Below, in pieces: positions 1 to 64,000 of a stretch of DNA of 64,000 bases. Source of the stretch: Zeaxanthinibacter sp. PT1 (lineage in GTDB: Bacteria > Bacteroidota > Bacteroidia > Flavobacteriales > Flavobacteriaceae). The stretch's first letter is position 1. Each line of letters begins with the position of its first letter. Both the position numbers and the translations under genes were made by a program. Below the pieces are notes generated by a model, which saw nothing but the letters and a program-made list of their open reading frames with translations, was not told where the DNA came from and made no database searches. The stretch spans positions 62,001-126,000 of the forward strand of contig NZ_JAQPCN010000006.1 of assembly GCF_028464225.1 (NCBI RefSeq), written 5' to 3'.

Positions 1-2000
1 CTGTGAGTGGTGCTATGAACTACTCAAGAACAGATTATAGAACTCCTCCTATCGCATCCTCCAGGGGTAACGGTACAGACGGACTTTCTGTTTATGGTAA
101 CGTTCTCTTTACACCACGTTCAGTGGACTTGATGGGACTTCCTTTTGAAAATCCTATCGATGGCTCCAGTGTTTACTACCGTAATGGTAACGACATTATC
201 AACCCACGATGGACTGCGAAGAACGTAACCTATCGACAGTTGACCAACCGTATCTTCTGGAACGCTCAGTTGAGCTATAACATCAATGATAACCTTAACC
301 TTAACTGGAGAACAGGTCTTGATTTCTACAACGAGCGTAACATTAACGGATCTAATAAAGGTGGGGTAGAATTTACCCAAGCGATCTTCGGATTCTTACA
401 AACCTATGATAACAACAACACCATCTGGGAACATTTCCTTTCATTGAACGGTGATTATGAATTATCAGAAAAGCTGGGAATGACATTCACAGTAGGTGCC
501 ACTTCCCGATCTGACGAATTTGACCGCTCTGGGGTTTCCTCTACCGGGCAGATCGTTTACGGGATCAAAAGGCACTTCAACTACGAGAACCAGACACCAT
601 TGCAATTCTCTCAGAAGAGAAATATTGTAGGTGTTCTTGGACAGGCTACTTTAGACTATGATGATTTCCTTTACCTTAACGTATCGGCAAGAACTGACTG
701 GGTATCTAACCTGACCTCTGAAAATAACAACAAGACGTATCCAGGAGTTAGTTTGTCTTTCCTTCCAACTACCGCCTTTAACGGGCTTCGTAGCGAAGGT
801 GGATTAAATTTCCTTAAGTTACGTGCCAGCTACGGTACATCGGCTACCTTCCCAACAGGGTATCCTACAGTTAACGTAGTACAGCAAAATACCTTAGTTT
901 ACAATGACCCGATCACAGGTGGATCTATCACGACCAACCAGACGGATAACTTCCGTGCCAATCCTGACCTGAAGCCTGAGCTTCTGGAGGAGTACGAAGT
1001 TGGTTTAGAATCACGTATACTGAGGAACAGGGTGTCTATAGATCTTACCTATTTTGACAGGAGGACTAATGACCTGATCGTTACTGAGCCACTTTCCCCT
1101 TCAACCGGGTTCTCTTTCACCCAAAGTAACATTGGGGAGATCAAGAACAGTGGATTTGAAGCTGATCTTGGGGTAGACATCTTTAAAGGACAGAATTTCA
1201 GCTGGAATTCCAGGGTGAACTTCTTTACTAACAACGAGATTGTTACAGAGCAGGAGCAGGATTTCATCGCTTACGCCGGTAGTTTGGCTGTAGGCGGAGG
1301 ATTGTTCAGAGGTTCAAACGCAGCGATCAAAGGTGAGTCCCTGGGTACAATTGTTGGTACTGCTATCGGAAGAGATGCAGACGGAAACTTCCTTGTAAAC
1401 TCTTCAGGTAGCTATGTAGTCGTTGAGCAGGATCTTGACGGAAACGTTCCAATTGTCGGAGACGCTGTTCCTGATTACACCATGAACTTCATTAACACGC
1501 TTAAGTATAAGAACTGGAATCTTGGGGTTCAGGTGAACCACACTAAAGGGGGAGATATCCTTTCCAGTACCATCGGGGTACTTCTGGGTCGTGGTCTTAT
1601 TGTTGAGACAGAAGATCGTCTGGCGACTTACATCCTTCCGGGAGTACAGGAGTCGACTGGTCAGCCTAACAATGTTCAGATCAACAACTCTACGTACTAC
1701 TTTAGCAACCTGTTATTCGGACCTACCGAGACCAGGATATACGATGCTTCTGTAATCCGTTTGCAAGAGGTTTCTTTAGGGTATACATTCCCTAAAAAGT
1801 TCCTAGACAGAACCCCATTTGGATCACTGAGCATCACCGCTCAAGGATTTAACCTGTGGTACGATGCATACAACACTCCTGACGGAGCCAACTTTGACCC
1901 TAACGTACAAGGTGTTGGTATTGGTAACGGGCGAGGATTCGACTTTATCAACGGGCCTAGCTCAAGGAGATATGGAGTCAGTGTTAAAGCCTCTTTCTAA
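1..2000 (+). CDS. SusC/RagA-family TonB-dependent outer-membrane transporter, C-terminal part (5' end outside window)
   Basis: This is the beta-barrel portion of a SusC-like transporter, which imports a ligand captured by its SusD partner using TonB energy. The frame is open from base 3, so the signal peptide, carboxypeptidase-regulatory-like domain and plug lie upstream of the window. The visible 665 residues contain alternating amphipathic strands rich in Asn, Tyr, Phe and Gly, repeated NLNW/NLGV-type strand motifs and a C-terminal Phe (YGVSVKASF), the usual beta-signal of an outer-membrane barrel. The SusD gene follows 26 bases downstream. Codon use favours AAC and other C-ending codons more than neighbouring housekeeping genes, as expected for a highly expressed membrane protein. 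Family assignment is secure; the substrate cannot be read from the sequence. Confidence 0.94.
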   Translation, partial: VSGAMNYSRTDYRTPPIASSRGNGTDGLSVYGNVLFTPRSVDLMGLPFENPIDGSSVYYRNGNDIINPRWTAKNVTYRQLTNRIFWNAQLSYNINDNLNLNWRTGLDFYNERNINGSNKGGVEFTQAIFGFLQTYDNNNTIWEHFLSLNGDYELSEKLGMTFTVGATSRSDEFDRSGVSSTGQIVYGIKRHFNYENQTPLQFSQKRNIVGVLGQATLDYDDFLYLNVSARTDWVSNLTSENNNKTYPGVSLSFLPTTAFNGLRSEGGLNFLKLRASYGTSATFPTGYPTVNVVQQNTLVYNDPITGGSITTNQTDNFRANPDLKPELLEEYEVGLESRILRNRVSIDLTYFDRRTNDLIVTEPLSPSTGFSFTQSNIGEIKNSGFEADLGVDIFKGQNFSWNSRVNFFTNNEIVTEQEQDFIAYAGSLAVGGGLFRGSNAAIKGESLGTIVGTAIGRDADGNFLVNSSGSYVVVEQDLDGNVPIVGDAVPDYTMNFINTLKYKNWNLGVQVNHTKGGDILSSTIGVLLGRGLIVETEDRLATYILPGVQESTGQPNNVQINNSTYYFSNLLFGPTETRIYDASVIRLQEVSLGYTFPKKFLDRTPFGSLSITAQGFNLWYDAYNTPDGANFDPNVQGVGIGNGRGFDFINGPSSRRYGVSVKASF

Positions 2001-2026
2001 TAAAAATTGTTAATGATATAGAAATT

Positions 2027-3697
2027 ATGAAAAAACTATTTAAATATATTACGATTGTCCTTATCACGGGAGGGTTATTCCAGGCCTGTGAAACGACAGA
2101 TTTGGACTTACGTGTGAGTCCGAACGACCTTGCCTCTGACCAGGCAGACCCTAACCTGTTGCTGAATTCTATTCAGTTAGCCTACGCAACCAACCAGGGT
2201 ACGATCAGCGACATTGGCGCTGCAGTAACTCGTATCGACTATATGTTTGGTCGTAACTACTTTAACAACTATTCCGGTGCTACTTTTAACGGCATCTGGG
2301 CACGCTTCTACAGTGGTGGGGGCAACGGTCCAGGAAGAGGAGTAGACGTAGGTATTCTGACCAATATCCAGAACCTGGAGTTGATCGATTCGCAGACCGA
2401 TGTTGATTACTCATTCCACATAGGAGTTGGTAAAGTGCTTGCAGCACACAACCTTTTCCAATTAGCAGATTACCTTGGCCAGGCAGTATGGAGCGAGGCT
2501 TTACAGCCGGTAGAATTTCCTGCTCCTACCCTGGATGACGGTCCTGCGATCTATGCAGCCGCACAAGGCTTATTAAATGAAGCTGAAGCTTTATTAGCTT
2601 CCGGACCTGCTACCCAAGGCGCTACCGATATGTTCTATGGTGGTGACACTGACAAGTGGATCAAGCTGATCAACACCCTTCGTTTAAGGGCTGCCGTTCT
2701 TACAGGTGATACTGCTACTTTTAACAGCATCATCGCAGGCGGAGATTTTATCGCAGACAATGATGATGATTTTCAATTTGCTTACGGTACCAGTGAATTA
2801 CAACCTGATGATCGTCATCCGGATTACGCAGCGGATTATACTCCTTCAGGAGCTAACATTTACCAGTCTAACTGGTTGATGGAAACAATGTTGGATAAAG
2901 GTGATCCGAGAATACGTTACTACTTCTACCGACAGGTAGACGCTACACCAGGTGCAGATGCTCCTGCTAATGAGGAGACTCTTGCATGTTCTCTGGCGGT
3001 GCCACCACAGCACTTCCAGGATGGGGGTTATACTTACTGTAGCGTACCTAATGGATACTGGGGTAGAACTCACGGAAATGACGAAGGAACTCCTCCGGAC
3101 AACTTTACAAGGGTTGCCGTAGGTGTATACCCTGCAGGTGGACGTTTTGATGACAACAGCTTTGGAACCGTTGGCCTAGGATTAGGTGGCGGCGGAGCCG
3201 GAATTGAGCCTATCATTTTAGCTGCTTATGTAGATTTCTGGAGAGGAATCATGGCGAGCAGCCCTGCTGAAAAGGCTAACTTCATGGAAGCTGGTCTCGA
3301 GAAACACATCGCTAAAGTTCAGTCATTCGGTTCTCTTGATAGCAATGCAGATTCTTCAGTTGCACCATCCCAGACAGATGTAGATACATACATTTCCGAT
3401 ACGGTGGCTGCTTATTTAGCTGCAAGCGGAGATGATCAGCAAAACATCTTTGCAGAGCAATATTTTATCACCTTATTTGGTGGAGCGACAGAAGCCTACA
3501 ACTATTACAGGCTGACCGGTTTCCCTACCACTTTGGTACCTAACTGGGAACCAGATCCGGGACCATTCCCAAGATCATTCCTGTATGCACAGAACGAGGT
3601 GATCACCAACCCGAATATCCAACAGAAAACTACGTTGACTGAGCAGGTATTCTGGGACAACAATCCTGCGAGCCCAACATTCCCACCTGCTAATTAA
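2027..3697 (+). CDS. SusD/RagB-family nutrient-binding outer-membrane lipoprotein (SusD-like_2 type)
   Basis: A 556-residue lipoprotein that forms the surface lid of the SusC transporter just upstream. The N-terminus has a lysine n-region, a hydrophobic core and a lipobox ending FQAC, giving lipidated Cys21. The sequence after it (SPNDLASDQADPNLLLNSIQ) and the later LFQLADYLGQAVWSEAL, YNYYRLTGFP and FWDNNPASP segments are typical of the RagB/SusD-like_2 branch rather than classical starch-type SusD. It lies 26 bases after susC and 15 bases before a further lipoprotein gene, so the three form one operon that ends at a strong terminator at 4638-4667. No glycoside hydrolase or lyase is next to it, so the ligand may not be a polysaccharide; that is inference. 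Confidence 0.93.
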   Translation: MKKLFKYITIVLITGGLFQACETTDLDLRVSPNDLASDQADPNLLLNSIQLAYATNQGTISDIGAAVTRIDYMFGRNYFNNYSGATFNGIWARFYSGGGNGPGRGVDVGILTNIQNLELIDSQTDVDYSFHIGVGKVLAAHNLFQLADYLGQAVWSEALQPVEFPAPTLDDGPAIYAAAQGLLNEAEALLASGPATQGATDMFYGGDTDKWIKLINTLRLRAAVLTGDTATFNSIIAGGDFIADNDDDFQFAYGTSELQPDDRHPDYAADYTPSGANIYQSNWLMETMLDKGDPRIRYYFYRQVDATPGADAPANEETLACSLAVPPQHFQDGGYTYCSVPNGYWGRTHGNDEGTPPDNFTRVAVGVYPAGGRFDDNSFGTVGLGLGGGGAGIEPIILAAYVDFWRGIMASSPAEKANFMEAGLEKHIAKVQSFGSLDSNADSSVAPSQTDVDTYISDTVAAYLAASGDDQQNIFAEQYFITLFGGATEAYNYYRLTGFPTTLVPNWEPDPGPFPRSFLYAQNEVITNPNIQQKTTLTEQVFWDNNPASPTFPPAN

Positions 3698-3712
3698 TAA
3701 CTAAGAAGAAAA

Positions 3713-4615
3713 ATGAAAAAGTTTCAAAATAAACTATTAGGAAGTATACTAGCTGGGATCGTTTTGGTATTCGCAGCTTGTGAAGACAGCAATGAGATCG
3801 TGGACCAGGTCACTTCTGGTACTACGAGAGGAGTTGTCCTTAGAACTCTAAACGTACTCTCTAACGAGGTTGCCATTCAGTCTGATGGTACTATAGCTCC
3901 CGGCGCCAGTTTTGGTGTAGAGCTGGAATACCAGGACCACGAAGACGGAGACCTGTTAGCAGAAGTAGAAGTATATGTAGGCTATCGTGATAATACCGCC
4001 GGTGGCACAGATAATGACAAGGCCCAGGTTTTGGCTGCTACCTTGCCTGCGTCTTCATTCAGCACAGGTGATCGTGGATTACCAGTGATCTCTTACACTA
4101 TTAGTGGAGATGAAATGCTAAGCGCTCTAGGCCTGCCTTCTAGTGAGGTAGAAGGAGGAGATCAATTTGAGATCCGTTTTGAAGCAGTACTGACTGACGG
4201 AAGACGTTTTTCTTTCGCCGATAACTCGGGTACTATTACAGGATCTTATTTCAATTCTCCATTCCTGTACACTGCTAATGTAGTTTGTGCACCATCTAAG
4301 CCTACTGCAGGTGTATGGTCACTGGCTATGCAGGATTCATACGGAGACGGATGGAACGGAGCAGCTGTACTTATCACAATTGACGGTGAGACAACTGCTT
4401 ACTCATTAGACAGCATCGGTGAGGCTGTAGCTGGGGTAGCCACCTTTACGGTTGGCGCCGCTGATGAAGTAATTTCAGTTCAGTACCAATCCGGTGATTG
4501 GGACTCGGAAGTTACTTTCCAGCTAACTTCTGCTAACGGTAATACTGTAGTAGATGCAGGACCAAGTCCTTCATCAGGAGTAGAATTATTGGATTACTGT
4601 CCTGATAACCTGTAA
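3713..4615 (+). CDS. Surface lipoprotein of unknown function with C-terminal DSYGDGWNG domain
   Basis: A 300-residue predicted lipoprotein with lipobox VFAAC (Cys23). The residues after the Cys (EDSNE) are acidic and resemble the lipoprotein export signals that send Bacteroidota lipoproteins to the cell surface. The middle (about 45-190) looks like a beta-sandwich segment and carries no motif I recognise. The last 100 residues begin after a Cys and carry WSLAMQDSYGDGWNG, an acidic Gly/Trp motif seen in secreted proteins of this phylum, and end with a second Cys near the terminus (DYCPDN), so a disulfide across this domain is possible. It is the third gene of the SusCD operon, the place usually held by a SusE/SusF-like accessory binding protein. 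A role as accessory ligand-binding protein is inference from position. Confidence 0.72.
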   Translation: MKKFQNKLLGSILAGIVLVFAACEDSNEIVDQVTSGTTRGVVLRTLNVLSNEVAIQSDGTIAPGASFGVELEYQDHEDGDLLAEVEVYVGYRDNTAGGTDNDKAQVLAATLPASSFSTGDRGLPVISYTISGDEMLSALGLPSSEVEGGDQFEIRFEAVLTDGRRFSFADNSGTITGSYFNSPFLYTANVVCAPSKPTAGVWSLAMQDSYGDGWNGAAVLITIDGETTAYSLDSIGEAVAGVATFTVGAADEVISVQYQSGDWDSEVTFQLTSANGNTVVDAGPSPSSGVELLDYCPDNL

Positions 4616-4637
4616 CAGGTAAGGACATCATAAAAAG

Positions 4638-4667
4638 AAACCCGGGCTATTGGCCCGGGTTTTTTTA
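4638..4667 (+). terminator. Rho-independent terminator of the first SusCD operon
   Basis: The stem CCCGGGC (4641-4647) pairs with GCCCGGG (4653-4659) around a five-base loop, is extended by A/T pairs and is followed by a run of seven T. It lies 22 bases after the lipoprotein stop codon and separates the SusCD operon from the next transcription unit. Confidence 0.92.
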
Positions 4668-4797
4668 TTTAATCCAAAAACTTCTTGTGCTTTAAATGAA
4701 CTAGTGTTAATAATGAACATCTTAACATGGTTCCCCTGTTTTTATAAGGTTAAATATTGTATTTTTAAAGCTCTTTTTTACCTCCAATCAAATCCAC

Positions 4798-7700
4798 ATG
4801 TACGCGTATAGAATAATGAAGTCCCGTCTTCCTTATACCTTAACAATAAGATATTTCCTGGTAATGCTTCTGCTTAGCTGCCTTGGCGGCTGCAAAGAAC
4901 AGCCTCATGATGAATCATCGATAGCCGACGCTGAACAACAGCAGATATTTGAGAGGGTAGATCCGGCCACCAGTGGGCTATGGTTTAGCAATGATATCAA
5001 GGAAAATCTTAACACCCTCGAGAATCTCTTTAATTTTGACTACTTCTATAATGGCGCCGGTGTAGGTGTTGAAGATTTGAACAATGATGGACTGCTCGAT
5101 GTCGTATTTTGCGGCAACCAGGTAGGCAATAAGATCTACCTGAACAAAGGAGATCTGCAGTTCACAGACATTACAGAGAGTTCAGGGATTAATATCGGCA
5201 AGAACTGGTCTAACGGGGTCACGTTTGTGGACATCAACAATGATGACTGGATGGACATCTATATCTCCCAGGGAGGACCAAACCCCAGGTTGAGCAGGAA
5301 GAACCTGCTATTCATCAATCAAAAAGACGGGACCTTTAGCGAAGAAGCCGAGCAATACGGCCTGGCGGACATGGGTATAAGTACCCAATCTGCCTTTTTT
5401 GATTACGATAATGACGGGGACCTGGACTGTATCGTGATGAACGAAAATGAATTGTACGGGGTAGATCCCATCAACCTGTACAAAATGATAGCGGAGAACA
5501 AGGAAGCGGAATACTTTAACAGCTCTCACCTTTATCGCAATGACGGAGGAGTCTTTACCGACGTCAGCCGGCAAGCAGGAATACTTCGCCCTATTTTCGG
5601 GCTCGGTCTTATGGTGTCAGACATCAATACCGACGGTCTTTTAGACATCTATATCGCAAGTGATTATTATATCCCGGATGCTCTTTTTATCAACCAGGGT
5701 GATGGCACTTTTAAGGATGAGATAAAAGAATTCACTCAACAGATCTCCTATTATGGAATGGGCATTGATGTAGCCGATATCAACAATGACGGCATGGAGG
5801 ATATCTTTGTCCTGGATATGGCTTCCAGTGATCATTACCGCGCAAAAACCCTGATGGCATCGATGAGCACGGACAGGTTTGATTACCTGGTAAATAAAGC
5901 GGATTTCCACTACCAGTACATGTTCAATTCACTACAGCTGAACCTGGGCAATTCGCACTATAATAACATTGCCCATATGCTGGATATGGGAAGCTCTGAC
6001 TGGAGCTGGACCGTACTGATGTCTGACCTTGACCTTAACGGGGACAAAGATATTTATATCACCAACGGGTATCGCAGGTATGCCCTGGACAATGATCTGC
6101 AGCAAAAAGTCTACAAGGCCCGCCAGCGCTATGGAGACGAGGTGCCCATAGAGGTGAAAACTCAGCTTTATAACGCCATGCCTTCTGAAAAACTTCCCAA
6201 CCTCGTATACCAAAATTCAGGAGAGCTTAAATTCCATGAGGCCGGCCAGGAATGGGGGCTAAACGATCTTTCTTTCAGTAATGGAGCTGCCTTGGGCGAT
6301 CTTGATAACGATGGTGACCTGGACCTTGTGGTAAACAATATGGACGAAAATGCTTTCCTGTACCAGAATCGGTCTGCGGATAAGAAATCCTCCAATTTTC
6401 TCAAGGTAAAGCTCGCTTCGGAAGATTTCGTCAAGGTAACCGTTAAAGCAAATGGGCAACAACAATTCATTGAAACCAAGCGGGTACGGGGGTATATGTC
6501 TGCCCAGGAAAATTCGGCCCATTTTGGGCTTGGCTCGGCTACTAAGGTAGATACATTGATTATCGAATGGCCTGATGGCAAACAAATCAGGAAATTTGGC
6601 GTTGCCAGCAACTCTGTGATCACCGCAAAGCGGGAAGAGGCTGAGTTTACAGAAGAAGCAAGGCCGCAATCACCCTATTTCAGCGCCCTGGACCGGGCAA
6701 CTGTTCAATTGGATCACAGGCACCGGGAAAACGACTATGATGATTTTGAAATGGAAGTACTTCTCCCCTACAAACAGTCGACCATGGGGCCTGCACTGGC
6801 CAAGGCAGACGTGAATGGGGATGGATTGATCGATCTCTATATCGGTGGCGCTTCAGGACAGAGTGGTGCCCTGTTCATACAACAAGAAAGCGGATTTAAA
6901 CAGCTGAATATAGAGGCCTTCCAAGAAGATTCCAGGCAAGAAGATACTGCAGCCGTCTTTTTTGACCTGGAGGGAGACGGGGACCTCGACTTGTATGTAG
7001 TGAGTGGCGGAAACGAATATGAACATCATTCCTCCTACTATGCGGACCGAATTTACCTGAATTCCGGTAATGGGAATTTCAGCAAAGCTGAGTTGCCTGT
7101 GCTGCAGAGTTATGCTGAAAGCGGGCATACGGTTACGGCCATAGACTATGACAAAGACGGTGACCAGGACTTGTTGGTGGGAAACCGGATCATCCCCTGG
7201 AATTTCCCACGCCATGCCCCCTCTACCTTATACCGGAACGATAATGGAACCCTGGTTAACGTGAGTGCAAACGTAGCTCCCGGTTTGGTGGATTTTGGGA
7301 TTATCAATGACATACAGGTTACCGATTTTGACCAGGATGGCTGGGATGATTTCATCGCGGTGGGAGAATGGAGTCCCATAGGTTTCTTTAAAAATGAGCA
7401 GGGAACTTTCAGGCTTGTGAAAGACACCCCGGGTTATACAGGAGAAAAGGGATGGTGGTTCTCTATCACAGAGACCGATGTCAATAATGACGGCTTAAAA
7501 GACTACGTCATCGGTAATGCCGGCAAGAACATCAAATTTAAACCTTCCCCGGAGAAACCTTTTAAGGTATTCGCTACCGATTTTGATAAGAATGGCACCA
7601 ATGATATCGTATTGAGTAAAATTTATAACGGTAAATATGTCCCCGTTCGTGGGCGGGAATGTTCCTCCCAGCAAATGCCGCATATCAAAGAAAAATTTCA

Positions 7701-8187
7701 AACCTACCGTGAGTTTGCAGGAGCTTCCATTGGGGAAGTCCTGGGTAAAGAAATTGATAACTCCTACACCAAAGAAGTTACAGAATTCAGATCTCTACTC
7801 TTGATCAACAAAGGGAATATGAAATTTGAAAAGGTATCACTCCCCGAACAGGCACAAGCTTTTCCCATAATGGATGCTGTATCCATGGATATTAACCAGG
7901 ACGGATATGATGACATGCTTGTTGCCGGCAACCTTTACGAAACCGAGGTAGAAACCCCCAGGCTTGATGCACTTTCAGGGGTTATCCTGATATCAGATAC
8001 CCAGGGAGGCTATAACTCTGTATCTTACGCCCGATCAGGAATTTATGCAGCCGGAAACATAAAACGAATGGTCAGCCTTCCCATGAAGGAAAAAAACCTG
8101 CTGATCATGGCGAGGAACGACGATTTTCCTTTACTTTATAAGTTCAACGAAAGTCATTCCCCTATAATCCAAAATCCTAAAAATTGA
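4798..8187 (+). CDS. Large lipoprotein with FG-GAP/VCBS calcium repeats flanking an ASPIC/UnbV domain (CRTAC1-like)
   Basis: An 1129-residue predicted lipoprotein (hydrophobic segment then CLGGC; start at 4798 or at the ATG at 4816). It carries fourteen DxDxDGxxD-type calcium loops, for example DLNNDGLLD, DYDNDGDLD, DVNGDGLID and DINQDGYDD. Seven lie before residue about 510 and seven after about 670. Between them, around 515-605, is an ASPIC/UnbV domain (FGLGSATKVDTLIIEWPDGK). FG-GAP repeats fold as integrin-like beta-propeller blades, so the layout suggests two seven-bladed propellers joined by the UnbV domain. Such proteins are exported and often sit beside SusCD pairs in marine Bacteroidota; ligand binding or adhesion is the likely role, with no catalytic motif seen. 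Its stop overlaps the start of the next gene (TTGA), so the two are translationally coupled. Confidence 0.85.
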   Translation: MYAYRIMKSRLPYTLTIRYFLVMLLLSCLGGCKEQPHDESSIADAEQQQIFERVDPATSGLWFSNDIKENLNTLENLFNFDYFYNGAGVGVEDLNNDGLLDVVFCGNQVGNKIYLNKGDLQFTDITESSGINIGKNWSNGVTFVDINNDDWMDIYISQGGPNPRLSRKNLLFINQKDGTFSEEAEQYGLADMGISTQSAFFDYDNDGDLDCIVMNENELYGVDPINLYKMIAENKEAEYFNSSHLYRNDGGVFTDVSRQAGILRPIFGLGLMVSDINTDGLLDIYIASDYYIPDALFINQGDGTFKDEIKEFTQQISYYGMGIDVADINNDGMEDIFVLDMASSDHYRAKTLMASMSTDRFDYLVNKADFHYQYMFNSLQLNLGNSHYNNIAHMLDMGSSDWSWTVLMSDLDLNGDKDIYITNGYRRYALDNDLQQKVYKARQRYGDEVPIEVKTQLYNAMPSEKLPNLVYQNSGELKFHEAGQEWGLNDLSFSNGAALGDLDNDGDLDLVVNNMDENAFLYQNRSADKKSSNFLKVKLASEDFVKVTVKANGQQQFIETKRVRGYMSAQENSAHFGLGSATKVDTLIIEWPDGKQIRKFGVASNSVITAKREEAEFTEEARPQSPYFSALDRATVQLDHRHRENDYDDFEMEVLLPYKQSTMGPALAKADVNGDGLIDLYIGGASGQSGALFIQQESGFKQLNIEAFQEDSRQEDTAAVFFDLEGDGDLDLYVVSGGNEYEHHSSYYADRIYLNSGNGNFSKAELPVLQSYAESGHTVTAIDYDKDGDQDLLVGNRIIPWNFPRHAPSTLYRNDNGTLVNVSANVAPGLVDFGIINDIQVTDFDQDGWDDFIAVGEWSPIGFFKNEQGTFRLVKDTPGYTGEKGWWFSITETDVNNDGLKDYVIGNAGKNIKFKPSPEKPFKVFATDFDKNGTNDIVLSKIYNGKYVPVRGRECSSQQMPHIKEKFQTYREFAGASIGEVLGKEIDNSYTKEVTEFRSLLLINKGNMKFEKVSLPEQAQAFPIMDAVSMDINQDGYDDMLVAGNLYETEVETPRLDALSGVILISDTQGGYNSVSYARSGIYAAGNIKRMVSLPMKEKNLLIMARNDDFPLLYKFNESHSPIIQNPKN

Positions 8188-8933
8188 AAAAACTAGTTTT
8201 ATTTGCAACTACGTTCTGCGCCGCAGCGGCCATGAGCGCACAGACCTCAGGTCAGATCCCCACCAACCTTTCAAGCGGTGGCTCCAGTTTTGGCGGGAAC
8301 GCCGCCCAGATCCAGGGACTGCTTGGAAATATCAATGAAGCACAGCGCAAACGCACCTTTGAAAGTGATGACTTTAAAGGCTCCCCGTATACCTCCGATA
8401 TTTTCCTCCCCGCCACTATGTATTACGGGGACGAAAAGATGGGGCAACTATTCTATCGCTATAATGCGCTGAACGAAGAAATAGAGATCAAGATAGATAA
8501 CCTGCCCAATGAACCTATCCAGGCATTAGCAAGGGATAAACAGATCCGGGTAATGACCGGGAAGTATCCACTTTCTTTCAAAACATTTATTGACAAGACC
8601 GGAAAGACCATGAACGGGTACCTGGTCACCCTGGCCGATGAGGGAGATTATAAGTTATTCCGCCGTACCCGAGTAAAGTACACTGAAGGGATGAAGGCCC
8701 AGAATTCGTTCGTCAAAGCAGTTCCCAGTAAATTCACCCAGTTCACGGAATACTTCTTACAGGTTGAAGGAATTGATCGCATTGACGAGATCAAGAATAA
8801 AAACAATGCCTTAATCTCCAGGGTGAAAAATGAAGATAAGGCATCGCTTAAGGCATTTCTGAAAGAAAAAGGCCTGAATATTAAAAATGAGGAGGAGTTT
8901 ATTATTGCCGTACAACACCTCAATTTAAACTAA
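8184..8933 (+). CDS. Secreted protein of unknown function, coupled to the FG-GAP lipoprotein
   Basis: A 249-residue protein that I do not recognise. It begins with a clear signal peptide (KKLVLFATTFCAAAAMSAQ, cleavage expected before the Gln). Its start is a TTG at 8184 that shares bases with the TGA stop of the upstream gene (TTGA), so translation probably depends on re-initiation. The mature part opens with a Ser/Gly/Asn-rich segment, followed by a compact region with YYGDEKMGQLFYRYNALNEEIEIK and a lysine-rich, helical C-terminus ending in HLNLN. There is no lipobox and no transmembrane helix after the signal, so it should be periplasmic or released. Close coupling suggests that it works with the propeller lipoprotein, for example as a partner or chaperone; this is inference. 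Confidence 0.7.
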   Translation: MKKLVLFATTFCAAAAMSAQTSGQIPTNLSSGGSSFGGNAAQIQGLLGNINEAQRKRTFESDDFKGSPYTSDIFLPATMYYGDEKMGQLFYRYNALNEEIEIKIDNLPNEPIQALARDKQIRVMTGKYPLSFKTFIDKTGKTMNGYLVTLADEGDYKLFRRTRVKYTEGMKAQNSFVKAVPSKFTQFTEYFLQVEGIDRIDEIKNKNNALISRVKNEDKASLKAFLKEKGLNIKNEEEFIIAVQHLNLN

Positions 8934-8958
8934 CCCGGTTATACATAAAAGAAATACC

Positions 8959-10290
8959 ATGAAGGCTTTCAGAATACCCCTACTGCTTTTTATATGTACG
9001 TGTAGTTTACTGCTGGTTTCATGTGAAAAAGATGATCCGGCTCCTAAAGAACCCGAAGCCATACCGGAAGAACCTGTTCTTGAAGAAGAGGAAGAAGAGG
9101 AGGAAGAACAAGGGGGTAGTGAAACACCGGAAAGCCCAGTCACCTTCTTTTTTCCTGACCTGGTGATGGACAATTACATCCTTGTGAACAATGCAGCCTC
9201 CAATGAAGTCTACATTATCAATAAGCAGGGAGAGCGAGTTTATGACTGGGCATTGAGCAACAACATTGGTAATGACGTATTTCTTCTGCCTGACGGAAGA
9301 CTATTAGCTTCCCTGGAAGCTGATGATGTGAAAATGGCCTTAGGGGGACAGGGAGGCAAATTACAATTTGTGGCAGCCGACGGTACGATCGAATGGAATT
9401 TCGATTATTCTTCTGAAGAAGCGGAATTACATCACGATGCGGAATTGCTTCCCAATGGAAATGTAATTGCCATGGTTTGGGAAAAAATACCCCAAGCCGA
9501 AGCAGAAGCCGCAGGCTCGGGACATGGGATGGATGTATTCGTAGAGGGAATTATCGAAGTTAACCCCCAAACCAATGAAATTGTCTGGGAGTGGCATGTC
9601 ATGGACCACCTCGTGCAGGAATTATTTCCTGACAAACTCAATTTTGGCAGCGTTGCAGAAAATCCCCAAAAGGTAGATCTCAATTACGTATCCCATGAAA
9701 AAGGCGATATTATGCATGCTAACGGCATCGCCTATGACCCTGAAAACGACCTTATTTTCCTGAGTGTAAATTTCTTTTCTGAAGTATGGGTAATTGACCA
9801 TAGTACAACCAGCGAAGAAGCTGCCGGTGAAAATGGAGGTAATTACGGCAAAGGGGGCGACTTAATATACCGTTTCGGAAACCCGGAAGCTTACCAAAAC
9901 ACGGCGGGAACACGATTATTCAACAATAATCATTTTCCGAATTTACTTAGCGGAGAAGATAGCGGGAAGATGCTGATATTCTCCAATGGAATAACTCAAT
10001 CCACCGTATACGAACTTCAGCTACCCCCTTCCTATTCCTTGCAGCCTGGAGTTAATAACGAACCTGTTGTAAGCTGGAGTTTTACACATCCCGATCTCTA
10101 TTCTCCAAAAGTATCCGGAGCAGTGCCATTACCTAATGGAAATATCATGATCACAGAAGGTGATTATGGTATCTGGGAAGTTACCCGGGATGGCAAAGTA
10201 GTATGGCAATACCATAGTCCCGGCTTTTACTGGAGAGCTTATCATTACGATAAGACGGCACCGGAGATCAATGCGCTAGGTCTGAATTAG
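8959..10290 (+). CDS. Arylsulfotransferase (ASST)-family surface lipoprotein
   Basis: A 443-residue lipoprotein with lipobox LLVSC (Cys22) followed by EKDDP, which fits the C-x-K-(D/E)2 surface export signal described for Bacteroidota lipoproteins. A linker of about 30 residues made almost only of Glu and Pro comes next, then a beta-propeller region with repeated WxWxxxD/LPNGN units: YDWALSN, LPDGRLLAS, IEWNFDY, HHDAELLPNGNVIAM, IVWEWHV, PLPNGNIMITEG and VVWQYHS. These repeats are characteristic of arylsulfate sulfotransferase-like proteins, which transfer sulfate between phenolic compounds in the periplasm or outside. Several His residues (HHDAEL, MHANG, NNNHFPN) are candidates for the active site, but I cannot confirm the catalytic His. 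It follows the preceding gene by 25 bases and ends at a terminator at 10401-10430. Confidence 0.8.
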   Translation: MKAFRIPLLLFICTCSLLLVSCEKDDPAPKEPEAIPEEPVLEEEEEEEEEQGGSETPESPVTFFFPDLVMDNYILVNNAASNEVYIINKQGERVYDWALSNNIGNDVFLLPDGRLLASLEADDVKMALGGQGGKLQFVAADGTIEWNFDYSSEEAELHHDAELLPNGNVIAMVWEKIPQAEAEAAGSGHGMDVFVEGIIEVNPQTNEIVWEWHVMDHLVQELFPDKLNFGSVAENPQKVDLNYVSHEKGDIMHANGIAYDPENDLIFLSVNFFSEVWVIDHSTTSEEAAGENGGNYGKGGDLIYRFGNPEAYQNTAGTRLFNNNHFPNLLSGEDSGKMLIFSNGITQSTVYELQLPPSYSLQPGVNNEPVVSWSFTHPDLYSPKVSGAVPLPNGNIMITEGDYGIWEVTRDGKVVWQYHSPGFYWRAYHYDKTAPEINALGLN

Positions 10291-10400
10291 ATTAAAATGG
10301 CATTGATATAGTAAGTCATTAGCACAACACAAATTAAAATTGTTGGGTTACTCAAGGTGCTACCTCTCACATTACTGAAATACTAAGTAGTTTACAGAAT

Positions 10401-10430
10401 AAAGAAACTTCTCACTAGGGAAGTTTCTTT
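10401..10430 (+). terminator. Hairpin terminator after the ASST-like gene
   Basis: AAAGAAACTTC (10401-10411) pairs with GAAGTTTCTTT (10420-10430) around an eight-base loop. The stem is A/T rich at its base and gives T-rich 3' ends on both strands, so it could also act bidirectionally. It closes the FG-GAP/unknown/ASST unit. Confidence 0.8.
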
Positions 10431-10843
10431 GTTTATAATACGCCCAACCCCCACTTAGAAACATTCCCTTTCTTACGCTCCAAAATACCTTTCACAAACC
10501 CTCATTCGCAATTTTCTTCCGTTCAAATTTCATCGGAAAACACAATATCCTCCCAATCAATTGTTTAACTATTTCTTAAAAATATAGCTAAATATTTAGA
10601 TTATAGTCGACTATTTAACGAAATCCGTAACTCTGAAAATATAGGAGTCTTACTGCCAGGGATTAAGAAAAAACCGCGTTTAACAAAGTATTATAAAGAC
10701 TTTAGCATTTATAAATTAACCAAAAAAACATGCTTAACTGACTATCAGAATAGTATGCATTTTTAGACCAGATAGTTAAACAAATCATTGACATCCTAAG
10801 CTATTATTAAGAATTTCGAGGCGCTAAATCAAAATATCAAATA
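10431..10843 (+). promoter_or_regulatory. AT-rich leader of the second SusCD operon with repeated ATAGT/ACTAT boxes
   Basis: No gene is visible in this stretch. It contains six copies of the pentamer ATAGT or its complement ACTAT: 10568-10572, 10603-10607, 10610-10614, 10741-10745, 10750-10754 and 10772-10776. Two copies form the perfect palindrome ATAGTCGACTAT (10603-10614), two form ACTAT-CAGA-ATAGT (10741-10754), and the outermost pair is part of the inverted repeat GTTTAACTAT (10563-10572) / ATAGTTAAAC (10772-10781). I see no exact TAnnTTTG -7 box here, so the promoter itself is not assigned. An operator cluster for a regulator of the transporter operon is the simplest reading, and it is inference. 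Confidence 0.45.
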
Positions 10844-13800
10844 ATGAAAACAAAACTTAGTGGAATTCTGACGCTATTCTTAGCGTTGATTGCGCAAGTC
10901 ACCTTTGCGCAAGACAAAACGATTTCCGGTACGGTGGTAGACCAATCCGGCCTCCCATTACCGGGAGTTAACATCCTGGTTCAGGGCACTGTGAACGGTA
11001 CCCAGTCCGACTTTGACGGGAACTATTCGATCCAGGCCAGTGAAGGACAGGTATTGCTCTTTACCTATATCGGCCAGAAGGAAGTTGCCAAGGAAGTGGG
11101 AACCGGAAATACCATAGACGTCCAGATGGAAGAAGATGCCCAGGCATTGGACGAAGTTGTGGTTACCGGTCTTGGAATCTCAAGGGAAAAAAAGTCTCTT
11201 GGTTACGCAGCCCAGGAACTGGAAGGCGAAGCTGTTAATACTGTAAAGGTAGACAACGTAGTAAATTCACTTTCAGGTAAAGTAAGCGGAGTACAGATTA
11301 AAGCCAATAACAACTTTGGTGGATCTGCCAACTTCCTGATCCGTGGGGTGAGTTCCCTGACAGGGAACAACCAACCCTTATTTGTAATTGATGGTATCCC
11401 GGTCTCTAACAGGATCAACAACTCCGCTGCACAGCAGGGAGGTAGTACCGGTTACGATTACGGTAACGCCGCATCGGATATTAACCCAGATGATGTTGCT
11501 TCTATCAACATCCTGAAAGGTGCAGCTGCATCTGCCGTATACGGTTCAAGGGGATCTAACGGGGTAATCATCATCACTACCAAAAAAGGGAAGGCAGGAA
11601 GCACTAAAGTATCTGTTTCTTCCGGGGTCACTGTAGGACAGATCGATAAATCGACTTTCCTTGATTACCAGGATGAGTACGGTGCCGGATATGGTCCTTA
11701 CTATGGGTCTACGGGTTACTTTGAAGATATCGATGTTAACGGGGACGGTACAGACGATCTTGTAGTTCCAACCTATGACGATGCCTCCTATGGAGGTCGA
11801 TTAGATGGCCGACTTGTTTACCAGTGGGACGCTTTTGTTCCTGAATCAGATAACTACCTGAAAGCTACGCCTTACGTAGCCGGAAAAGCAACCCCGGTCG
11901 ACTTTTTCGAGACTTCTTACCAGATGAACAACTCGGTTGCTGTTTCAGGTGGGAGCGAGAAAATGACATATCGACTTGGGTATACTAACTTCGAAACCCA
12001 GGGAATGCTTCCCAATTCGAATCTGAACAAGAACACTTTTAACCTCAGTGGTACACTTAAGGTTAACGACCGTTTTGATGTTGGTGCTAATGCCAACTTT
12101 ATTGTTCAGCGTACCAAGGGTAGGAACTCTACCGGGTACAGCGATAACCTGATGTCGCAATTCCGCCAGTGGTGGCAGGTAAATGTCGATATCGATGACC
12201 AGAGAGAGATCTATGAGCAAACAGGTCTTAACTATTCCTGGAACCACGAAGGCGCCTTGGGTGGATCTGTCTTGCAGCCACATTACTGGGACAACCCTTA
12301 CTGGACACGTTACAAAAACTTCCAGACAGACCGCAGGAACCGTTTCTACGGTAATCTTTTTGCCACTTACCAACTGACCAACTGGTTGGATGTTACTGCT
12401 AAAGGAGCTGTTGACACCTACACGGAACTTCGTGAGGAGCGTCGTGCAGTAGGATCCGTTGCAGCGCCCTTTGGCCTGTTAAGAGATTCTGAATCTTCGG
12501 GGTATGACCGTAAGGACATTACTTTTTCAGAATACAACTACGACCTGATGTTCAACGTGAACACCACCCTGTCTGATGATATTACCCTAGCCGGGGTAAC
12601 AGGTATCAACCTGCGTAGGGAAACCTATAGCTTTTACGAGCAGTCTACTGCCGGTGGACTGATCGCACCAGGACTTTACTCGCTGGTAAATTCAAGGAAC
12701 CCGGTACCTAAGCCATTAGAGGTTCTGCAGAAAAAAGAAGTAGTAGGATACTACGCCCAGGCTTCACTTGGATTCTGGAATAAGCTATACGTAGATCTTA
12801 CAGAACGTTTTGATGTTTCCTCTGCACTGCCAGATGGCAACAACAGTTACAACTACTACGGAGTTAGTTCCAGTTTAGTGTTTGACGACTTCATCAATGC
12901 ACAGTGGTTGAACTTCGGTAAGATCCGTGCAGGATACGCAGAAGTAGGAAACGACCTGCCTGCAAATAACGTTTTTGACACCTACGACATCCTGAATAAC
13001 TTTGGAACCTCTGTCATTGCTTCTTTCCCAGGAACTAAGCAGAATGCAGACCTAGTACCGGAGCGCACTAAGGAGATCGAATTTGGTATTGAGACAAACA
13101 TGTTCAACAGGCGCTTAGGATTAGACATCACGGCCTACAAGAAGAACACTGAAGACCAATTGTTACCGGTATCCCAAACAGCGGCCACAGGATTCTCCAG
13201 GAGATGGGTGAATGCCGGTGAGATCGAGAACAAGGGTATCGAGGTTGGATTAAACGCTGTACCGGTGCAAACCGAAAACTTCCGTTGGGATGTAATCGTA
13301 AACTGGTCCAGGAACCGTAACAAGGTGATCAGCCTGCTCGGTGACCAACAAAACCTACAACTGAATTCCTTCCAGGGTGGTGTCTCTATCAACGCAACCT
13401 TAGGTGAGCCATACGGTACTATCCGCGGAACCGGTTTTGAGTTCCTGAATGGACAACGCGTGGTTAACTCTAGCGGTTACTACAAGGCGGTATCAGACCA
13501 GGTGATCGGGAATGTAAACCCTGATTGGACCGGTGGTCTAACCAACCGATTCAACTATAAGGATATCACCTTAAGTTTCCTTATCGATGTTCAGCAAGGT
13601 GGAGATGTATTCTCACTGGACAACAGCTATGGAAAAGGAACCGGGCTTCCTTATTTCACCGCCGGGCTTAACGAACTTGGAAACCCGGTAAGAAACCCCG
13701 TCACAGACGGTCCTGACAGCGGTGGTATCCTGAACGAAGGGGTTACCGAAGACGGACAGCCTAACACCACCCGTGCTCGTGCAGACTTCTACGGAGGTGC

Positions 13801-14098
13801 GTTCTACTGGGGTAACTCTAGCAGGAACCCTAATGCCCTTAATGTTTATGATGCTTCTTATGTAAAGCTGAGAGAACTTTCTATCAGTTATAAGCTGCCT
13901 GTTAAACGTTGGTTCAATGACGACCTTTTCTCAGGAGCAAGTGTTTCATTAGTCGGTAGGAACCTTTGGATCATTGACAAGAATGTTCCTTTTGCCGATC
14001 CGGAATCAGGACTTGGAGCCGGTAATGTTCAAGGATACTTATCCGGGTCTTACCCAACATTAAAAACCGTTGGTCTTAACCTTAATCTAGAATTTTAA
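10844..14098 (+). CDS. SusC/RagA-family TonB-linked outer-membrane transporter, complete
   Basis: A complete 1084-residue SusC-like transporter. A signal peptide ending TFA-QDK (cleavage near residue 22) is followed by a carboxypeptidase-regulatory-like domain (about 26-110, ISGTVVDQSGLPLPGVNI), a TonB-box-like segment DEVVVTGLG (about 103-111), the plug (about 125-240, with VNSLSGKVSGVQI and GSRGSNGVIIITTKKG) and a barrel ending in LNLNLEF with a terminal Phe. It takes up a ligand together with the SusD encoded 10 bases downstream. Length and domain order are normal for the family. The gene sits behind a long leader with repeated boxes and uses C-ending codons heavily, both in keeping with regulated, high expression. 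No degradative enzyme or sigma/anti-sigma pair is adjacent, so the substrate is unknown. Confidence 0.95.
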   Translation: MKTKLSGILTLFLALIAQVTFAQDKTISGTVVDQSGLPLPGVNILVQGTVNGTQSDFDGNYSIQASEGQVLLFTYIGQKEVAKEVGTGNTIDVQMEEDAQALDEVVVTGLGISREKKSLGYAAQELEGEAVNTVKVDNVVNSLSGKVSGVQIKANNNFGGSANFLIRGVSSLTGNNQPLFVIDGIPVSNRINNSAAQQGGSTGYDYGNAASDINPDDVASINILKGAAASAVYGSRGSNGVIIITTKKGKAGSTKVSVSSGVTVGQIDKSTFLDYQDEYGAGYGPYYGSTGYFEDIDVNGDGTDDLVVPTYDDASYGGRLDGRLVYQWDAFVPESDNYLKATPYVAGKATPVDFFETSYQMNNSVAVSGGSEKMTYRLGYTNFETQGMLPNSNLNKNTFNLSGTLKVNDRFDVGANANFIVQRTKGRNSTGYSDNLMSQFRQWWQVNVDIDDQREIYEQTGLNYSWNHEGALGGSVLQPHYWDNPYWTRYKNFQTDRRNRFYGNLFATYQLTNWLDVTAKGAVDTYTELREERRAVGSVAAPFGLLRDSESSGYDRKDITFSEYNYDLMFNVNTTLSDDITLAGVTGINLRRETYSFYEQSTAGGLIAPGLYSLVNSRNPVPKPLEVLQKKEVVGYYAQASLGFWNKLYVDLTERFDVSSALPDGNNSYNYYGVSSSLVFDDFINAQWLNFGKIRAGYAEVGNDLPANNVFDTYDILNNFGTSVIASFPGTKQNADLVPERTKEIEFGIETNMFNRRLGLDITAYKKNTEDQLLPVSQTAATGFSRRWVNAGEIENKGIEVGLNAVPVQTENFRWDVIVNWSRNRNKVISLLGDQQNLQLNSFQGGVSINATLGEPYGTIRGTGFEFLNGQRVVNSSGYYKAVSDQVIGNVNPDWTGGLTNRFNYKDITLSFLIDVQQGGDVFSLDNSYGKGTGLPYFTAGLNELGNPVRNPVTDGPDSGGILNEGVTEDGQPNTTRARADFYGGAFYWGNSSRNPNALNVYDASYVKLRELSISYKLPVKRWFNDDLFSGASVSLVGRNLWIIDKNVPFADPESGLGAGNVQGYLSGSYPTLKTVGLNLNLEF

Positions 14099-14108
14099 TA
14101 GTACAGGA

Positions 14109-15539
14109 ATGAAGAAATATATTTTAACAACAATTGGTGCACTGGCATTTATGGCCTCGTGTACGGTGGATGAAAGTCTGAACGTAGACACTAAAAATCC
14201 ATCAGCAGTCCCCGGTAGTGCTTTGTTCACTAACGGAACCCGGAACATGTTCGACCTCTTGAATTCATCAAGTGTAAACAACAATGTATTCAGGCTGTAT
14301 GCTCAATACTGGGCACAGACCACTTATCCCGATGAGAGCCAGTACAACCAGACTGGTCGTAATATTGGCGGTAGTATATGGAACACCCTTTACAGGGATG
14401 TATTACAGGATCTTAAAGGTGCTCGCGAGAACCTGATCGCAGATAACCAGGTAATCCCGGATCCAAACCTGGAAAACAAGTTGGCGATCATCAACTTCAT
14501 GGAAGTATACGCATACCATATCCTGGTAGATACTTTTGGCGATGTACCTTACGCTGAGGCCCTGGATCCTGCGAATACTACGCCAGCCTACGATTCTGGC
14601 CCTGCAATCTACGACCAGCTCTTGGCTAACCTGGACGAGGCAATCGCCAATATGGACGGTGGATCAGGTTTTGAAGGAAGCCAGGATCCTATCTATGACG
14701 GAAATGTTGCCCTTTGGAAAAAAGCGGCGAATTCCCTGAAACTGAGATTGGCTATGCGTCTTGCTGATGTAGAACCTGCCGTATCCCAGCAATTAGCTGA
14801 GTCTGCTGCAGCCGGTGAGCTTATCCTTGATAACTCGGAAAACTTCGGGATCAAGTACCTTGCCTCTGCCCCTAACACCAACCCACTTTGGGTATCATTG
14901 GTACAGAGTGGCAGGAACGACTTTGTAGGAGCAGATACATTTATAGACAGGCTGAACACTCTTGATGATCCACGTCGACAGTATTACTTTGAAACAATTG
15001 AAGGAGAATACGTAGGTGGAGAATACGGCAGTGCCAACTCTCCGGCAAGCGCTTCTTCAATTGGTGATCTTTTAAAGCAGCCCGATCTTGTCGGTAATAT
15101 CATGACGGCTGCAGAGGTAAACTTCTTACTGGCAGAAGCTGCAGCACGTGGTTACGCTGTAGGAGGAACCGCAGAGGAATTCTACAATGCAGGAGTTACA
15201 GCCTCTATCCTTGAATGGGGAGGAACACAAGCTGAAGCTGATGCTTACCTCTTACAACCAGAAGTTGCCTACGCAACAGCTTCCGGTGATTTTGAAGAAA
15301 AGATCGGGACCCAAAAATGGATCGCGATGTTTAATATTGGTTATGAAGGCTGGACCACCTGGAGACTCCTGGATGAGCCGGCACTTAATGCTCCTGAAGG
15401 GCAAACAGTAGCTGATATCCCGACAAGGTTCTTATACCCATTATCAGAAGCAACGCTGAACGGGGAAGAGCTTAATAAAGCCCAGTCTGCTATTGGTGGA
15501 GATGAAAAGACCACTAAGATCTTCTGGGATGTCGACTAA
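14109..15539 (+). CDS. SusD/RagB-family nutrient-binding outer-membrane lipoprotein (SusD-like_2 type)
   Basis: A 476-residue lipoprotein partner of the SusC just upstream. The signal ends FMASC, giving lipidated Cys18. Family features include ESLNVDTKNPSAVPGSALFT after the Cys, a helical TPR-like core (AIYDQLLANLDEAIANM, WKKAANSLKLRLAMRLADV), AAEVNFLLAEAAARG near residue 340, and YEGWTTWRLLDEP plus RFLYPLSEATLN in the last 80 residues. It belongs to the same SusD-like_2 branch as the copy at 2027-3697, though the two are clearly diverged, so they probably bind different ligands. It is the last gene of a two-gene operon ending at the hairpin at 15565-15594. Confidence 0.94.
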   Translation: MKKYILTTIGALAFMASCTVDESLNVDTKNPSAVPGSALFTNGTRNMFDLLNSSSVNNNVFRLYAQYWAQTTYPDESQYNQTGRNIGGSIWNTLYRDVLQDLKGARENLIADNQVIPDPNLENKLAIINFMEVYAYHILVDTFGDVPYAEALDPANTTPAYDSGPAIYDQLLANLDEAIANMDGGSGFEGSQDPIYDGNVALWKKAANSLKLRLAMRLADVEPAVSQQLAESAAAGELILDNSENFGIKYLASAPNTNPLWVSLVQSGRNDFVGADTFIDRLNTLDDPRRQYYFETIEGEYVGGEYGSANSPASASSIGDLLKQPDLVGNIMTAAEVNFLLAEAAARGYAVGGTAEEFYNAGVTASILEWGGTQAEADAYLLQPEVAYATASGDFEEKIGTQKWIAMFNIGYEGWTTWRLLDEPALNAPEGQTVADIPTRFLYPLSEATLNGEELNKAQSAIGGDEKTTKIFWDVD

Positions 15540-15564
15540 TCTTTTTGAATTAGGTTAATCAATT

Positions 15565-15594
15565 AAGGCTGTTGTTCTGCAACAGCCTTTTTTT
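15565..15594 (+). terminator. Rho-independent terminator after the second SusCD operon
   Basis: AAGGCTGTTG (15565-15574) pairs perfectly with CAACAGCCTT (15580-15589) around a five-base loop and runs into seven T. It lies 25 bases after the susD stop. Confidence 0.93.
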
Positions 15595-15725
15595 ATGACC
15601 TCTGAATTGCGCCGTTTAAGTAAATTTGCATGCTCACTCCACCCTCCTTACCAAGCTAATATTCTTATCACACTACAGAGTCATGGATTCTGATGTATGG
15701 CATTAAAAGAAGATAACAAATTACC

Positions 15726-15733
15726 TACCTTTG
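15726..15733 (+). promoter_or_regulatory. -7 promoter box TACCTTTG of rlmB
   Basis: An exact TAnnTTTG box, the Bacteroidota primary-sigma -7 element, ends only four bases before the ATG at 15738. The expected transcription start therefore falls at or next to the start codon, giving a leaderless mRNA. No clear TTG -33 element is seen. Confidence 0.6.
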
Positions 15734-15737
15734 CGGC

Positions 15738-16475
15738 ATGGAAAAAAATACCGAGATCTATGGCCTGAGAGCAGTCATAGAAGCAATACAGGCTAATGAA
15801 CCTATAGACAAGGTTTACCTTCAGAAAGGATTACAGGGTGCACTTTACAAAGAATTGGAGACCCTGATCCGTAAAAACGGCATCAGCACATCATATGTTC
15901 CACTGCCGAGGCTTAATCGTTTTACACAAGGTAATCACCAGGGGGTCGTTGCTTTAACTTCTCCCATCGCTTTCCATACTTTTGAAACCCTGGTGGAAGA
16001 ACTGAGCGAAAGGGACACCCCTCCCCTGCTGTTATTATTGGACCAGATCTCGGACGTCCGTAATTTTGGTGCTATCATTAGAACTGCCGAATGTACCGGC
16101 GTGGATGCCATAGTGATCCAGAAAAAGGGAGCAGCTCCCGTCTCTGCAGATACCATTAAAACCTCTGCCGGCGCTGCATTCAGGGTACCTATCGCTAAAG
16201 TAGACCACCTGAAAGACGCAGTATTTTATTTACAATCGTCAGGGTATAGGGTGATCGCAGCCACGGAAAAAACGAACCAGTCCCTATACGATGTGTCATT
16301 TACCGGACCGGCGGCCATCATCATGGGATCCGAGAATACAGGTATCAGTCCTTCTATTTTAAAAAGTGCGGATGAGCTGGCCAGGTTGCCCCTCAAAGGG
16401 GAAATAGGCTCGCTGAACGTCTCTGTAGCTTGTGGTGTGTTCCTGTATGAGGCACTGCGGCAAAGACAGGCCTAA
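15738..16475 (+). CDS. rlmB: 23S rRNA (guanosine-2'-O-)-methyltransferase RlmB, SPOUT/TrmH family
   Basis: A 245-residue enzyme expected to 2'-O-methylate a conserved guanosine in the peptidyl-transferase region of 23S rRNA using S-adenosylmethionine. The N-terminal substrate-binding domain (about 1-75, with IYGLRAVIEAIQ and NHQGVVAL) is followed by the SPOUT domain. The three SpoU motifs are visible: LDQISDVRNFGAIIRTAE (about 100-118), IIMGSENTGIS (about 195-205) and LPLKGEIGSLNVSVACGVFLYE (about 218-240). Length is normal. The ATG at 15738 is supported by the promoter box just upstream. The gene ends in a four-base overlap (CTAA) with the stop codon of the rhomboid gene on the other strand, with no terminator between them. 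A related TrmH-family specificity is possible, but the RlmB-type N-terminus favours this call. Confidence 0.9.
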   Translation: MEKNTEIYGLRAVIEAIQANEPIDKVYLQKGLQGALYKELETLIRKNGISTSYVPLPRLNRFTQGNHQGVVALTSPIAFHTFETLVEELSERDTPPLLLLLDQISDVRNFGAIIRTAECTGVDAIVIQKKGAAPVSADTIKTSAGAAFRVPIAKVDHLKDAVFYLQSSGYRVIAATEKTNQSLYDVSFTGPAAIIMGSENTGISPSILKSADELARLPLKGEIGSLNVSVACGVFLYEALRQRQA

Positions 16476-17212
16476 TCCTGTTCCTCTTTATTCTGATCTG
16501 AGGGCTTATAGGTATAGCGATATTCAACCTGTGGAGGATCCTCTTCTTTTATAGTTTCTATAAAGTTACCATCCTCGTCAAATTGGCGCATGAACTCATC
16601 TGAAGATTCATCGTAGTCGTCCGCTTCCCAGGCATATTTCCTGCTCACCGGCACCTTGGCCTTTAAGAGGAAAGCCAGGAGAAACCCGCTGAGGAACCCA
16701 CCCAAATGACCTTCCCAGGAAATCTCTTCTTTCAATGGGAAGATATACCAAAGTAGCCCGCCGTAAATAAACACTACTGCCAGGGAAAGGGCAACCAACC
16801 TGTAGTGCTTGGTATTTATCCCTTTAAAAAAAATAAAACTCGCCAATACATAGATAAGTCCACTGGCACCGATATGGTTAGACGGCCTGCCAATAATCCA
16901 GGTGATTAGCCCGGATAGTACTATTCCCCACAGCAGGACCTTGAAGGAGACATCCCTGTAGAAGTAAAACAAGGATGCCAGTAAGATGATCACGGGGAAG
17001 GTGTTATTGTATAAGTGACGGACCGATCCATGGATAAAAGGGCTGAATACTATTCCTTTTAGACCCGAAACAGTACGAGGGTAAACTCCAAATTCGTTCA
17101 GGTTAACCCCAAAGCGGACTTCGATATAAAAAACAGTCCACATGATGAGCACCATGATCATCGGAACCAGGATCACCGCAGGGGTGTACCGAAATTGAGA
17201 ATACTCTGCCAT
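16472..17212 (-). CDS. Rhomboid-family intramembrane serine protease
   Basis: A 246-residue polytopic membrane protein with about six transmembrane helices. The rhomboid catalytic dyad is visible as Ser117 in HIGASGLIY and His169 in WEGHLGGFLSG; the HLYNN motif (residues 66-70) supplies the usual oxyanion-site side chains. Rhomboids cleave other membrane proteins within or near their transmembrane segments. The last 50 residues form a charged cytoplasmic tail (ADDYDESSDEFMRQF and beyond) that is longer than in minimal rhomboids. The gene is divergent from rarA and its stop overlaps the rlmB stop by four bases. The substrate cannot be told from the sequence. Confidence 0.9.
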   Translation of the reverse strand: MAEYSQFRYTPAVILVPMIMVLIMWTVFYIEVRFGVNLNEFGVYPRTVSGLKGIVFSPFIHGSVRHLYNNTFPVIILLASLFYFYRDVSFKVLLWGIVLSGLITWIIGRPSNHIGASGLIYVLASFIFFKGINTKHYRLVALSLAVVFIYGGLLWYIFPLKEEISWEGHLGGFLSGFLLAFLLKAKVPVSRKYAWEADDYDESSDEFMRQFDEDGNFIETIKEEDPPQVEYRYTYKPSDQNKEEQD

Positions 17213-17291
17213 GGGCTGAAGTTACATTATTTCAACAAAATTCTTAAGCTACACCATGCATGCACCGCATTTTTTGTCGGCTTAATTGTGT

Positions 17292-17299
17292 TATTTTTG
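17292..17299 (+). promoter_or_regulatory. -7 promoter box TATTTTTG of rarA
   Basis: An exact TAnnTTTG box ends four bases before the ATG at 17304, so the start site should lie at the start codon. A TTG occurs 15 bases upstream, which is a little short for a -33 element. Confidence 0.6.
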
Positions 17300-17303
17300 C
17301 CCT

Positions 17304-18581
17304 ATGAATAAACCTCTTGCAGAACGGGTCAGACCAAGGACCCTTGATGACTATATAAGCCAGCAACACCTAGTGGGGCCCACCGGCGCCTTGAGTAAGC
17401 AGATCAGGAGTGGCATGTTACCCTCCCTGATCCTCTGGGGACCTCCCGGAACCGGTAAAACCACTCTTGCTCAGATCATGGCCGAGGAGAGTAAACGTCC
17501 TTTCTACACCCTTAGTGCCATCAATAGCGGTGTCAAGGATATCAGGGAAGTCATAGAGAAAGCGAAAAAGGGAGAAGGCCTCTTCACGACAAAAAATCCT
17601 ATCCTATTTATTGATGAAATTCATCGCTTCAGTAAATCACAACAGGATTCGCTCCTTGGGGCCGTAGAAAAAGGTTGGGTAACCCTTATTGGGGCAACCA
17701 CCGAGAATCCAAGTTTCGAGGTGATCCCTGCCCTCTTGTCCCGCTGCCAGGTTTATATTTTAAAAGCCTTTGGCCAGGAAGACCTGGTAAGCTTGTTACA
17801 ACGGGCCATGGCCAAGGACGATTATTTGAAGAACCGGAAAATTGAACTAAAGGAAACCGAAGCATTGCTTCGCTTATCCGGGGGTGATGGTCGCAAACTG
17901 CTGAATATTTTCGAGTTGCTGGTTACCTCTGAAGAAGGAGATCCTGTAATTATAACAGACGAACTGGTTTTTAGTAAGATCCAGAAAAATACCGTACTCT
18001 ATGATAAAACCGGGGAACAGCACTACGATATCGTTTCAGCATTTATCAAATCTATTCGTGGAAGTGATCCTAACGCTGCTGTTTACTGGTTAGCGCGAAT
18101 GATAGAGGGGGGTGAGGATGTAAAATTCATTGCCCGCCGCATGCTTATCGCGGCTTCTGAAGATATCGGGCTTGCAAACCCTACGGCCCTGGTCATGGCC
18201 AATACCACTTTCCAGGCAGTAACCACCATAGGATACCCGGAAGCGCGCATAATCCTCAGCCAGTGCGCGATATATTTAGCCACCTCCCCTAAGAGCAACG
18301 CCAGTTATATGGCGATCAACCGCGCCCAACAAGCCGTTAAAGCTTCGGGGGATCTGTCTGTACCCCTGGCGCTCAGGAATGCTCCTACACAGCTGATGAA
18401 AGACCTGGACTACGGGAAAGAATACCAATACGCACATGACCATCCCAACAATTTTGTCAATGCTGAATATATGCCTGATGAGCTGAAAGGAAAGACGCTT
18501 TACGAGCCAGGTAATAACCAGCGCGAGAATGGAATTAAAACATTTTTACAGAATCGCTGGAAGGATAAGTATAAGCTTTAG
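17304..18581 (+). CDS. rarA: Replication-associated recombination protein A (RarA/MgsA), AAA+ ATPase
   Basis: A 425-residue clamp-loader-like ATPase that acts at stalled replication forks. Walker A is [13 protein letters not shown] (near residue 45-57), Walker B is [10 protein letters not shown], sensor 1 is [12 protein letters not shown] and the arginine-finger region is [10 protein letters not shown]. The C-terminal half carries the RarA tetramerisation segment ([49 protein letters not shown]). The start at ATG 17304 is preferred over a possible TTG at 17286, because that TTG lies upstream of the promoter box at 17292-17299. The stop overlaps the stop of the next, opposite gene by four bases (TTAG). 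Confidence 0.95.
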
Positions 18582-19438
18582 AATTTGATTTGAAGTTCCT
18601 TAGCCACCAGTTCGCCATCCAGGTAGTATTCCCAGGTCCAGGTACCATCTCTTTCAAAGACCAAACCCTGTAGCTCCCCATAAGTTGCGAGGTACACATC
18701 GGGCATGGAAGTTTTATAGAGCTTAACCCGGATAGCAGGCGTACTGTCTACCAATTGGTAACCCGTATCTGTAGATTGCGCATACAGTACTTCTGTAGTT
18801 ATATCTCCGTCCTCTTTGGAAGAGCCGGTAGAGACACCGCCGGGTTTGGTATAAGTAGAAGGAACCGGCCTTTTATCTTCATAGCGCTGAACTTCCGGAG
18901 TGGCCTCCTGTATTACCGGTTTTTCTTTTAAAGGCTTCCTCTCTGTCTCTTCTATGTTTCTCACGTCGTCTTTAAAACTTACGGTAATACCTTTATCCTG
19001 TGTTCCTGCAGCAGGTTCGTATGTATACCCAAGGACACTCAGTGATCTTAAAGCCTCACGAATTGCTTCTGTATAGGCTTCCTGGTATTCTTTTATCTTA
19101 TTAGAGGCCATCTTGGTGGCAAATACCTCCGCCCCGTTACAGTCTTTAAATATAAACCGAAGCTTGGTACTGAACAGACCCGAATTGTCTTCCAGATGCA
19201 TATTCACCCCCAGGCATTGATTGCCAGCCAGGTCGGCCGGCAGATCATTATCGTACACAGCCTTAAATCCATCTTGCTGCAACAGGTATTTTACCAGGGT
19301 ACTGCTCGAATATTTGTTCGGCTTATCAAAAGCCTCGAACTGAACCGGTACGATCACGTATTTATATGGATTTAACTGAGCTGACATTGAGCTACATACT
19401 ACCAAAACGAATACAACTGACAAAAAATTCTTAATCAT
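18578..19438 (-). CDS. Conserved secreted protein of unknown function
   Basis: A 286-residue protein with a signal peptide (MIKNFLSVVFVLVVCSSMSAQ) that I do not recognise as a named family. The N-terminal half (to about residue 135) reads like a small alpha/beta domain that begins with YKYVIVPVQFEAFD and contains LRFIFKDCNGAEVF; this kind of start occurs in proteins that measure or bind a periplasmic ligand. A Pro/Lys/Glu-rich linker follows (about 140-200) and the last 80 residues form a second domain ending [20 protein letters not shown]. It is the last gene of a minus-strand run, nine bases after the DUF5723-like barrel gene, so the two are probably co-transcribed and may share an envelope function. 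Its stop overlaps that of rarA. Confidence 0.65.
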   Translation of the reverse strand: MIKNFLSVVFVLVVCSSMSAQLNPYKYVIVPVQFEAFDKPNKYSSSTLVKYLLQQDGFKAVYDNDLPADLAGNQCLGVNMHLEDNSGLFSTKLRFIFKDCNGAEVFATKMASNKIKEYQEAYTEAIREALRSLSVLGYTYEPAAGTQDKGITVSFKDDVRNIEETERKPLKEKPVIQEATPEVQRYEDKRPVPSTYTKPGGVSTGSSKEDGDITTEVLYAQSTDTGYQLVDSTPAIRVKLYKTSMPDVYLATYGELQGLVFERDGTWTWEYYLDGELVAKELQIKF

Positions 19439-19447
19439 GGGGCACCT

Positions 19448-20899
19448 TTAATTATTGCGTCCCCAAGATATGATATTTAAGCCTAACTGTAAAGAAGCAT
19501 ATTGCGCTCCACTAACATCCTGTAATGCGAGCAAATTGTCAGCCATCAGGTAAAAATTAACCGGTCCTGCTTGTGCAGAAAACCCTAAACCCATGTTGGT
19601 ATAGCTGAATTTACTGGCGGTGTAGGTCGCCTTGAGTGTCATGGTATTTCCAAATCTCCTCTGGTAGAAGGCAGTAAGAGCAGCCTGGGGCCCCCGGGGC
19701 CTGTTGATCATATAAAGCTGTCCACCTATGGCATTGCGATAATAGACCGCTGCTTTTTTCCCGGGGTTCCGGTAATCGCAATCACAGGACCCCATTCCAT
19801 CCTGTGGCTGCCCGTAATCATACCTCAACGAAGCATACAGCTGTGTAGGTCTGAAACTGAGGTAAGCATTGCGATTATCATCAAAGGGCACAAAGCCTTC
19901 TATATCGTCCACGAGGTTCTGCCAGAAATCAGCATCCGGATCGATAAGTGCATCCGGTAATATAACCTCCAAACCTTCTACGGTTGCACTACCCTTTAAG
20001 GTGTAAGTGTACGGGTCACCTGCGTGGTACATCAATCCTATATCGAGGATACTCCCTGTGATTGTGGTCTGGGGATCCAGGTTATAAGAAAAACCCAGGT
20101 CTAAGCCCACACCAAGGTCGCCTCCCAGGAATGCTCTCTTGACCAGGTGTTGCCGGATACCTGCCATATCATCTATACTATCGTCATTCAAAACCTCTTG
20201 TATCCTGTCCCAACCCGATGTCCTCAATGCCATATCGGCCACAATGGTGTTGGCCCTAAGGTTGTTCTGACCTTCATCGGTTAAAAAATAGCCCGAATTA
20301 CCTATGGTGGAATAACTGAGTATCCCCGAATACAATTTACCCCTTACCCCAATACTCAGCTGCTCATTAATGGTCCTGTTCAGCCCTATATGAAAAACAT
20401 TCAGGAAATCCCCCCTGGTCTTTAGATGTTCAAAATTAAATCGCCTCCCAAGTTGGTAAGCATTGCCTTCAAAAGCGAGTATAGCGAGATCCTGGGGCCA
20501 GTAAAAGATAAAACCACCTTCGTGGTATAGTCCTAAGGAATAAAAGTTTTGTGGCCTGTTTCTCCCTCTCCATCCCAGGTTAAAGATCTCAAGTTGATAG
20601 GTTGAACTGAATTCATCGCGCTTGTTGAGTCCATAGACCGCATTATCCCTGATCTTAGTCGTGAAATCTAATCCGTCCGCTGCGAAGAGATCGTTTACAG
20701 CTATGCCGCTAGATCCGCCGTAAACCGATATGCCGGACAGCATGGGTATACCGGCATACCATTGAAAATCTTGCTGCATCCCGGGATTGAGTAACAGGGC
20801 CTGGGGTACCGACCTGAGATCGTACAACAATTGCTTCTGTTGCGCATACCCATGCCATGTCCCCATAAGAACTAATATGAATACCAGCAGCCTCTTCAT
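19448..20899 (-). CDS. DUF5723-type outer-membrane beta-barrel protein
   Basis: A 483-residue protein with a signal peptide ending WHGYAQ, followed by amphipathic beta strands through the whole length. The opening of the mature protein (LRSVPQALLLNPGMQQDFQWYAGIPMLSGI) and the later NVFHIGLNRTINEQLSIGVRGKLYSG segment match the PorP/DUF5723 group of Bacteroidota barrels, which are thought to sit in the outer membrane. No enzymatic motif is present. Its ATG overlaps the stop of the upstream lipoprotein gene (four bases, ATGA), and it is followed after nine bases by the 286-residue secreted protein, so the three look like a translationally coupled envelope set. Function is unknown. Confidence 0.78.
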   Translation of the reverse strand: MKRLLVFILVLMGTWHGYAQQKQLLYDLRSVPQALLLNPGMQQDFQWYAGIPMLSGISVYGGSSGIAVNDLFAADGLDFTTKIRDNAVYGLNKRDEFSSTYQLEIFNLGWRGRNRPQNFYSLGLYHEGGFIFYWPQDLAILAFEGNAYQLGRRFNFEHLKTRGDFLNVFHIGLNRTINEQLSIGVRGKLYSGILSYSTIGNSGYFLTDEGQNNLRANTIVADMALRTSGWDRIQEVLNDDSIDDMAGIRQHLVKRAFLGGDLGVGLDLGFSYNLDPQTTITGSILDIGLMYHAGDPYTYTLKGSATVEGLEVILPDALIDPDADFWQNLVDDIEGFVPFDDNRNAYLSFRPTQLYASLRYDYGQPQDGMGSCDCDYRNPGKKAAVYYRNAIGGQLYMINRPRGPQAALTAFYQRRFGNTMTLKATYTASKFSYTNMGLGFSAQAGPVNFYLMADNLLALQDVSGAQYASLQLGLNIISWGRNN

Positions 20900-21447
20900 A
20901 AAAGATTTAACCTGAATTTAGCGCTGGATCTAAAAATGATTTTAGGATCAGGAAGTGAAGAAACACTGCTGGTGTCCCCTTCGTTGGAAGCAGTTACACG
21001 GAAACCGGAAGTATTCCTAATGATGTTGATGTCTTGCCCGGAAGGTGTCCCGAAAAACACTTCCATGTATAGTATTGCCGTAGGGGCAGCATCTAATTGG
21101 AATATCTGCGTAAAAAGGGTATTCCCTGCCTCATCCAGGAATTCCAGGGTTATGGTAAATGGCTTACTGGTGGTGTTCTCCAGTTCAAAGGCAATCATAC
21201 CGTCTATAATGTTCTCGGACACGAATTCTTCGCCAAAGGCGTCAAAATTAAAATCGTAAGTAAAACTGGTAAAGGAAGACTGGTTGATCACCTCTTCCGG
21301 TGACTCGATATACAGAATACTTGCTTCAACTACAGGTTGGAGCATCAGGTCGTCTGCCTGGTTAAAATCTGTAGGCTCTGAACAGGCTGCAATAAGCAAC
21401 AAAAGAAGGATCATTAATCCTTTTAATTCCCTGGATTTGCGCATCAT
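20896..21447 (-). CDS. Predicted lipoprotein of unknown function
   Basis: A 183-residue lipoprotein with a long leucine stretch and lipobox LIAAC (Cys22 from the first ATG; a second ATG lies at 21444). The mature protein is rich in Thr, Phe and Asp/Glu and has beta-sandwich character, with FELENTTSKPFTITLEFLDE resembling an immunoglobulin-like fold. It ends in a basic segment (SSAKFRLNLL). I know no named family for it. It is coupled to the barrel gene by an ATGA overlap and lies 60 bases downstream of yjjG, so it may be the first gene of a three-gene envelope unit. Confidence 0.65.
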   Translation of the reverse strand: MMRKSRELKGLMILLLLLIAACSEPTDFNQADDLMLQPVVEASILYIESPEEVINQSSFTSFTYDFNFDAFGEEFVSENIIDGMIAFELENTTSKPFTITLEFLDEAGNTLFTQIFQLDAAPTAILYMEVFFGTPSGQDINIIRNTSGFRVTASNEGDTSSVSSLPDPKIIFRSSAKFRLNLL

Positions 21448-21507
21448 GAGAGGCTGTAATTTATATCAGAACAGGGGGGTTACCTGCCTCTTTCCTATTT
21501 GATAACT

Positions 21508-22197
21508 CTACAAATACGATTTTATTTCACTGAGACTGTGAATCATATCACCGTGTTCATGCAGGGGATCATTATGAACATTTAAATGCAATGTATTAAA
21601 CCCTAATGCCTTGGCTCCCAGTATGTCCGCTTCCAGGTTATCGCCTATCATCATGGATTGCCCGGGATTTGCCCCGGTTCTTTTCAGGGCCAATTGGAAG
21701 ATCCACGGATTTGGCTTCTTAACACCGGCCATCTCTGAATTGATCATGTGTTCAAAATAATCGAAGATGTTAGATTTTCTCATCTTACGTTCCTGCACTT
21801 CCTGGAAACCATTTGTAATGATATGCATACGGTAATTTGGTTTCAGGTATTCCAGGATATCCTGTGTATGTGGCAGCAGGTGATTAAAAGACGCCAAGTG
21901 CTCTATATACTGGTCAGACAAATGATAGATCAAGTCCTTTTTTACTGGATATTTCAGTGCTCTAAAGGTTTTTTTAAGTCGTTGGTAGCGAAGGTCATTT
22001 TTCCCAATGCGCTCTTCCCTGTACATTTTCCATAGGGCCATGTTGATAGGCGCATAAGTCTTCATAAACTCCGCGGTTTCTATCTGAACCTGGTTCTCGG
22101 CCAGTATCTTTTCAAAAGTCAAGGCAGAGTTCTTTTCAAAGTCCCATAGGGTATGATCCAGGTCAAAAAAAATATCCTTTATCTTTTCTCTATACAT
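21508..22197 (-). CDS. yjjG: YjjG-family HAD nucleotidase
   Basis: A 229-residue haloacid-dehalogenase hydrolase. HAD motif I is FFDLDHTLWDF (nucleophile Asp near residue 11, acid/base Asp two residues later), motif II is HIITNGFQE, and motifs III/IV are GVKKPNPWIF and MMIGDNLEADILGA. The DHTLWDF variant and the helical cap (EERIGKNDLRYQRLKKTF) fit the YjjG group, whose members dephosphorylate pyrimidine nucleoside monophosphates and help to clear damaged nucleotides. Its start overlaps the end of the upstream deacetylase-like gene by eight bases, so the two are translated together. Exact substrate is inferred from the family. Confidence 0.87.
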   Translation of the reverse strand: MYREKIKDIFFDLDHTLWDFEKNSALTFEKILAENQVQIETAEFMKTYAPINMALWKMYREERIGKNDLRYQRLKKTFRALKYPVKKDLIYHLSDQYIEHLASFNHLLPHTQDILEYLKPNYRMHIITNGFQEVQERKMRKSNIFDYFEHMINSEMAGVKKPNPWIFQLALKRTGANPGQSMMIGDNLEADILGAKALGFNTLHLNVHNDPLHEHGDMIHSLSEIKSYL

Positions 22198-23485
22198 GGT
22201 ATCGTTTTATCACTTTCCCGTAGAGTCGAAGCCAGTCAACCTGGTGGCTGCCACCCAGCAATTCGTTAGAAAATATGGTATTGAACTGTCCGTCTACTTT
22301 TTTCACTTCTGTCCAGAGTTTATCCATTTCAGTGAGAATTTCAGACTCGGTCATCATGTTCTGAAAGGCGTAGTCATGGAAAGCAAACGGATGTATTTTG
22401 ATAGGCTGTTGCACTTCTAAGGGAATATCGTAAAAGTAGAAAGGTGTACAGGTTCCTGCACGAAATCCGGGTTCATGGGTATATCCCATAGTAAAATCGT
22501 CGGTGAATTCGGCCTCTACCAGGTTCCGGTAACTGACCGGAACATCGACCCTGTTGTAACGCAACCTCGAATAATCCACTGGCCTGTGAATCACATTGCT
22601 CAGGCTCATTTTTTCGGTTTTCAGCAATTGTATATCCCTGAAAGAACTGTATGATGCCGCCAATGCCACTTTACTGTAATCGGCAACGGATTTTATCAAG
22701 TGCCGGAATTTATTATTGTTAGGGGATACGTTCTTATCGTAGGTAGAATATTCCGCGAACTGGAAAAAGAACATACTCTTTACCTTATGCACCTTATGCA
22801 TAGCCAGTAAGGCGGAAAAATTATCAAAGGGATCCCTGCTGAGCCGCATCCAAACAGAAATTCGCTGAATCACCCTTCGAAACCTGAAGTAACCGAGATC
22901 GAGGAACATTCCTGCAAGGCTCCTGATCAATCCCCGGTGGGCATAGCTGTGCGAGGTAGTTACATCAATAATACTGGTGTGCTGGTATTTTCTCGCCTTG
23001 CCTTCCAATTCCGGAAATCGTTCCTTCAGCAGGGCTAATACTTTTCCGGCCCAGATATCGACTACCGGAAGATGGAGAAAGTTATATTGGAAAGAGACAC
23101 TTTCACTGGGCGGAAAACGCCCGTGGATATCTTTCAGGTGGGGCAAGTATTCTTCATACCTGCTCAAAAGATAAAAACTAGCGGAAAAAACGTCGAAGGG
23201 AAGGTTACTGCGTTCACCCGCTTTAAAGAAACAGGGCACCCCGTCCCAATCCTCCGGTTTGACCTGGAAATCATTGATCCCCTGTTCAAAAAGCAAGTCA
23301 TTACTCCGGACAAAGAATTCGTTCTGCAAGGGCTTTTTAGTGTAGGTGATCTTAGGACCTGCATGCTTAATGAAATCCTCTACCTTGGTGGTATATGTTA
23401 CCTCTATCCCCAGGATCCTGGAGAATACCTGCTTCATGGTGTAGCTGAACCTGGGTGTAATTTTATGGGTGTAAATGAGCAACAT
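22190..23485 (-). CDS. Polysaccharide-deacetylase-like protein with DUF7033-type N-terminus
   Basis: A 431-residue protein. The first 90 residues (MLLIYTHKITPRFSYTMKQVFSRIL, then LEVTYTTKVEDF-like strands) match the N-terminal domain that precedes carbohydrate-esterase-4-like domains in many Flavobacteriaceae proteins. The rest has a deacetylase-like TIM-barrel layout: IDVTTSHSYAHRG at the position of the first metal motif, KSMFFFQFAEYSTYDKN, VALAASYSSF and a late RYNRVDVPVSYRNLVEA. The first motif reads DVTTSH where classical enzymes have xDDG/H, so the metal site may be altered. There is no signal peptide, so the protein should be cytoplasmic. It lies two bases after radC and overlaps yjjG. 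Confidence 0.75.
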   Translation of the reverse strand: MLLIYTHKITPRFSYTMKQVFSRILGIEVTYTTKVEDFIKHAGPKITYTKKPLQNEFFVRSNDLLFEQGINDFQVKPEDWDGVPCFFKAGERSNLPFDVFSASFYLLSRYEEYLPHLKDIHGRFPPSESVSFQYNFLHLPVVDIWAGKVLALLKERFPELEGKARKYQHTSIIDVTTSHSYAHRGLIRSLAGMFLDLGYFRFRRVIQRISVWMRLSRDPFDNFSALLAMHKVHKVKSMFFFQFAEYSTYDKNVSPNNNKFRHLIKSVADYSKVALAASYSSFRDIQLLKTEKMSLSNVIHRPVDYSRLRYNRVDVPVSYRNLVEAEFTDDFTMGYTHEPGFRAGTCTPFYFYDIPLEVQQPIKIHPFAFHDYAFQNMMTESEILTEMDKLWTEVKKVDGQFNTIFSNELLGGSHQVDWLRLYGKVIKRYHV

Positions 23486-23487
23486 AC

Positions 23488-24186
23488 CTATAAGATGTTT
23501 TCATCTGCGAAACTAAAGAAATTCGTTTCTGTTATAATGAGATGATCCAGCACTTTAATATCTAAAGCCACAGCCGCATTTTTTAGTTTCTCGGTCAGTT
23601 GTTTATCTGCAATACTTGGTTTTAAGGTGCCAGAGGGATGATTATGCGCCAAAACAAGGGCCACTGCCCCGAGCTCTAAAGCCTTCTTAAGTACCAACCT
23701 AACATCTACCAGTGTTCCCGTAATACCTCCCCGGCTCAGTTGAGCATGATAGACCACCTTGTTAGCATTATTGAGATAGACGATCCAGAATTCCTCATGC
23801 GGCAGGTCACCGAGTACAGGCTGCAGCAACTTAAATACATCCTTGCTGCTCCTGATCGCAGTCTTTAGACCGGTATCGGTCATTTGCCGCCGCCTGCCCA
23901 TTTCCATGGCTGCCGATATCAATACAGCTTTTGCCTGGCCAACACCCCTGTAATTCATTAACTGGTGAATGGATAGTTGACCTAATTTCCCCAGGTTATG
24001 CTCATTATCAGTCAACATCCTTCTCGCCAGGTCAATGGCACTTTCATCTCTGTTCCCTGAACCCAGGAGTATCGCTAACAACTCGGTGTCTGTAAGAACC
24101 GATTTCCCCTTCCTGATCAATTTCTCACGAGGCCTGTCAGCCTCTGACCAATTTTTTATAGACAAGGAAGGTGTAGGTTGTCTCAT
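23488..24186 (-). CDS. radC: RadC/JAMM-domain DNA repair-associated protein
   Basis: A 232-residue RadC-family protein. The N-terminal part carries a helix-hairpin-helix segment (MNYRGVGQAKAVLISAAMEMG, about 77-97) and the C-terminal part a JAMM/MPN+ metalloprotease-like domain with His181, His183 and Asp194 in the HNHPSG(x7)D motif and Glu near 132 (HEEFWIVYLN). RadC proteins were named for a supposed repair role that is not well supported; the biochemical activity is uncertain. A -7 box sits four bases before the ATG. It is the first gene of the run radC / deacetylase-like / yjjG on the minus strand. Confidence 0.9.
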   Translation of the reverse strand: MRQPTPSLSIKNWSEADRPREKLIRKGKSVLTDTELLAILLGSGNRDESAIDLARRMLTDNEHNLGKLGQLSIHQLMNYRGVGQAKAVLISAAMEMGRRRQMTDTGLKTAIRSSKDVFKLLQPVLGDLPHEEFWIVYLNNANKVVYHAQLSRGGITGTLVDVRLVLKKALELGAVALVLAHNHPSGTLKPSIADKQLTEKLKNAAVALDIKVLDHLIITETNFFSFADENIL

Positions 24187-24190
24187 GAAT

Positions 24191-24198
24191 TAAAGATA
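24191..24198 (-). promoter_or_regulatory. -7 promoter box TATCTTTA of radC
   Basis: Read on the minus strand this is TATCTTTA, one base from the TAnnTTTG consensus, and it ends four bases before the radC ATG. It fits the same leaderless layout as rlmB, rarA and sprT. Confidence 0.5.
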
Positions 24199-24275
24199 GT
24201 CAACTATAAAAATTAAAGCCCGATTAATAAAAATTTTCAACGGATAGACCAGATGACTGCACCGGCAGATACAGG

Positions 24276-25637
24276 TCAATGCTTCAATACAGCTTCTTTA
24301 ACCTCCTCCAGCGATAGTCCCCCGTAATTACCGGAACTCATCAACAACAAGGCCGAACGGTGCAAAGGCTCTCCCAAGAGAAATTGCCTGAAGGCATCCG
24401 GATCTGTAAACACATGAAGGTCTTCCCGACCCAAAGCCGCGGCGATATCTGCTGCCGAAATTGATTCCAGTCTTTTAATCGCAACCGATTCCGGGGCGTA
24501 AAAAACTGCTGCTGTGTCTGCATCATCCAGTGCTCCGCGATACTGCTCCAGGAATTCTTTGTTAAGGCTGCTATAGGTGTGCAATTCGAGGCACGCTATC
24601 AAAGGTAAGTCCGGAAACTGCGATTTCACTGCAGTGGTTGCAGCTTTTACTTTACTCGGGGAATGAGCAAAGTCTTTATAAGCAACTCCCTTACCGGTTT
24701 CCACTATTTTTTCCAATCTTTTCGAGGCCCCTTTAAAGGTAGCGATAGCTTCATAGAAATCGTCCTCATCAACGCCCATATGCTGGCAGATCCACTTTGC
24801 CCCGGCTAAATTGCTCAGGTTGTGCTTTCCAAACACTTCGATAGGCATAGGACCCTCAGGGGTTTCCAGCAATGTAACACCGTTTTCCACTGTATATTCC
24901 GGGGTACTGTAACCCAGCTTCCGGATGGGATTCTCAGAATCCATTACAACTTTCTTCACTTCTTCATCCTCTTCATTGTAATTGATACTCCCTCCTTCTA
25001 CAATACTATCGACGAAAATTTTAAATTGTTCCACATAGCCCTCGTAAGTTGGAAACACATTGATATGATCCCAGGCAATTCCACTAAGCAGGGCAATATT
25101 TGGCCTGTATAGGTGAAACTTAGGCCTGCGGTCTATAGGCGAAGACAGGTATTCATCTCCTTCCAGGACGATAAAATCATTTTCTTCACTCAGGTGGACC
25201 ATCCTGTCAAAACCTTCAAGCTGGGCTCCCACCATATAATCTACCGGACGGTCATGGTATTTTAAGACATGGAGGATCATGGATGTAATCGTGGTTTTTC
25301 CATGGCTACCTCCGATGACTACCCGGGTCTTGTCTTTGGATTGCTCAAAGAGAAATTCGGGATAGGAATAGATCCGGACTCCCAACTCCTGTGCCCTTGC
25401 CAGTTCCGGGTTGTCCGGTTTGGCATGCATACCCAGTATTACAGCATCTATTTCCGGGTGTATTTTTTCCGGGAACCACCCGAATTTTTCCGGGAGCAGT
25501 CCCGCATCTTCCAATCTTGTTTTGGAGGGCTCAAAGATCACATCGTCACTCCCACTGATCGTATAGCCCTTATATTGTAAAGCCAAGGCGAGGTTGTGCA
25601 TGGCACTGCCCCCAATCGCTATAAAATGTACTTGCAT
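24276..25637 (-). CDS. mpl: UDP-N-acetylmuramate:L-alanyl-gamma-D-glutamyl-meso-diaminopimelate ligase (Mpl), murein peptide recycling
   Basis: A 453-residue Mur-ligase-family enzyme that attaches a recovered murein tripeptide to UDP-MurNAc in the cytoplasm. It opens with the Rossmann segment VHFIAIGGSAMHNLALAL, which has AMHN where MurC has GMSG/A, and this is a mark of Mpl. The ATP-binding motif GGSHGKTT is at 109-116. Other Mur signatures are LEGDEYLSSPIDRRPKFHLY, SGIAWDHINVFPTYE, FGKHNLSNLAGA and KDFAHSPSKVKAA near residue 320. Length is normal. It has its own well-formed promoter (TTTG, 19 bases, TATCTTTA) and is divergent from the cupin gene. Confidence 0.92.
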   Translation of the reverse strand: MQVHFIAIGGSAMHNLALALQYKGYTISGSDDVIFEPSKTRLEDAGLLPEKFGWFPEKIHPEIDAVILGMHAKPDNPELARAQELGVRIYSYPEFLFEQSKDKTRVVIGGSHGKTTITSMILHVLKYHDRPVDYMVGAQLEGFDRMVHLSEENDFIVLEGDEYLSSPIDRRPKFHLYRPNIALLSGIAWDHINVFPTYEGYVEQFKIFVDSIVEGGSINYNEEDEEVKKVVMDSENPIRKLGYSTPEYTVENGVTLLETPEGPMPIEVFGKHNLSNLAGAKWICQHMGVDEDDFYEAIATFKGASKRLEKIVETGKGVAYKDFAHSPSKVKAATTAVKSQFPDLPLIACLELHTYSSLNKEFLEQYRGALDDADTAAVFYAPESVAIKRLESISAADIAAALGREDLHVFTDPDAFRQFLLGEPLHRSALLLMSSGNYGGLSLEEVKEAVLKH

Positions 25638-25657
25638 GCTGTATAAGTATTAGCGCG

Positions 25658-25688
25658 TAAAGATACGTATTGGCTTCAGGTCCACAAA
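25658..25688 (-). promoter_or_regulatory. Promoter of mpl (TTTG-N19-TATCTTTA)
   Basis: On the minus strand a TTTG (complement of 25685-25688) is followed after exactly 19 bases by TATCTTTA (complement of 25658-25665). Both match the Bacteroidota -33/-7 promoter pattern and spacing. The -7 box ends 20 bases before the mpl ATG. Confidence 0.68.
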
Positions 25689-25734
25689 CTGGACTAATGC
25701 CGGCTTTTCGTTTATCTTCGTAAGAAAAGAATCC

Positions 25735-26052
25735 ATGGATATTAAACTTTCTGAGGTCCCCAGTAAGGAGATCATGCCGGGATTTCACGGCAAACTGATT
25801 CATACCGAGAACATGACCCTGGCGTACTGGGATGTGGAAGAAGGCGCAGAAGTGCCGGAGCACTCGCATATGAACGAACAACTCATGCAGGTCCTTGAAG
25901 GCAGCTTTGAGTTTACGCTTAACGGTGAAACAAAGGTCTACGAACCGGGACAACTTGTGCCCATACCGGCTCATGCAACTCATAGTGGCAAAGCGTTGAC
26001 GCCTTGCAAACTCATGGACATTTTTAGTCCGGCCAGGGAAGAATACAAATAG
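25735..26052 (+). CDS. Small cupin-domain protein
   Basis: A 105-residue single-domain cupin. Motif 1 is visible as EVPEHSHMNEQLMQVLEG (metal-type residues His, His, Glu around 41-48) and motif 2 as PIPAHATHSG (His near 81). Such small cupins bind a metal and a small ligand, but many have no assigned reaction. A degenerate -7 box (TATCTTCG at 25713-25720) lies 14 bases upstream of the ATG. The SDR gene begins 24 bases after its stop, so the two are probably co-transcribed and may act on the same metabolite. Confidence 0.82.
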   Translation: MDIKLSEVPSKEIMPGFHGKLIHTENMTLAYWDVEEGAEVPEHSHMNEQLMQVLEGSFEFTLNGETKVYEPGQLVPIPAHATHSGKALTPCKLMDIFSPAREEYK

Positions 26053-26076
26053 GCTTCAGCTCTTAACACCAGAATT

Positions 26077-26862
26077 ATGGAAATCAATTTAAAATCCAAA
26101 AACGCATTGGTTGGCGGCAGCAGTCGCGGTATTGGCAGGGCCATTGCTATACAATTAGCACTAAGCGGGGCCAATGTAACCGTAGTATCCAGGAGCAAAG
26201 ACCTTCTACAGGAGCTGGTCAGTCAGCTAGACACTTCACAAGGACAAAAGCACCAGTACCTGGTCACCGATTATACCGATTTTGAAGCTTACAAAAAACA
26301 TGCTGATTCGTATTTCCGAAACAACCGGGTTGATGTCCTGGTCAATAATACCCAGGGGCCACCCCCAGGCAGCAGTCTTGAGAAAATGACAGAAGATTAC
26401 CAGCAAGCCTTCGATCTCCTGTTTAAAACGGTGCATTACACTACACAGCTTGCTTTGACACAGATGAAGAATAATAACTGGGGGCGGATCATTAACGTAG
26501 CTTCCATATCTGTAAAACAGCCCCTGACATACTTGGCGCTTTCCAATACTATACGTGCAGCGGTGGTCACATGGGGCAAGACCCTTGCTACGGATGTAGG
26601 CCAGTTTGGGATAACCGTTAACAGTGTATTGACCGGGTATTTTGATACGGAGCGCATAGCGCAACTAAATCAAAAGAAAGCAGAACAAATGGGGATAGCT
26701 GAAGAAGATGTCCGAAATGATATGGAACAACAAGTGCCTGTAAAGCGGATTGGTCTGCCTGATGAATACGGTTACCTTGTCACCTTCCTGGCTTCTGACC
26801 GGGCCGCTTATATCACGGGTACAGCCATTCCTATAGACGGAGGATTACTGAAGTCCGTTTAG
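26077..26862 (+). CDS. SDR-family oxidoreductase with incomplete catalytic tetrad (BKR-like)
   Basis: A 261-residue short-chain dehydrogenase/reductase fold. The cofactor loop is GGSSRGIGRAIA (about 13-24) and the structural motif is NNTQG in place of NNAG. The active-site helix reads SISVKQPLTYLALSNTIR: the catalytic Ser and Tyr are present, but the Lys expected four residues after Tyr is Ser. This matches a known BKR-like SDR subgroup whose members lack a perfect tetrad. The C-terminal IDGGLLKSV is normal. It may be a weak or specialised reductase rather than a fatty-acid FabG. It follows the cupin gene in one operon, and its stop overlaps the stop of the opposite DUF4136 gene by four bases. 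Confidence 0.85.
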   Translation: MEINLKSKNALVGGSSRGIGRAIAIQLALSGANVTVVSRSKDLLQELVSQLDTSQGQKHQYLVTDYTDFEAYKKHADSYFRNNRVDVLVNNTQGPPPGSSLEKMTEDYQQAFDLLFKTVHYTTQLALTQMKNNNWGRIINVASISVKQPLTYLALSNTIRAAVVTWGKTLATDVGQFGITVNSVLTGYFDTERIAQLNQKKAEQMGIAEEDVRNDMEQQVPVKRIGLPDEYGYLVTFLASDRAAYITGTAIPIDGGLLKSV

Positions 26863-27401
26863 TACGCTCTCTTGGGCGGATATTTTGCAAAAACTTTCTG
26901 AACCATTTGATGAAAAGCCTCTTCGCGTTGTTGAGGACTTGATCTCTCCTTAAAAGAATCTGTAGCCACCGCTTGCCAGAACAAGGTGTTGTTATGAAAA
27001 TCGACAAAATCAAAACTGATCTCCCGTTCAATTTTATTGTTTCCAATGGGTAGTCCTATATTGACTCCCCCGCCGACATTACGGCCGGTGCCCCCTACCC
27101 CAACGCCTACGGTATTCCTAGGTGCAGCCTGGTAGTCCCTGCTATAGATATGCAGGAGAAAATCGGGTTCTTCTGAAAATTTAAAACCTTTTGCCTGCAT
27201 GGCAGAATCCACGGCGCTCAACAATCTTTTTTCATCCAGCTCACTGAGCCCGGTGGTCATTACTTCCGGGTAATTATAAGTGGTGTAATTAGCGAAGTCG
27301 GTCGTCTTATCATAGTCATGTCGGACCCTTACCCCGGAACAGGAGGATAATCCAAATAAAGTAATCCCGAGTATCACAACAGAAAGTAATCTCATGATCA
27401 A
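26859..27401 (-). CDS. DUF4136-family lipoprotein
   Basis: A 180-residue lipoprotein with lipobox LSSC (Cys21; a second ATG lies at 27395). The mature part matches DUF4136: VRHDYDKTTDFANYTTYNY near the start, LDEKRLLSAVDSAMQAKGF, then DFLLHIYSRDY and a Gly-rich turn (VGVGVGGTGRNVGGGVNIGL), finishing with HNNTLFWQAVATDSF. Members are periplasm-facing and mostly uncharacterised. It is downstream of obg on the minus strand, with a gap of 67 bases. Confidence 0.85.
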   Translation of the reverse strand: MIMRLLSVVILGITLFGLSSCSGVRVRHDYDKTTDFANYTTYNYPEVMTTGLSELDEKRLLSAVDSAMQAKGFKFSEEPDFLLHIYSRDYQAAPRNTVGVGVGGTGRNVGGGVNIGLPIGNNKIEREISFDFVDFHNNTLFWQAVATDSFKERSSPQQREEAFHQMVQKVFAKYPPKRAY

Positions 27402-27468
27402 GAAACTATAAGGTATTATGGTATTCTAATGTAACGAAAAATTCCGGGCGACTCCAGCCCTGGGGGTA

Positions 27469-28470
27469 TTAATCGTTGAGTTGTTTCCAGAGTCGATCCT
27501 TGAGTTCCTGAAGTCCTGTTTGTGCAACAGAGGAAATGAACAGGTAGTCGGTCTCTTTAAAAAACCCATCGAGTTCTTCCTTCATTTCCGCTTTCAGCTC
27601 TTCGTCCAGCAGGTCGCTCTTAGAGATGGCCACAATACGCTCCTTATCCAGGAGTTCCGGGTTGTATTTGCGCAATTCGTTCAACAGTATCTCGTATTCC
27701 TTTACGATATCATCGGCATCGGCCGGGATCAGGAATAACAGCGAAGAGTTCCGCTCTATATGTCGCAGGAAATAATGACCTAACCCTTTACCTTCTGCCG
27801 CTCCCTCGATGATTCCCGGGATATCAGCAATGACAAAACTCTTGAATTCCCTGTACTGTACAATTCCAAGGTTAGGTTTTAAGGTAGTAAAAGGGTAATC
27901 AGCAATTTTGGGTTTGGCCGCTGTTACAGCAGAAAGCAGGGTAGACTTCCCTGCGTTAGGAAAACCGACTAGGCCTACATCGGCCAGGACCTTAAGTTCT
28001 AAGGTCACGTCTTTTTCCTGCCCCGGTATACCGGGTTGGGCATAACGCGGTGTCTGGTTGGTCGAAGTTTTAAAGTGCCAGTTACCCCTGCCCCCTAAAC
28101 CACCTTCAAGAACGATCTTTTCCTCCCCATCTTCAGTGATTTCGAAAAGAACCTCGTTGGTTTCAGAATCGCGTACCACGGTACCCAATGGCACTTCCAG
28201 GTAAATATCTTCGCCATCTGCACCGGTACTTCTTTGTTTGGCGCCATGTTCCCCGTGTCCGGCCTTAAAATGACGTTTAAATTTAAAACTCAGAAGGGTC
28301 CATAAGTTCTTATTCCCCTTTAAAATGATATGACCTCCCCGGCCACCATCGCCACCATCAGGGCCTCCTTTTGCCACATACTTCTCCCGTCTCAGGTGAG
28401 TGGAGCCTTTACCTCCGTTACCGGAACTGAGATGCACTTTAACATAATCGACAAAATTTCCTTCGGTCAT
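27469..28470 (-). CDS. obg: GTPase Obg/CgtA, ribosome assembly factor
   Basis: A 333-residue Obg GTPase, involved in late 50S subunit assembly and the stringent response. The glycine-rich Obg fold fills the first 158 residues ([44 protein letters not shown]). The GTPase domain follows with G1 [12 protein letters not shown]2 [12 protein letters not shown]3 [17 protein letters not shown]4 ISKSDL and G5 SSVAQTG. There is no C-terminal OCT domain, as is usual in this phylum. It lies 54 bases downstream of the hpt-adk fusion gene and is probably co-transcribed with it. Confidence 0.96.
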
Positions 28471-28524
28471 CTGGGGGGTTCAATTAGTAATGAATAAATA
28501 ATTCGGTATTACCGTTCTAAGGGA

Positions 28525-29640
28525 TCAGGCTTCCTGCAGGCCACTGATGACCTGGTGCAGTCTTTTTGTGATCTCTTCAATATCGCCTATACCGTTAACT
28601 ACGTGCAATTTCCCCTGTGCTTTGTAGTAATCACGTAAGGGAGCCGTCTTTTTAGCGTATTCTTCGAATCGGTTTTTAATTTTTTCTTCGTCCTGGTCAT
28701 CAATCCTGCCACTGATCTCACCACGCTTCAACAGGCGCTGAAGTAACTCCTGGTCATCAGCCTCCAGGGCGATAGTTGCATCGATCTGCATATCCTTAGA
28801 TTCCAGGAAGTGGTCCAGGGCTTCGGCCTGCATGGCAGTACGGGGAAAACCATCGAAGATGAACCCATTAGCCTCTGAATGTTTCTCAACTTCTTCCTGC
28901 AGCATCTTGATAGTCACCTCATCAGGAACCAGGTCCCCCTTGTCCATATAGGACTTAGCCAGCATCCCTAAAGCGGTCTCGTTTTTAATATTATATCGGA
29001 AAACATCCCCTGTAGAGATATGGATCAGATTATATGCTTTTTTCAGGAAAGCTGCCTGAGTTCCTTTACCGGCTCCGGGTTTTCCAAATAATACAAGATT
29101 GATCATCTTAGGTTTTTTTAATTCGTAAACTTCTCTCAAATTTCTGCCCAGCTCCAAATAATCCAGACCATACCCTACGATGAACTTATTCGGAATTTCC
29201 ATCCCAAAATAATCGATGGAATATTCCCCATTATAGATCTCCGATTTATAAAAGAGGCTTGCGATCTTGAAATCCTTGACATTGGTCCTGGAAAACAAAT
29301 GAACCAGCTCCTGTAAGGTGCGACCGGTATCTATAATATCTTCCAGTATAATCACACTTCGGCCTTCAATATTATCCGGTAAATCTAACAGGGTTTCCAC
29401 AATTCCTGTGGAGGTCAGGCCACGGTATGAACTCAACTTTACAAAAGAGACTTCACAAGGGTGCGGATAACGCTTTAAAAAATCTGAGACAAACATAAAA
29501 GATCCGTTCAGGACCCCCACAAAAATGGGCACCTGGTCCTTGTAATCACGGGCGATATCGCCTGCAATCTTGGCTACTGCGTCCAGGATCTGCTGCTCCG
29601 TTAAATAGGGCTTAAATTGTTTGTCGTGCAGTGTTATCAA
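28525..29640 (-). CDS. Fused hypoxanthine phosphoribosyltransferase - adenylate kinase
   Basis: A single frame encodes two purine enzymes (371 residues from the TTG at 29640). Residues 1-175 are a hypoxanthine/guanine phosphoribosyltransferase: the PRPP loop is VIILEDIIDTGRTL (96-109) and the purine-site region is KFIVGYGLDYLELGRNL (152-168). Residues 179-371 are an adenylate kinase: P-loop GKPGAGKGT (186-194), ISTGDVFR, DGFPRT (263-268) and a short lid with GRIDDQ (311-316), so no zinc lid. Met179 is where a stand-alone Adk would start. The TTG start is chosen because the upstream extension contains no family sequence and the -7 box at 29663-29670 lies inside it. Fusions of this kind occur in some Flavobacteriaceae. 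The divergent purK gene makes this a purine-metabolism locus. Confidence 0.9.
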   Translation of the reverse strand: MITLHDKQFKPYLTEQQILDAVAKIAGDIARDYKDQVPIFVGVLNGSFMFVSDFLKRYPHPCEVSFVKLSSYRGLTSTGIVETLLDLPDNIEGRSVIILEDIIDTGRTLQELVHLFSRTNVKDFKIASLFYKSEIYNGEYSIDYFGMEIPNKFIVGYGLDYLELGRNLREVYELKKPKMINLVLFGKPGAGKGTQAAFLKKAYNLIHISTGDVFRYNIKNETALGMLAKSYMDKGDLVPDEVTIKMLQEEVEKHSEANGFIFDGFPRTAMQAEALDHFLESKDMQIDATIALEADDQELLQRLLKRGEISGRIDDQDEEKIKNRFEEYAKKTAPLRDYYKAQGKLHVVNGIGDIEEITKRLHQVISGLQEA

Positions 29641-29662
29641 TGGTTGTGATATTGCTGAACGC

Positions 29663-29670
29663 CAAAGATA
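29663..29670 (-). promoter_or_regulatory. -7 promoter box TATCTTTG of hpt-adk
   Basis: On the minus strand the bases read TATCTTTG, an exact TAnnTTTG match, ending 22 bases before the TTG start at 29640. It rules out start codons further upstream for hpt-adk if this promoter is used. Confidence 0.6.
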
Positions 29671-29703
29671 ACACTTTGATTTTTCTTTTTTGAGCCGCCA
29701 TCC

Positions 29704-29732
29704 TTTGAATCTGAGATTTAGCTGTATTTTTG
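29704..29732 (+). promoter_or_regulatory. Promoter of purK (TTTG-N17-TATTTTTG), leaderless layout
   Basis: TTTG (29704-29707) and TATTTTTG (29725-29732) are 17 bases apart and match the Bacteroidota -33/-7 pattern. The -7 box ends five bases before the first of two adjacent ATG codons (29738 and 29741). It is divergent from the hpt-adk promoter 55 bases away. Confidence 0.72.
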
Positions 29733-29737
29733 TGAGC

Positions 29738-30943
29738 ATGATGAACGGTTCACCAAATAAAACGACAGAAACAAGTACTAACTTTTTTTCGTCAGATTTT
29801 AAACTGGGCATACTTGGAGGAGGGCAACTCGGTAAAATGCTGCTACAGGAAACACGGAAGTTTGATGTACAGACTCGAGTCCTGGATCCTTCAAAAGAAG
29901 CTCCCTGTAAAGTAGGAAGTGATTATTTCGAGGTAGGAGACCTGATGGATTACCAGACAGTTCTGAAATTTGGCCGGGAAGCAGACCTGCTTACTATCGA
30001 GATAGAAAATGTTAACCTGGATGCTTTGGCAGTACTGGAAGAAGAAGGCATTAAAGTATATCCACCGACAAAGGCGCTCGGAATCATCCAGAACAAGGCA
30101 ACCCAGAAATTATTTTATACCGATCACGGTATCCCTACAGCCCCCTATTCTCGCTATGCTTATACGAGTGAAATCCTGGACAGCATTCAGAATGGCGGTC
30201 AGAAGTTCCCTTTTGTCTGGAAAAGTGCCAGGTTCGGTTATGATGGGCAAGGCGTCAAAATTGTGCGAACGGAAGCAGATCTTAAAGGACTGCCCAATGT
30301 GGAGTGTATTACAGAGGAGTTAATACCTTTTAAAAACGAATTAGCGGTAATCGTCGCCCGTTCAGCTACAGGTGAAATCACCTCCTACCCCGTGGTTGAA
30401 ATGGAATTTCACCCTGAAGCCAACCAGGTAGAATACGTAATATGCCCGGCACGCATTGCAGCAGAAGTAGAAAACAAGGCTCGGGAGGTTGCACTCCGAG
30501 TCTCCCAGGCCATAGGCCAGGTAGGCTTGTTAGCGGTAGAGTTATTCCAGACCGAAGAAGATGAGATCCTGGTCAATGAAGTAGCCCCAAGACCACACAA
30601 CAGTGGTCATTTCACTATAGAGGGGAGCTTTACCAACCAGTTTGAACAACACCTCAGGGCTGTATTAGGGCTTCCGTTAGGCAATACAGAAAGTAAGCTT
30701 GCCGGGGTCATGGTAAATTTAGTGGGCGAGGAAGGGCATCAAGGACCCGTGGTTTATGAAAAGATCGATGAGATTCTTGCGATGAAAGGAGTAACGCCTC
30801 ATATTTATGGAAAGAAAGAAACCCGGCCTTTCCGTAAAATGGGTCATGTAACTGTAGTCAACCACGACCTCAACACGGCGAGAAAGATCGCAGAAGAAGT
30901 AAAACAGAAAATCAGAGTAATCAGTAAACAGAACCAAGAATGA
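29738..30943 (+). CDS. purK: 5-(carboxyamino)imidazole ribonucleotide synthase PurK
   Basis: A 401-residue ATP-grasp enzyme that carboxylates aminoimidazole ribonucleotide with ATP and bicarbonate in purine synthesis. The pre-ATP-grasp domain begins LGILGGGQLGKMLLQE after a 20-residue polar N-terminal extension. ATP-grasp features are FPFVWKSARFGYDGQGV, ITEELIPFKNELAVI, VGLLAVELFQT and the metal-site segment NEVAPRPHNSGHFTIE. The start at 29738 (or 29741) is set by the promoter just upstream; an in-frame TTG at 29690 would lie upstream of the promoter. Its last four bases (ATGA) overlap the start of purE, its partner in the pathway. Confidence 0.95.
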   Translation: MMNGSPNKTTETSTNFFSSDFKLGILGGGQLGKMLLQETRKFDVQTRVLDPSKEAPCKVGSDYFEVGDLMDYQTVLKFGREADLLTIEIENVNLDALAVLEEEGIKVYPPTKALGIIQNKATQKLFYTDHGIPTAPYSRYAYTSEILDSIQNGGQKFPFVWKSARFGYDGQGVKIVRTEADLKGLPNVECITEELIPFKNELAVIVARSATGEITSYPVVEMEFHPEANQVEYVICPARIAAEVENKAREVALRVSQAIGQVGLLAVELFQTEEDEILVNEVAPRPHNSGHFTIEGSFTNQFEQHLRAVLGLPLGNTESKLAGVMVNLVGEEGHQGPVVYEKIDEILAMKGVTPHIYGKKETRPFRKMGHVTVVNHDLNTARKIAEEVKQKIRVISKQNQE

Positions 30944-31431
30944 AAAAAGTCGCCGTAGTCATGGGTAGTACCAGTGACCTGCCTGTGATGCAGGATGCCG
31001 TTGATATATTACGGGAATTTGGTATAGAAGTAGATGTAGACATCGTGTCTGCACACCGCACCCCGGAAAAGATGTTCGATTTTGGCCAGAATGCGCACCT
31101 AAGAGATTATGCTGTGGTCATTGCGGGTGCCGGTGGCGCAGCGCATCTTCCGGGCATGCTTGCTTCGCTGACCCCGCTGCCAGTGATTGGTGTTCCGGTT
31201 AAAAGCAGTAATTCTATCGATGGCTGGGACTCGGTACTCTCCATTCTCCAGATGCCCGGGGGCGTCCCCGTAGCTACGGTTGCCCTTAATGGTGCAAAAA
31301 ATGCAGGCATCCTAGCTGCTCAAATCCTGGGCAGTAGTGATGACGCTGTACTTGAAAAGATCAGCCAGTACAAACAAGGTCTCAAGGAAAAAGTAATTGA
31401 AGGTGCCAGGCAGGTGAACGAGAAAAAATAA
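30940..31431 (+). CDS. purE: N5-carboxyaminoimidazole ribonucleotide mutase PurE (class I)
   Basis: A 163-residue enzyme that moves the carboxylate of N5-CAIR to carbon 4, the step right after PurK. The diagnostic motifs are MGSTSDLPVM (about 8-17), SAHRTPEKM with the catalytic His (about 40-48) and GAGGAAHLPGMLAS, followed by PVIGVPVKS. It overlaps the end of purK by four bases (ATGA), so translation is coupled. Length is normal for class I PurE, and the presence of purK agrees with the class I route. Confidence 0.96.
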   Translation: MKKVAVVMGSTSDLPVMQDAVDILREFGIEVDVDIVSAHRTPEKMFDFGQNAHLRDYAVVIAGAGGAAHLPGMLASLTPLPVIGVPVKSSNSIDGWDSVLSILQMPGGVPVATVALNGAKNAGILAAQILGSSDDAVLEKISQYKQGLKEKVIEGARQVNEKK

Positions 31432-31483
31432 GCACCTTCACCCTGAAAGTCCAAACATTTTAAAATCCCCAAAACAAAACAGA

Positions 31484-33517
31484 ATGAATCCACTCTTATC
31501 CCCATTTGATACCGCTCCTTTTTCAAAAATTAAAAATGAGCACTTTTTGCCGGCTATAGAGAAAGCCCTTGACGAGGCCCGTGCAGAGATAGATAGTATC
31601 ACCGGGAATGAGGAAGAACCCACCTTTGAAAACACCATAGAGGCCCTTGAGTTTGCCGGTCAGCAACTGGACCGAGTTTCCAGTGTCTTCTTTAACCTCA
31701 ATTCTGCTGAGACCAACGAGGAAATTCAGAAACTCGCCCAGGAAATATCTCCTATGCTCACCGAGTTTGGCAACGATATCACTCTGAACCAGCCACTTTT
31801 TGAAAGGGTTAAAAAGGTCTACGAACAAATGGATTCTCTCGAGCTTACAGAGGAACAGCGCACCCTGCTTGACAGGAAATATAAAAGTTTCAGCCGTAAT
31901 GGCGCTAACCTTCCTGAAGCGGAAAAGACCAGGTTAAGAGCAATAGATGCAGAACTCGCCAAGCTAAAACTGACCTTTGGAGAACATGTACTGGCCGAAA
32001 CCAAGAAGTACGAGTTACACCTTACCGACGAGAGAGACCTGGATGGGTTGCCGGATGACGAAAAAGACGCCGCCAAACAACTTGCCGAATCCAGGGAAAA
32101 GGAAGGCTGGCTGATCACCCTGGATTACCCCAGCTATATCCCGTTCATGAAATATGCCCACAACCGGGAACTCCGCAAAGAACTCGCTATAGCGTTTGGC
32201 AGCAAATGTTTTCATGGCGACACACTGGATAACAGGGAAATCATCCTCAGCATCGTTAAGCTGAGACAGGAAAGAGCAACTTTATTGGGTTACGACAACC
32301 ACGCACATTTTGTACTGGAAGAAAGGATGGCAGAAACCCCTGAAAAGGTGATGGAATTTCTGGATGAATTGTCAGAAAAAGCGAAACCGGCAGCTGAAAA
32401 GGAATTTGAGGAATTGGCCCAATTTGCCATGCAGAAAGATGGTATAAAAGAGTTGCAGAAGTGGGACGGTGCTTATTATTCTGAAAAACTAAGGCAGAAG
32501 CTCTTTGACCTTGATGATGAAAAACTAAAACCCTACTTTAAATTAGAGCAGGTAATCTCCGGGGTTTTTATGGTAGCAGAAAAACTTTTTGGACTGCGCT
32601 TCCAGGAGGTCACAGATATTGACAAATATCACGAAGAGGTAAAGACCTTCAAGGTTTATGACCAGGACGATCGCTTTATCTCAGTTTTCTATGCTGATTT
32701 CCATCCAAGGGAAGGAAAGCGCGGCGGCGCATGGATGACCTCGTACAAACCACAGTACACCAGGAATGGTGAAAATATCAGGCCCCACATTTCTAACGTC
32801 TGTAACTTTACTCGTTCTACCAGGAAGAACCCTTCACTGCTCACTTTTAACGAAGTAACCACCTTATTCCACGAATTTGGTCATGGCCTTCACGGTATGC
32901 TGGCCGACACAACTTACCCCAGTCTATCCGGCACATCGGTTTATTGGGATTTTGTTGAACTGCCCAGCCAGGTCATGGAAAATTGGTGTTACGAGCCCGA
33001 AGCCCTTGAACTATTTGCCATGCATTATGAAAGCGGGGAGGTCATCCCCAGGGAGATCGTCAATAAAATAAAGGAATCTGCCGCTTTCCAGGAAGGGATG
33101 GCCACCTTGAGGCAACTGAGTTTTGCAAAACTGGATATGGCATGGCACAGTGAAGACCCCGATTCTATCACCGATGTAAAAGAATTTGAGCTAAGGGCTT
33201 TTGAGGGTACTCAACTTTACCCTGAAACACCGGAGACCTGCATGAGTACTTCTTTTTCCCATATTTTCCAGGGAGGTTATGCTTCCGGGTACTACAGCTA
33301 CAAATGGGCAGAAGTATTAGACGCAGACGCCTTTGCTCTATTTAAGAAAGAAGGAATTTTCAGCGCTGCGACCGGCAGGAAATTCAGGGAAGAAATCCTT
33401 TCAAAAGGCGGCACCCTGCACCCAATGGAGCTCTATAAGAATTTCAGGGGCAGTGAGCCCAATATTGACCATCTACTGGAACGTGCGGGACTACTGCAGA
33501 AAACCGGCTCTAAGTAA
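31484..33517 (+). CDS. M3-family zinc metallopeptidase (oligopeptidase A / dipeptidyl carboxypeptidase type)
   Basis: A 677-residue peptidase without a signal peptide, so a cytoplasmic enzyme that breaks down short peptides. The zinc motif HEFGH is at 463-467 in TLFHEFGHGLHGML, and the third ligand region is FVELPSQVMENW about 25 residues later. The C-terminal FSHIFQGGYASGYYSYKWAEVL is the usual substrate-contact segment of the family. The first 200 residues are the helical domain. It follows purE by 52 bases and may share its transcript. The stop codon is directly followed by the stop codon of the opposite rhodanese gene, with no base between. OpdA versus Dcp activity cannot be separated here. 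Confidence 0.92.
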   Translation: MNPLLSPFDTAPFSKIKNEHFLPAIEKALDEARAEIDSITGNEEEPTFENTIEALEFAGQQLDRVSSVFFNLNSAETNEEIQKLAQEISPMLTEFGNDITLNQPLFERVKKVYEQMDSLELTEEQRTLLDRKYKSFSRNGANLPEAEKTRLRAIDAELAKLKLTFGEHVLAETKKYELHLTDERDLDGLPDDEKDAAKQLAESREKEGWLITLDYPSYIPFMKYAHNRELRKELAIAFGSKCFHGDTLDNREIILSIVKLRQERATLLGYDNHAHFVLEERMAETPEKVMEFLDELSEKAKPAAEKEFEELAQFAMQKDGIKELQKWDGAYYSEKLRQKLFDLDDEKLKPYFKLEQVISGVFMVAEKLFGLRFQEVTDIDKYHEEVKTFKVYDQDDRFISVFYADFHPREGKRGGAWMTSYKPQYTRNGENIRPHISNVCNFTRSTRKNPSLLTFNEVTTLFHEFGHGLHGMLADTTYPSLSGTSVYWDFVELPSQVMENWCYEPEALELFAMHYESGEVIPREIVNKIKESAAFQEGMATLRQLSFAKLDMAWHSEDPDSITDVKEFELRAFEGTQLYPETPETCMSTSFSHIFQGGYASGYYSYKWAEVLDADAFALFKKEGIFSAATGRKFREEILSKGGTLHPMELYKNFRGSEPNIDHLLERAGLLQKTGSK

Positions 33518-33865
33518 TCAGCGCTTAGCGGATAAGGCCCCGTAGCCCCCTAAAAGATCTACTGTTTTATAACCCAGGGAATCGAGAACCTTAAAAGCAT
33601 TGGCACTCCTACCCCCTTTCTGGCAATAGACATATACGGTCTTATCTTTATCCAGGGTCTGGAACCGGGATATCACTCCTTCTTGCAGGATATCCATATT
33701 CACCGCACCGGGTAAATGTCCGGCTTGGTATTCTTTGGGGGTGCGAACATCTATCAACTGATCGCCAGGGTCTGCATCCCTAACGTATTCCGTTATGGAC
33801 ATTGAATTCTTTTCCTGGCATGCCATGCAGATAAACAGTATGAATACGTATTTTATTTTCCTCAT
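33518..33865 (-). CDS. Rhodanese-domain lipoprotein
   Basis: A 115-residue protein with a lipoprotein signal (FICMAC, Cys16) followed by a single rhodanese domain. The active-site loop is CQKGGRS with Cys81, and LIDVRTPKEYQAGHLPGAVNMD is the conserved first half. Rhodaneses carry a persulfide on this Cys and move sulfur to acceptors such as thiols or cyanide. Lipidation places the domain in the periplasm or at the surface, where its partner is unknown. It is divergent from the ECF sigma factor gene, and the two promoters form an inverted repeat, so they may be regulated together. Confidence 0.88.
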   Translation of the reverse strand: MRKIKYVFILFICMACQEKNSMSITEYVRDADPGDQLIDVRTPKEYQAGHLPGAVNMDILQEGVISRFQTLDKDKTVYVYCQKGGRSANAFKVLDSLGYKTVDLLGGYGALSAKR

Positions 33866-33885
33866 AGAAAGCTAAAGCTGAGCTT

Positions 33886-33893
33886 CAAATGTA
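33886..33893 (-). promoter_or_regulatory. -7 promoter box TACATTTG of the rhodanese gene
   Basis: On the minus strand the bases read TACATTTG, an exact TAnnTTTG match, 20 bases before the ATG. The same octamer serves the divergent sigma-factor gene at 33916-33923, and the two form a nine-base inverted repeat (33885-33893 / 33916-33924). Confidence 0.55.
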
Positions 33894-33904
33894 GCAATAT
33901 TGCT
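33893..33904. promoter_or_regulatory. Palindrome AGCAATATTGCT between two divergent promoters
   Basis: A perfect 12-base palindrome lies between the -7 boxes of the rhodanese lipoprotein gene and the ECF sigma gene. Its position would let a bound dimer affect both promoters. Operator function is inference. Confidence 0.4.
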
Positions 33905-33915
33905 GAATTTTCATT

Positions 33916-33923
33916 TACATTTG
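33916..33923 (+). promoter_or_regulatory. -7 promoter box TACATTTG of the ECF sigma gene
   Basis: An exact TAnnTTTG box lies 18 bases before the ATG at 33942. It is a housekeeping-type box, so basal expression of the sigma factor should not depend on the sigma factor itself. It also argues against a start at 33900. Confidence 0.55.
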
Positions 33924-33941
33924 AGTATAAGTTTAAAGTTT

Positions 33942-34502
33942 ATGAGCGCAACGGTATTAGAACCGGATAGCTGGGTAGACCTATATGCGGACTACCTTTA
34001 TAACTACGCCCTGGCTCGGGTCAGCGACCATGAAGTTGCCAAAGACCTGGTGCAGGAGACTTTCTTTGCAGGTCTCAGATCAGCTGCCAATTTTAAAGGC
34101 AATGCAACAGAACGCACCTGGCTGATCGCCATTCTAAAAAGAAAGGTCATAGATCATTACCGCAAGATTAATTCGATCAAGGGTAAAGCCGAGGTCCGGA
34201 TACAATATAAATCCTCTAACGAAAACGAAGGTGACTGGCTGGAAGAACAGGTAGCAGACCCCTACAGCCTGGAGGAGAACGATGCTATAGAAAATGAAGA
34301 GCTAGGCCTTGCCATACAAGACTGCATCTCAAAACTCCCCAAGAAACAGTCTAAAGTCTTTACGATGAAAACCGTAGAAGGATTAGAAACTGAAGTCATC
34401 TGTAATGAATTGGGAATCAACCCGTCTAACCTTTGGGTCATGATCCACAGGGCACGTGCCGCCCTGATGGGCTGCCTTAATGAAAATTGGTTCAGATCAT
34501 GA
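33942..34502 (+). CDS. ECF-type RNA polymerase sigma factor
   Basis: A 186-residue sigma-70-family factor with regions 2 and 4 only. Region 2 runs from about 10 to 75 (LYNYALARVSDHEVAKDLVQETFFAG, TERTWLIAILKRKVIDHYRK) and region 4 from about 125 to 180 (ISKLPKKQSKVFTMKTVEG, CNELGINPSNLWVMIHRARAAL). The linker between them is acidic. The ATG at 33942 is chosen because the promoter box at 33916-33923 precedes it. Its stop overlaps the start of a small zinc-finger protein (ATGA), the usual sigma/anti-sigma arrangement. The divergent rhodanese lipoprotein hints at a thiol or envelope signal; this is inference. Confidence 0.93.
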   Translation: MSATVLEPDSWVDLYADYLYNYALARVSDHEVAKDLVQETFFAGLRSAANFKGNATERTWLIAILKRKVIDHYRKINSIKGKAEVRIQYKSSNENEGDWLEEQVADPYSLEENDAIENEELGLAIQDCISKLPKKQSKVFTMKTVEGLETEVICNELGINPSNLWVMIHRARAALMGCLNENWFRS

Positions 34503-34726
34503 AAATAACATGCCAGGAAGCTGCGATCATCAGCAACAAAAAAGAGTACAAAGAGGCTAGTTTTAAAGAAAAATTAATGCTTCGGTTTCACCTAATTGGT
34601 TGTGTTTTGTGCCCGGGTTTTGTTAAAAAGAACACCCAGTTGACCAGGCTATTCCGCCAGGCCCGATTGCAATACCTTACCGACGAAGAGAAAGATAAGA
34701 TGAGAAAGAATCTGTTCTCTCATTAG
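34499..34726 (+). CDS. Small ZAS-like zinc-finger protein, probable cytoplasmic anti-sigma factor
   Basis: A 75-residue protein whose start overlaps the sigma-factor stop (ATGA). It has Cys5 followed by His31-x3-Cys35-x2-Cys38, the HxxxCxxC pattern of the zinc-binding anti-sigma (ZAS) domain. Unlike most partners of ECF sigma factors it has no transmembrane helix and no sensor domain: the remainder is a basic helix (FVKKNTQLTRLFRQARLQYL) and a charged tail. In ZAS proteins such as RsrA, the zinc cysteines sense thiol oxidation, so a redox switch is a reasonable guess. The gene ends in a four-base stop/stop overlap (TTAG) with the opposite UbiA-like gene. It is easily missed because of its size. 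Confidence 0.78.
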   Translation: MKITCQEAAIISNKKEYKEASFKEKLMLRFHLIGCVLCPGFVKKNTQLTRLFRQARLQYLTDEEKDKMRKNLFSH

Positions 34727-35547
34727 CCTATCAACTTAAATCCCAATACTACCAGCCACCAGGCCACCGGGGTAAACTCTACCCAGAACGATGCGAAGTA
34801 TAGTGCTTGTTTTTCCCGTGTTTTAAGCATCATTAGGACGAGCAGACCTCCGAAGATAATTTTTGAATACAGTTCTGCATCGGTAAAATAGTCCTTGAAC
34901 AAGGTGGAAATGACAAAAAGCACAGATAAAAGAATTCCCAGCTTACGGCTTCCCTTTACCCCTAATCGCTGCGGCAAAGTCTTAAGTGCCGGACGATCTA
35001 TAAACATATCCCTGATCTCGAAGGGAATCATCAAAACCAAAATGACAATCATTCGCTGAAACGCTTCTACTTGTATATCCCAGAGCAACAAACCACCGGA
35101 TGAAACCACGGGTAGGATGACCGTAGCCCCTGCCCAGACAAAGGCGACCATCAGCACCTTCAGGATCCCGAGGTTCCTGAGGTTGCGGGCACGGGGAAGA
35201 ACAGGTAGCGCATAAAGCCCGATAAGTACCGATAAAAAAAGTAATGTGATCCATACCTCAAAACTGAGAAAGTATGCGTGGTACGCACCAAAGATCACCG
35301 CTATAAAACTAAAACCCTGTATATACCTGTGATAGCTATTAGACACAAAGAGATACTTCTTTGCTTCTATTCCGTACTTAATAAAGTTATAGCAGGCTAT
35401 AGTTGCGAAGAACATGAAATAATACAGATGTTTATCGGCCCTGAGATCGAAGAAAAATGCCGTAATATCCATCAGTGCAACCACGGACAGGGCCACATGT
35501 ACACTGGCATCCAGGTAAAAATCAAAACTTTTTCTAAGCAGCCCCAT
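34723..35547 (-). CDS. UbiA-like polytopic membrane protein
   Basis: A 274-residue membrane protein with eight or nine predicted helices. The segment IRDMFIDRPALKTLPQRLGVKGSRKLG (near residue 180-205) resembles the second Asp-rich motif of UbiA prenyltransferases (DxxxD followed by T-L-P-x-R-L-G). The first motif, normally NDxxDxxxD, is not intact: YNFIKYGIEAKKY stands at that place. It may therefore bind prenyl substrates without the usual metal-dependent chemistry, or perform a different reaction. No quinone or heme biosynthesis gene is next to it. It is divergent from gcvP and converges on the anti-sigma gene. Confidence 0.7.
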   Translation of the reverse strand: MGLLRKSFDFYLDASVHVALSVVALMDITAFFFDLRADKHLYYFMFFATIACYNFIKYGIEAKKYLFVSNSYHRYIQGFSFIAVIFGAYHAYFLSFEVWITLLFLSVLIGLYALPVLPRARNLRNLGILKVLMVAFVWAGATVILPVVSSGGLLLWDIQVEAFQRMIVILVLMIPFEIRDMFIDRPALKTLPQRLGVKGSRKLGILLSVLFVISTLFKDYFTDAELYSKIIFGGLLVLMMLKTREKQALYFASFWVEFTPVAWWLVVLGFKLIG

Positions 35548-35644
35548 TAAACAAAAGTAGGCAAAGTGTTAATAAGCTGTTATTTTGGTTAAAAACTTTC
35601 AAAATGTAGGGGTTAGCTATATTATGATTACGAGATTTAATGCC

Positions 35645-35652
35645 TAATTTTG
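35645..35652 (+). promoter_or_regulatory. -7 promoter box TAATTTTG of gcvP
   Basis: An exact TAnnTTTG match 31 bases before the gcvP ATG. No -33 TTG is evident at the usual distance, so strength is uncertain. Confidence 0.5.
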
Positions 35653-35683
35653 CACAACATTTCGTAAAAAAGCAATAGCAGTT

Positions 35684-38533
35684 ATGAAGACAGACATGTT
35701 CGCATCACGCCATATTGGTATCAGGGAAAATGACTTACACCATATGTTCCAATACATTGGCGTAGAGAACCTGGAGCAATTAATGTATGAAACCATTCCG
35801 GATGATATCAGGTTAAAAGCACCGCTAGACCTGGATACCGCTATGAGTGAACACGAGTTCCTGAATCACATACAGGAACTGGGAGAAAGGAATAAGGTAT
35901 TCAAAAGCTATATCGGTCTTGGATACCATGAAAGCCTGCTTCCGTCTGTCATCAAAAGAAATATTCTGGAAAACCCGGGCTGGTATACAGCATACACTCC
36001 CTATCAGGCCGAAGTTGCACAGGGGCGTCTCGAGGCATTATTAAACTTTCAAACCGTGGTCAGCGATCTGACGGGTATGGAATTGGCAAACGCATCGCTA
36101 CTCGATGAAAGTACAGCTGCAGCTGAGGCCATGACGATGTTATTTGACTTAAGGAGCAGGGATCAGAAAAAGCAGGAAGTTTTAAAGTTCTTTGTATGCG
36201 AAGATATACTTCCACAAACGCTGGCGGTACTTAAAACACGTTCTAAGCCCTTGAATATAGAACTGGTCGTAGGTAACTACAAGGATTTCCAATTCGGGGA
36301 CGATTATTTTGGAACACTGCTACAGTATCCCGGGAAATACGGACAGATCAATGACCTGAGTTCATTTATCGCAAAAGCCAATGAAAAGGATATCAAGGTA
36401 GCGGTAGCCGCAGACCTTATGAGTCTTGTTATGTTAACCCCTCCCGGTGAGTTTGGCGCCGATGTGGTTGTTGGAACTACCCAGCGTTTTGGAATCCCCC
36501 TTGGTTATGGCGGTCCACATGCTGCTTACTTCGCCACAAGGGACGCTTTTAAACGCAGTATCCCGGGAAGGATCATTGGCCGCACCAAAGACATGGACGG
36601 CAAGCCTGCTTTAAGGATGGCTTTGCAGACAAGGGAACAGCACATTAAAAGGGATAAGGCAACTTCTAACATATGTACCGCACAGGTATTACTTGCCGTG
36701 ATGGCGGGAATGTACGCCGTATATCACGGTCCCAAAGGCCTGCAGTATATCGCCGGAAAAATTCACCGTTCTGCCCATACGCTTTCCGAGGCATTAAAAA
36801 CTATGGGGATTGAACAATTGAACGATCAATATTTTGACACCCTGCTGATCAAGGCCGATACTTCCCTACTGAAGCCGGTAGCAGAAAAAGCCGGTGTCAA
36901 CTTCCTTTACATAGACGATCAAACTTTATCTATTGCTCTTAACGAAGCTACCTCCCCGGCAGATGTTCAACAGATCGTCGAGATCTTTAGTGAAGCCCTG
37001 GGGAAAGATAGTGTAACGGTAGAAGAATTGTCTGAAGGTCTATCATTACCGGAAACACTTCAAAGAAAATCTTCCTTCCTCCAGAACGATATCTTTAACA
37101 CCTACCACTCTGAGACGGAGTTGATGCGTTATATGAAGAAACTGGAGCGAAAAGACCTTGCCCTGAACCATTCAATGATCTCATTAGGTTCTTGTACCAT
37201 GAAGCTGAACGCAGCTTCAGAAATGTTACCCTTAAGCATGCCCCGTTGGGCCAATATTCACCCATTTGCACCTGTAGAGCAGGCCGAAGGTTACCAGTAC
37301 ATTCTTAAAAAACTGGCCGATGATCTATCCGTCATCACCGGTTTTGCAGGTACTTCGCTTCAGCCTAATTCCGGTGCCCAGGGAGAATATGCCGGCCTGA
37401 TGGCCATCCGGGCATACCACGAGTCCAGGGGCGAATCGCACCGTGACGTTTGCCTTATCCCAGCGTCGGCACACGGCACCAACCCTGCATCGGCAGTAAT
37501 GGCCGGAATGAAAGTTGTGGTAACCAAGACCGATGACCACGGGAATATTGACCTGGAAGACCTGGAGCAGAAAGTTGAGAAACACTCGGAAAACCTGGCA
37601 GCCCTGATGGTGACCTATCCATCAACACATGGTGTATTTGAATCCTCTATTCGCAAAATCACCAAGATGATCCACGATCACGGTGGACAGGTATATATGG
37701 ACGGAGCCAACATGAATGCACAAGTTGGTCTCACCAACCCGGCTACTATCGGGGCGGATGTCTGCCACCTGAACCTTCACAAGACTTTTGCCATACCTCA
37801 TGGGGGTGGCGGACCCGGTGTAGGTCCTATCTGTGTGGCCGAACAACTGGTCCCTTTCCTACCTGGAAACCCTGTAATAAGCACTGGTGGTGAACAGGCT
37901 ATAGAGGCAATCTCAGCTGCCCCTTGGGGGAGTTCACTCGTCTGCCTGATCTCTTATGGTTATATTAAGATGCTTGGGGTGAACGGACTAACGAACGCTA
38001 CCAAGATGGCTATCCTCAATGCCAACTATATCAAGGGACGTCTTACCAATAAATTTGATGTGCTTTATACAGGGGAACGCGGACGTGCGGCCCATGAGAT
38101 GATCATCGACTGCAGACCGTTTAAACAAAAAGGAATTGAAGTCAGTGATATTGCTAAGCGTCTTATGGATTACGGATTCCATGCCCCAACAGTATCATTC
38201 CCAGTGGCAGGAACCCTGATGATAGAACCGACAGAAAGTGAGAGCCTGAACGAATTGGACCGTTTTTGCGACGCCATGCTGGCCATACGCGCAGAAATCG
38301 ATGCAGGAACTGAAGAGGCTCCGAATCCTATCTTGAAAAATGCACCTCACACCCTGGATATGCTAACACGTAATGAATGGGAATTCCCTTATACAAGGGA
38401 AGATGCTGCATATCCCTTACCTTATGTACTGGATAATAAATTCTGGCCAACAGTTCGGAGAGTGGATGAGGCGTATGGAGATCGTAATCTGATATGCACC
38501 TGTGCACCGATAGAAGCCTATGCAGAAGCATAG
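35684..38533 (+). CDS. gcvP: Glycine dehydrogenase (aminomethyl-transferring), glycine cleavage system P protein
   Basis: A 949-residue single-chain P protein, which decarboxylates glycine with pyridoxal phosphate and passes the aminomethyl group to lipoylated H protein. The PLP lysine is Lys700 in HLNLHKTFAIPHGGGGPG. Other marks are the N-terminal SRHIGIRENDLHHMF, GYHESLLPSVIKRN, TPYQAEVAQGRLEALLNFQT and NSGAQGEYAGLMAIRAYH. The length matches the fused alpha/beta form. gcvH and gcvT are not in the window, so the system is split in this genome. It ends at a strong terminator at 38554-38583. Confidence 0.97.
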   Translation: MKTDMFASRHIGIRENDLHHMFQYIGVENLEQLMYETIPDDIRLKAPLDLDTAMSEHEFLNHIQELGERNKVFKSYIGLGYHESLLPSVIKRNILENPGWYTAYTPYQAEVAQGRLEALLNFQTVVSDLTGMELANASLLDESTAAAEAMTMLFDLRSRDQKKQEVLKFFVCEDILPQTLAVLKTRSKPLNIELVVGNYKDFQFGDDYFGTLLQYPGKYGQINDLSSFIAKANEKDIKVAVAADLMSLVMLTPPGEFGADVVVGTTQRFGIPLGYGGPHAAYFATRDAFKRSIPGRIIGRTKDMDGKPALRMALQTREQHIKRDKATSNICTAQVLLAVMAGMYAVYHGPKGLQYIAGKIHRSAHTLSEALKTMGIEQLNDQYFDTLLIKADTSLLKPVAEKAGVNFLYIDDQTLSIALNEATSPADVQQIVEIFSEALGKDSVTVEELSEGLSLPETLQRKSSFLQNDIFNTYHSETELMRYMKKLERKDLALNHSMISLGSCTMKLNAASEMLPLSMPRWANIHPFAPVEQAEGYQYILKKLADDLSVITGFAGTSLQPNSGAQGEYAGLMAIRAYHESRGESHRDVCLIPASAHGTNPASAVMAGMKVVVTKTDDHGNIDLEDLEQKVEKHSENLAALMVTYPSTHGVFESSIRKITKMIHDHGGQVYMDGANMNAQVGLTNPATIGADVCHLNLHKTFAIPHGGGGPGVGPICVAEQLVPFLPGNPVISTGGEQAIEAISAAPWGSSLVCLISYGYIKMLGVNGLTNATKMAILNANYIKGRLTNKFDVLYTGERGRAAHEMIIDCRPFKQKGIEVSDIAKRLMDYGFHAPTVSFPVAGTLMIEPTESESLNELDRFCDAMLAIRAEIDAGTEEAPNPILKNAPHTLDMLTRNEWEFPYTREDAAYPLPYVLDNKFWPTVRRVDEAYGDRNLICTCAPIEAYAEA

Positions 38534-38553
38534 ATTCCTTTAAATATTTACAG

Positions 38554-38583
38554 AGACCCGTTCCATGAACGGGTCTTTTTTTA
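38554..38583 (+). terminator. Rho-independent terminator of gcvP
   Basis: AGACCCGTTC (38554-38563) pairs with GAACGGGTCT (38567-38576) around a three-base loop, followed by a T run. It lies 20 bases after the stop. Confidence 0.93.
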
Positions 38584-38681
38584 TCTTTCCGCTTAGTTGG
38601 GCATCGTATTGTATCTGAAGAATGCCTTGCCATTTTTTTTAATTTTAATAGCTTGATTCAGATTCTCAACAAATTGCTGAC

Positions 38682-39740
38682 ATGAAAATTGGTATTACAG
38701 GAACAGGAAGTTATATACCTTCGGTAGTTACACCGAACCAGGCCTTTGACAAAAATGTTTTCTTAAACGCGGATGGTTCCCCCTTTTCATATCCCAACGA
38801 GGTGATCATAGAAAAATTCCAGGCGATCACCGGGATAGGAGAAAGACGGTATGCCAAGAATGAGTACAACACTTCAGATCTCGGTTATTTTGCCGCTGAG
38901 CAGGCTATCGCTGATGCGGGGATAGACAGGGAATCCCTGGATTACATCATATTTGCCCATAATTTCGGCAATGTTCCCCATGGAAAATCACAAGCTGATA
39001 CGGTTCCCAGCCTGGCTACCCGGGTAAAACATCTGCTAAAAATCCGCAATCCACGCTGTGTTGCCTATGATATGCTCTTTGGCTGTCCCGGCTGGATCGA
39101 GGGTGTGATCCAGGCTCATGCCTATATCAAAAGCGGAATGGCGAAAAAGTGCCTGGTGATCGGGGGCGAAACTCTTTCCAGGGTGATAGACCAGAATGAT
39201 CGTGATTCCATGATTTATTCTGATGGTGCAGGTGCCTGTATCATAGAGGCAACAGAAGAGAACGGCAATATTCTATCTCATGAGTCTGCCACCTACTCTC
39301 AAGACGAGGCCTATTATCTTTTTTACGGGGATTCTTATAACAAGAGTGCCAAGGATACCCGGCAATACATTAAGATGTACGGGAGAAAGATTTACGAATT
39401 CGCAGTTTCCCACGTGCCAAAAGCATTGTTTGATTGCCTGGAGAACAGCGGAGTATCTATAGAACAAGTAAAAAAAATATTCATCCACCAGGCTAATGAA
39501 AAGATGGATGAAGCAATCGTCAAGCGATTTTACAAACTTTACGGGAAAGATATGCCCGAAGGGATTATGCCCATGAACATCCATGAGATGGGCAACAGTT
39601 CTGTCGCCACTGTTCCAACTTTATTTGATATGGTGCGCAAGGGACAATTAGCAAATCATAGTGTACAGCAAGGAGATGTTGTTATATTTGCCAGCGTTGG
39701 CGCAGGTATGAATATCAATGCCATCGTATACCAAATCTGA
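38682..39740 (+). CDS. Beta-ketoacyl-ACP synthase III-family condensing enzyme
   Basis: A 352-residue thiolase-fold enzyme. The KASIII triad is complete: Cys135 in DMLFGCPGW, His269 in FIHQANEK and Asn305 in MGNSSVATVP. KASIII enzymes join an acyl-CoA primer to malonyl-ACP or form related products. The insertions at 20-45 and 200-235 (DEAYYLFYGDSYNKSAKDT) and divergence from housekeeping FabH suggest a specialised enzyme rather than the primary FabH. It heads an operon with a methyltransferase (one base apart) and a family 2 glycosyltransferase, so it may make the acyl part of a modified lipid; this is inference. A KASIII-like acyltransferase role is an alternative. Confidence 0.88.
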   Translation: MKIGITGTGSYIPSVVTPNQAFDKNVFLNADGSPFSYPNEVIIEKFQAITGIGERRYAKNEYNTSDLGYFAAEQAIADAGIDRESLDYIIFAHNFGNVPHGKSQADTVPSLATRVKHLLKIRNPRCVAYDMLFGCPGWIEGVIQAHAYIKSGMAKKCLVIGGETLSRVIDQNDRDSMIYSDGAGACIIEATEENGNILSHESATYSQDEAYYLFYGDSYNKSAKDTRQYIKMYGRKIYEFAVSHVPKALFDCLENSGVSIEQVKKIFIHQANEKMDEAIVKRFYKLYGKDMPEGIMPMNIHEMGNSSVATVPTLFDMVRKGQLANHSVQQGDVVIFASVGAGMNINAIVYQI

Positions 39741-39741
39741 A

Positions 39742-40275
39742 ATGTACGACAAGTCCTTTCCGCATAAACGCTATCAGAAGACCATCCAATTTCTTGAACA
39801 TCACATCCCTAAGGAGGAACATATCCTGGACCTGGGGGTGAAAAACCCATTATCAGATATTCTCAAGGACCGGGGGTACCAGGTGGCTAACACCTCTGGA
39901 GAAGACCTGGACATCGATTTCTCTGCGGTCACCAACACCAACGCTGATGTCGTTACCGCTTTCGAGATCTTTGAACATTTAATAGCCCCATTTAACGTGC
40001 TTCGCCACATTAAGTCTGATAAACTGGTGGCCAGTGTACCCCTTCGGCTATGGTTTGCCCCGGCTTATAAAAGTAAAACGGATCCCTGGGACCGCCACTA
40101 CCACGAATTTGAAGATTGGCAATTTGACTGGCTGTTGGAAAAATCCGGATGGAAGATCGAGGCCCGAACCAAATGGTGCCACCCGGTGAAACGATTTGGC
40201 ATACGTCCCCTACTCCGCCTATTTACGCCAAGGTATTATATGGTCTTCGCCACCCGGCAAGAGCATTCACTTTAA
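39742..40275 (+). CDS. Small class I SAM-dependent methyltransferase
   Basis: A 177-residue Rossmann-fold methyltransferase. Motif I is EHILDLGVKNPLSDIL (Asp30), motif II ends near GEDLDIDFS, and motif IV is ADVVTAFEIFEHL; this last segment is typical of the methyltransferase-11/23 group. The start is set at the ATG at 39742, one base after the KASIII stop; an ATG at 39718 would overlap that gene. The C-terminal part holds DPWDRHYHEFEDWQFDWLLEKSGW and a basic end. The substrate is not known; operon partners are a condensing enzyme and a glycosyltransferase. Confidence 0.85.
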   Translation: MYDKSFPHKRYQKTIQFLEHHIPKEEHILDLGVKNPLSDILKDRGYQVANTSGEDLDIDFSAVTNTNADVVTAFEIFEHLIAPFNVLRHIKSDKLVASVPLRLWFAPAYKSKTDPWDRHYHEFEDWQFDWLLEKSGWKIEARTKWCHPVKRFGIRPLLRLFTPRYYMVFATRQEHSL

Positions 40276-40312
40276 CCATTCCAATATTTCTCCAGAATAC
40301 CTATTTTTATTT

Positions 40313-41164
40313 ATGCAATATTATGTTGTCATTCCAGCCCATAACGAAGAAGCTCATTTGCGAGGAACTCTTAATTCACTCTGTTCCCAGAAATTGAAGC
40401 CTAAGAAAATTGTGGTGGTCAACGACAATTCTACCGACGATACTGAAAAGATCATCGACCACTTCATTACGCGAAATCCGGGTATAGAGAAGGTTAATAC
40501 CCAATCCAGCAATCTCCATTTACCCGGCAGCAAAGTTATCAATGCATTTAATGCCGGACTCAAATTGCTGGATGAGGAATATGATTTTATCGTAAAACTA
40601 GATGCAGACGTGATCCTTCCGGTTAATTATTTTGAAGAGATATCCCACGTCTTTAAAAATGATAAGGAAGTGGGTGTTGCAGGAGGATTTATCTACGAGG
40701 AAGACAAAGAGGGAGAATGGAAGCTGAATCATCCGATGAGTCGCAACCACGTTCGCGGAGCGATCAAGGCTTACAGTAAGAACTGTTTTAAAGCCATAGG
40801 AGGTCTTAAGAATGCTATGGGATGGGATACGATTGATGAATTATTAGCCCAATACCATGGCTTTCGTATCGTCACTATAGATGAACTACATGTAAAACAC
40901 CTTCGCCCACTGGGGAGGGCCTATAATAAGAAAGCCAGGTTACTGCAGGGCATGGCGATGTACCAGATGCGTTATGGCTTTTTAATAACTGTCATAGCCT
41001 CGCTGAAAATGGCCTGGAAACTTAAGGACCCACTGCTATTTTTACTCAATATGCAGGGTTTTTTCAAGGCATATGATGTCAAGGCTCCATTCCTGGTCAG
41101 CCCGGATGAAGGCGCCTTCACACGGGCCCTGAGGTGGAGAAATATTCGTGCGAAACTATTCTAA
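40313..41164 (+). CDS. Family 2 glycosyltransferase
   Basis: A 283-residue GT-A fold enzyme that uses a nucleotide sugar. It opens with YYVVIPAHNEEAHLRGTLNSL and KIVVVNDNSTDDT, and the metal-binding DxD is DAD at 97-99 in IVKLDADVILP. The acceptor-side region has AIGGLKNAMGWDTIDELLA. The start is the ATG at 40313, because family sequence begins exactly there. The last 60 residues contain a short hydrophobic segment (FLITVIASL) that may hold the enzyme at the membrane. It is the third gene of the KASIII operon and overlaps the opposite pafA gene by nine bases at its 3' end. Sugar and acceptor are unknown. Confidence 0.9.
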   Translation: MQYYVVIPAHNEEAHLRGTLNSLCSQKLKPKKIVVVNDNSTDDTEKIIDHFITRNPGIEKVNTQSSNLHLPGSKVINAFNAGLKLLDEEYDFIVKLDADVILPVNYFEEISHVFKNDKEVGVAGGFIYEEDKEGEWKLNHPMSRNHVRGAIKAYSKNCFKAIGGLKNAMGWDTIDELLAQYHGFRIVTIDELHVKHLRPLGRAYNKKARLLQGMAMYQMRYGFLITVIASLKMAWKLKDPLLFLLNMQGFFKAYDVKAPFLVSPDEGAFTRALRWRNIRAKLF

Positions 41165-42820
41165 AACCTCCGGGATAGGGCTTCCTGTGGTCCCACTTGG
41201 ATATGCTATGCCTAAAATAGCAGAAATGGTGGGTGCAATATCCGGTATTTCTGTCCTTTCAGTGGTAGCGCCTTTGGCAATACCCGCTCCGTAAAATAGC
41301 AAGGGTACATGTGTATCATAGATCTCCGCAGAGCCATGAGTAGACCCGGTTTTAGAATAATTGATATAGCCTGAGCGAGGCACAAAAAGCACATCCCCGG
41401 ATCGTTTCTGGCTATAACCGTTCTGTAGTATATAAGGGATACCCTTGGTAAAATTATTGTTTTGCATCTGGTAGGCGGTATACACCTGGCTGATCCCCTC
41501 GTAACCTAATAATTCCCTGGCGAGCTCTTCCTGCACTTCCCTGAGATCAAGGTCAAGACTCCTGACGATTTCATGATCCAGAAAGATCTGGTCATTAGAG
41601 ATATTCTGTATCAATTGGGCGCCACCGTATTTGTATTCCAGGAAATCCTGGAATTGCTGATTCCCCATAATGGCGTCATCATAACCTGCAGGCACCTTCT
41701 TGCTAGAAAGATAGGCAGGAACCGGAACTGCCCCGTGATCTGCTGTCAGGAACACTGTATATTCCCCCTTCCCTACTTCCTTGTCCAGTTTCTCCAGTAA
41801 TTTCTCCAATTCAAGGTCTAACCGCAGGTAGGTATCCTGTACCTCTTTAGAATCTACACCGAATTTATGCCCGGCATAGTCCGTACTGGAATAACTAATG
41901 GCCAGAAAATCCGTAATATCATCTTGACCGAGATTCTCTCCCTTGAGTGCCTCAATGGCGAAATCTGTGGTCATGTTATTTCCATATGGAGTTGATCTTA
42001 AGATGTCATAGCCCCCATTGGCCTCCCAAAGAGCAGGCAGGTTATATGGAAAAACAGGCTTTTCCTTACCATTGAAAAGACCTTCGTAGGCATTATCATC
42101 ATCAGTGCTCTCCTGGTAAGAAGTAATTTTTTTAAGGGTATTCCAAGGTTTCTTATACGCATCAATTGCCTTAGATTCATTGTAGCGCTGAACCCAAGCC
42201 GGAAGCGAGTTCATGTAATAGGTGCTGCTAATCCATTTTCCTTCCTCTCCACCTACAAACCAGTAAGCCGCATTTGCAGTATGCCCACCAGGTAATACTG
42301 CCCCCCGGTCTTTAAGGGCCACCGCTACCACTTTAGCACGCATCTGCGTATGTAACCTCAACTGATCGGTCACGGTACTTACTAATAAACGGTGAGGCGA
42401 AGCCTTCCCAGCATTTCCCTGGGTTCCAACAGAATTGTAAGCAGGATCATCAACGCAGTAAACGCTTTGATCACTATCCTTATCATACCAATTATTCCCT
42501 ATAATCCCATGAATGGAAGGTGTTGCACCGGTATACACCGAAGCGTGCCCCGGTCCGGTACTGGTAGGCGCATAATTAAAATGGTGGTCTTTACACAGGA
42601 ATCCGTCCTGAACCATACGTTTAAACCCGCCATCCCCATAATGGGACCAGAATCGTGTGAGATAATCATAACGCATTTGATCCACCACGATACCTACTAC
42701 AAGTTTGGGAGATTTAAAGGGTTGGGGATCGTTTCCATCTTTTTTCTGTGCCCTGATAAGGCTCAAACTAAATATTGTGATCAAAACCAACGCAATATGC
42801 TGCCGCTTCCTGAAATCCAT
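41156..42820 (-). CDS. pafA: PafA-type alkaline phosphatase (alkaline phosphatase superfamily)
   Basis: A 554-residue exported phosphatase with a signal peptide ending LIRAQ. The metal site starts at Asp47 in GIVVDQMRYDY. The nucleophile is Thr88 in PTSTGPGHASVYTG, with the neighbouring Asn in GIIGNNW; the KDRG sequence in VVAVALKDRGAVLPGGH matches the Lys/Arg pair that marks PafA, the calcium-free phosphate monoesterase of this phylum. Further metal ligands lie in DYAGHKFG, FLTADHGAV and STHGS. It frees phosphate from organic phosphomonoesters in the periplasm. A -7 box lies 18 bases upstream. The 3' end overlaps the opposite GT2 gene by nine bases. Confidence 0.9.
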   Translation of the reverse strand: MDFRKRQHIALVLITIFSLSLIRAQKKDGNDPQPFKSPKLVVGIVVDQMRYDYLTRFWSHYGDGGFKRMVQDGFLCKDHHFNYAPTSTGPGHASVYTGATPSIHGIIGNNWYDKDSDQSVYCVDDPAYNSVGTQGNAGKASPHRLLVSTVTDQLRLHTQMRAKVVAVALKDRGAVLPGGHTANAAYWFVGGEEGKWISSTYYMNSLPAWVQRYNESKAIDAYKKPWNTLKKITSYQESTDDDNAYEGLFNGKEKPVFPYNLPALWEANGGYDILRSTPYGNNMTTDFAIEALKGENLGQDDITDFLAISYSSTDYAGHKFGVDSKEVQDTYLRLDLELEKLLEKLDKEVGKGEYTVFLTADHGAVPVPAYLSSKKVPAGYDDAIMGNQQFQDFLEYKYGGAQLIQNISNDQIFLDHEIVRSLDLDLREVQEELARELLGYEGISQVYTAYQMQNNNFTKGIPYILQNGYSQKRSGDVLFVPRSGYINYSKTGSTHGSAEIYDTHVPLLFYGAGIAKGATTERTEIPDIAPTISAILGIAYPSGTTGSPIPEVLE

Positions 42821-42838
42821 AAATCGTTATTAAAGGCC

Positions 42839-42846
42839 CAAAAATA
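42839..42846 (-). promoter_or_regulatory. -7 promoter box TATTTTTG of pafA
   Basis: On the minus strand the bases read TATTTTTG, an exact TAnnTTTG match, ending 18 bases before the pafA ATG. No clear -33 element is seen. Confidence 0.5.
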
Positions 42847-42930
42847 ATTAATTAAACCCTTAATCGATAATAGAAGGTTATTTGAAGTTGAATATTATTA
42901 TTTTTACGCTCACACGATTATACCAACTGC

Positions 42931-43668
42931 ATGAATTATTTATCAGCGATTGGCAGTTATGCCATTATGATACGAGAAGTATTCAAGAAGCCAACAAAAT
43001 GGCGCATCATGAGGTCTCTTATCCTCAAGGAGATCGACGAGCTGATATTTAACTCCCTTGGGATTATCATTTTCATCGCCATATTCATCGGTGGGGTTGT
43101 AGCCATACAGACTGCCCTAAATCTCACCAACCCGCTGATACCAAAAAATCTTATCGGTTTTGCTACCAGGCAATCTGTAATTCTCGAATTTGCCCCAACT
43201 TTTACTTCCATTATCATGGCCGGAAAGGTGGGTTCATATATTACGTCGAGTATAGGAACAATGCGTGTTACCGAACAGATCGACGCCCTGGAAGTTATGG
43301 GGGTAAATGCATTGAACTACCTGGTATTCCCAAAGATCATCGCTATGCTCTTTTATCCATTTGCAGTAGCCATTGCCATGTATGTAGGCGTCTTTGGAGG
43401 ATATCTCGCCAATATTGCAGGGGGATACAGTTCTAGCGGAGATTTCATAGAAGGTCTTCAAATGGATTTTATCCCTTACCATATTACTTATTCCTTTATT
43501 AAAACTGCGGTTTTTGCCTTTATCATTGCAACAATCCCATCCTTTCATGGCTTTTATATGACCGGAGGAGCATTGGATGTAGGGAAGGCCAGTACCACCG
43601 CTTTTGTGTGGACCAGTGTGGTAATCATCATCAGTAATTTTATACTCACTCAACTCCTTTTAGGCTAA
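42931..43668 (+). CDS. mlaE: MlaE-family ABC transporter permease
   Basis: A 245-residue integral membrane protein with five to six helices and the MlaE/YrbE pattern: FIGGVVAIQTALNL, PTFTSIIMAGKVGSYITSSIGTMRVTEQIDALEVMG (EQID-x-LEVMG is diagnostic) and GGALDVGKASTTAFV near the end. These permeases form the core of complexes that move phospholipids between the inner and outer membranes. Its stop overlaps the ATG of the ATPase by one base (TAATG). The substrate-binding MCE protein MlaD is not adjacent, so it is encoded elsewhere or lost. Confidence 0.92.
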   Translation: MNYLSAIGSYAIMIREVFKKPTKWRIMRSLILKEIDELIFNSLGIIIFIAIFIGGVVAIQTALNLTNPLIPKNLIGFATRQSVILEFAPTFTSIIMAGKVGSYITSSIGTMRVTEQIDALEVMGVNALNYLVFPKIIAMLFYPFAVAIAMYVGVFGGYLANIAGGYSSSGDFIEGLQMDFIPYHITYSFIKTAVFAFIIATIPSFHGFYMTGGALDVGKASTTAFVWTSVVIIISNFILTQLLLG

Positions 43669-44435
43669 TGATAGAAGTAAATAATTTACATAAATCTTTC
43701 GGGAAAACCCACGTACTCAAGGGCATCACTACCAGCTTCGAAAAAGGAAAGACCAACCTGATTATCGGTCAGAGTGGCTCGGGGAAAACGGTTTTCATCA
43801 AGTGCCTGCTGGGTCTGTTAAACCCGGAAGAAGGAACCATATCCTACGAGGGAAAGATCTACTCTAAACTTTCGGGAGATGAACGTAGAGACCTTCGGCA
43901 GGAAATGGGAATGGTTTTCCAGGGTAGCGCCTTATTTGATTCCCTGACGGTAGAAGGTAACGTGATGTTTCCCTTAGAGATGTTTACCAAGCAGTCTTAT
44001 GCCGAAATGAAAGAGCGGGTAGATTTTGTTTTAAACAGGGTTAACCTGGTGGATGCCCACGACCGTTACCCCGCTGAGATTTCCGGCGGGATGCAAAAAC
44101 GGGTAGCCATTGCCCGCGCCATAGTCATGAACCCCAAGTACCTTTTCTGTGATGAACCCAATTCCGGTCTAGATCCCAAAACAGCTATATTAATTGACAA
44201 TTTGATACAGGAGATCACCCAGGAGTACCAGATCACGACAGTGATCAACACCCACGATATGAACTCCGTAATGGAGATCGGGGAAAAGATCGTATTCCTC
44301 AAAAACGGTAAAAAGGAATGGGAGGGATCCAATAAGGAGATCTTTAAAACAGATAATAAAGCGGTGACTAATTTTGTCTACTCCTCGGAACTCTTTAAGA
44401 AAGTAAGGCAAATGTATATAGAGGAAAGAAACTAA
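43668..44435 (+). CDS. mlaF: MlaF-like ABC transporter ATP-binding protein
   Basis: A 255-residue ATPase that drives the MlaE permease encoded just upstream. Walker A is IIGQSGSGKTVFIKC, the Q-loop lies in EMGMVFQGSALFDSLTV (the ALFDS motif is typical of MlaF), the signature is SGGMQKRVAIARA and Walker B is YLFCDEPNSGLDPKT, followed by the switch His in INTHDM. The coupling by a one-base overlap supports a single complex for phospholipid transport. Its stop is immediately followed by the stop codon of the DUF389 gene on the other strand. Confidence 0.94.
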   Translation: MIEVNNLHKSFGKTHVLKGITTSFEKGKTNLIIGQSGSGKTVFIKCLLGLLNPEEGTISYEGKIYSKLSGDERRDLRQEMGMVFQGSALFDSLTVEGNVMFPLEMFTKQSYAEMKERVDFVLNRVNLVDAHDRYPAEISGGMQKRVAIARAIVMNPKYLFCDEPNSGLDPKTAILIDNLIQEITQEYQITTVINTHDMNSVMEIGEKIVFLKNGKKEWEGSNKEIFKTDNKAVTNFVYSSELFKKVRQMYIEERN

Positions 44436-45905
44436 TTAGTCTCTCGGCAGTTGTTTTACCTGAATCCTGTTATCATTTAACCGTAGCTTCAGCCATTCGT
44501 TCAGTTTTTTACTCTCAGCTTCCACCTTTTCGCTGGCTGCGGTATCTTTCCATCTAACTTCGAAAACAGGAATGGTGTCCAACTTTTCAAAATTAGTCAT
44601 GATGGTATAGGCAAATCCAAGACCCGCGAGGTCATCATAATTGGCCCTGGCTTCCGCACTGATCTGGTTAAAGGGAATCTGACCTGTAGTCATTTTGCTT
44701 AAACTGGCTACTTCTTCTTCTAAAATCCTGATACGTTCATCTTTATTCAGTAATTCTGCTTTTTTAGACTCGTACAGCTCATTTACGTAATTAAACTTTT
44801 CTTCAGAATCATCTCGCCCGCCCTGGACTATCTTCAAGTCGGTATTCTTCAGCCTGGAATATTGGTTCTTTTGTACTCTCCAGGTATCGATCACGTTATC
44901 CGGGATCACTTCGTTCCCCATAGTTACTAACTCTATGGTAGATTCACCATCATCACTGTAATTAATCTCGGTAAGGTTATCCATGTAACGGCCGGGGCCT
45001 TTGAATTGGTACACAGCTATTGTCTCTCCTATCAGTTGCTTGGCCTGGATCATATACCTGGATTCCTCAAAAACCTTGTAAAAGGTATACCCGGCGGGTA
45101 TCATGACAAGCACCGCTACGACCGAAGCCACCCGGGCTATAAATCTCCTTCTTTTGGAATTCGCATAACGCACCATGGGAAACTGTAACAATTTCAGAAC
45201 CAGGAATGTTGCCAGGGCAATAAAAATAGTATTGATGATAAACAGATACATGGCGCCCCCGGCATAAGATATGTTGCCAATTGCCAACCCAAACCCTACT
45301 GTACATAGCGGCGGCATAAGTGCGGTAGCAATAGCCACCCCAAAGATTACACTGGCAATCGTCCCTTTTTTAGCCCTGGCAATAACGAGTGCAAGACCGC
45401 CAAAAAAAGCGATGAGTACATCCCTTATATCCGGAGCTGTCCTGGCAAGGAGCTCTGAACTCTCATCCCTCAGGGGAAAAAGAACAAAGAACAAATAGGC
45501 TGTCAGTACACTTAAAAATACCATGACGGCAAAATTCTTCAGGGACCGGCGTAACGTATCAATATCATTGATTGCTATAGACATCCCGATACCCAGGATA
45601 GGGCCCATCAGTGGTGAGATTAACATGGCCCCGATCACCACTGCAGTAGAATTGGCGTTTAAGCCAACGGATGCAATAAAAATAGAACAGACTAATATCC
45701 AGGAGGTATGCCCTTTAAAGGGTATATCCGCAATGATTGCTTCCATCGTAGCCTCCCGGTCTGTGTTCTGGCGGATGTCTAGCAACTCTTCTAAGAAGTG
45801 TTTAATACTTCCAAGGAGACCTTTAAAATCCTTTTTAACTTCCTCTGCACTCCCTTCATCTTTGCTGGTAGGGGTGATTTGATCCTGGTCTAATTTCTGG
45901 CTCAT
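44436..45905 (-). CDS. DUF389/TIGR00341-family membrane protein
   Basis: A 489-residue protein. The N-terminal 60 residues are charged and cytoplasmic; six or seven transmembrane helices follow (about 65-305), with the conserved SVGLNANSTAVVIGAMLISPLMGPILGIG and GVAIATALMPPLCTVGFGLA segments that define DUF389. The C-terminal 180 residues form a soluble part with a coiled coil (YELYESKKAELLNKDERIRILEEEV region) and a final alpha/beta segment. The function of the family is not established. It begins two bases after the manC stop and is probably co-transcribed with it. Confidence 0.88.
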   Translation of the reverse strand: MSQKLDQDQITPTSKDEGSAEEVKKDFKGLLGSIKHFLEELLDIRQNTDREATMEAIIADIPFKGHTSWILVCSIFIASVGLNANSTAVVIGAMLISPLMGPILGIGMSIAINDIDTLRRSLKNFAVMVFLSVLTAYLFFVLFPLRDESSELLARTAPDIRDVLIAFFGGLALVIARAKKGTIASVIFGVAIATALMPPLCTVGFGLAIGNISYAGGAMYLFIINTIFIALATFLVLKLLQFPMVRYANSKRRRFIARVASVVAVLVMIPAGYTFYKVFEESRYMIQAKQLIGETIAVYQFKGPGRYMDNLTEINYSDDGESTIELVTMGNEVIPDNVIDTWRVQKNQYSRLKNTDLKIVQGGRDDSEEKFNYVNELYESKKAELLNKDERIRILEEEVASLSKMTTGQIPFNQISAEARANYDDLAGLGFAYTIMTNFEKLDTIPVFEVRWKDTAASEKVEAESKKLNEWLKLRLNDNRIQVKQLPRD

Positions 45906-45907
45906 GG

Positions 45908-46996
45908 CTATATATATTGATCGCCGAAAGTGTTCTTTACCTTAGTAACTACTTCCTTGATATGTTGTTCTTTTTGTTTTGGATAGATCAGGAGTACCTC
46001 TTTTTTATCCACAATGATGTAATCGTTTATCCCGTCCAATACCACCAGCTTTCCCTCTTCAGTTCTGATCATATTTCCAGTAGCATCCTCTGAGAGCAAA
46101 GTGCCATTTACAATAGCATTATCCCCCGCACTGTTCTGCATTTTATCATAAAGTGAGCCCCAGGTGCCAAGGTCGTTCCAGTCAAAAGCGGCAGGTAAAA
46201 CATAGATCGTGTCCGCTTTCTCCAGGATGGCGTAGTCAATAGAAATATTATCTGCCTTAGGATAATGCTCCTCTATAAAACCGGCCTCCTTATCGGTATT
46301 ATAAAGTTCCTGCCCTTTATTAAACAAGGCATAGGTTTCTGGCTGATGATTTTTAAATGCACTGATGATAGTCTCTACCCCCCACATAAATATACCGGCA
46401 TTCCACAGGAAATTCTCTTGTTCTAAAAAAGATTTAGCTGTTTGGTAATCAGGCTTTTCCCGGAATTGAACCACATTTTTAAGACTAGTACCTTCCTGGT
46501 CTTCTTGCTTATCAAATTCGATGTAGCCAAATCCGGTATTTGGAAAGGTAGGCTTAATACCCAATGTACATAGAGCATTTTCTTCCTGGCAGCGGCTAAA
46601 ACACTGCTTAACATCCTCTTCAAATGCCGCCTCATCTTCGATCCAGTGATCACTGGGAGCTACGATCATGGTGGCATCCGGGTTTTTCTTCTGAATCTTT
46701 AAGGCTGCGTATAAGATACAGGGTGCTGTGTTCCTCATGGCTGGCTCTAAGACCACCTGGTCCTCGTTCAGCATTGGTAATTGTTCCATTACCAGGGACA
46801 AATACCTTTGGTTAGTAAGAATCAGGATATTTTCTGTCGGTATAAATTTTGACAGTCGTTGCACCGTCTTTTGGATAAGGGTCTGTCCGGATCCCAGCAT
46901 ATCGTGGAATTGTTTCGGGTTCTCAGCAGTACTGAGTGGCCAGAATCTTGAGCCGACGCCCCCCGCCATTACAACGGCGTAATAATTCTTATTCAT
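45908..46996 (-). CDS. manC: Mannose-1-phosphate guanylyltransferase
   Basis: A 362-residue nucleotidyltransferase that makes GDP-mannose from mannose 1-phosphate and GTP for surface glycans. The activation motif is VVMAGGVGSRFWPLS (residues about 7-21), followed by NPKQF, VAPSDHWI, GYIEF and the FLWNAGIFMW segment; FDWNDLGTWGSLY (about 285) completes the active site. The start MNKNYYAV at 46996 is favoured; an upstream ATG at 47029 adds 11 residues without family sequence. There is no C-terminal phosphomannose isomerase domain. DUF389 follows two bases downstream. Confidence 0.93.
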   Translation of the reverse strand: MNKNYYAVVMAGGVGSRFWPLSTAENPKQFHDMLGSGQTLIQKTVQRLSKFIPTENILILTNQRYLSLVMEQLPMLNEDQVVLEPAMRNTAPCILYAALKIQKKNPDATMIVAPSDHWIEDEAAFEEDVKQCFSRCQEENALCTLGIKPTFPNTGFGYIEFDKQEDQEGTSLKNVVQFREKPDYQTAKSFLEQENFLWNAGIFMWGVETIISAFKNHQPETYALFNKGQELYNTDKEAGFIEEHYPKADNISIDYAILEKADTIYVLPAAFDWNDLGTWGSLYDKMQNSAGDNAIVNGTLLSEDATGNMIRTEEGKLVVLDGINDYIIVDKKEVLLIYPKQKEQHIKEVVTKVKNTFGDQYI

Positions 46997-47084
46997 GGTT
47001 GTTGTTTTATAATCAAAAGGAATATTCAAGCTACAGCTGTTTAACCGGGACCGGTCAAGGTGGTCATTCGTATACTTACCTCAA

Positions 47085-47687
47085 TCAGTCGGCTTTTAGT
47101 AATTCTACTTCCGCATTGGGTTGAAATAGGTACACCTTACCGGTAGCCATCTCTACACATTCGTATCGCTTAACTCTCCTGTTTCCTTTTTTAAAGATTT
47201 TGCCATTGTATATACTGAAAACACTTCCAATAGGCAATTCAAATATAAAGCTCTTATCGTTTGGTTCATCATAGGACATCAGTGCAATTGAAAGATTGGC
47301 ATCTGTTCCGCTACTGGCCTTAGGATTCCTGAAATGTGTGGCGAGTAATGGGAGTAGTTTGGAAGGGAATACTTCCGGCCGTATAAAGGGCACCATAAGC
47401 AACTGAAAGGTCTTTTTCCATTCCACTCCATGGGGTTTGATCTGCCTCCCGAATTTTTCGAATGCAACTAAATGAGCAATCTCGTGTACCAGGGTGATCA
47501 AAAACCTGTATTTATTAGAACTGGCATTTACGGTGATAAGATGCTGACCCCCGGGCAGACGCCGGTAATCTCCATGACGGGTTACCCGTTGATCGACCAC
47601 CTTTAAATGAACTTCATACTTCTTGATCAATTCGAAACAAGGAACTACCGCGGCCGGTGGAAGATAGCGTTGTAAAGTATTGTTCAT
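47085..47687 (-). CDS. SprT-like zinc metalloprotease-domain protein
   Basis: A 200-residue protein with a SprT-like zinc site: HEIAH at 68-72 (His68, Glu69, His72) and a third ligand His86 in KPHGVEWK. The remainder includes YRRLPGGQHLITVNASSNKYRFLITL before the motif and a beta-rich C-terminal half (FELPIGSVFSIYNGKIFKKGNRR, VYLFQPNAEVELL). SprT-like domains occur in proteases for DNA-protein crosslinks and in uncharacterised bacterial proteins; the C-terminal Cys-rich zinc ribbon of SprT is absent. A complete promoter lies immediately upstream, with the -7 box five bases before the ATG. Confidence 0.85.
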   Translation of the reverse strand: MNNTLQRYLPPAAVVPCFELIKKYEVHLKVVDQRVTRHGDYRRLPGGQHLITVNASSNKYRFLITLVHEIAHLVAFEKFGRQIKPHGVEWKKTFQLLMVPFIRPEVFPSKLLPLLATHFRNPKASSGTDANLSIALMSYDEPNDKSFIFELPIGSVFSIYNGKIFKKGNRRVKRYECVEMATGKVYLFQPNAEVELLKAD

Positions 47688-47692
47688 CAGAT

Positions 47693-47722
47693 CAAAAATA
47701 GTATAAATCTCTTATGGCACAA
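47693..47722 (-). promoter_or_regulatory. Promoter of the SprT-like gene (TTG-N19-TATTTTTG), leaderless layout
   Basis: On the minus strand TTG (complement of 47720-47722) and TATTTTTG (complement of 47693-47700) are exactly 19 bases apart, a full match to the Bacteroidota promoter. The -7 box ends five bases before the ATG. A 13-base palindrome GGCCAA-T-TTGGCC (47753-47765) lies 30 bases further upstream. Confidence 0.75.
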
Positions 47723-47776
47723 GTAGCCCGATTTTATGTTATGTTGAGGATTGGCCAATTTGGCCTGCCGTGGTGA

Positions 47777-48457
47777 TTAAGGTGTTGAATTACTCACTTG
47801 TAGTACTTTGCCATTATAGAACTTCTGACCGTTGAGTGCAAAATCGGCAATATAATTCGCCATTTCCTCTGCGGTGGTCGGCGCTTGGTATCCCGGGAAG
47901 GCCGTTTCGAGCATTTCGGTCTGCACTGCGCCCAGGGCCAGGGCATTGAATGAAGGTCCGTTATCTTTGAATTCTTCGGCCAGCAGTTCGGTCAATGTGA
48001 TGACTGCACCTTTACTGCTACTATAAGCCGCCAGTCCGGGAAATTTACTACTGCCCTGTATGCCTCCCATAGAACTGATGGTAAGCACATGTCCACCGGA
48101 ATTCATATAAGGTAAGACCACTTGTGTAAGTGCTGCAAGACCAAACACGTTAACATCATATACTTGCCTGAAATCATCCATACTAGTCTGCATGAAAGGT
48201 TTGTTGACCAAGTAGCCTGCGTTGTGAATCAATATATCCACCACAGACCATTCTCCCTTTAAGGAAGCCCTTAATCCCTCTAACTCATCCGGTTTACAGA
48301 TATCCAGGGATAAAGCAGTGATCCTGGAGTTATTCAGTTGTTTTATAGGGTCATCGTTCCTGGAAAGCGCAAGGACATTATGCCCGTTTTCAGCAAGTTG
48401 CTTCGCCAACTGAAATCCTATTCCCCGGCTACTGCCGGTAACTATTACATTCGCCAT
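47777..48457 (-). CDS. SDR-family oxidoreductase
   Basis: A 226-residue classical short-chain dehydrogenase. The cofactor motif is VTGSSRGIGFQLA (about 6-18), the structural motif is HNAGYL, and the catalytic residues are Ser in TISSMGG and Tyr/Lys in YSSSKGAV (about 146-153). The C-terminus is short. The Arg in the cofactor loop suggests NADP. Its start shares one base with the stop of the M28 peptidase gene (TAATG), so the two are coupled. The substrate cannot be told. Confidence 0.9.
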   Translation of the reverse strand: MANVIVTGSSRGIGFQLAKQLAENGHNVLALSRNDDPIKQLNNSRITALSLDICKPDELEGLRASLKGEWSVVDILIHNAGYLVNKPFMQTSMDDFRQVYDVNVFGLAALTQVVLPYMNSGGHVLTISSMGGIQGSSKFPGLAAYSSSKGAVITLTELLAEEFKDNGPSFNALALGAVQTEMLETAFPGYQAPTTAEEMANYIADFALNGQKFYNGKVLQVSNSTP

Positions 48458-49455
48458 TAATTGTATTTTATTTCTCGATCTTCAGCGTTCGCAATACTTT
48501 CCACCACGGGAATCATCCTATTAATCACCTCGGCCATATAAGCGGGATGCATAGCGGAAGCTTCATCCCCGACCTTGTGGTAATGATTAAAATTGGTGAA
48601 ATCAAAACTGCTGAATGTCTGCGAAGGCACATTAAATGCTTCGTGAAAAGGTAAATTATCTGATCGCCGGAACAAGTTATAGGATTCTGCCTGAGGCAGG
48701 AACCCGACCAGTTTTTCGCCGGCATATCGGTTCGCTACATCAGCTAGGTTAGACAAATTGTAACCGGTAAGGTAAAGCAAATGGTCTTTCCCATTCATTG
48801 GAACACCGATCATTTCGTAATTCAACATGACATACAGGTCAAGATTTTCTGATCGAAGTTTTTCCGCGAGGTGTTCAGCGCCCAGTAATCCTTTTTCCTC
48901 TGCACTAAAAAGTGCGAATATTAAACTGCGTTTATTGGTACGTGATTTTCCGAAATAGCGAGCCAGCTCCAAGACAGCCACGGTACCCGATGCATTATCA
49001 TTGGCCCCATTGGCAATAGAATCTCCTGCAACATCTTTCTGCACCCCGATATGGTCATAATGAGCACCTATCAGGATAAATTCATTTTTTAAGGCAGGGT
49101 CATTCCCCGGGACCGTGCCTACAACATTATGAGTAGGAGTTGGAAAATTGGTAAGGGTATCCCTGTAATTCTTAAAATAGGGTGCTACCCCATTTTTTTT
49201 GAATTCCTCTATTATATAGTCCGCAGCCAGGTCTAATCCGGGAGTACCTGCTTCCCTGCCCCGGAGTTCATCACCGGCCAGGAAAGAAATAATACTCTTT
49301 GTCCTGGTACTGTCCGTCACCGGGCTTTCTCCAGTCTCTGAACTCCTCTGTACGGTACCACAGGAAGCTAAAAACAATGATCCCCAGAACAGCAGGGTCA
49401 ATACCGCTGTTCCGGGGATTTTTTTTGATGAGACTTTGCTCATGGTATAAATCAT
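48457..49455 (-). CDS. M28-family zinc aminopeptidase lipoprotein
   Basis: A 332-residue exported peptidase with lipobox FLASC (Cys32 from the first ATG; a second ATG lies at 49443). The di-zinc site of family M28 is seen in order: His/Asp in GAHYDHIG, bridging Asp in NGANDNASG, the catalytic Glu-Glu in FSAEEKGLLGAE, and the final His in FNHYHKVGDEA. It releases N-terminal amino acids from peptides in the periplasm or at the cell surface. The gene follows the PDH E2 gene by 11 bases and is coupled by a one-base overlap to the SDR gene. Confidence 0.9.
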   Translation of the reverse strand: MIYTMSKVSSKKIPGTAVLTLLFWGSLFLASCGTVQRSSETGESPVTDSTRTKSIISFLAGDELRGREAGTPGLDLAADYIIEEFKKNGVAPYFKNYRDTLTNFPTPTHNVVGTVPGNDPALKNEFILIGAHYDHIGVQKDVAGDSIANGANDNASGTVAVLELARYFGKSRTNKRSLIFALFSAEEKGLLGAEHLAEKLRSENLDLYVMLNYEMIGVPMNGKDHLLYLTGYNLSNLADVANRYAGEKLVGFLPQAESYNLFRRSDNLPFHEAFNVPSQTFSSFDFTNFNHYHKVGDEASAMHPAYMAEVINRMIPVVESIANAEDREIKYN

Positions 49456-49466
49456 AAAATACTTTA

Positions 49467-51113
49467 TTAAGCTAACATAGTCACCGGGTTCTCCAGGTAG
49501 GCACGCAGCGTTTGTAAAAATTGCGCACCTGTGGCGCCGTCTACGGTGCGATGATCACATGCCAGGGTTACTTTCATAGTACTTCCGACGACGATCTCCC
49601 CATTCCTCACAACCGGCTTCTCTACTATTGCACCTACCGAAAGGATTGCAGAGTTGGGTTGGTTGATAATGGAAGTGAACTCGAGAATCCCGAACATACC
49701 AAGGTTAGATACAGTAAAAGTACTACCCTCCATTTCTGCAGGGGTTAATTTCTTGTTTCGGGCTTTCCCGGCAAGATCCTTAACTGCTCCCCCGATTTGG
49801 CTCAATGTCATCTGGTCTGTAAACTTCAGTACAGGCACCACTAAACCATCTTCCACGGCTACTGCCACACCCACGTGTACATGTTTATTGTAAAGGGTGG
49901 TATCCCCTTTCCAGGTAGTGTTTACCTGTGGATGCTTTTTCAGCGCCATGGCACAGGCCTTTACTACCATATCATTGAAAGAAACTTTGGTATCCGGAAG
50001 GTTATTGATCTGTGCCCTTGATGCCTTGGCATCATCCATATTCACCTCTATGGTCAGGTAATAATGCGGAGCAGTGAACTTGGATTCTCCCAATCGCTTG
50101 GCGATCACCTTACGCATTTGAGAGTTCTTGATTTCTTCTGTCTGTTCTTCACCGGCGGGTAAGGCCATGGAAACAGCAGGGGCTGAAGGAGCCGCTGCCT
50201 TAGCTGCTTGTTCGGGTTGAGCCTCAGGCTTGTAATTCTCTATATCTCTTTTTACAATTCGACCCTGGTCCCCACTTCCCTTCACCTTGGAAAGATCTAT
50301 TCCTTTTTCGGCTGCTATCTTTCTCGCCAGTGGCGATACGAATATCCGTTGACCATCCTCCGTTTCCGGGGCAGCAACCTCTTGTTTAGCAGCTTCTTCA
50401 GTAGATTTTGATTCAGCCGGTTTTTCAGCAGCGCTTGCTGATTCCTGCTTTTTATCGCCGGAAGGCTTACTGTTCAGTACTGCATCAACATCGGTTCCCT
50501 CAGGGCCAATTATAGCCAGGACTTCATCTACAGGAGCGGATTCGCCTTCCCCTATCCCTACATATAATAAGGTGCCGGAGTAGAATGATTCAAATTCCAT
50601 GGTAGCCTTATCGGTTTCGATCTCTGCAAGGATATCTCCTTCTTCGACACTGTCTCCGACTTTCTTTAGCCAACTTGCCACGGTACCTTCTTCCATGGTA
50701 TCACTGAGTCTCGGCATTTTGACGATCTCCACGCCTTCGGGAATCTCTGTACTGCCGCTGTCACTTGAGGAGTCGCTTTCTTCAGAATCTGCCTTAGACT
50801 CTTCATTAGCTTCCTCCTTGTTTTCCTTTTTGGATTCTCCTTTATTATTATTGAGCAAAGCCGATATATCTTCTCCTTCTTCACCAATTATAGCGAGTAA
50901 AGAATCTACCGGAGCACCATCTCCTTCAGCGATTCCGATATGCAACAACGTTCCTTCATGGAAGGATTCAAACTCCATCGTCGCTTTATCGGTCTCTATC
51001 TCTGCCAGGATATCACCTTCTTCTACTTTATCTCCAACTTGTTTGAGCCATTTTGCCACGGTTCCTTCTTCCATGGTATCACTCAACCTAGGCATGTTTA
51101 TTATCTCTGCCAT
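49467..51113 (-). CDS. pdhC: Pyruvate dehydrogenase complex E2, dihydrolipoamide acetyltransferase with two lipoyl domains
   Basis: A 548-residue E2 core subunit that transfers acetyl groups from lipoamide to CoA. It has two lipoyl domains with lipoylated Lys43 and Lys169, each in the sequence ETDKATMEFESF, joined by an acidic Glu/Ser/Lys linker (about 84-125). A second linker leads to the peripheral-subunit-binding domain (FVSPLARKIAAEKGIDLSKV, about 253-290), then an Ala/Pro linker, then the catalytic domain with His521 and Asp525 in HRTVDG near the C-terminus. The two lipoyl domains are so alike that the DNA repeats at about 50600-50710 and 50960-51110. It starts three bases after the E1 alpha stop. 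Confidence 0.96.
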   Translation of the reverse strand: MAEIINMPRLSDTMEEGTVAKWLKQVGDKVEEGDILAEIETDKATMEFESFHEGTLLHIGIAEGDGAPVDSLLAIIGEEGEDISALLNNNKGESKKENKEEANEESKADSEESDSSSDSGSTEIPEGVEIVKMPRLSDTMEEGTVASWLKKVGDSVEEGDILAEIETDKATMEFESFYSGTLLYVGIGEGESAPVDEVLAIIGPEGTDVDAVLNSKPSGDKKQESASAAEKPAESKSTEEAAKQEVAAPETEDGQRIFVSPLARKIAAEKGIDLSKVKGSGDQGRIVKRDIENYKPEAQPEQAAKAAAPSAPAVSMALPAGEEQTEEIKNSQMRKVIAKRLGESKFTAPHYYLTIEVNMDDAKASRAQINNLPDTKVSFNDMVVKACAMALKKHPQVNTTWKGDTTLYNKHVHVGVAVAVEDGLVVPVLKFTDQMTLSQIGGAVKDLAGKARNKKLTPAEMEGSTFTVSNLGMFGILEFTSIINQPNSAILSVGAIVEKPVVRNGEIVVGSTMKVTLACDHRTVDGATGAQFLQTLRAYLENPVTMLA

Positions 51114-51116
51114 TAC

Positions 51117-52115
51117 TTATAATTTGTGTTGCAAAAATGGATAGTCTTTTTGTTCGTATACGGTATCGTACAGCTGTTCGATCGGAGGATAGTCCGAATT
51201 ATCCGCAAATTCTTCGCACTCCTTCACCAGGTCTTTCACCCGTTTATCAATAGCTTTAATTTCTTCTTCGGTAGCGTATTTCTTATCGAGAATCACTTCT
51301 TTCACCTGGCTGATTGGGTCGATCTTCTTGTATTCTTCAACCTCATCCTTAGTTCGGTAGTGTTGGGCATCAGACATAGAATGACCCCTGTAGCGATAGG
51401 TCTTCATCTCCAGGAAAGTTGGTCCTCCGCCAGAGCGGGCTCTTTCTATTGCCTTACTCATCTCTTGTGCTACGGTCGCTGGATCCATCCCATCAACCGG
51501 TCCACATGGCATTTCATATCCCAATCCAAGTTTCCAAATTTCCGTGCTATGCGAAGTTCGCGCTACGGAAGTTCCCATGGCGTAGCCATTGTTTTCACAG
51601 ACGAAGACCACGGGCAATTGCCATAACATTGCCAGGTTAAATGCTTCGTGGAGCGATCCTTGTCTTACGGCTCCATCCCCCATATAACAAAGGGTTACCG
51701 CATCTCTCTTAAAATACTTATCGGCAAATGCAAGACCGGCACCAAGAGGAATCTGTCCTCCTACGATACCATGCCCTCCATAAAAACGATGTTCCTTTGA
51801 GAAGATGTGCATAGACCCTCCCATTCCTTTAGAAGTTCCCGTCACTTTACCATACAATTCGGCCATCACCTTCCTGGGGTCTACCCCCATTCCTATCGGC
51901 TGAACGTGGTTCCTGTATGCAGTGATCATCCGGTCCTTAGTCAGGTCCATGGCATGTAATGCACCAGCTAATACAGCTTCCTGTCCATTGTATAAATGAA
52001 GAAAGCCTCTCACCTTCTGTTGTATGTACACCGCTGCTAACTTGTCCTCGAATTTTCTCCAGAACAACATGTCTTCATACCATTTCAGGTAGACTTCCTT
52101 GGTAATTTTTTCCAT
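51117..52115 (-). CDS. pdhA: Pyruvate dehydrogenase E1 component, alpha subunit
   Basis: A 332-residue E1 alpha subunit that, with E1 beta, decarboxylates pyruvate using thiamine diphosphate. The TDP motif runs from GDGAVRQGSLHEAFN to the ENNGYAMGT segment. The phosphorylation-loop region YRYRGHSMSDAQHYR is conserved, and GGSMHIFSKEHRFYGGHGIVG is a family mark. No gene for E1 beta or E3 is next to it, so the complex is split in this genome. A -7 box lies 80 bases upstream, and pdhC follows after three bases. Confidence 0.96.
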   Translation of the reverse strand: MEKITKEVYLKWYEDMLFWRKFEDKLAAVYIQQKVRGFLHLYNGQEAVLAGALHAMDLTKDRMITAYRNHVQPIGMGVDPRKVMAELYGKVTGTSKGMGGSMHIFSKEHRFYGGHGIVGGQIPLGAGLAFADKYFKRDAVTLCYMGDGAVRQGSLHEAFNLAMLWQLPVVFVCENNGYAMGTSVARTSHSTEIWKLGLGYEMPCGPVDGMDPATVAQEMSKAIERARSGGGPTFLEMKTYRYRGHSMSDAQHYRTKDEVEEYKKIDPISQVKEVILDKKYATEEEIKAIDKRVKDLVKECEEFADNSDYPPIEQLYDTVYEQKDYPFLQHKL

Positions 52116-52195
52116 TAATACCGATTGTTTTTAATATTCTTCTCTAAATGAAACTGACCGGACACCCCAATGGGGCCCTGATTTTTGTAGGAGAA

Positions 52196-52203
52196 CAAAA
52201 ATA
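52196..52203 (-). promoter_or_regulatory. -7 promoter box TATTTTTG of the pdhA operon
   Basis: On the minus strand the bases read TATTTTTG, an exact TAnnTTTG match, 80 bases before the pdhA ATG. The leader includes the short palindrome CCCCAATGGGG (52165-52175), too tight to be a clear hairpin. Confidence 0.5.
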
Positions 52204-52307
52204 CACATTAAATCAATAGTGAAAAAGAATTGCTAAAAAAGCTTAAAGCACTCTAAGAACTGTTTTGAATTCCACTTGGAAAATTCGCCCAATCCCTATT
52301 TTCACAA

Positions 52308-52793
52308 TTAGTCCAGGTATGATTTTCCGAAGGCAAGAGGAAGCAGATCCGCGATAGATGAACTCTTGTAAACCTCCCCGGAAGCTCCCATCATCAGGAT
52401 TGCTATTCCATCGTCCTGTCTTTGTTCGTACTCCGCTATCGCCTGTCGGCAATTGCCGCAAGGGGCTGCAGGTGTATCGACTTCTCTGCGAACAGAGTTA
52501 ACACTGATCGCTATAGCCTTTACCGCAATTCCGGGAAAACGTGCCCCGGCGTGGAAAATCGCCACCCTTTCCGCGCATAGCCCGGAAGGATAAGAAGCAT
52601 TTTCCTGGTTATTACCGATTACAATCTCTCCGTTGGCCAATAGGACGGCCGCTCCGACCTGGAAGCCGGAATAGGGGGCGTAAGCGTTCTCCCTGGCCAG
52701 GACCGCTGTCCGCATTAATTCCTGGTCCAAAACAGCTAATTCCTCCAGGCTGTCATAAATTTCGAGATCAAAAGTTACTTTCTTTTTGTGCAT
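52308..52793 (-). CDS. cdd: Cytidine deaminase
   Basis: A 161-residue zinc enzyme that deaminates cytidine and deoxycytidine in pyrimidine salvage. The zinc ligands are Cys73, Cys112 and Cys115, and the proton-shuttle Glu75 is in the LCAERVAIF motif; the second motif is PCGNCRQA. AYAPYSGFQVGAAVL is the substrate-side segment. The length suits the homotetrameric Cys3 class. A -7-like box ends three bases before the ATG. A terminator for porV lies between the two genes, so cdd is transcribed on its own. Confidence 0.95.
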   Translation of the reverse strand: MHKKKVTFDLEIYDSLEELAVLDQELMRTAVLARENAYAPYSGFQVGAAVLLANGEIVIGNNQENASYPSGLCAERVAIFHAGARFPGIAVKAIAISVNSVRREVDTPAAPCGNCRQAIAEYEQRQDDGIAILMMGASGEVYKSSSIADLLPLAFGKSYLD

Positions 52794-52796
52794 GGT

Positions 52797-52804
52797 TAAA
52801 TATA
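52797..52804 (-). promoter_or_regulatory. -7 promoter box TATATTTA of cdd
   Basis: On the minus strand the bases read TATATTTA, one base from TAnnTTTG, ending three bases before the ATG. It follows the porV terminator directly, which supports a separate promoter here. Confidence 0.5.
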
Positions 52805-52825
52805 CAATTAGCCCGTAATAATAAT

Positions 52826-52850
52826 AAAAAAACCTGCCAAGGGCAGGTTT
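52826..52850 (-). terminator. Rho-independent terminator of porV (minus strand)
   Basis: AAACCTGCC (52830-52838) and GGCAGGTTT (52842-52850) form a nine-pair stem with a three-base loop. On the minus strand it is followed by a T run (complement of the A run at 52826-52832). It lies 31 bases after the porV stop. Confidence 0.92.
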
Positions 52851-52880
52851 TATAATTTCTTTGCTATGAGTTTAAGGAAA

Positions 52881-54026
52881 CTATTCGTTAAAGAACTCCT
52901 GCCCTAAATTGAAGGTCAGGGAAAACCTAAGCGTATTTTCTAAAGGATTTCGCACTTGCGAGGTTGAAAAAAGATAGGACAGGTCTATCTGGGCCGACTG
53001 GTACCTGAAACCAGCACCCAAAGTAAAGAACTGTCTTGAACCTTTTTGTTCACTCTCGTTAAAATATCCTGTTCTGAACATAAATTTCTCTTGAAAAGCA
53101 TACTCGGCACCTAAAGCCCATGTAAATTCTTTCAACTCTTCACTGAAACCATCCGGGGCATCCCCGAAAGATTTGAAGACCCCGTCAAAAAAGCTGATTT
53201 CCTGGTATTCTGCATTATCCTCTGAATCCACATCCCCGTCTCCGTCAAAATCCTGCGGAGTAGGAACGAGGAGCTTATTGAATTCTGTATTGATCCCAAT
53301 CACATTATCCTGATCCAGGATAAAGTCGAAACCTGCACCAAATCCAAGATTGGTAGGCAGAAAATTCTCCTGCCCACCTTCGTCATATTTAATCTTGCCT
53401 CCGAGGTTAGAAATATTAAATCCTGCTCTCCACCTACCGTCAAAATTATCATAAGCGATTTCAGGTGACCTGTAAAATCCTGCCACATCTACGGCAAATG
53501 AGCTAGCTGCCTGGGAATCTACTGATCCGTTATCCGGTAACTTAAGGTTAGAACGGATAAACCTACCGGCCACCGCCATGGAAAATGTATTGCTCAGCTT
53601 TAATGAATATGACCCGTCAATGGCTAACTCATTAGGTTTTGCCACAGTTCCGGGATCATTCGCAAATTGCCTGAGTTCTATTTCTCCTAAAGTGAAATAA
53701 CGAAGGCTTGCCGCAAAGGCACTACGATCATTAAGTTTATTAAAATAGCTGCCACTGAGCAGGGATATATCTGTAGTTATGCTTTCCAGGTAAGGGGTAT
53801 AACTCAGACCTATACCCATTTTCCTTTCAGCAAATGCAAATTTGGCGGGGTTCCATTGTTGAGCGAAGGCATCCATAGAGGTTGCAACCCCCATATCCCC
53901 CATACCGGCAGACCTGGCATCGGCTGCGATGGTTAGGAATGGTACTGCGGTGGTAATTACTCTATCCTCTTGTGCCGATACCTTACCGATCACTACCAGT
54001 AAGGCAAGCATCCATAATTTTTTCAT
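52881..54026 (-). CDS. porV: Type IX secretion system outer-membrane protein PorV (LptO)
   Basis: A 381-residue outer-membrane barrel of the FadL-like group. PorV shuttles type IX cargo from the translocon to the attachment complex at the outer membrane. The signal peptide ends GKVSAQ; the mature protein opens with ITTAVPFLTIAADARSAGMGDMGVATSMDAFAQQWNPAKFAF, the most conserved part of PorV. A calcium-like loop DFDGDGDVDSEDN lies in the middle, and the protein ends FSLTFNLGQEFFNE. In Flavobacterium, porV follows porU, which is missing here: the next gene upstream is gldJ, across 517 noncoding bases. The gene ends at its own terminator. Confidence 0.93.
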   Translation of the reverse strand: MKKLWMLALLVVIGKVSAQEDRVITTAVPFLTIAADARSAGMGDMGVATSMDAFAQQWNPAKFAFAERKMGIGLSYTPYLESITTDISLLSGSYFNKLNDRSAFAASLRYFTLGEIELRQFANDPGTVAKPNELAIDGSYSLKLSNTFSMAVAGRFIRSNLKLPDNGSVDSQAASSFAVDVAGFYRSPEIAYDNFDGRWRAGFNISNLGGKIKYDEGGQENFLPTNLGFGAGFDFILDQDNVIGINTEFNKLLVPTPQDFDGDGDVDSEDNAEYQEISFFDGVFKSFGDAPDGFSEELKEFTWALGAEYAFQEKFMFRTGYFNESEQKGSRQFFTLGAGFRYQSAQIDLSYLFSTSQVRNPLENTLRFSLTFNLGQEFFNE

Positions 54027-54543
54027 GTTTGGAATTTGGTATTATAAGCGAGTAAAGTTGTTAATAATAAAGTTTCTACTCAAATTAATTAGATGTATGA
54101 CACGGTAACGCCGTTTTTAACAATATCTTATACTTTGCAGCTAAATTTTTACAGATCCCCTGTTTTACGGACATTGGGGCACTTGAAAGCCTAATAATTC
54201 ACTATCATTTAATTTTTCCTTCCATCTTAATGGATCATCTGAAAAAATACCTCGTCAACCATACTAGAATAACATTTAGCCCGTTATGACTTTGGATGAC
54301 GAACAAAAATTTCCTTTCTGTATTCCGGGAAGGGATTAAAACGTCTAAAAGCAAAATAATCTATTGAAATTGTCGTTTTACTAGCCGAAAGCGACTTAAT
54401 CGGGTTGAGAAGGAATCTAACAGAGTACTTCCCGGTCCTTTTTAAAACTGATAATTAAAGGTTTATCCTTTCGGGGTGTTCCCGCCAAAAGTCTGAAAGA
54501 CCACTGGATATTATCACAACATATTAAAATTGACTAATAACAG
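54027..54543. other. Noncoding gap between divergent porV and gldJ
   Basis: This 517-base stretch holds no open frame worth calling on either strand. It must contain the divergent promoters of porV and gldJ, but I find only degenerate -7 boxes. These are TTAATTTG on the minus strand near 54090, one base from consensus, and TATACTTTG near 54132 on the plus strand, with one base too many. No hairpin with a T run and no tRNA-like fold was found. In related genomes the porU gene lies between gldJ and porV. Confidence 0.6.
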
Positions 54544-56214
54544 ATGAAAAGACAGTTAATCAAAGTTACACTCTCTTGCGTAGTGATTGCAGGAACCCTT
54601 ACGGCTACAAGTTGTAAGAAATCTTCTTCCTCCAAAAACGTTTCAAGAGCTACTGGCTGGAAGGTCAATGCCAAAGAAGGTGGCTTTCAGTACAACTCGG
54701 ATTTCAAAGAGCAGGAAACCGCTCCCGGGCTGGTATTTGTTGAAGGAGGAACTTTTACTAAGGGAAAAGTTCAGGACGATGTGATGCACGAGTGGAACAA
54801 TACCCCCACCCAGCAGCACGTTCAATCGTTCTATATGGATGAGACCGAGGTGACCAACGTGATGTACCTGGAATACCTTGATTACCTGAAAAGTGTATAT
54901 CCGCCGGAAGATCCTAAATACGCCAACATCTATAAAGGTGCTTTGCCGGACACTCTTGTCTGGAGAAACAGGTTGGGTTTCAATGAAACGATGACTAATA
55001 ATTACCTTCGCCACCCCGCTTATGCAGAATACCCCGTGGTCGGTGTAAACTGGGTACAGGCCGTTCAGTTCGCGGAATGGCGTACAGACCGGGTTAACGA
55101 GGCATTGCTGGAAAGAGAAGGATATCTTGCCAGTGACGCCAAATACGCTCCGGTAAACGGAGAAACTGCCGGTACTTTTAGTACCGAGGCATATTTAAAT
55201 CGTCCTGAAACTACCTATGGGGGCCAGATCGATTCACTTCAGGGAAAAAAACAAAAAGATTCTGTTGCTGTATACGCAAATCGTAACAGTGGAATCATCA
55301 TGCCAGAATACAGGCTTCCTACCGAAACAGAATGGGAATATGCCGCCCTGGCCCTGATAGGGAAAAGAGAGTATAATTCTTATCGTGGGCGTAAAAAATA
55401 TCCATGGGATGGGGAATATACCAGGAATGGTCAACGAGTTGGACGAGGTGACCAGCTAGCCAATTTTAAGCAAGGTGATGGTGACTACGGCGGAATTGCC
55501 GGATGGTCTGACGACGGCGCAGATATCACTGCCGAGGTGAAATCTTACAAGCCTAACGATCACGGCTTATACGATATGGCAGGTAACGTGGCCGAATGGG
55601 TTGCAGATGTGTATCGCCCGATTGTCGATGATGAGATCAGTGACTTTAACTATTACCGAGGTAATGTTTATATGAAAGCGGCTATCGGAGAAGATGGAAA
55701 AGCCGAAGTCCTTTCAGAAAGCATCGTCTATGACACTCTTCCGAACGGCAAACTGGTTGCAGTTAACCTTCCAGGGGAAGTAGAAATGGTTCCTGTAGAT
55801 GAGAATGAAACCTACTTACGTACCAACTTCTCCAGCAGTGACAACCGCTCCTACCGGGATGGAGATCCAGGATCATCCAGATTCTATGATAAGTTTGATG
55901 AGGACGATGAAGAAGGAGCCGACAAACTGAGCATGTACAATGCTCCAAAGCACAAGGTAGAACGGGATGAAGATGGTAACCTTATTCGTGAATACGACAC
56001 CTCTAATAGCAGAACTTCCTTGATCAATGACGAAGTGCGAGTTTACAAAGGTGGATCATGGAAAGACCGTGCGTATTGGCTAGACCCTGCACAACGCAGG
56101 TATCTGCCACAATACATGGCCACAGATTATATCGGTTTCCGATGTGCCATGTCCAGGGTTGGCTCTAAATCAACCGGGAAAAATAAAACCGTACGAGGTA
56201 AAAAAGCAAGATAA
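54544..56214 (+). CDS. gldJ: Gliding motility lipoprotein GldJ
   Basis: A 556-residue lipoprotein with lipobox TATSC (Cys24) followed by KKSSSSK, basic rather than acidic, which fits retention at the periplasmic face. The body is a formylglycine-generating-enzyme-like (FGE-sulfatase) domain: LVFVEGGTFTKG, FYMDETEVTNVMYLEYL, YPVVGVNWVQAVQFAEW, LPTETEWEYAA, DMAGNVAEWVADVYRP, VYKGGSWKDRAYWLDPAQRR and YIGFRCAM near the C-terminus. GldJ is needed for gliding and for stability of the type IX secretion machinery, including GldK. Enzymatic activity is not expected. It is divergent from porV and is followed by a strong terminator, then murF, an order conserved in Flavobacteriaceae. Confidence 0.95.
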   Translation: MKRQLIKVTLSCVVIAGTLTATSCKKSSSSKNVSRATGWKVNAKEGGFQYNSDFKEQETAPGLVFVEGGTFTKGKVQDDVMHEWNNTPTQQHVQSFYMDETEVTNVMYLEYLDYLKSVYPPEDPKYANIYKGALPDTLVWRNRLGFNETMTNNYLRHPAYAEYPVVGVNWVQAVQFAEWRTDRVNEALLEREGYLASDAKYAPVNGETAGTFSTEAYLNRPETTYGGQIDSLQGKKQKDSVAVYANRNSGIIMPEYRLPTETEWEYAALALIGKREYNSYRGRKKYPWDGEYTRNGQRVGRGDQLANFKQGDGDYGGIAGWSDDGADITAEVKSYKPNDHGLYDMAGNVAEWVADVYRPIVDDEISDFNYYRGNVYMKAAIGEDGKAEVLSESIVYDTLPNGKLVAVNLPGEVEMVPVDENETYLRTNFSSSDNRSYRDGDPGSSRFYDKFDEDDEEGADKLSMYNAPKHKVERDEDGNLIREYDTSNSRTSLINDEVRVYKGGSWKDRAYWLDPAQRRYLPQYMATDYIGFRCAMSRVGSKSTGKNKTVRGKKAR

Positions 56215-56236
56215 GACAGTTACATCAAATACTGGG

Positions 56237-56270
56237 AAAAGCCCCGATCGCTGGATCGGGGCTTTTTTTT
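56237..56270 (+). terminator. Rho-independent terminator of gldJ
   Basis: AAAAGCCCCGATC (56237-56249) pairs with GATCGGGGCTTTT (56254-56266) around a four-base loop and runs into a T tract. It ends only 12 bases before the murF ATG, so murF needs its own promoter or read-through. Confidence 0.94.
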
Positions 56271-56281
56271 ATATTTATCCC

Positions 56282-57559
56282 ATGACCACAGAGCATTTAT
56301 ACGAGCACTTCCTCAAATCATCAGGAGCTTGCACAGATACACGGAATATATCAGAAAACTGCCTATTCTTCGCCTTGAAAGGTGATAACTTTAATGGTAA
56401 TAAATTCGCGGGTGAAGCCATAGAACATGGTGCAACGCTCGCGGTTATCGACGAAGCAGAATATCATCAGGAAGGCAACACTATCTTGGTGGATAATGTG
56501 CTGGAATCACTACAACAACTAGGGAGATTTCACCGCATGCATAGTAAAGCACGAGTTATAGGACTGACGGGTAGTAATGGTAAGACCACTACCAAGGAAC
56601 TGATGCACTCGGTTTTATCACAATCCTACCGGGTAATCGCTACCCGGGGCAATTTGAATAATCATATCGGGGTTCCCCTCACTCTCCTTAGAATTAAAAA
56701 AGACACGGAGATCGCTATTATAGAAATGGGTGCCAATCATCAGAAGGAGATCGAGTTTCTATGCACCCTTGCCGAACCCGATTTTGGTTATATCACGAAT
56801 TTTGGAAAGGCTCACCTGGAAGGATTCGGTGGTGTAGCCGGCGTGATTGCAGGTAAAAGCGAACTTTATAATCATTTAAAAAACAAGAACGCTCCTATCT
56901 TCATGAATGCCGACGACCAGGTACAACGTGAAAAACTGCAGTCGTACACAAAGAAGATCGGCTTTAGTACTTCAGATAAGAACTACTATCAAATTAAGTT
57001 TCTTGAAGCATCTCCTTTTGTTTCCCTTGAAGCAGAAGGAACCGTCATTAAAACCCAGTTGGTTGGAAAATACAATTTCAACAATTGCTGCGCAGCCTTA
57101 TTAATAGGCAAATATTTTAATGTCCCCATGGTACTGATACAAGATGCACTTTCTGAATACATCCCGGAAAATAATCGTTCCCAGTTAGTAGAGCAAGCCG
57201 GTTACCACATCTTGCTGGACGCATACAATGCCAACCCCACCAGTATGAAAGCGGCATTGGAGAATTTTGACCAACTGAGATCCGATACTAAATGCGCTAT
57301 ACTGGGTGATATGTTTGAACTCGGGAAAGATGCAGAACAGGAGCACCAGGAGATCGCTGAATTAGCAGCAAAGAGCAATTTTTCAGAAGTCCTGCTGGTC
57401 GGAAAAAATTTCAGCAGATGCCGGACTTCTTTAAAACAATTTGAAGGTTTTGAAAAGCTATCCGAATACTTGGAAAAACACAAACTCCCTAAAGGTGATA
57501 TTCTGATCAAGGGCTCCAGGGGAATGGCATTAGAGCGAGTTCTGCCGTTACTTAACTGA
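56282..57559 (+). CDS. murF: UDP-N-acetylmuramoyl-tripeptide--D-alanyl-D-alanine ligase MurF
   Basis: A 425-residue Mur ligase that adds D-Ala-D-Ala to UDP-MurNAc-tripeptide, the last cytoplasmic step of peptidoglycan precursor synthesis. The ATP loop is GSNGKTTTKE (97-106). Other marks are GNLNNHIGVPLTLL, IIEMGANHQKEIEFL, ITNFGKAHLEGFGG, YNFNNCCAALLIG and LLDAYNANPTSMKAALENF. The start is the ATG at 56282; any longer frame would cross the gldJ terminator. A degenerate -7 box (TATATTTA, ending four bases before the ATG) is the only promoter hint. The sequence after the stop leads into the tandem repeat region. Confidence 0.95.
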   Translation: MTTEHLYEHFLKSSGACTDTRNISENCLFFALKGDNFNGNKFAGEAIEHGATLAVIDEAEYHQEGNTILVDNVLESLQQLGRFHRMHSKARVIGLTGSNGKTTTKELMHSVLSQSYRVIATRGNLNNHIGVPLTLLRIKKDTEIAIIEMGANHQKEIEFLCTLAEPDFGYITNFGKAHLEGFGGVAGVIAGKSELYNHLKNKNAPIFMNADDQVQREKLQSYTKKIGFSTSDKNYYQIKFLEASPFVSLEAEGTVIKTQLVGKYNFNNCCAALLIGKYFNVPMVLIQDALSEYIPENNRSQLVEQAGYHILLDAYNANPTSMKAALENFDQLRSDTKCAILGDMFELGKDAEQEHQEIAELAAKSNFSEVLLVGKNFSRCRTSLKQFEGFEKLSEYLEKHKLPKGDILIKGSRGMALERVLPLLN

Positions 57560-57636
57560 GGCTTTACCTCTGAAATGGACCAAACGAAACTGCGATTGCA
57601 AAGATCAAAATATTTGCAGATACCGCTGCTGCAAAA

Positions 57637-58030
57637 CTGACTGCCGTCAGGCAGGTAGAAAACCCCCATCCCCTGCAGGGATGCTTTTTTTTTATTCCCT
57701 CCCAACGCCTATAAGCAAGCTCAGCGCTGTCCGGGGATTACCGCGCTTCGCACGCTGATCCAGGTAAAACCGCTCCTGCAAACCTGACTGCCGTCAGGCA
57801 GGTACAAAACCCAAATCCCGCTAATGCGAGATTTGATTCTTTTATTCCCTCCCAACACTCAAGCAAGCTCAGCGTTGTCCGTGGATTACCGCGCTTCGCA
57901 CGCTGATCCAGGTAAACCCGCTCCTGTAAACCTGACTGCCGTCAGGCAGGTACAAAACCCAAATCCCGCTAATGCGAGATTTGATTCTTTTATTCCCTCC
58001 CAACACTCAAGCAAGCTCAGCATTGTCCGG
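57637..58030. repeat. Tandem direct repeat, unit 147-148 bases, two full copies and one partial
   Basis: Copies begin at the motif CTGACTGCCGTCAGGCAG at 57637, 57784 and 57932 (spacing 147 and 148). The third copy stops near 58030, where the tRNA-Val terminator begins. Copies two and three are identical over about 90 bases (57783-57873). Copy one differs mainly in a swapped hairpin block (57664-57694). Each unit contains overlapping inverted repeats (CTGAC-TGCC-GTCAG and CTGCC-GTCA-GGCAG), a hairpin block next to TTTTATTCCCTCCCAAC, and a GC-rich segment CCGCGCTTCGCACGCTGATCC. No protein frame fits the period. Similar repeats may be dispersed elsewhere in the genome; this cannot be checked here. 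Confidence 0.88.
57667..57694 (+). terminator. Hairpin terminator in the first repeat copy, probably for murF
   Basis: CATCCC (57667-57672) pairs with GGGATG (57678-57683) around a five-base loop, followed by nine or more T. It is the first hairpin with a T run after murF, 108 bases from the stop. Repeat copies two and three carry a weaker, different hairpin at the same place. Confidence 0.7.
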
Positions 58031-58033
58031 GAA

Positions 58034-58066
58034 TAAAAAAACCCACGCATAACTGCGTGGGTTTTG
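58034..58066 (-). terminator. Rho-independent terminator of tRNA-Val (minus strand)
   Basis: AAAACCCACGCA (58038-58049) pairs with TGCGTGGGTTTT (58054-58065) around a four-base loop. On the minus strand the T run (complement of the A run from 58035) follows. It lies about 10 bases past the tRNA 3' end. Confidence 0.92.
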
Positions 58067-58075
58067 TGAGTGATG

Positions 58076-58150
58076 TGGGATATACTGGATTCGAACCGGT
58101 GACCTCTGCCCTGTCAAGGCAGCGCTCTAAACCAACTGAGCTAATATCCC
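58076..58150 (-). tRNA. tRNA-Val (anticodon GAC)
   Basis: A 75-base cloverleaf on the minus strand. The acceptor arms GGGATAT and ATATCCC pair fully, with discriminator A; the D stem is GCTC/GAGC; the anticodon stem is CTGCC/GGCAG around the loop TTGACAG, giving anticodon GAC, which reads GUC and GUU valine codons. The T loop is TTCGAAT. The T stem ACCGG/CCAGT contains one C-A mismatch at pair 51-63. CCA is not encoded. The gene is followed by a terminator and then the tandem repeats. Confidence 0.93.
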
Positions 58151-58378
58151 TGGAAATCGTTTTTGAACCGGGCTGCAATATCGTAAATTTCTCGGTTTCC
58201 GGAAATACAACATCGTTTTTATTTAATGCTCCCCTAATGAGTAAAGCTGTCATATAGTGAATCAGCTGAGGTACATTAAGTATTCCTATTAATTGAGCTA
58301 AAATACCTTCGTTCCCAATTAAGATAATAATTAATTTAGTATTTACTTCATGCCCATATTTAGGCTTAATCATCGAGA

Positions 58379-58825
58379 ATGGAGTGGCTTCAGATCATTA
58401 TCGCAGGATTTACCGGCACCAGTTTAATGACCCTCTTCAGCTATATCTGTGGCGCTATTTTTAATGAAGAATTCTCGGAGCCAAAACTATTAAACCGTAT
58501 GATGCATTATTCCCGGGCGTTTTCTTCCGATATTACAGATGATGACCACAGAGGGTGGATCATACATTTTGGTATTGGGCAGCTTATGGCCTTTTGGTTG
58601 TGGATCATGTATTGCAACAGTGGGCTGGGACATGCACAGATATTAGGAGCTTTTCTTGGAGTTATGGCAGGTATGGCAGGTGCCCTGGGTTGGCTTTTCC
58701 TTTTCAACACACTTACGACCCCCCGGGATACCGACATTAGAGGATTTGTTGTTCAGCTAGTTGTAGCACATAGTATTTTTGGATGGTCAGCTTATCTGTT
58801 ATATCAACTTTGGAATCCTTGCTGA
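58379..58825 (+). CDS. Small polytopic membrane protein of unknown function
   Basis: A 148-residue protein with four predicted transmembrane helices: about 3-25, 60-82, 88-112 and 122-143. Its soluble part between the first two helices is charged (HYSRAFSSDITDDDHRGW). I recognise no family motif. The ATG at 58379 is the first in the frame. The DUF421 gene follows 27 bases later on the same strand, so the two may be co-transcribed. Nothing suggests an enzyme; a membrane stress or permeability role would be a guess. Confidence 0.65.
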   Translation: MEWLQIIIAGFTGTSLMTLFSYICGAIFNEEFSEPKLLNRMMHYSRAFSSDITDDDHRGWIIHFGIGQLMAFWLWIMYCNSGLGHAQILGAFLGVMAGMAGALGWLFLFNTLTTPRDTDIRGFVVQLVVAHSIFGWSAYLLYQLWNPC

Positions 58826-58852
58826 TACCCTAACAATTTAAATAGAATTACG

Positions 58853-59374
58853 ATGAAAGATTGGTTTGCATTTTCCTGGAACGACGCTTTAGCAATAGTA
58901 TTAACAGCTACAGGTATATACCTGGCTGTAATTATCCTCACCCGAATTTGCGGGAAAAGAAGTTTTTCCAAGATGTCAAGTTTTGATTTTGCCATGACTG
59001 TGGCTATCGGCTCCATTATCGCAACGACAGTCCTTTCAAAAAGTGTTAGTATGTACGATGGGGTGATTGGACTCATCGGTGTTTACATTCTGCAAATCAG
59101 TCTAAGCTATGCCAGGAGGTATAGTTGGGTGAATGCCCTGGTAGACAATCCGCCTTTACTTCTGATGAACGGGTCTACAATTCTTTATGAGAACCTTAAA
59201 AAAGCCAGGGTCACAGAGGCTGATCTGCGTTCCAAACTAAGAGAAGCAAATGTCATCGCTCTAAGTGAAATAAAAGCTGTCGTATTCGAAGCCACCGGGG
59301 ATGTATCAGTCCTTCATACCTCAGATGACACTCCATTAGATGATTATTTGCTCCAGGAAGTCAGGGAGAAATAA
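58853..59374 (+). CDS. DUF421 (YetF-like) membrane protein
   Basis: A 173-residue protein. Two or three transmembrane helices fill the first 85 residues, with LTRICGKRSFSKMSSFDFAMTVAIGSIIATTVL as the family-defining block (GKR and FDF). The C-terminal soluble YetF domain follows: NPPLLLMNGSTILYENLKKARVTEADLRSKLREANV and SEIKAVVFEATGDVSVL. YetF-type proteins occur widely in spore formers and in Bacteroidota; their molecular role is not settled. It follows the small membrane protein on the same strand. Confidence 0.88.
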   Translation: MKDWFAFSWNDALAIVLTATGIYLAVIILTRICGKRSFSKMSSFDFAMTVAIGSIIATTVLSKSVSMYDGVIGLIGVYILQISLSYARRYSWVNALVDNPPLLLMNGSTILYENLKKARVTEADLRSKLREANVIALSEIKAVVFEATGDVSVLHTSDDTPLDDYLLQEVREK

Positions 59375-59442
59375 GCTTCCTTAGACTTCCTGTAAACCCC
59401 TTAACTGCAAGAACTAAGGTGTACCACCAGTACCCGCTATGT

Positions 59443-60291
59443 TCAGGAACCTATGATCTCTCCTCCATTCACATGGATAAACTGACCTGTTATGTAACTG
59501 GCATCTTCACTTGCGAGGAAAACATAGGAGGGTCCGACTTCGCTCGGCTGCCCTGCCCTGCCCATAGGAGTATCTTGCCCGAAGTCTGAGACATCATCAA
59601 AAGTTGCAGGGATTAGCGGGGTCCAGATAGGTCCCGGCGCCACTCCATTAACACGAATATTATCAGGCGCCAGCATCTTGGCCAAAGATCTTGTAAAACT
59701 TACGATTGCGCCTTTGGTACTCGAATAATCGAGGAGGTGCTCACTTCCACGATAAGCGGTCACAGAACTTGTGTTGATGATGCTATCTCCTTCACCCAGA
59801 TGTTTCAGAGCACACTTAACAAGGTAGAAATAAGGAAATATATTAGTCTCAAAGGTTTTCCTGAACTGGCTTTCGCTGATCTCTTCTGCCGAATTCTTAG
59901 GAAATTGAATAGCCGCATTATTAACAAGGATATTGAGCTGCCCGAACTCGGACACACATTCTTCTACCACAGATTCACAAAAATCAAATGAACTTAGATC
60001 TCCTTTAAAGAGAAGACATCTCCCTCCTTCCTTCTCCACCATTTTCCGAGTGTCTTCGGCGTCCTTGGTTTCTTCGAGATAAATAATAGCAACAGCTGCC
60101 CCTTCCCTGGCAAAATGCACGGCCACGCTTCTCCCGATCCCACTATCACCCCCGGAGATCAATGCCACTTTCCCCTTCAACTTGTCACTGCCTATGTAAG
60201 AGTCGCGAATGACCTCAGGCTTCGGCTGCATTGCATTCTCCTTCCCTGGTTGTGATTGCTCTTGTTCCGGAAATGATTTAGGTTTTTCCAT
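59443..60291 (-). CDS. SDR-family oxidoreductase of the general-stress (YhdF/YghA-like) group
   Basis: A 282-residue short-chain dehydrogenase. The N-terminal 40 residues (MEKPKSFPEQEQSQPGKENAM and on) are the proline/glutamine-rich leader typical of this group. The cofactor motif is SGGDSGIGRSVA, the structural motif is NNAAIQ, and the catalytic residues are Ser in INTSSVTAY and Tyr/Lys in DYSSTKGAIV. The ending SYITGQFIHVNGGEIIGS is normal. The start at 60291 is favoured; an ATG at 60321 would add ten residues. A -7-like TAATTTTA lies at 60330-60337. Related proteins are induced by general stress, with unclear substrates. Confidence 0.88.
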   Translation of the reverse strand: MEKPKSFPEQEQSQPGKENAMQPKPEVIRDSYIGSDKLKGKVALISGGDSGIGRSVAVHFAREGAAVAIIYLEETKDAEDTRKMVEKEGGRCLLFKGDLSSFDFCESVVEECVSEFGQLNILVNNAAIQFPKNSAEEISESQFRKTFETNIFPYFYLVKCALKHLGEGDSIINTSSVTAYRGSEHLLDYSSTKGAIVSFTRSLAKMLAPDNIRVNGVAPGPIWTPLIPATFDDVSDFGQDTPMGRAGQPSEVGPSYVFLASEDASYITGQFIHVNGGEIIGS

Positions 60292-60469
60292 AGTCTTTAC
60301 GGTATTAATTATGGGTATCATTACTTCTATAAAATTAAATTTATAGGATTGCTAGGAAGGATGCAATTGAGAAATTCATTGCCTATAATAAGTCGTCACT
60401 ATTGAATCTTATTGCATTTTAACCACACATCAAGGAAACACAACCCATAACGCACTGATATACTCAGGA

Positions 60470-62290
60470 ATGACAGTTGTCATTGCCTGCCTTCGGAAAT
60501 TGATAAAATCGAATTTGAATTACTTAAAGTTTAAAAGTGGTGCACAAATTGACTATTTTTATAGGTATATTCCTAGATCGGTTAGAGACTTGTCAACAGA
60601 AGTTGCTCTAAAATCTTTATTTGAAGAAATAGTGCGAAATAAAATATCTACAAATCCCGGTTTTGAAAGTAACCCGATGAAGGTGGAGGCCACAGCCGAT
60701 AGCTTGAAAACGGATATTCTCGATAATGTTCCTGCTGCTATTTATACCTGCGATACCGAGGGACGAGTGACCTATTTTAACAATGCTGCAGCCGAACTCT
60801 GGGGCAGAAAACCAGAATTGAATAAGGATTTATGGTGTGGATCCTGGAAAATATTCACTACAGATGGGGATCCACTGCCGCTCGACGACTGCCCCATGGC
60901 CGTTGTACTGAAAAATAAGACTGCTATTCCCGCGCAGGAAATTGTTGTAGAAAGACCGGATGGTAAGAGGCGAATTGTAATGGTTCATCCAAAATTGCTC
61001 TACGATGCTGCGGGTAATGCAATGGGTGCTATAAATATGCTACAGGATATCTCTGAGAAGAAAAAGCAGGAAGTTGCTCTTAAACTCAGTGAAAATAATT
61101 ATCGAAAGCTCGCAGAATACCTGGAAAAGAAGGTGGAAGAACGCACCACCCACTTAAAGCAAAGTGAGCAACGCTACCATCGCATGGTAGAAGAGGTTCA
61201 GGACTACGCAATAATCCTTTTAGACCCAGATGGAAATATACTGAACTGGAATAAAGGAGCAGAAAAGATCAAGGGATATACGGAAGAAGAAATCATAGGT
61301 AAAAACTTCCATATTTTTTACCGGGAAGAAGACTGTAAAAACTTGCTTCCTGAAAAATTAATAGCAGGAGCCATTGCAAATGGTCGATCAATGCACGAAG
61401 GATGGCGGGTAAAAAAAGATGGCACCAAATTCTGGGGGAGTATTGTTATTACAGCCCTACATGATGATGAGGGGCAGATCCTTGGATTTTCTAAGGTTAC
61501 CCGGGACCTCACCGAACGCAAGCTTGCAGAAGATCAAAAAGAAAAGTATGCCCGCGATATTGAGGTAAGAAACATACAGTTAGAAGAATATGCCCATATA
61601 GCCTCCCACGATTTGCAGGAGCCCCTGAGAAAAGTTCAGGTTTTTAGTGACCTGGTCAAGAGCAACCTGGATAATAAAGAGAAAGCCATCATCTATCTGG
61701 ACAGGATGCGCAATTCTGCCCAGCGTATGGTTACCCTGATCAAGGACGTACTAAAATATTCCAAGGTATCCGATTTTGATGAGTTCTTTACCTCCGTAAA
61801 CCTTAACGAGGTCTTCGAAAACGTTAAAGAAGATTTTAATCTCTTACTAGAGGAAAAACAAGTAAAACTAACGACTACAGAATTACCGACGATAGAGGGA
61901 ATACCTGTACAGCTACATCAGTTATTATCCAACCTATTGGGAAACGCCATCAAATTTTCCGCAGACAGCCCTGAGATACACATTTTCGCTTCAGATGTCG
62001 ACATGGCAGAACTAAAGGAATTCGAGGAACTCGATCCGACCAAGTCCTATATCAAACTAATAGTATCTGATAAAGGAGTGGGGTTTGAACCGCAATATGC
62101 AGATGCCATATTCACCATGTTTAAAAGATTAAGAAGCGATGCACAGGGAAATGGTATAGGCCTTACGCTCTGTAAAAAGATCGTGGAGAACCATGAAGGA
62201 AAAATAATTGTCGAAAGTCGACCCGGAGTTGGTACTACCTTTACCATTTACCTGCCTAAAAAATATTCAGGTAAGCGCATTAAAAAATAA
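60470..62290 (+). CDS. Orphan PAS-domain sensor histidine kinase
   Basis: A 606-residue cytoplasmic kinase without transmembrane helices. Two PAS domains are visible: about 80-195 (VPAAIYTCDTEGRVTYFNNAAAELWG) and about 238-352 (VQDYAIILLDPDGNILNWNKGAEKIKGY, with GFSKVTRDLTERK at its end), joined by a coiled coil (about 195-235). The HisKA helix carries phospho-acceptor His380 in ASHDLQEPLRKV. The ATPase domain has the N box LLSNLLGNAIKFS, G1 VSDKGVGFEP and G2 GNGIGLTLCKKI. No response regulator gene is adjacent. The first 69 residues show no domain similarity and are AT-rich in DNA, so translation may start at the ATG at 60677. Confidence 0.9.
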   Translation: MTVVIACLRKLIKSNLNYLKFKSGAQIDYFYRYIPRSVRDLSTEVALKSLFEEIVRNKISTNPGFESNPMKVEATADSLKTDILDNVPAAIYTCDTEGRVTYFNNAAAELWGRKPELNKDLWCGSWKIFTTDGDPLPLDDCPMAVVLKNKTAIPAQEIVVERPDGKRRIVMVHPKLLYDAAGNAMGAINMLQDISEKKKQEVALKLSENNYRKLAEYLEKKVEERTTHLKQSEQRYHRMVEEVQDYAIILLDPDGNILNWNKGAEKIKGYTEEEIIGKNFHIFYREEDCKNLLPEKLIAGAIANGRSMHEGWRVKKDGTKFWGSIVITALHDDEGQILGFSKVTRDLTERKLAEDQKEKYARDIEVRNIQLEEYAHIASHDLQEPLRKVQVFSDLVKSNLDNKEKAIIYLDRMRNSAQRMVTLIKDVLKYSKVSDFDEFFTSVNLNEVFENVKEDFNLLLEEKQVKLTTTELPTIEGIPVQLHQLLSNLLGNAIKFSADSPEIHIFASDVDMAELKEFEELDPTKSYIKLIVSDKGVGFEPQYADAIFTMFKRLRSDAQGNGIGLTLCKKIVENHEGKIIVESRPGVGTTFTIYLPKKYSGKRIKK

Positions 62291-62418
62291 ATTCTCACCG
62301 GAGACTTATGCTGCAGAATAACAATTGCAAATGTTCCTACACAAACTTAAGCTCCGATGAGAATTCTGATATTTTAATAACCGTCCCCGGCCTAATTGCA
62401 ATTTCGGTCAGGTCATTA

Positions 62419-63813
62419 TTATTTGCCTATAGTAATTGCCTTCACGTTCACAAATTCTTTCATCCCAAAACCACCGTGTTCCCGGCCAAAGCCTGAATTT
62501 TTCACCCCTCCAAAGGGCATAGAAGGCTCTGCCAGGCCGAAAGTATTGATAAAGATCATCCCGGTGTCAAAATAGTTTTCAGCAAGCCTCGTGGCCTTAT
62601 CAACATCTTTGGAAAAGATTCCTCCACCCAGGCCAAACCTGCTATCGTTTGCAATTTGCATGGCTTCTTCTGCATCGGCTGCATGGATCAGTGAAGCCAC
62701 AGGACCGAACAACTCGTCATCGTAAGCGGGTTGACCGGCTTTAACATTTGCAAGAACGGTTGCCGGGTAGAAGAACCCTGTTCCATCAGGAATAGAACCT
62801 CCGCATAGAATTTGCGCTCCATGAGCCACACTTTTTTGAACTTGATCATGTAGGGTTTCTCTCAGATCTTCCCTTGCGATGGGACCGAGATCAGTTTCAT
62901 CCAGGGTAGGGTCCCCCAATTTAAGAGCCTCCATGGCCTCCACGAAAGCTGATTTAAATCTCTCGTAAACGGCATCCACCACAATAAATCTTTTGGCCGC
63001 AATACAGGTTTCCCCGTTATTATAGATCCGACCTTTTACACACATTTCTACTGCCAGGTCGAGGTCGGCATCCTCCAGTACGATATAGGCATCGTTACTA
63101 CCCAGCTCCAATACAGTCTTCTTTAATTCGGCCCCTGCCTTCTGACCGATATCTTTACCGGCTGCAGAACTTCCTGTCAAGGTAACACCCCTTACATGAT
63201 CATTCTTGATGACAGCATCTGACTGTTCGTGCGATATAACCAGGCAACTAAAAAGATTTTCAGGTAAACCCGCTTCTCTAAAAATCTTTTCCAAAAGCTT
63301 TCCTGTCCCCGTTACATTTGAAGCATGTTTCAACAGAATTCCATTACCGGCCATTAGGTTGGCGATAGCATAGCGCACCACCTGGTAAGAGGGATAGTTC
63401 CATGGCTGAATTCCGTATATTACGCCGATAGGAGAATAAGTAATTATTCCTTTTCCACCATCAGATAAGGTCCTTTCTTCATTTTTAAGCTCCTCGGGAC
63501 CATGTTCAGCTGTATAATTGCATATAGCTGCACATAAGTCGACTTCCTGTCTACTTTGCACCAGGAGTTTACCCATTTCAGCTGTCATTAATTCCGCCAA
63601 TTCTTTCCTGTTCTCTTTAAGACCCTCTCCGATAGCCTTGATCTTCTTGGCCCTGTCGTTTAAAGAAACATGCCTCCATTTACTAAATGCCTGTTGGCAT
63701 GATTCTATGACTTTTTCCACTTTACTGTCCGAGAAATACTCGTACTGTTCCATCTCCTGTCCATTGACCGGGTTAATCGTAGTTATTCTTTTATCTTTTG
63801 TTGCTGTGTCCAT
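62419..63813 (-). CDS. NAD(P)-dependent succinate-semialdehyde dehydrogenase family protein
   Basis: A 464-residue aldehyde dehydrogenase. The catalytic Cys is in NNGETCIAAKR and the general-base Glu in VLELGSNDAYIVLEDADLD; the cofactor loop is TLTGSSAAGKDIG. The pattern around the Cys and IQPWNYPSYQVVRYAIANLMAGN fit succinate-semialdehyde dehydrogenases of the GabD/YneI type, which oxidise succinate semialdehyde to succinate. No GABA transaminase or permease is next to it, so the true substrate may be another aldehyde. It lies 38 bases downstream of an SDR gene on the same strand and may form an aldehyde/alcohol-metabolism unit with it. Confidence 0.88.
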   Translation of the reverse strand: MDTATKDKRITTINPVNGQEMEQYEYFSDSKVEKVIESCQQAFSKWRHVSLNDRAKKIKAIGEGLKENRKELAELMTAEMGKLLVQSRQEVDLCAAICNYTAEHGPEELKNEERTLSDGGKGIITYSPIGVIYGIQPWNYPSYQVVRYAIANLMAGNGILLKHASNVTGTGKLLEKIFREAGLPENLFSCLVISHEQSDAVIKNDHVRGVTLTGSSAAGKDIGQKAGAELKKTVLELGSNDAYIVLEDADLDLAVEMCVKGRIYNNGETCIAAKRFIVVDAVYERFKSAFVEAMEALKLGDPTLDETDLGPIAREDLRETLHDQVQKSVAHGAQILCGGSIPDGTGFFYPATVLANVKAGQPAYDDELFGPVASLIHAADAEEAMQIANDSRFGLGGGIFSKDVDKATRLAENYFDTGMIFINTFGLAEPSMPFGGVKNSGFGREHGGFGMKEFVNVKAITIGK

Positions 63814-63850
63814 TTATATTAACTAATAATGTTTTTAAATTAATTGAATG

Positions 63851-64000
63851 TTACTGTTGCTCGCTGGGCATTACATAAACGTCATTTATATTTACCCGTT
63901 TAGGCTGGGTCAGGGCGTAGATTATGGCATCAGCAATATCTTCTGCCTCCAGTGTCGTCATTTCCTGCATAGCCGACAGTTTTTCCAGGATATCTTCATC
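63851..64000 (-). CDS. SDR-family oxidoreductase, C-terminal fragment (5' end outside window)
   Basis: The last 49 codons of a minus-strand gene are visible, ending at the TAA complementary to 63851-63853. The translation carries LEAEDIADAIIYALTQPKRV followed by NINDVYVMPSEQQ, the C-terminus of a classical NADP-dependent short-chain dehydrogenase of the YdfG type (serine or 3-hydroxy acid dehydrogenase-like). The rest lies beyond the window edge. It is upstream of the aldehyde dehydrogenase on the same strand. Confidence 0.82.
   Translation of the reverse strand, partial: DEDILEKLSAMQEMTTLEAEDIADAIIYALTQPKRVNINDVYVMPSEQQ

Follow-up and report, generated by a model that had tools for sequence, protein, structure and literature searches.

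A tandem array behind tRNA-Val(GAC) of Zeaxanthinibacter sp. PT1 as an expansion of the outer portion of a structured tRNA-trailer module that includes a terminator

The 3′ flank of a tRNA gene is usually regarded as a bare terminator. In Zeaxanthinibacter sp. PT1, the 3′ flank of tRNA-Val(GAC) holds a tandem array, which raises the question of what is being repeated there, and why behind a tRNA gene. This is the sole tandem array at the default TRF score in the window (the whole stretch of DNA analyzed, 64,000 nucleotides); it extends over 57622–58031, without an assigned strand, with a period of 148 bp, 2.8 copies and 90% matches (TRF and repeat comparison). The array is located between the 3′ side of tRNA-Val(GAC) (58075–58150, minus strand; ARAGORN and Rfam tRNA) and a convergent murF ORF (56144–57559, plus strand; Pfam Mur ligase domains, real start possibly further in), the 57559 end of which faces the array. 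The tRNA alone scores above the gathering cut-off when the window is searched against Rfam, with no other family reaching its own. An ORF at 58379–58825, described as downstream of the tRNA, has a DUF2938 match below threshold.

The palindrome CTGACTGCCGTCAGGCAG occurs at 57637–57654 (murF-proximal copy), 57784–57801 (middle copy) and 57932–57949 (tRNA-proximal copy), all unstranded, and has 0 occurrences in 100 shuffles. An initial annotation, made from the sequence alone, took copies two and three to be near-identical products of a recent duplication; a young duplication is borne out by 97% identity between the 148-nt blocks 57713–57860 and 57861–58008, with units 1 and 2 sharing 85% identity. 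The annotation also had the array stop exactly at the tRNA terminator; the array does lie there, but its tRNA-proximal edge falls a few bases short of the terminator (stem 58038–58065). An assembly artefact, which the annotation had named as a possible refutation, is unlikely, because two of the three genus relatives compared (G001, G002, and G003) were assembled separately and have arrays at the same place, between murF and tRNA-Val: 148 bp × 2.9 in G001, in which the contig ends inside the array, and 174 bp × 2.5 in G002. In G003, divergent units (no TRF row) lie between murF and tRNA-Val and behind tRNA-Val(TAC), and seven arrays with periods differing from those of PT1 stand behind tRNAs. 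Concerted evolution of the units was considered and is unsupported, with identities of 93% within PT1 and 88–93% between PT1 and G001 (comparable units).

The suspicion of a mobile or dispersed repeat was not confirmed for this unit: in the whole PT1 genome, the window unit matches nothing besides itself, no RAYT-type transposase (PF01797) was found, and what recurs is a structure, the letters of which differ from tRNA to tRNA. The suggested link to tRNA genes, and the advice to inspect other tRNAs, proved sound: many of these genes are followed by arrays and modules built alike. Based on the 3′ flanks of 40 PT1 tRNA genes (about 0.75 kb each, shorter at contig ends), six tRNAs besides Val-GAC carry arrays with periods of 103–164 bp: Arg-CCT (130 × 7.8), Val-TAC (129 × 4.4), Arg-TCT (128 × 2.4), Phe (103 × 3.3), Arg-TCG (138 × 2.8), and Ser-TGA (164 × 3.9). 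All are 3′ of the tRNA, with none on the 5′ side of PT1 tRNAs; contig C3 ends within the array behind tRNA-Arg(TCT) (L143 876–1182), as expected of a repeat-caused assembly break. Twenty 20-kb stretches serving as background (400 kb in total) contain two arrays with a period of at least 40, one of 42 × 4.5 (L184, 16617–16803) and one of 107 × 5.7 that is itself directly behind tmRNA (C5:31453–32482; L186 11453–12482). Copy number and period vary between species at the same tRNAs, and among 80 Flavobacteriaceae murF loci, arrays near the same place were identified in Muriicola marianensis (104 × 3.0) and Subsaximicrobium (114 × 5.1). The absence of the unit elsewhere in PT1 and the arrays that relatives have at this position point to local duplication.

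It is well supported that the window array arose by expansion of the outer portion of a tRNA-trailer module, which is structured and contains a terminator. On the tRNA strand, this module (~126 nt) consists of T1 (the terminator of the tRNA), hairpins P2 and P3, the second arm of a long-range helix P1 that closes a cloverleaf, and a linker ending near TATTTGCA(G/A), often followed by a hairpin D. P1 forms when the arm after P3 pairs with the 5′ arm of T1, such that T1 and P1 share one arm; the two mutually exclusive hairpins of the initial annotation are real in this sense, and its “swappable terminator-like block” corresponds to P3, whose sequence differs in the first unit. The first module behind tRNA-Val(GAC) spans 57944–58069 on the minus strand (101.7 bits with model R1, of which it is a training member) and comprises T1 at 58038–58065, followed by a T-run (terminator scan); P1 arms at 58060–58067 (5′) and 57952–57959 (3′) (fold and pairing test); P2 at 57984–58042, the base of which is the T-run of T1 paired with an A-run; and P3 at 57960–57983 (fold and pair counts for both hairpins). 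A pattern search places hairpin D (GGATCA...TAATCC, minus strand) at the unit junction (57883–57909) and in the next unit (57735–57761), and on the murF strand (plus) the murF-proximal unit has a terminator-like hairpin with a T-run at 57667–57692 (terminator scan and sequence). RNA folding of the window module gives the cloverleaf as its minimum-energy structure (−55.8 kcal/mol, z −5.9); several other modules fold as three separate hairpins, not as a cloverleaf. No Rfam family reaches its cut-off for the module. The hairpin D pattern (GGATCA-N-TAATCC) is not module-specific on its own, because only 8 of its 27 occurrences in the PT1 genome are behind tRNA/tmRNA genes or tRNA fragments.

One structural design behind many tRNAs of one genome, with differing letters, turns paralogous loci into a built-in covariation test. 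In a first version of the P1 pairing test, using 26 modules picked by eye (13 PT1 tRNAs, nine from G003, two from G002, and two others), P1 arms matched within each locus and not between loci, with a mean of −14.8 kcal/mol for own arms versus −8.55 (sd 0.57) for permuted arms, a difference reached in 0/5000 permutations. The signal persisted on all flanks without selection (PT1, n = 40, 2/5000; G003, n = 38, 0/5000), against 588/5000 (PT1) and 302/5000 (G003) for upstream control flanks. By eye, the module is present at ~13/40 PT1 tRNAs, the remaining tRNAs having a plain terminator. Model R1 was built from 23 of the 26 sequences (both Arg-CCT and PT1 Pro-TGG excluded), and RNAalifold on these 23 modules recovers T1 and the tip of P2 only. 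Alignment A2 comprises 90 rows (74 tRNA-strand matches and 16 opposite-strand echoes) fitted to the structure, and because the cloverleaf came from a vote over single-sequence folds, both R1 and the A2 pair counts lean toward it: 93.8% of the P1 cells are paired, each of the 49 pairs has changes on both sides, the covariation score is 0.616 versus 0.166 for shuffled and 0.056–0.100 for slid alignments, and the pair counts were reached in 0/500 shuffles.

In the 400 kb background, R1 finds nothing below E 0.1. Across the whole PT1 genome (E ≤ 0.01) it finds 25 matches, corresponding to 18 places and seven opposite-strand echoes; 12 places are behind intact tRNAs, five behind tRNA 3′-end fragments, and one is an inner unit of the window array, whereas no high-scoring copy was identified away from tRNA ends. 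Eleven of these places are in the R1 training set and seven are outside it, including C1:998659 at 98.4 bits. The larger set of 74 tRNA-strand matches at E < 1e-6 comes from 81 loci, with nine weak loci (L233–L241) left out; for 26 of them the locus had been selected because of its tRNA, and for 48 it had been located by R1. In 55 of the 74 cases, the module begins between −2 and +6 nt relative to the end of an intact tRNA or tmRNA, with 17 kinds of tRNA/tmRNA represented; of the remaining 19, 18 have an upstream tRNA/tmRNA 3′-end match that is reached by <1% of 1000 random controls, and one (L224) is marginal (2%).

Mismatches within the helices bear on whether the parts act as RNA or as DNA. 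Across the 74 modules, T1 has 76 G-T versus 11 A-C mismatches, the pattern that RNA from the tRNA strand would leave, whereas there is no bias in P1 (21:15) or P3 (29:26), and P2 above the T-run gives 34:20 (p 0.08); an earlier P2 figure (70:19) was dropped, having been inflated by the T-run. Read from the opposite strand, P3 likewise has no RNA-type bias (38 G-T versus 47 A-C). A T-run of at least four beside the stem was found for T1 in 56/74 modules and for opposite-strand P3 in 46/68, compared with 29/353 in the background, and in the window 58038–58065 (minus) has the GC-rich stem and T-run on the transcribed strand that define an intrinsic terminator. Thus, termination of the tRNA strand at T1 is supported by the sequence signal, whereas P1, P2, and P3 are no less compatible with either strand, or with DNA, than with RNA of one strand.

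We propose that the module is a tRNA-linked terminator/insulator that has been multiplied by local duplication, the window array being one such expansion; we hold this explanation to be about evenly balanced between right and wrong. The sequences themselves show that the module is linked to tRNAs, that its fold covaries, that the mismatches of T1 are biased as in RNA, and that many tRNAs have arrays. The main job of the module would probably be to end tRNA transcription. Beyond this, we infer insulation, any role of P1, and a mechanism of duplication: the module probably also shields the tRNA from transcription arriving from the opposite side; P1 would hold the region in its fold, whether as extruded DNA or as read-through RNA; and the outer part of the module (the P2 core, P3, the second P1 arm, the linker, and hairpin D) would be multiplied on the spot, the probable route being template switching or recombination involving like hairpin arms (TTATTCC of P2 and GTAATCC of D). 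Read by eye, the letters at the unit junction run from GGTAATCC (D) into ACGGACAACGC; at this point the first copy shows TTTATTCC (P2) ahead of CGGACAATGC. A duplication between hairpin arms of similar sequence explains this most simply. Termination in both directions is suggested by the T-runs beside T1 and opposite-strand P3, and by the plus-strand terminator-like hairpin at 57667–57692, although the opposite-strand T-run of P3 may be only the P2 partner of the T-run of T1. Several points count against the explanation: opposite-strand P3 lacks an RNA bias; modules are not enriched at convergent genes (5 convergent to 6 codirectional with a module versus 19 to 31 without, p 0.74, by a crude test that got the murF locus wrong); only ~13/40 tRNAs have a module; and the tmRNA array of PT1 has no module match below E 3 with R1.

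Integrases that target tRNA genes duplicate their attachment site at tRNA 3′ ends, and the arrays could be scars of such events, if repeated insertion and loss of elements with phage-type integrases left tandem 3′-end copies and downstream terminators. Consistent with this, a copy of the own tRNA 3′ end lies within 200 nt after 22 of the 74 modules (score ≥10, as in 3.0% of swapped pairs), with mean scores of 9.32 for own and 6.27 for swapped pairs (0/5000); the copy usually starts in the 3′ strand of the T-arm, behind a hairpin, and is followed by a further module at five loci (L243, L257, L258, L229, and L260). Likely islands also adjoin some modules. At PT1 C1:998659, a module follows the 3′ half of a tRNA-Met, and a phage integrase gene (Pfam) is near this half-copy; the intact tRNA-Met lies 91 kb away and lacks a module. 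The stretch C1:907561–998782 (L141, L242), from the intact tRNA-Met(CAT) to the half-copy, is likely an integrated island. Three more modules are behind tRNA-Arg(ACG) 3′ ends, 1.7–2.1 kb from the intact gene. The remark in the initial annotation that tRNA genes are integration sites applies to two modules at tRNA 3′-end fragments, at loci with a phage-type integrase gene (L242 and L218); beside the window array, no integrase gene was found among the ORFs of 50000–64000 (read by eye, with Pfam on murF and one neighbor). However, array units of 103–187 bp are too small to hold an integrase gene, and too short for an element; the window units contain no recognizable tRNA 3′ end (their own tail scores 6.5, equaled or exceeded by 28 of the 39 other tails); and scars leave unaccounted for the covariation of P1 and the conservation of structure past the tRNA end. 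We regard integration scars as an unlikely account of the arrays. In another genus, a partial tRNA (31.9 bits; L220 1428–1487) directly before a module is a tRNA-Met 3′ fragment.

A regulatory or processing RNA is unlikely. Under this reading, tRNA read-through transcripts with the cloverleaf would serve as a stable RNA, a sponge, or a read-through sensor, consistent with the very stable fold, the 3′ end conserved near TATTTGCA(G/A), and the mutual exclusion of T1 and P1 through their common arm; yet there is no G-T excess in P1 or P3 and barely one in P2, and most transcripts would stop at T1 first. The near-symmetry of the strands (16/90 matches at E < 1e-6 are opposite-strand echoes) and the unbiased P1 and P3 would suit a module extruded as a cruciform, serving topology, recombination, or replication, but T1 is clearly RNA-shaped, and a DNA-level role is very unlikely. 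A transposable palindromic element (REP/RAYT or MITE-like) inserting behind tRNAs is disfavored and, in our judgment, highly improbable. As with REP/RAYT palindromes, the array unit includes a short GC-rich palindrome, one of the same kind exists at two other places, and the P1 arms resemble terminal inverted repeats, but a search of the PT1 genome gave 0 matches to Y1_Tnp (PF01797) and found no RAYT gene, the P1 arms vary between tRNAs, and the unit is not dispersed, with no high-scoring copy off tRNA ends. The palindrome CTGACTGCCGTCAGGCAG was also rejected as a driver in its own right, its degenerate form matching at only two places beyond the array.

Among known systems, rtT repeats lie behind tyrT of Escherichia coli as tandem units of 100–200 bp that contain the tRNA's own 3′ end. 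PT1 also has tandem repeats directly behind tRNA genes, and copying of the tRNA's own 3′ end is seen here in 22/74 modules; unlike rtT, PT1 arrays are at many tRNAs and have a covarying cloverleaf, and the window units lack a recognizable tRNA 3′ end. The Rfam rtT family is absent from the 13 matches listed at E ≤ 5. With intrinsic (bidirectional) terminators, the module shares the stem and T-run of T1 and terminator-like sites on both strands, but here two terminators and P2 are joined by P1, and the module occurs at high score only at tRNA/tmRNA ends and is absent from the 400 kb background. A broader possibility, which we advance tentatively, is an undescribed class of structured elements at tRNA/tmRNA 3′ ends in many Flavobacteriaceae and some other Bacteroidota classes: these would adopt a cloverleaf fold, whether as read-through RNA or as extruded DNA, have a function beyond termination, and be copied along with the tRNA 3′ end. 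Tandem tRNA-mimicking arrays would then be built from T-arm-like hairpins and tRNA 3′ ends, and might act as integrase decoys or read-through sensors. We found no account of cloverleaf repeats trailing tRNA genes in the literature accessible to us, from which most subscription papers were absent. If the fold is functional, the tRNA trailers of a large phylum become accessible to direct experiment, and the arrays show a route by which tRNA 3′ ends become duplicated at sites that attract integrases.

Within the Flavobacteriaceae (60 genomes, PT1 included), R1 matches were found in 43 genomes at E ≤ 0.01 and in 21 at E < 1e-8; in a sample of the phylum (118 genomes, PT1 included), 18 genomes reach E ≤ 0.001 and 10 reach E < 1e-8. 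Counts at the looser thresholds exaggerate the spread, because a tRNA directly precedes only 2 of the 13 weak matches (31–40 bits), which comprise eight of the nine loci L233–L241 (not L237) and five weak phylum loci. Flavo-1 RNA (RF01705) matches were observed on weak tRNA-free R1 loci (L235 767–917 and L238 1609–1757). Among the 12 stronger phylum loci (46–79 bits), nine follow an intact tRNA, L268 is after a tRNA-Ser-like 3′ end, L272 is after a tRNA 3′ end recognized by eye, and L271 is unexplained. At the murF locus, R1 matches at E ≤ 0.01 in 12/80 loci; those of L098 and L116 overlie the tRNA in the opposite orientation and are likely spurious, and the other hosts include Muriicola marianensis, Winogradskyella pelagia, and Psychroserpens luteolus.
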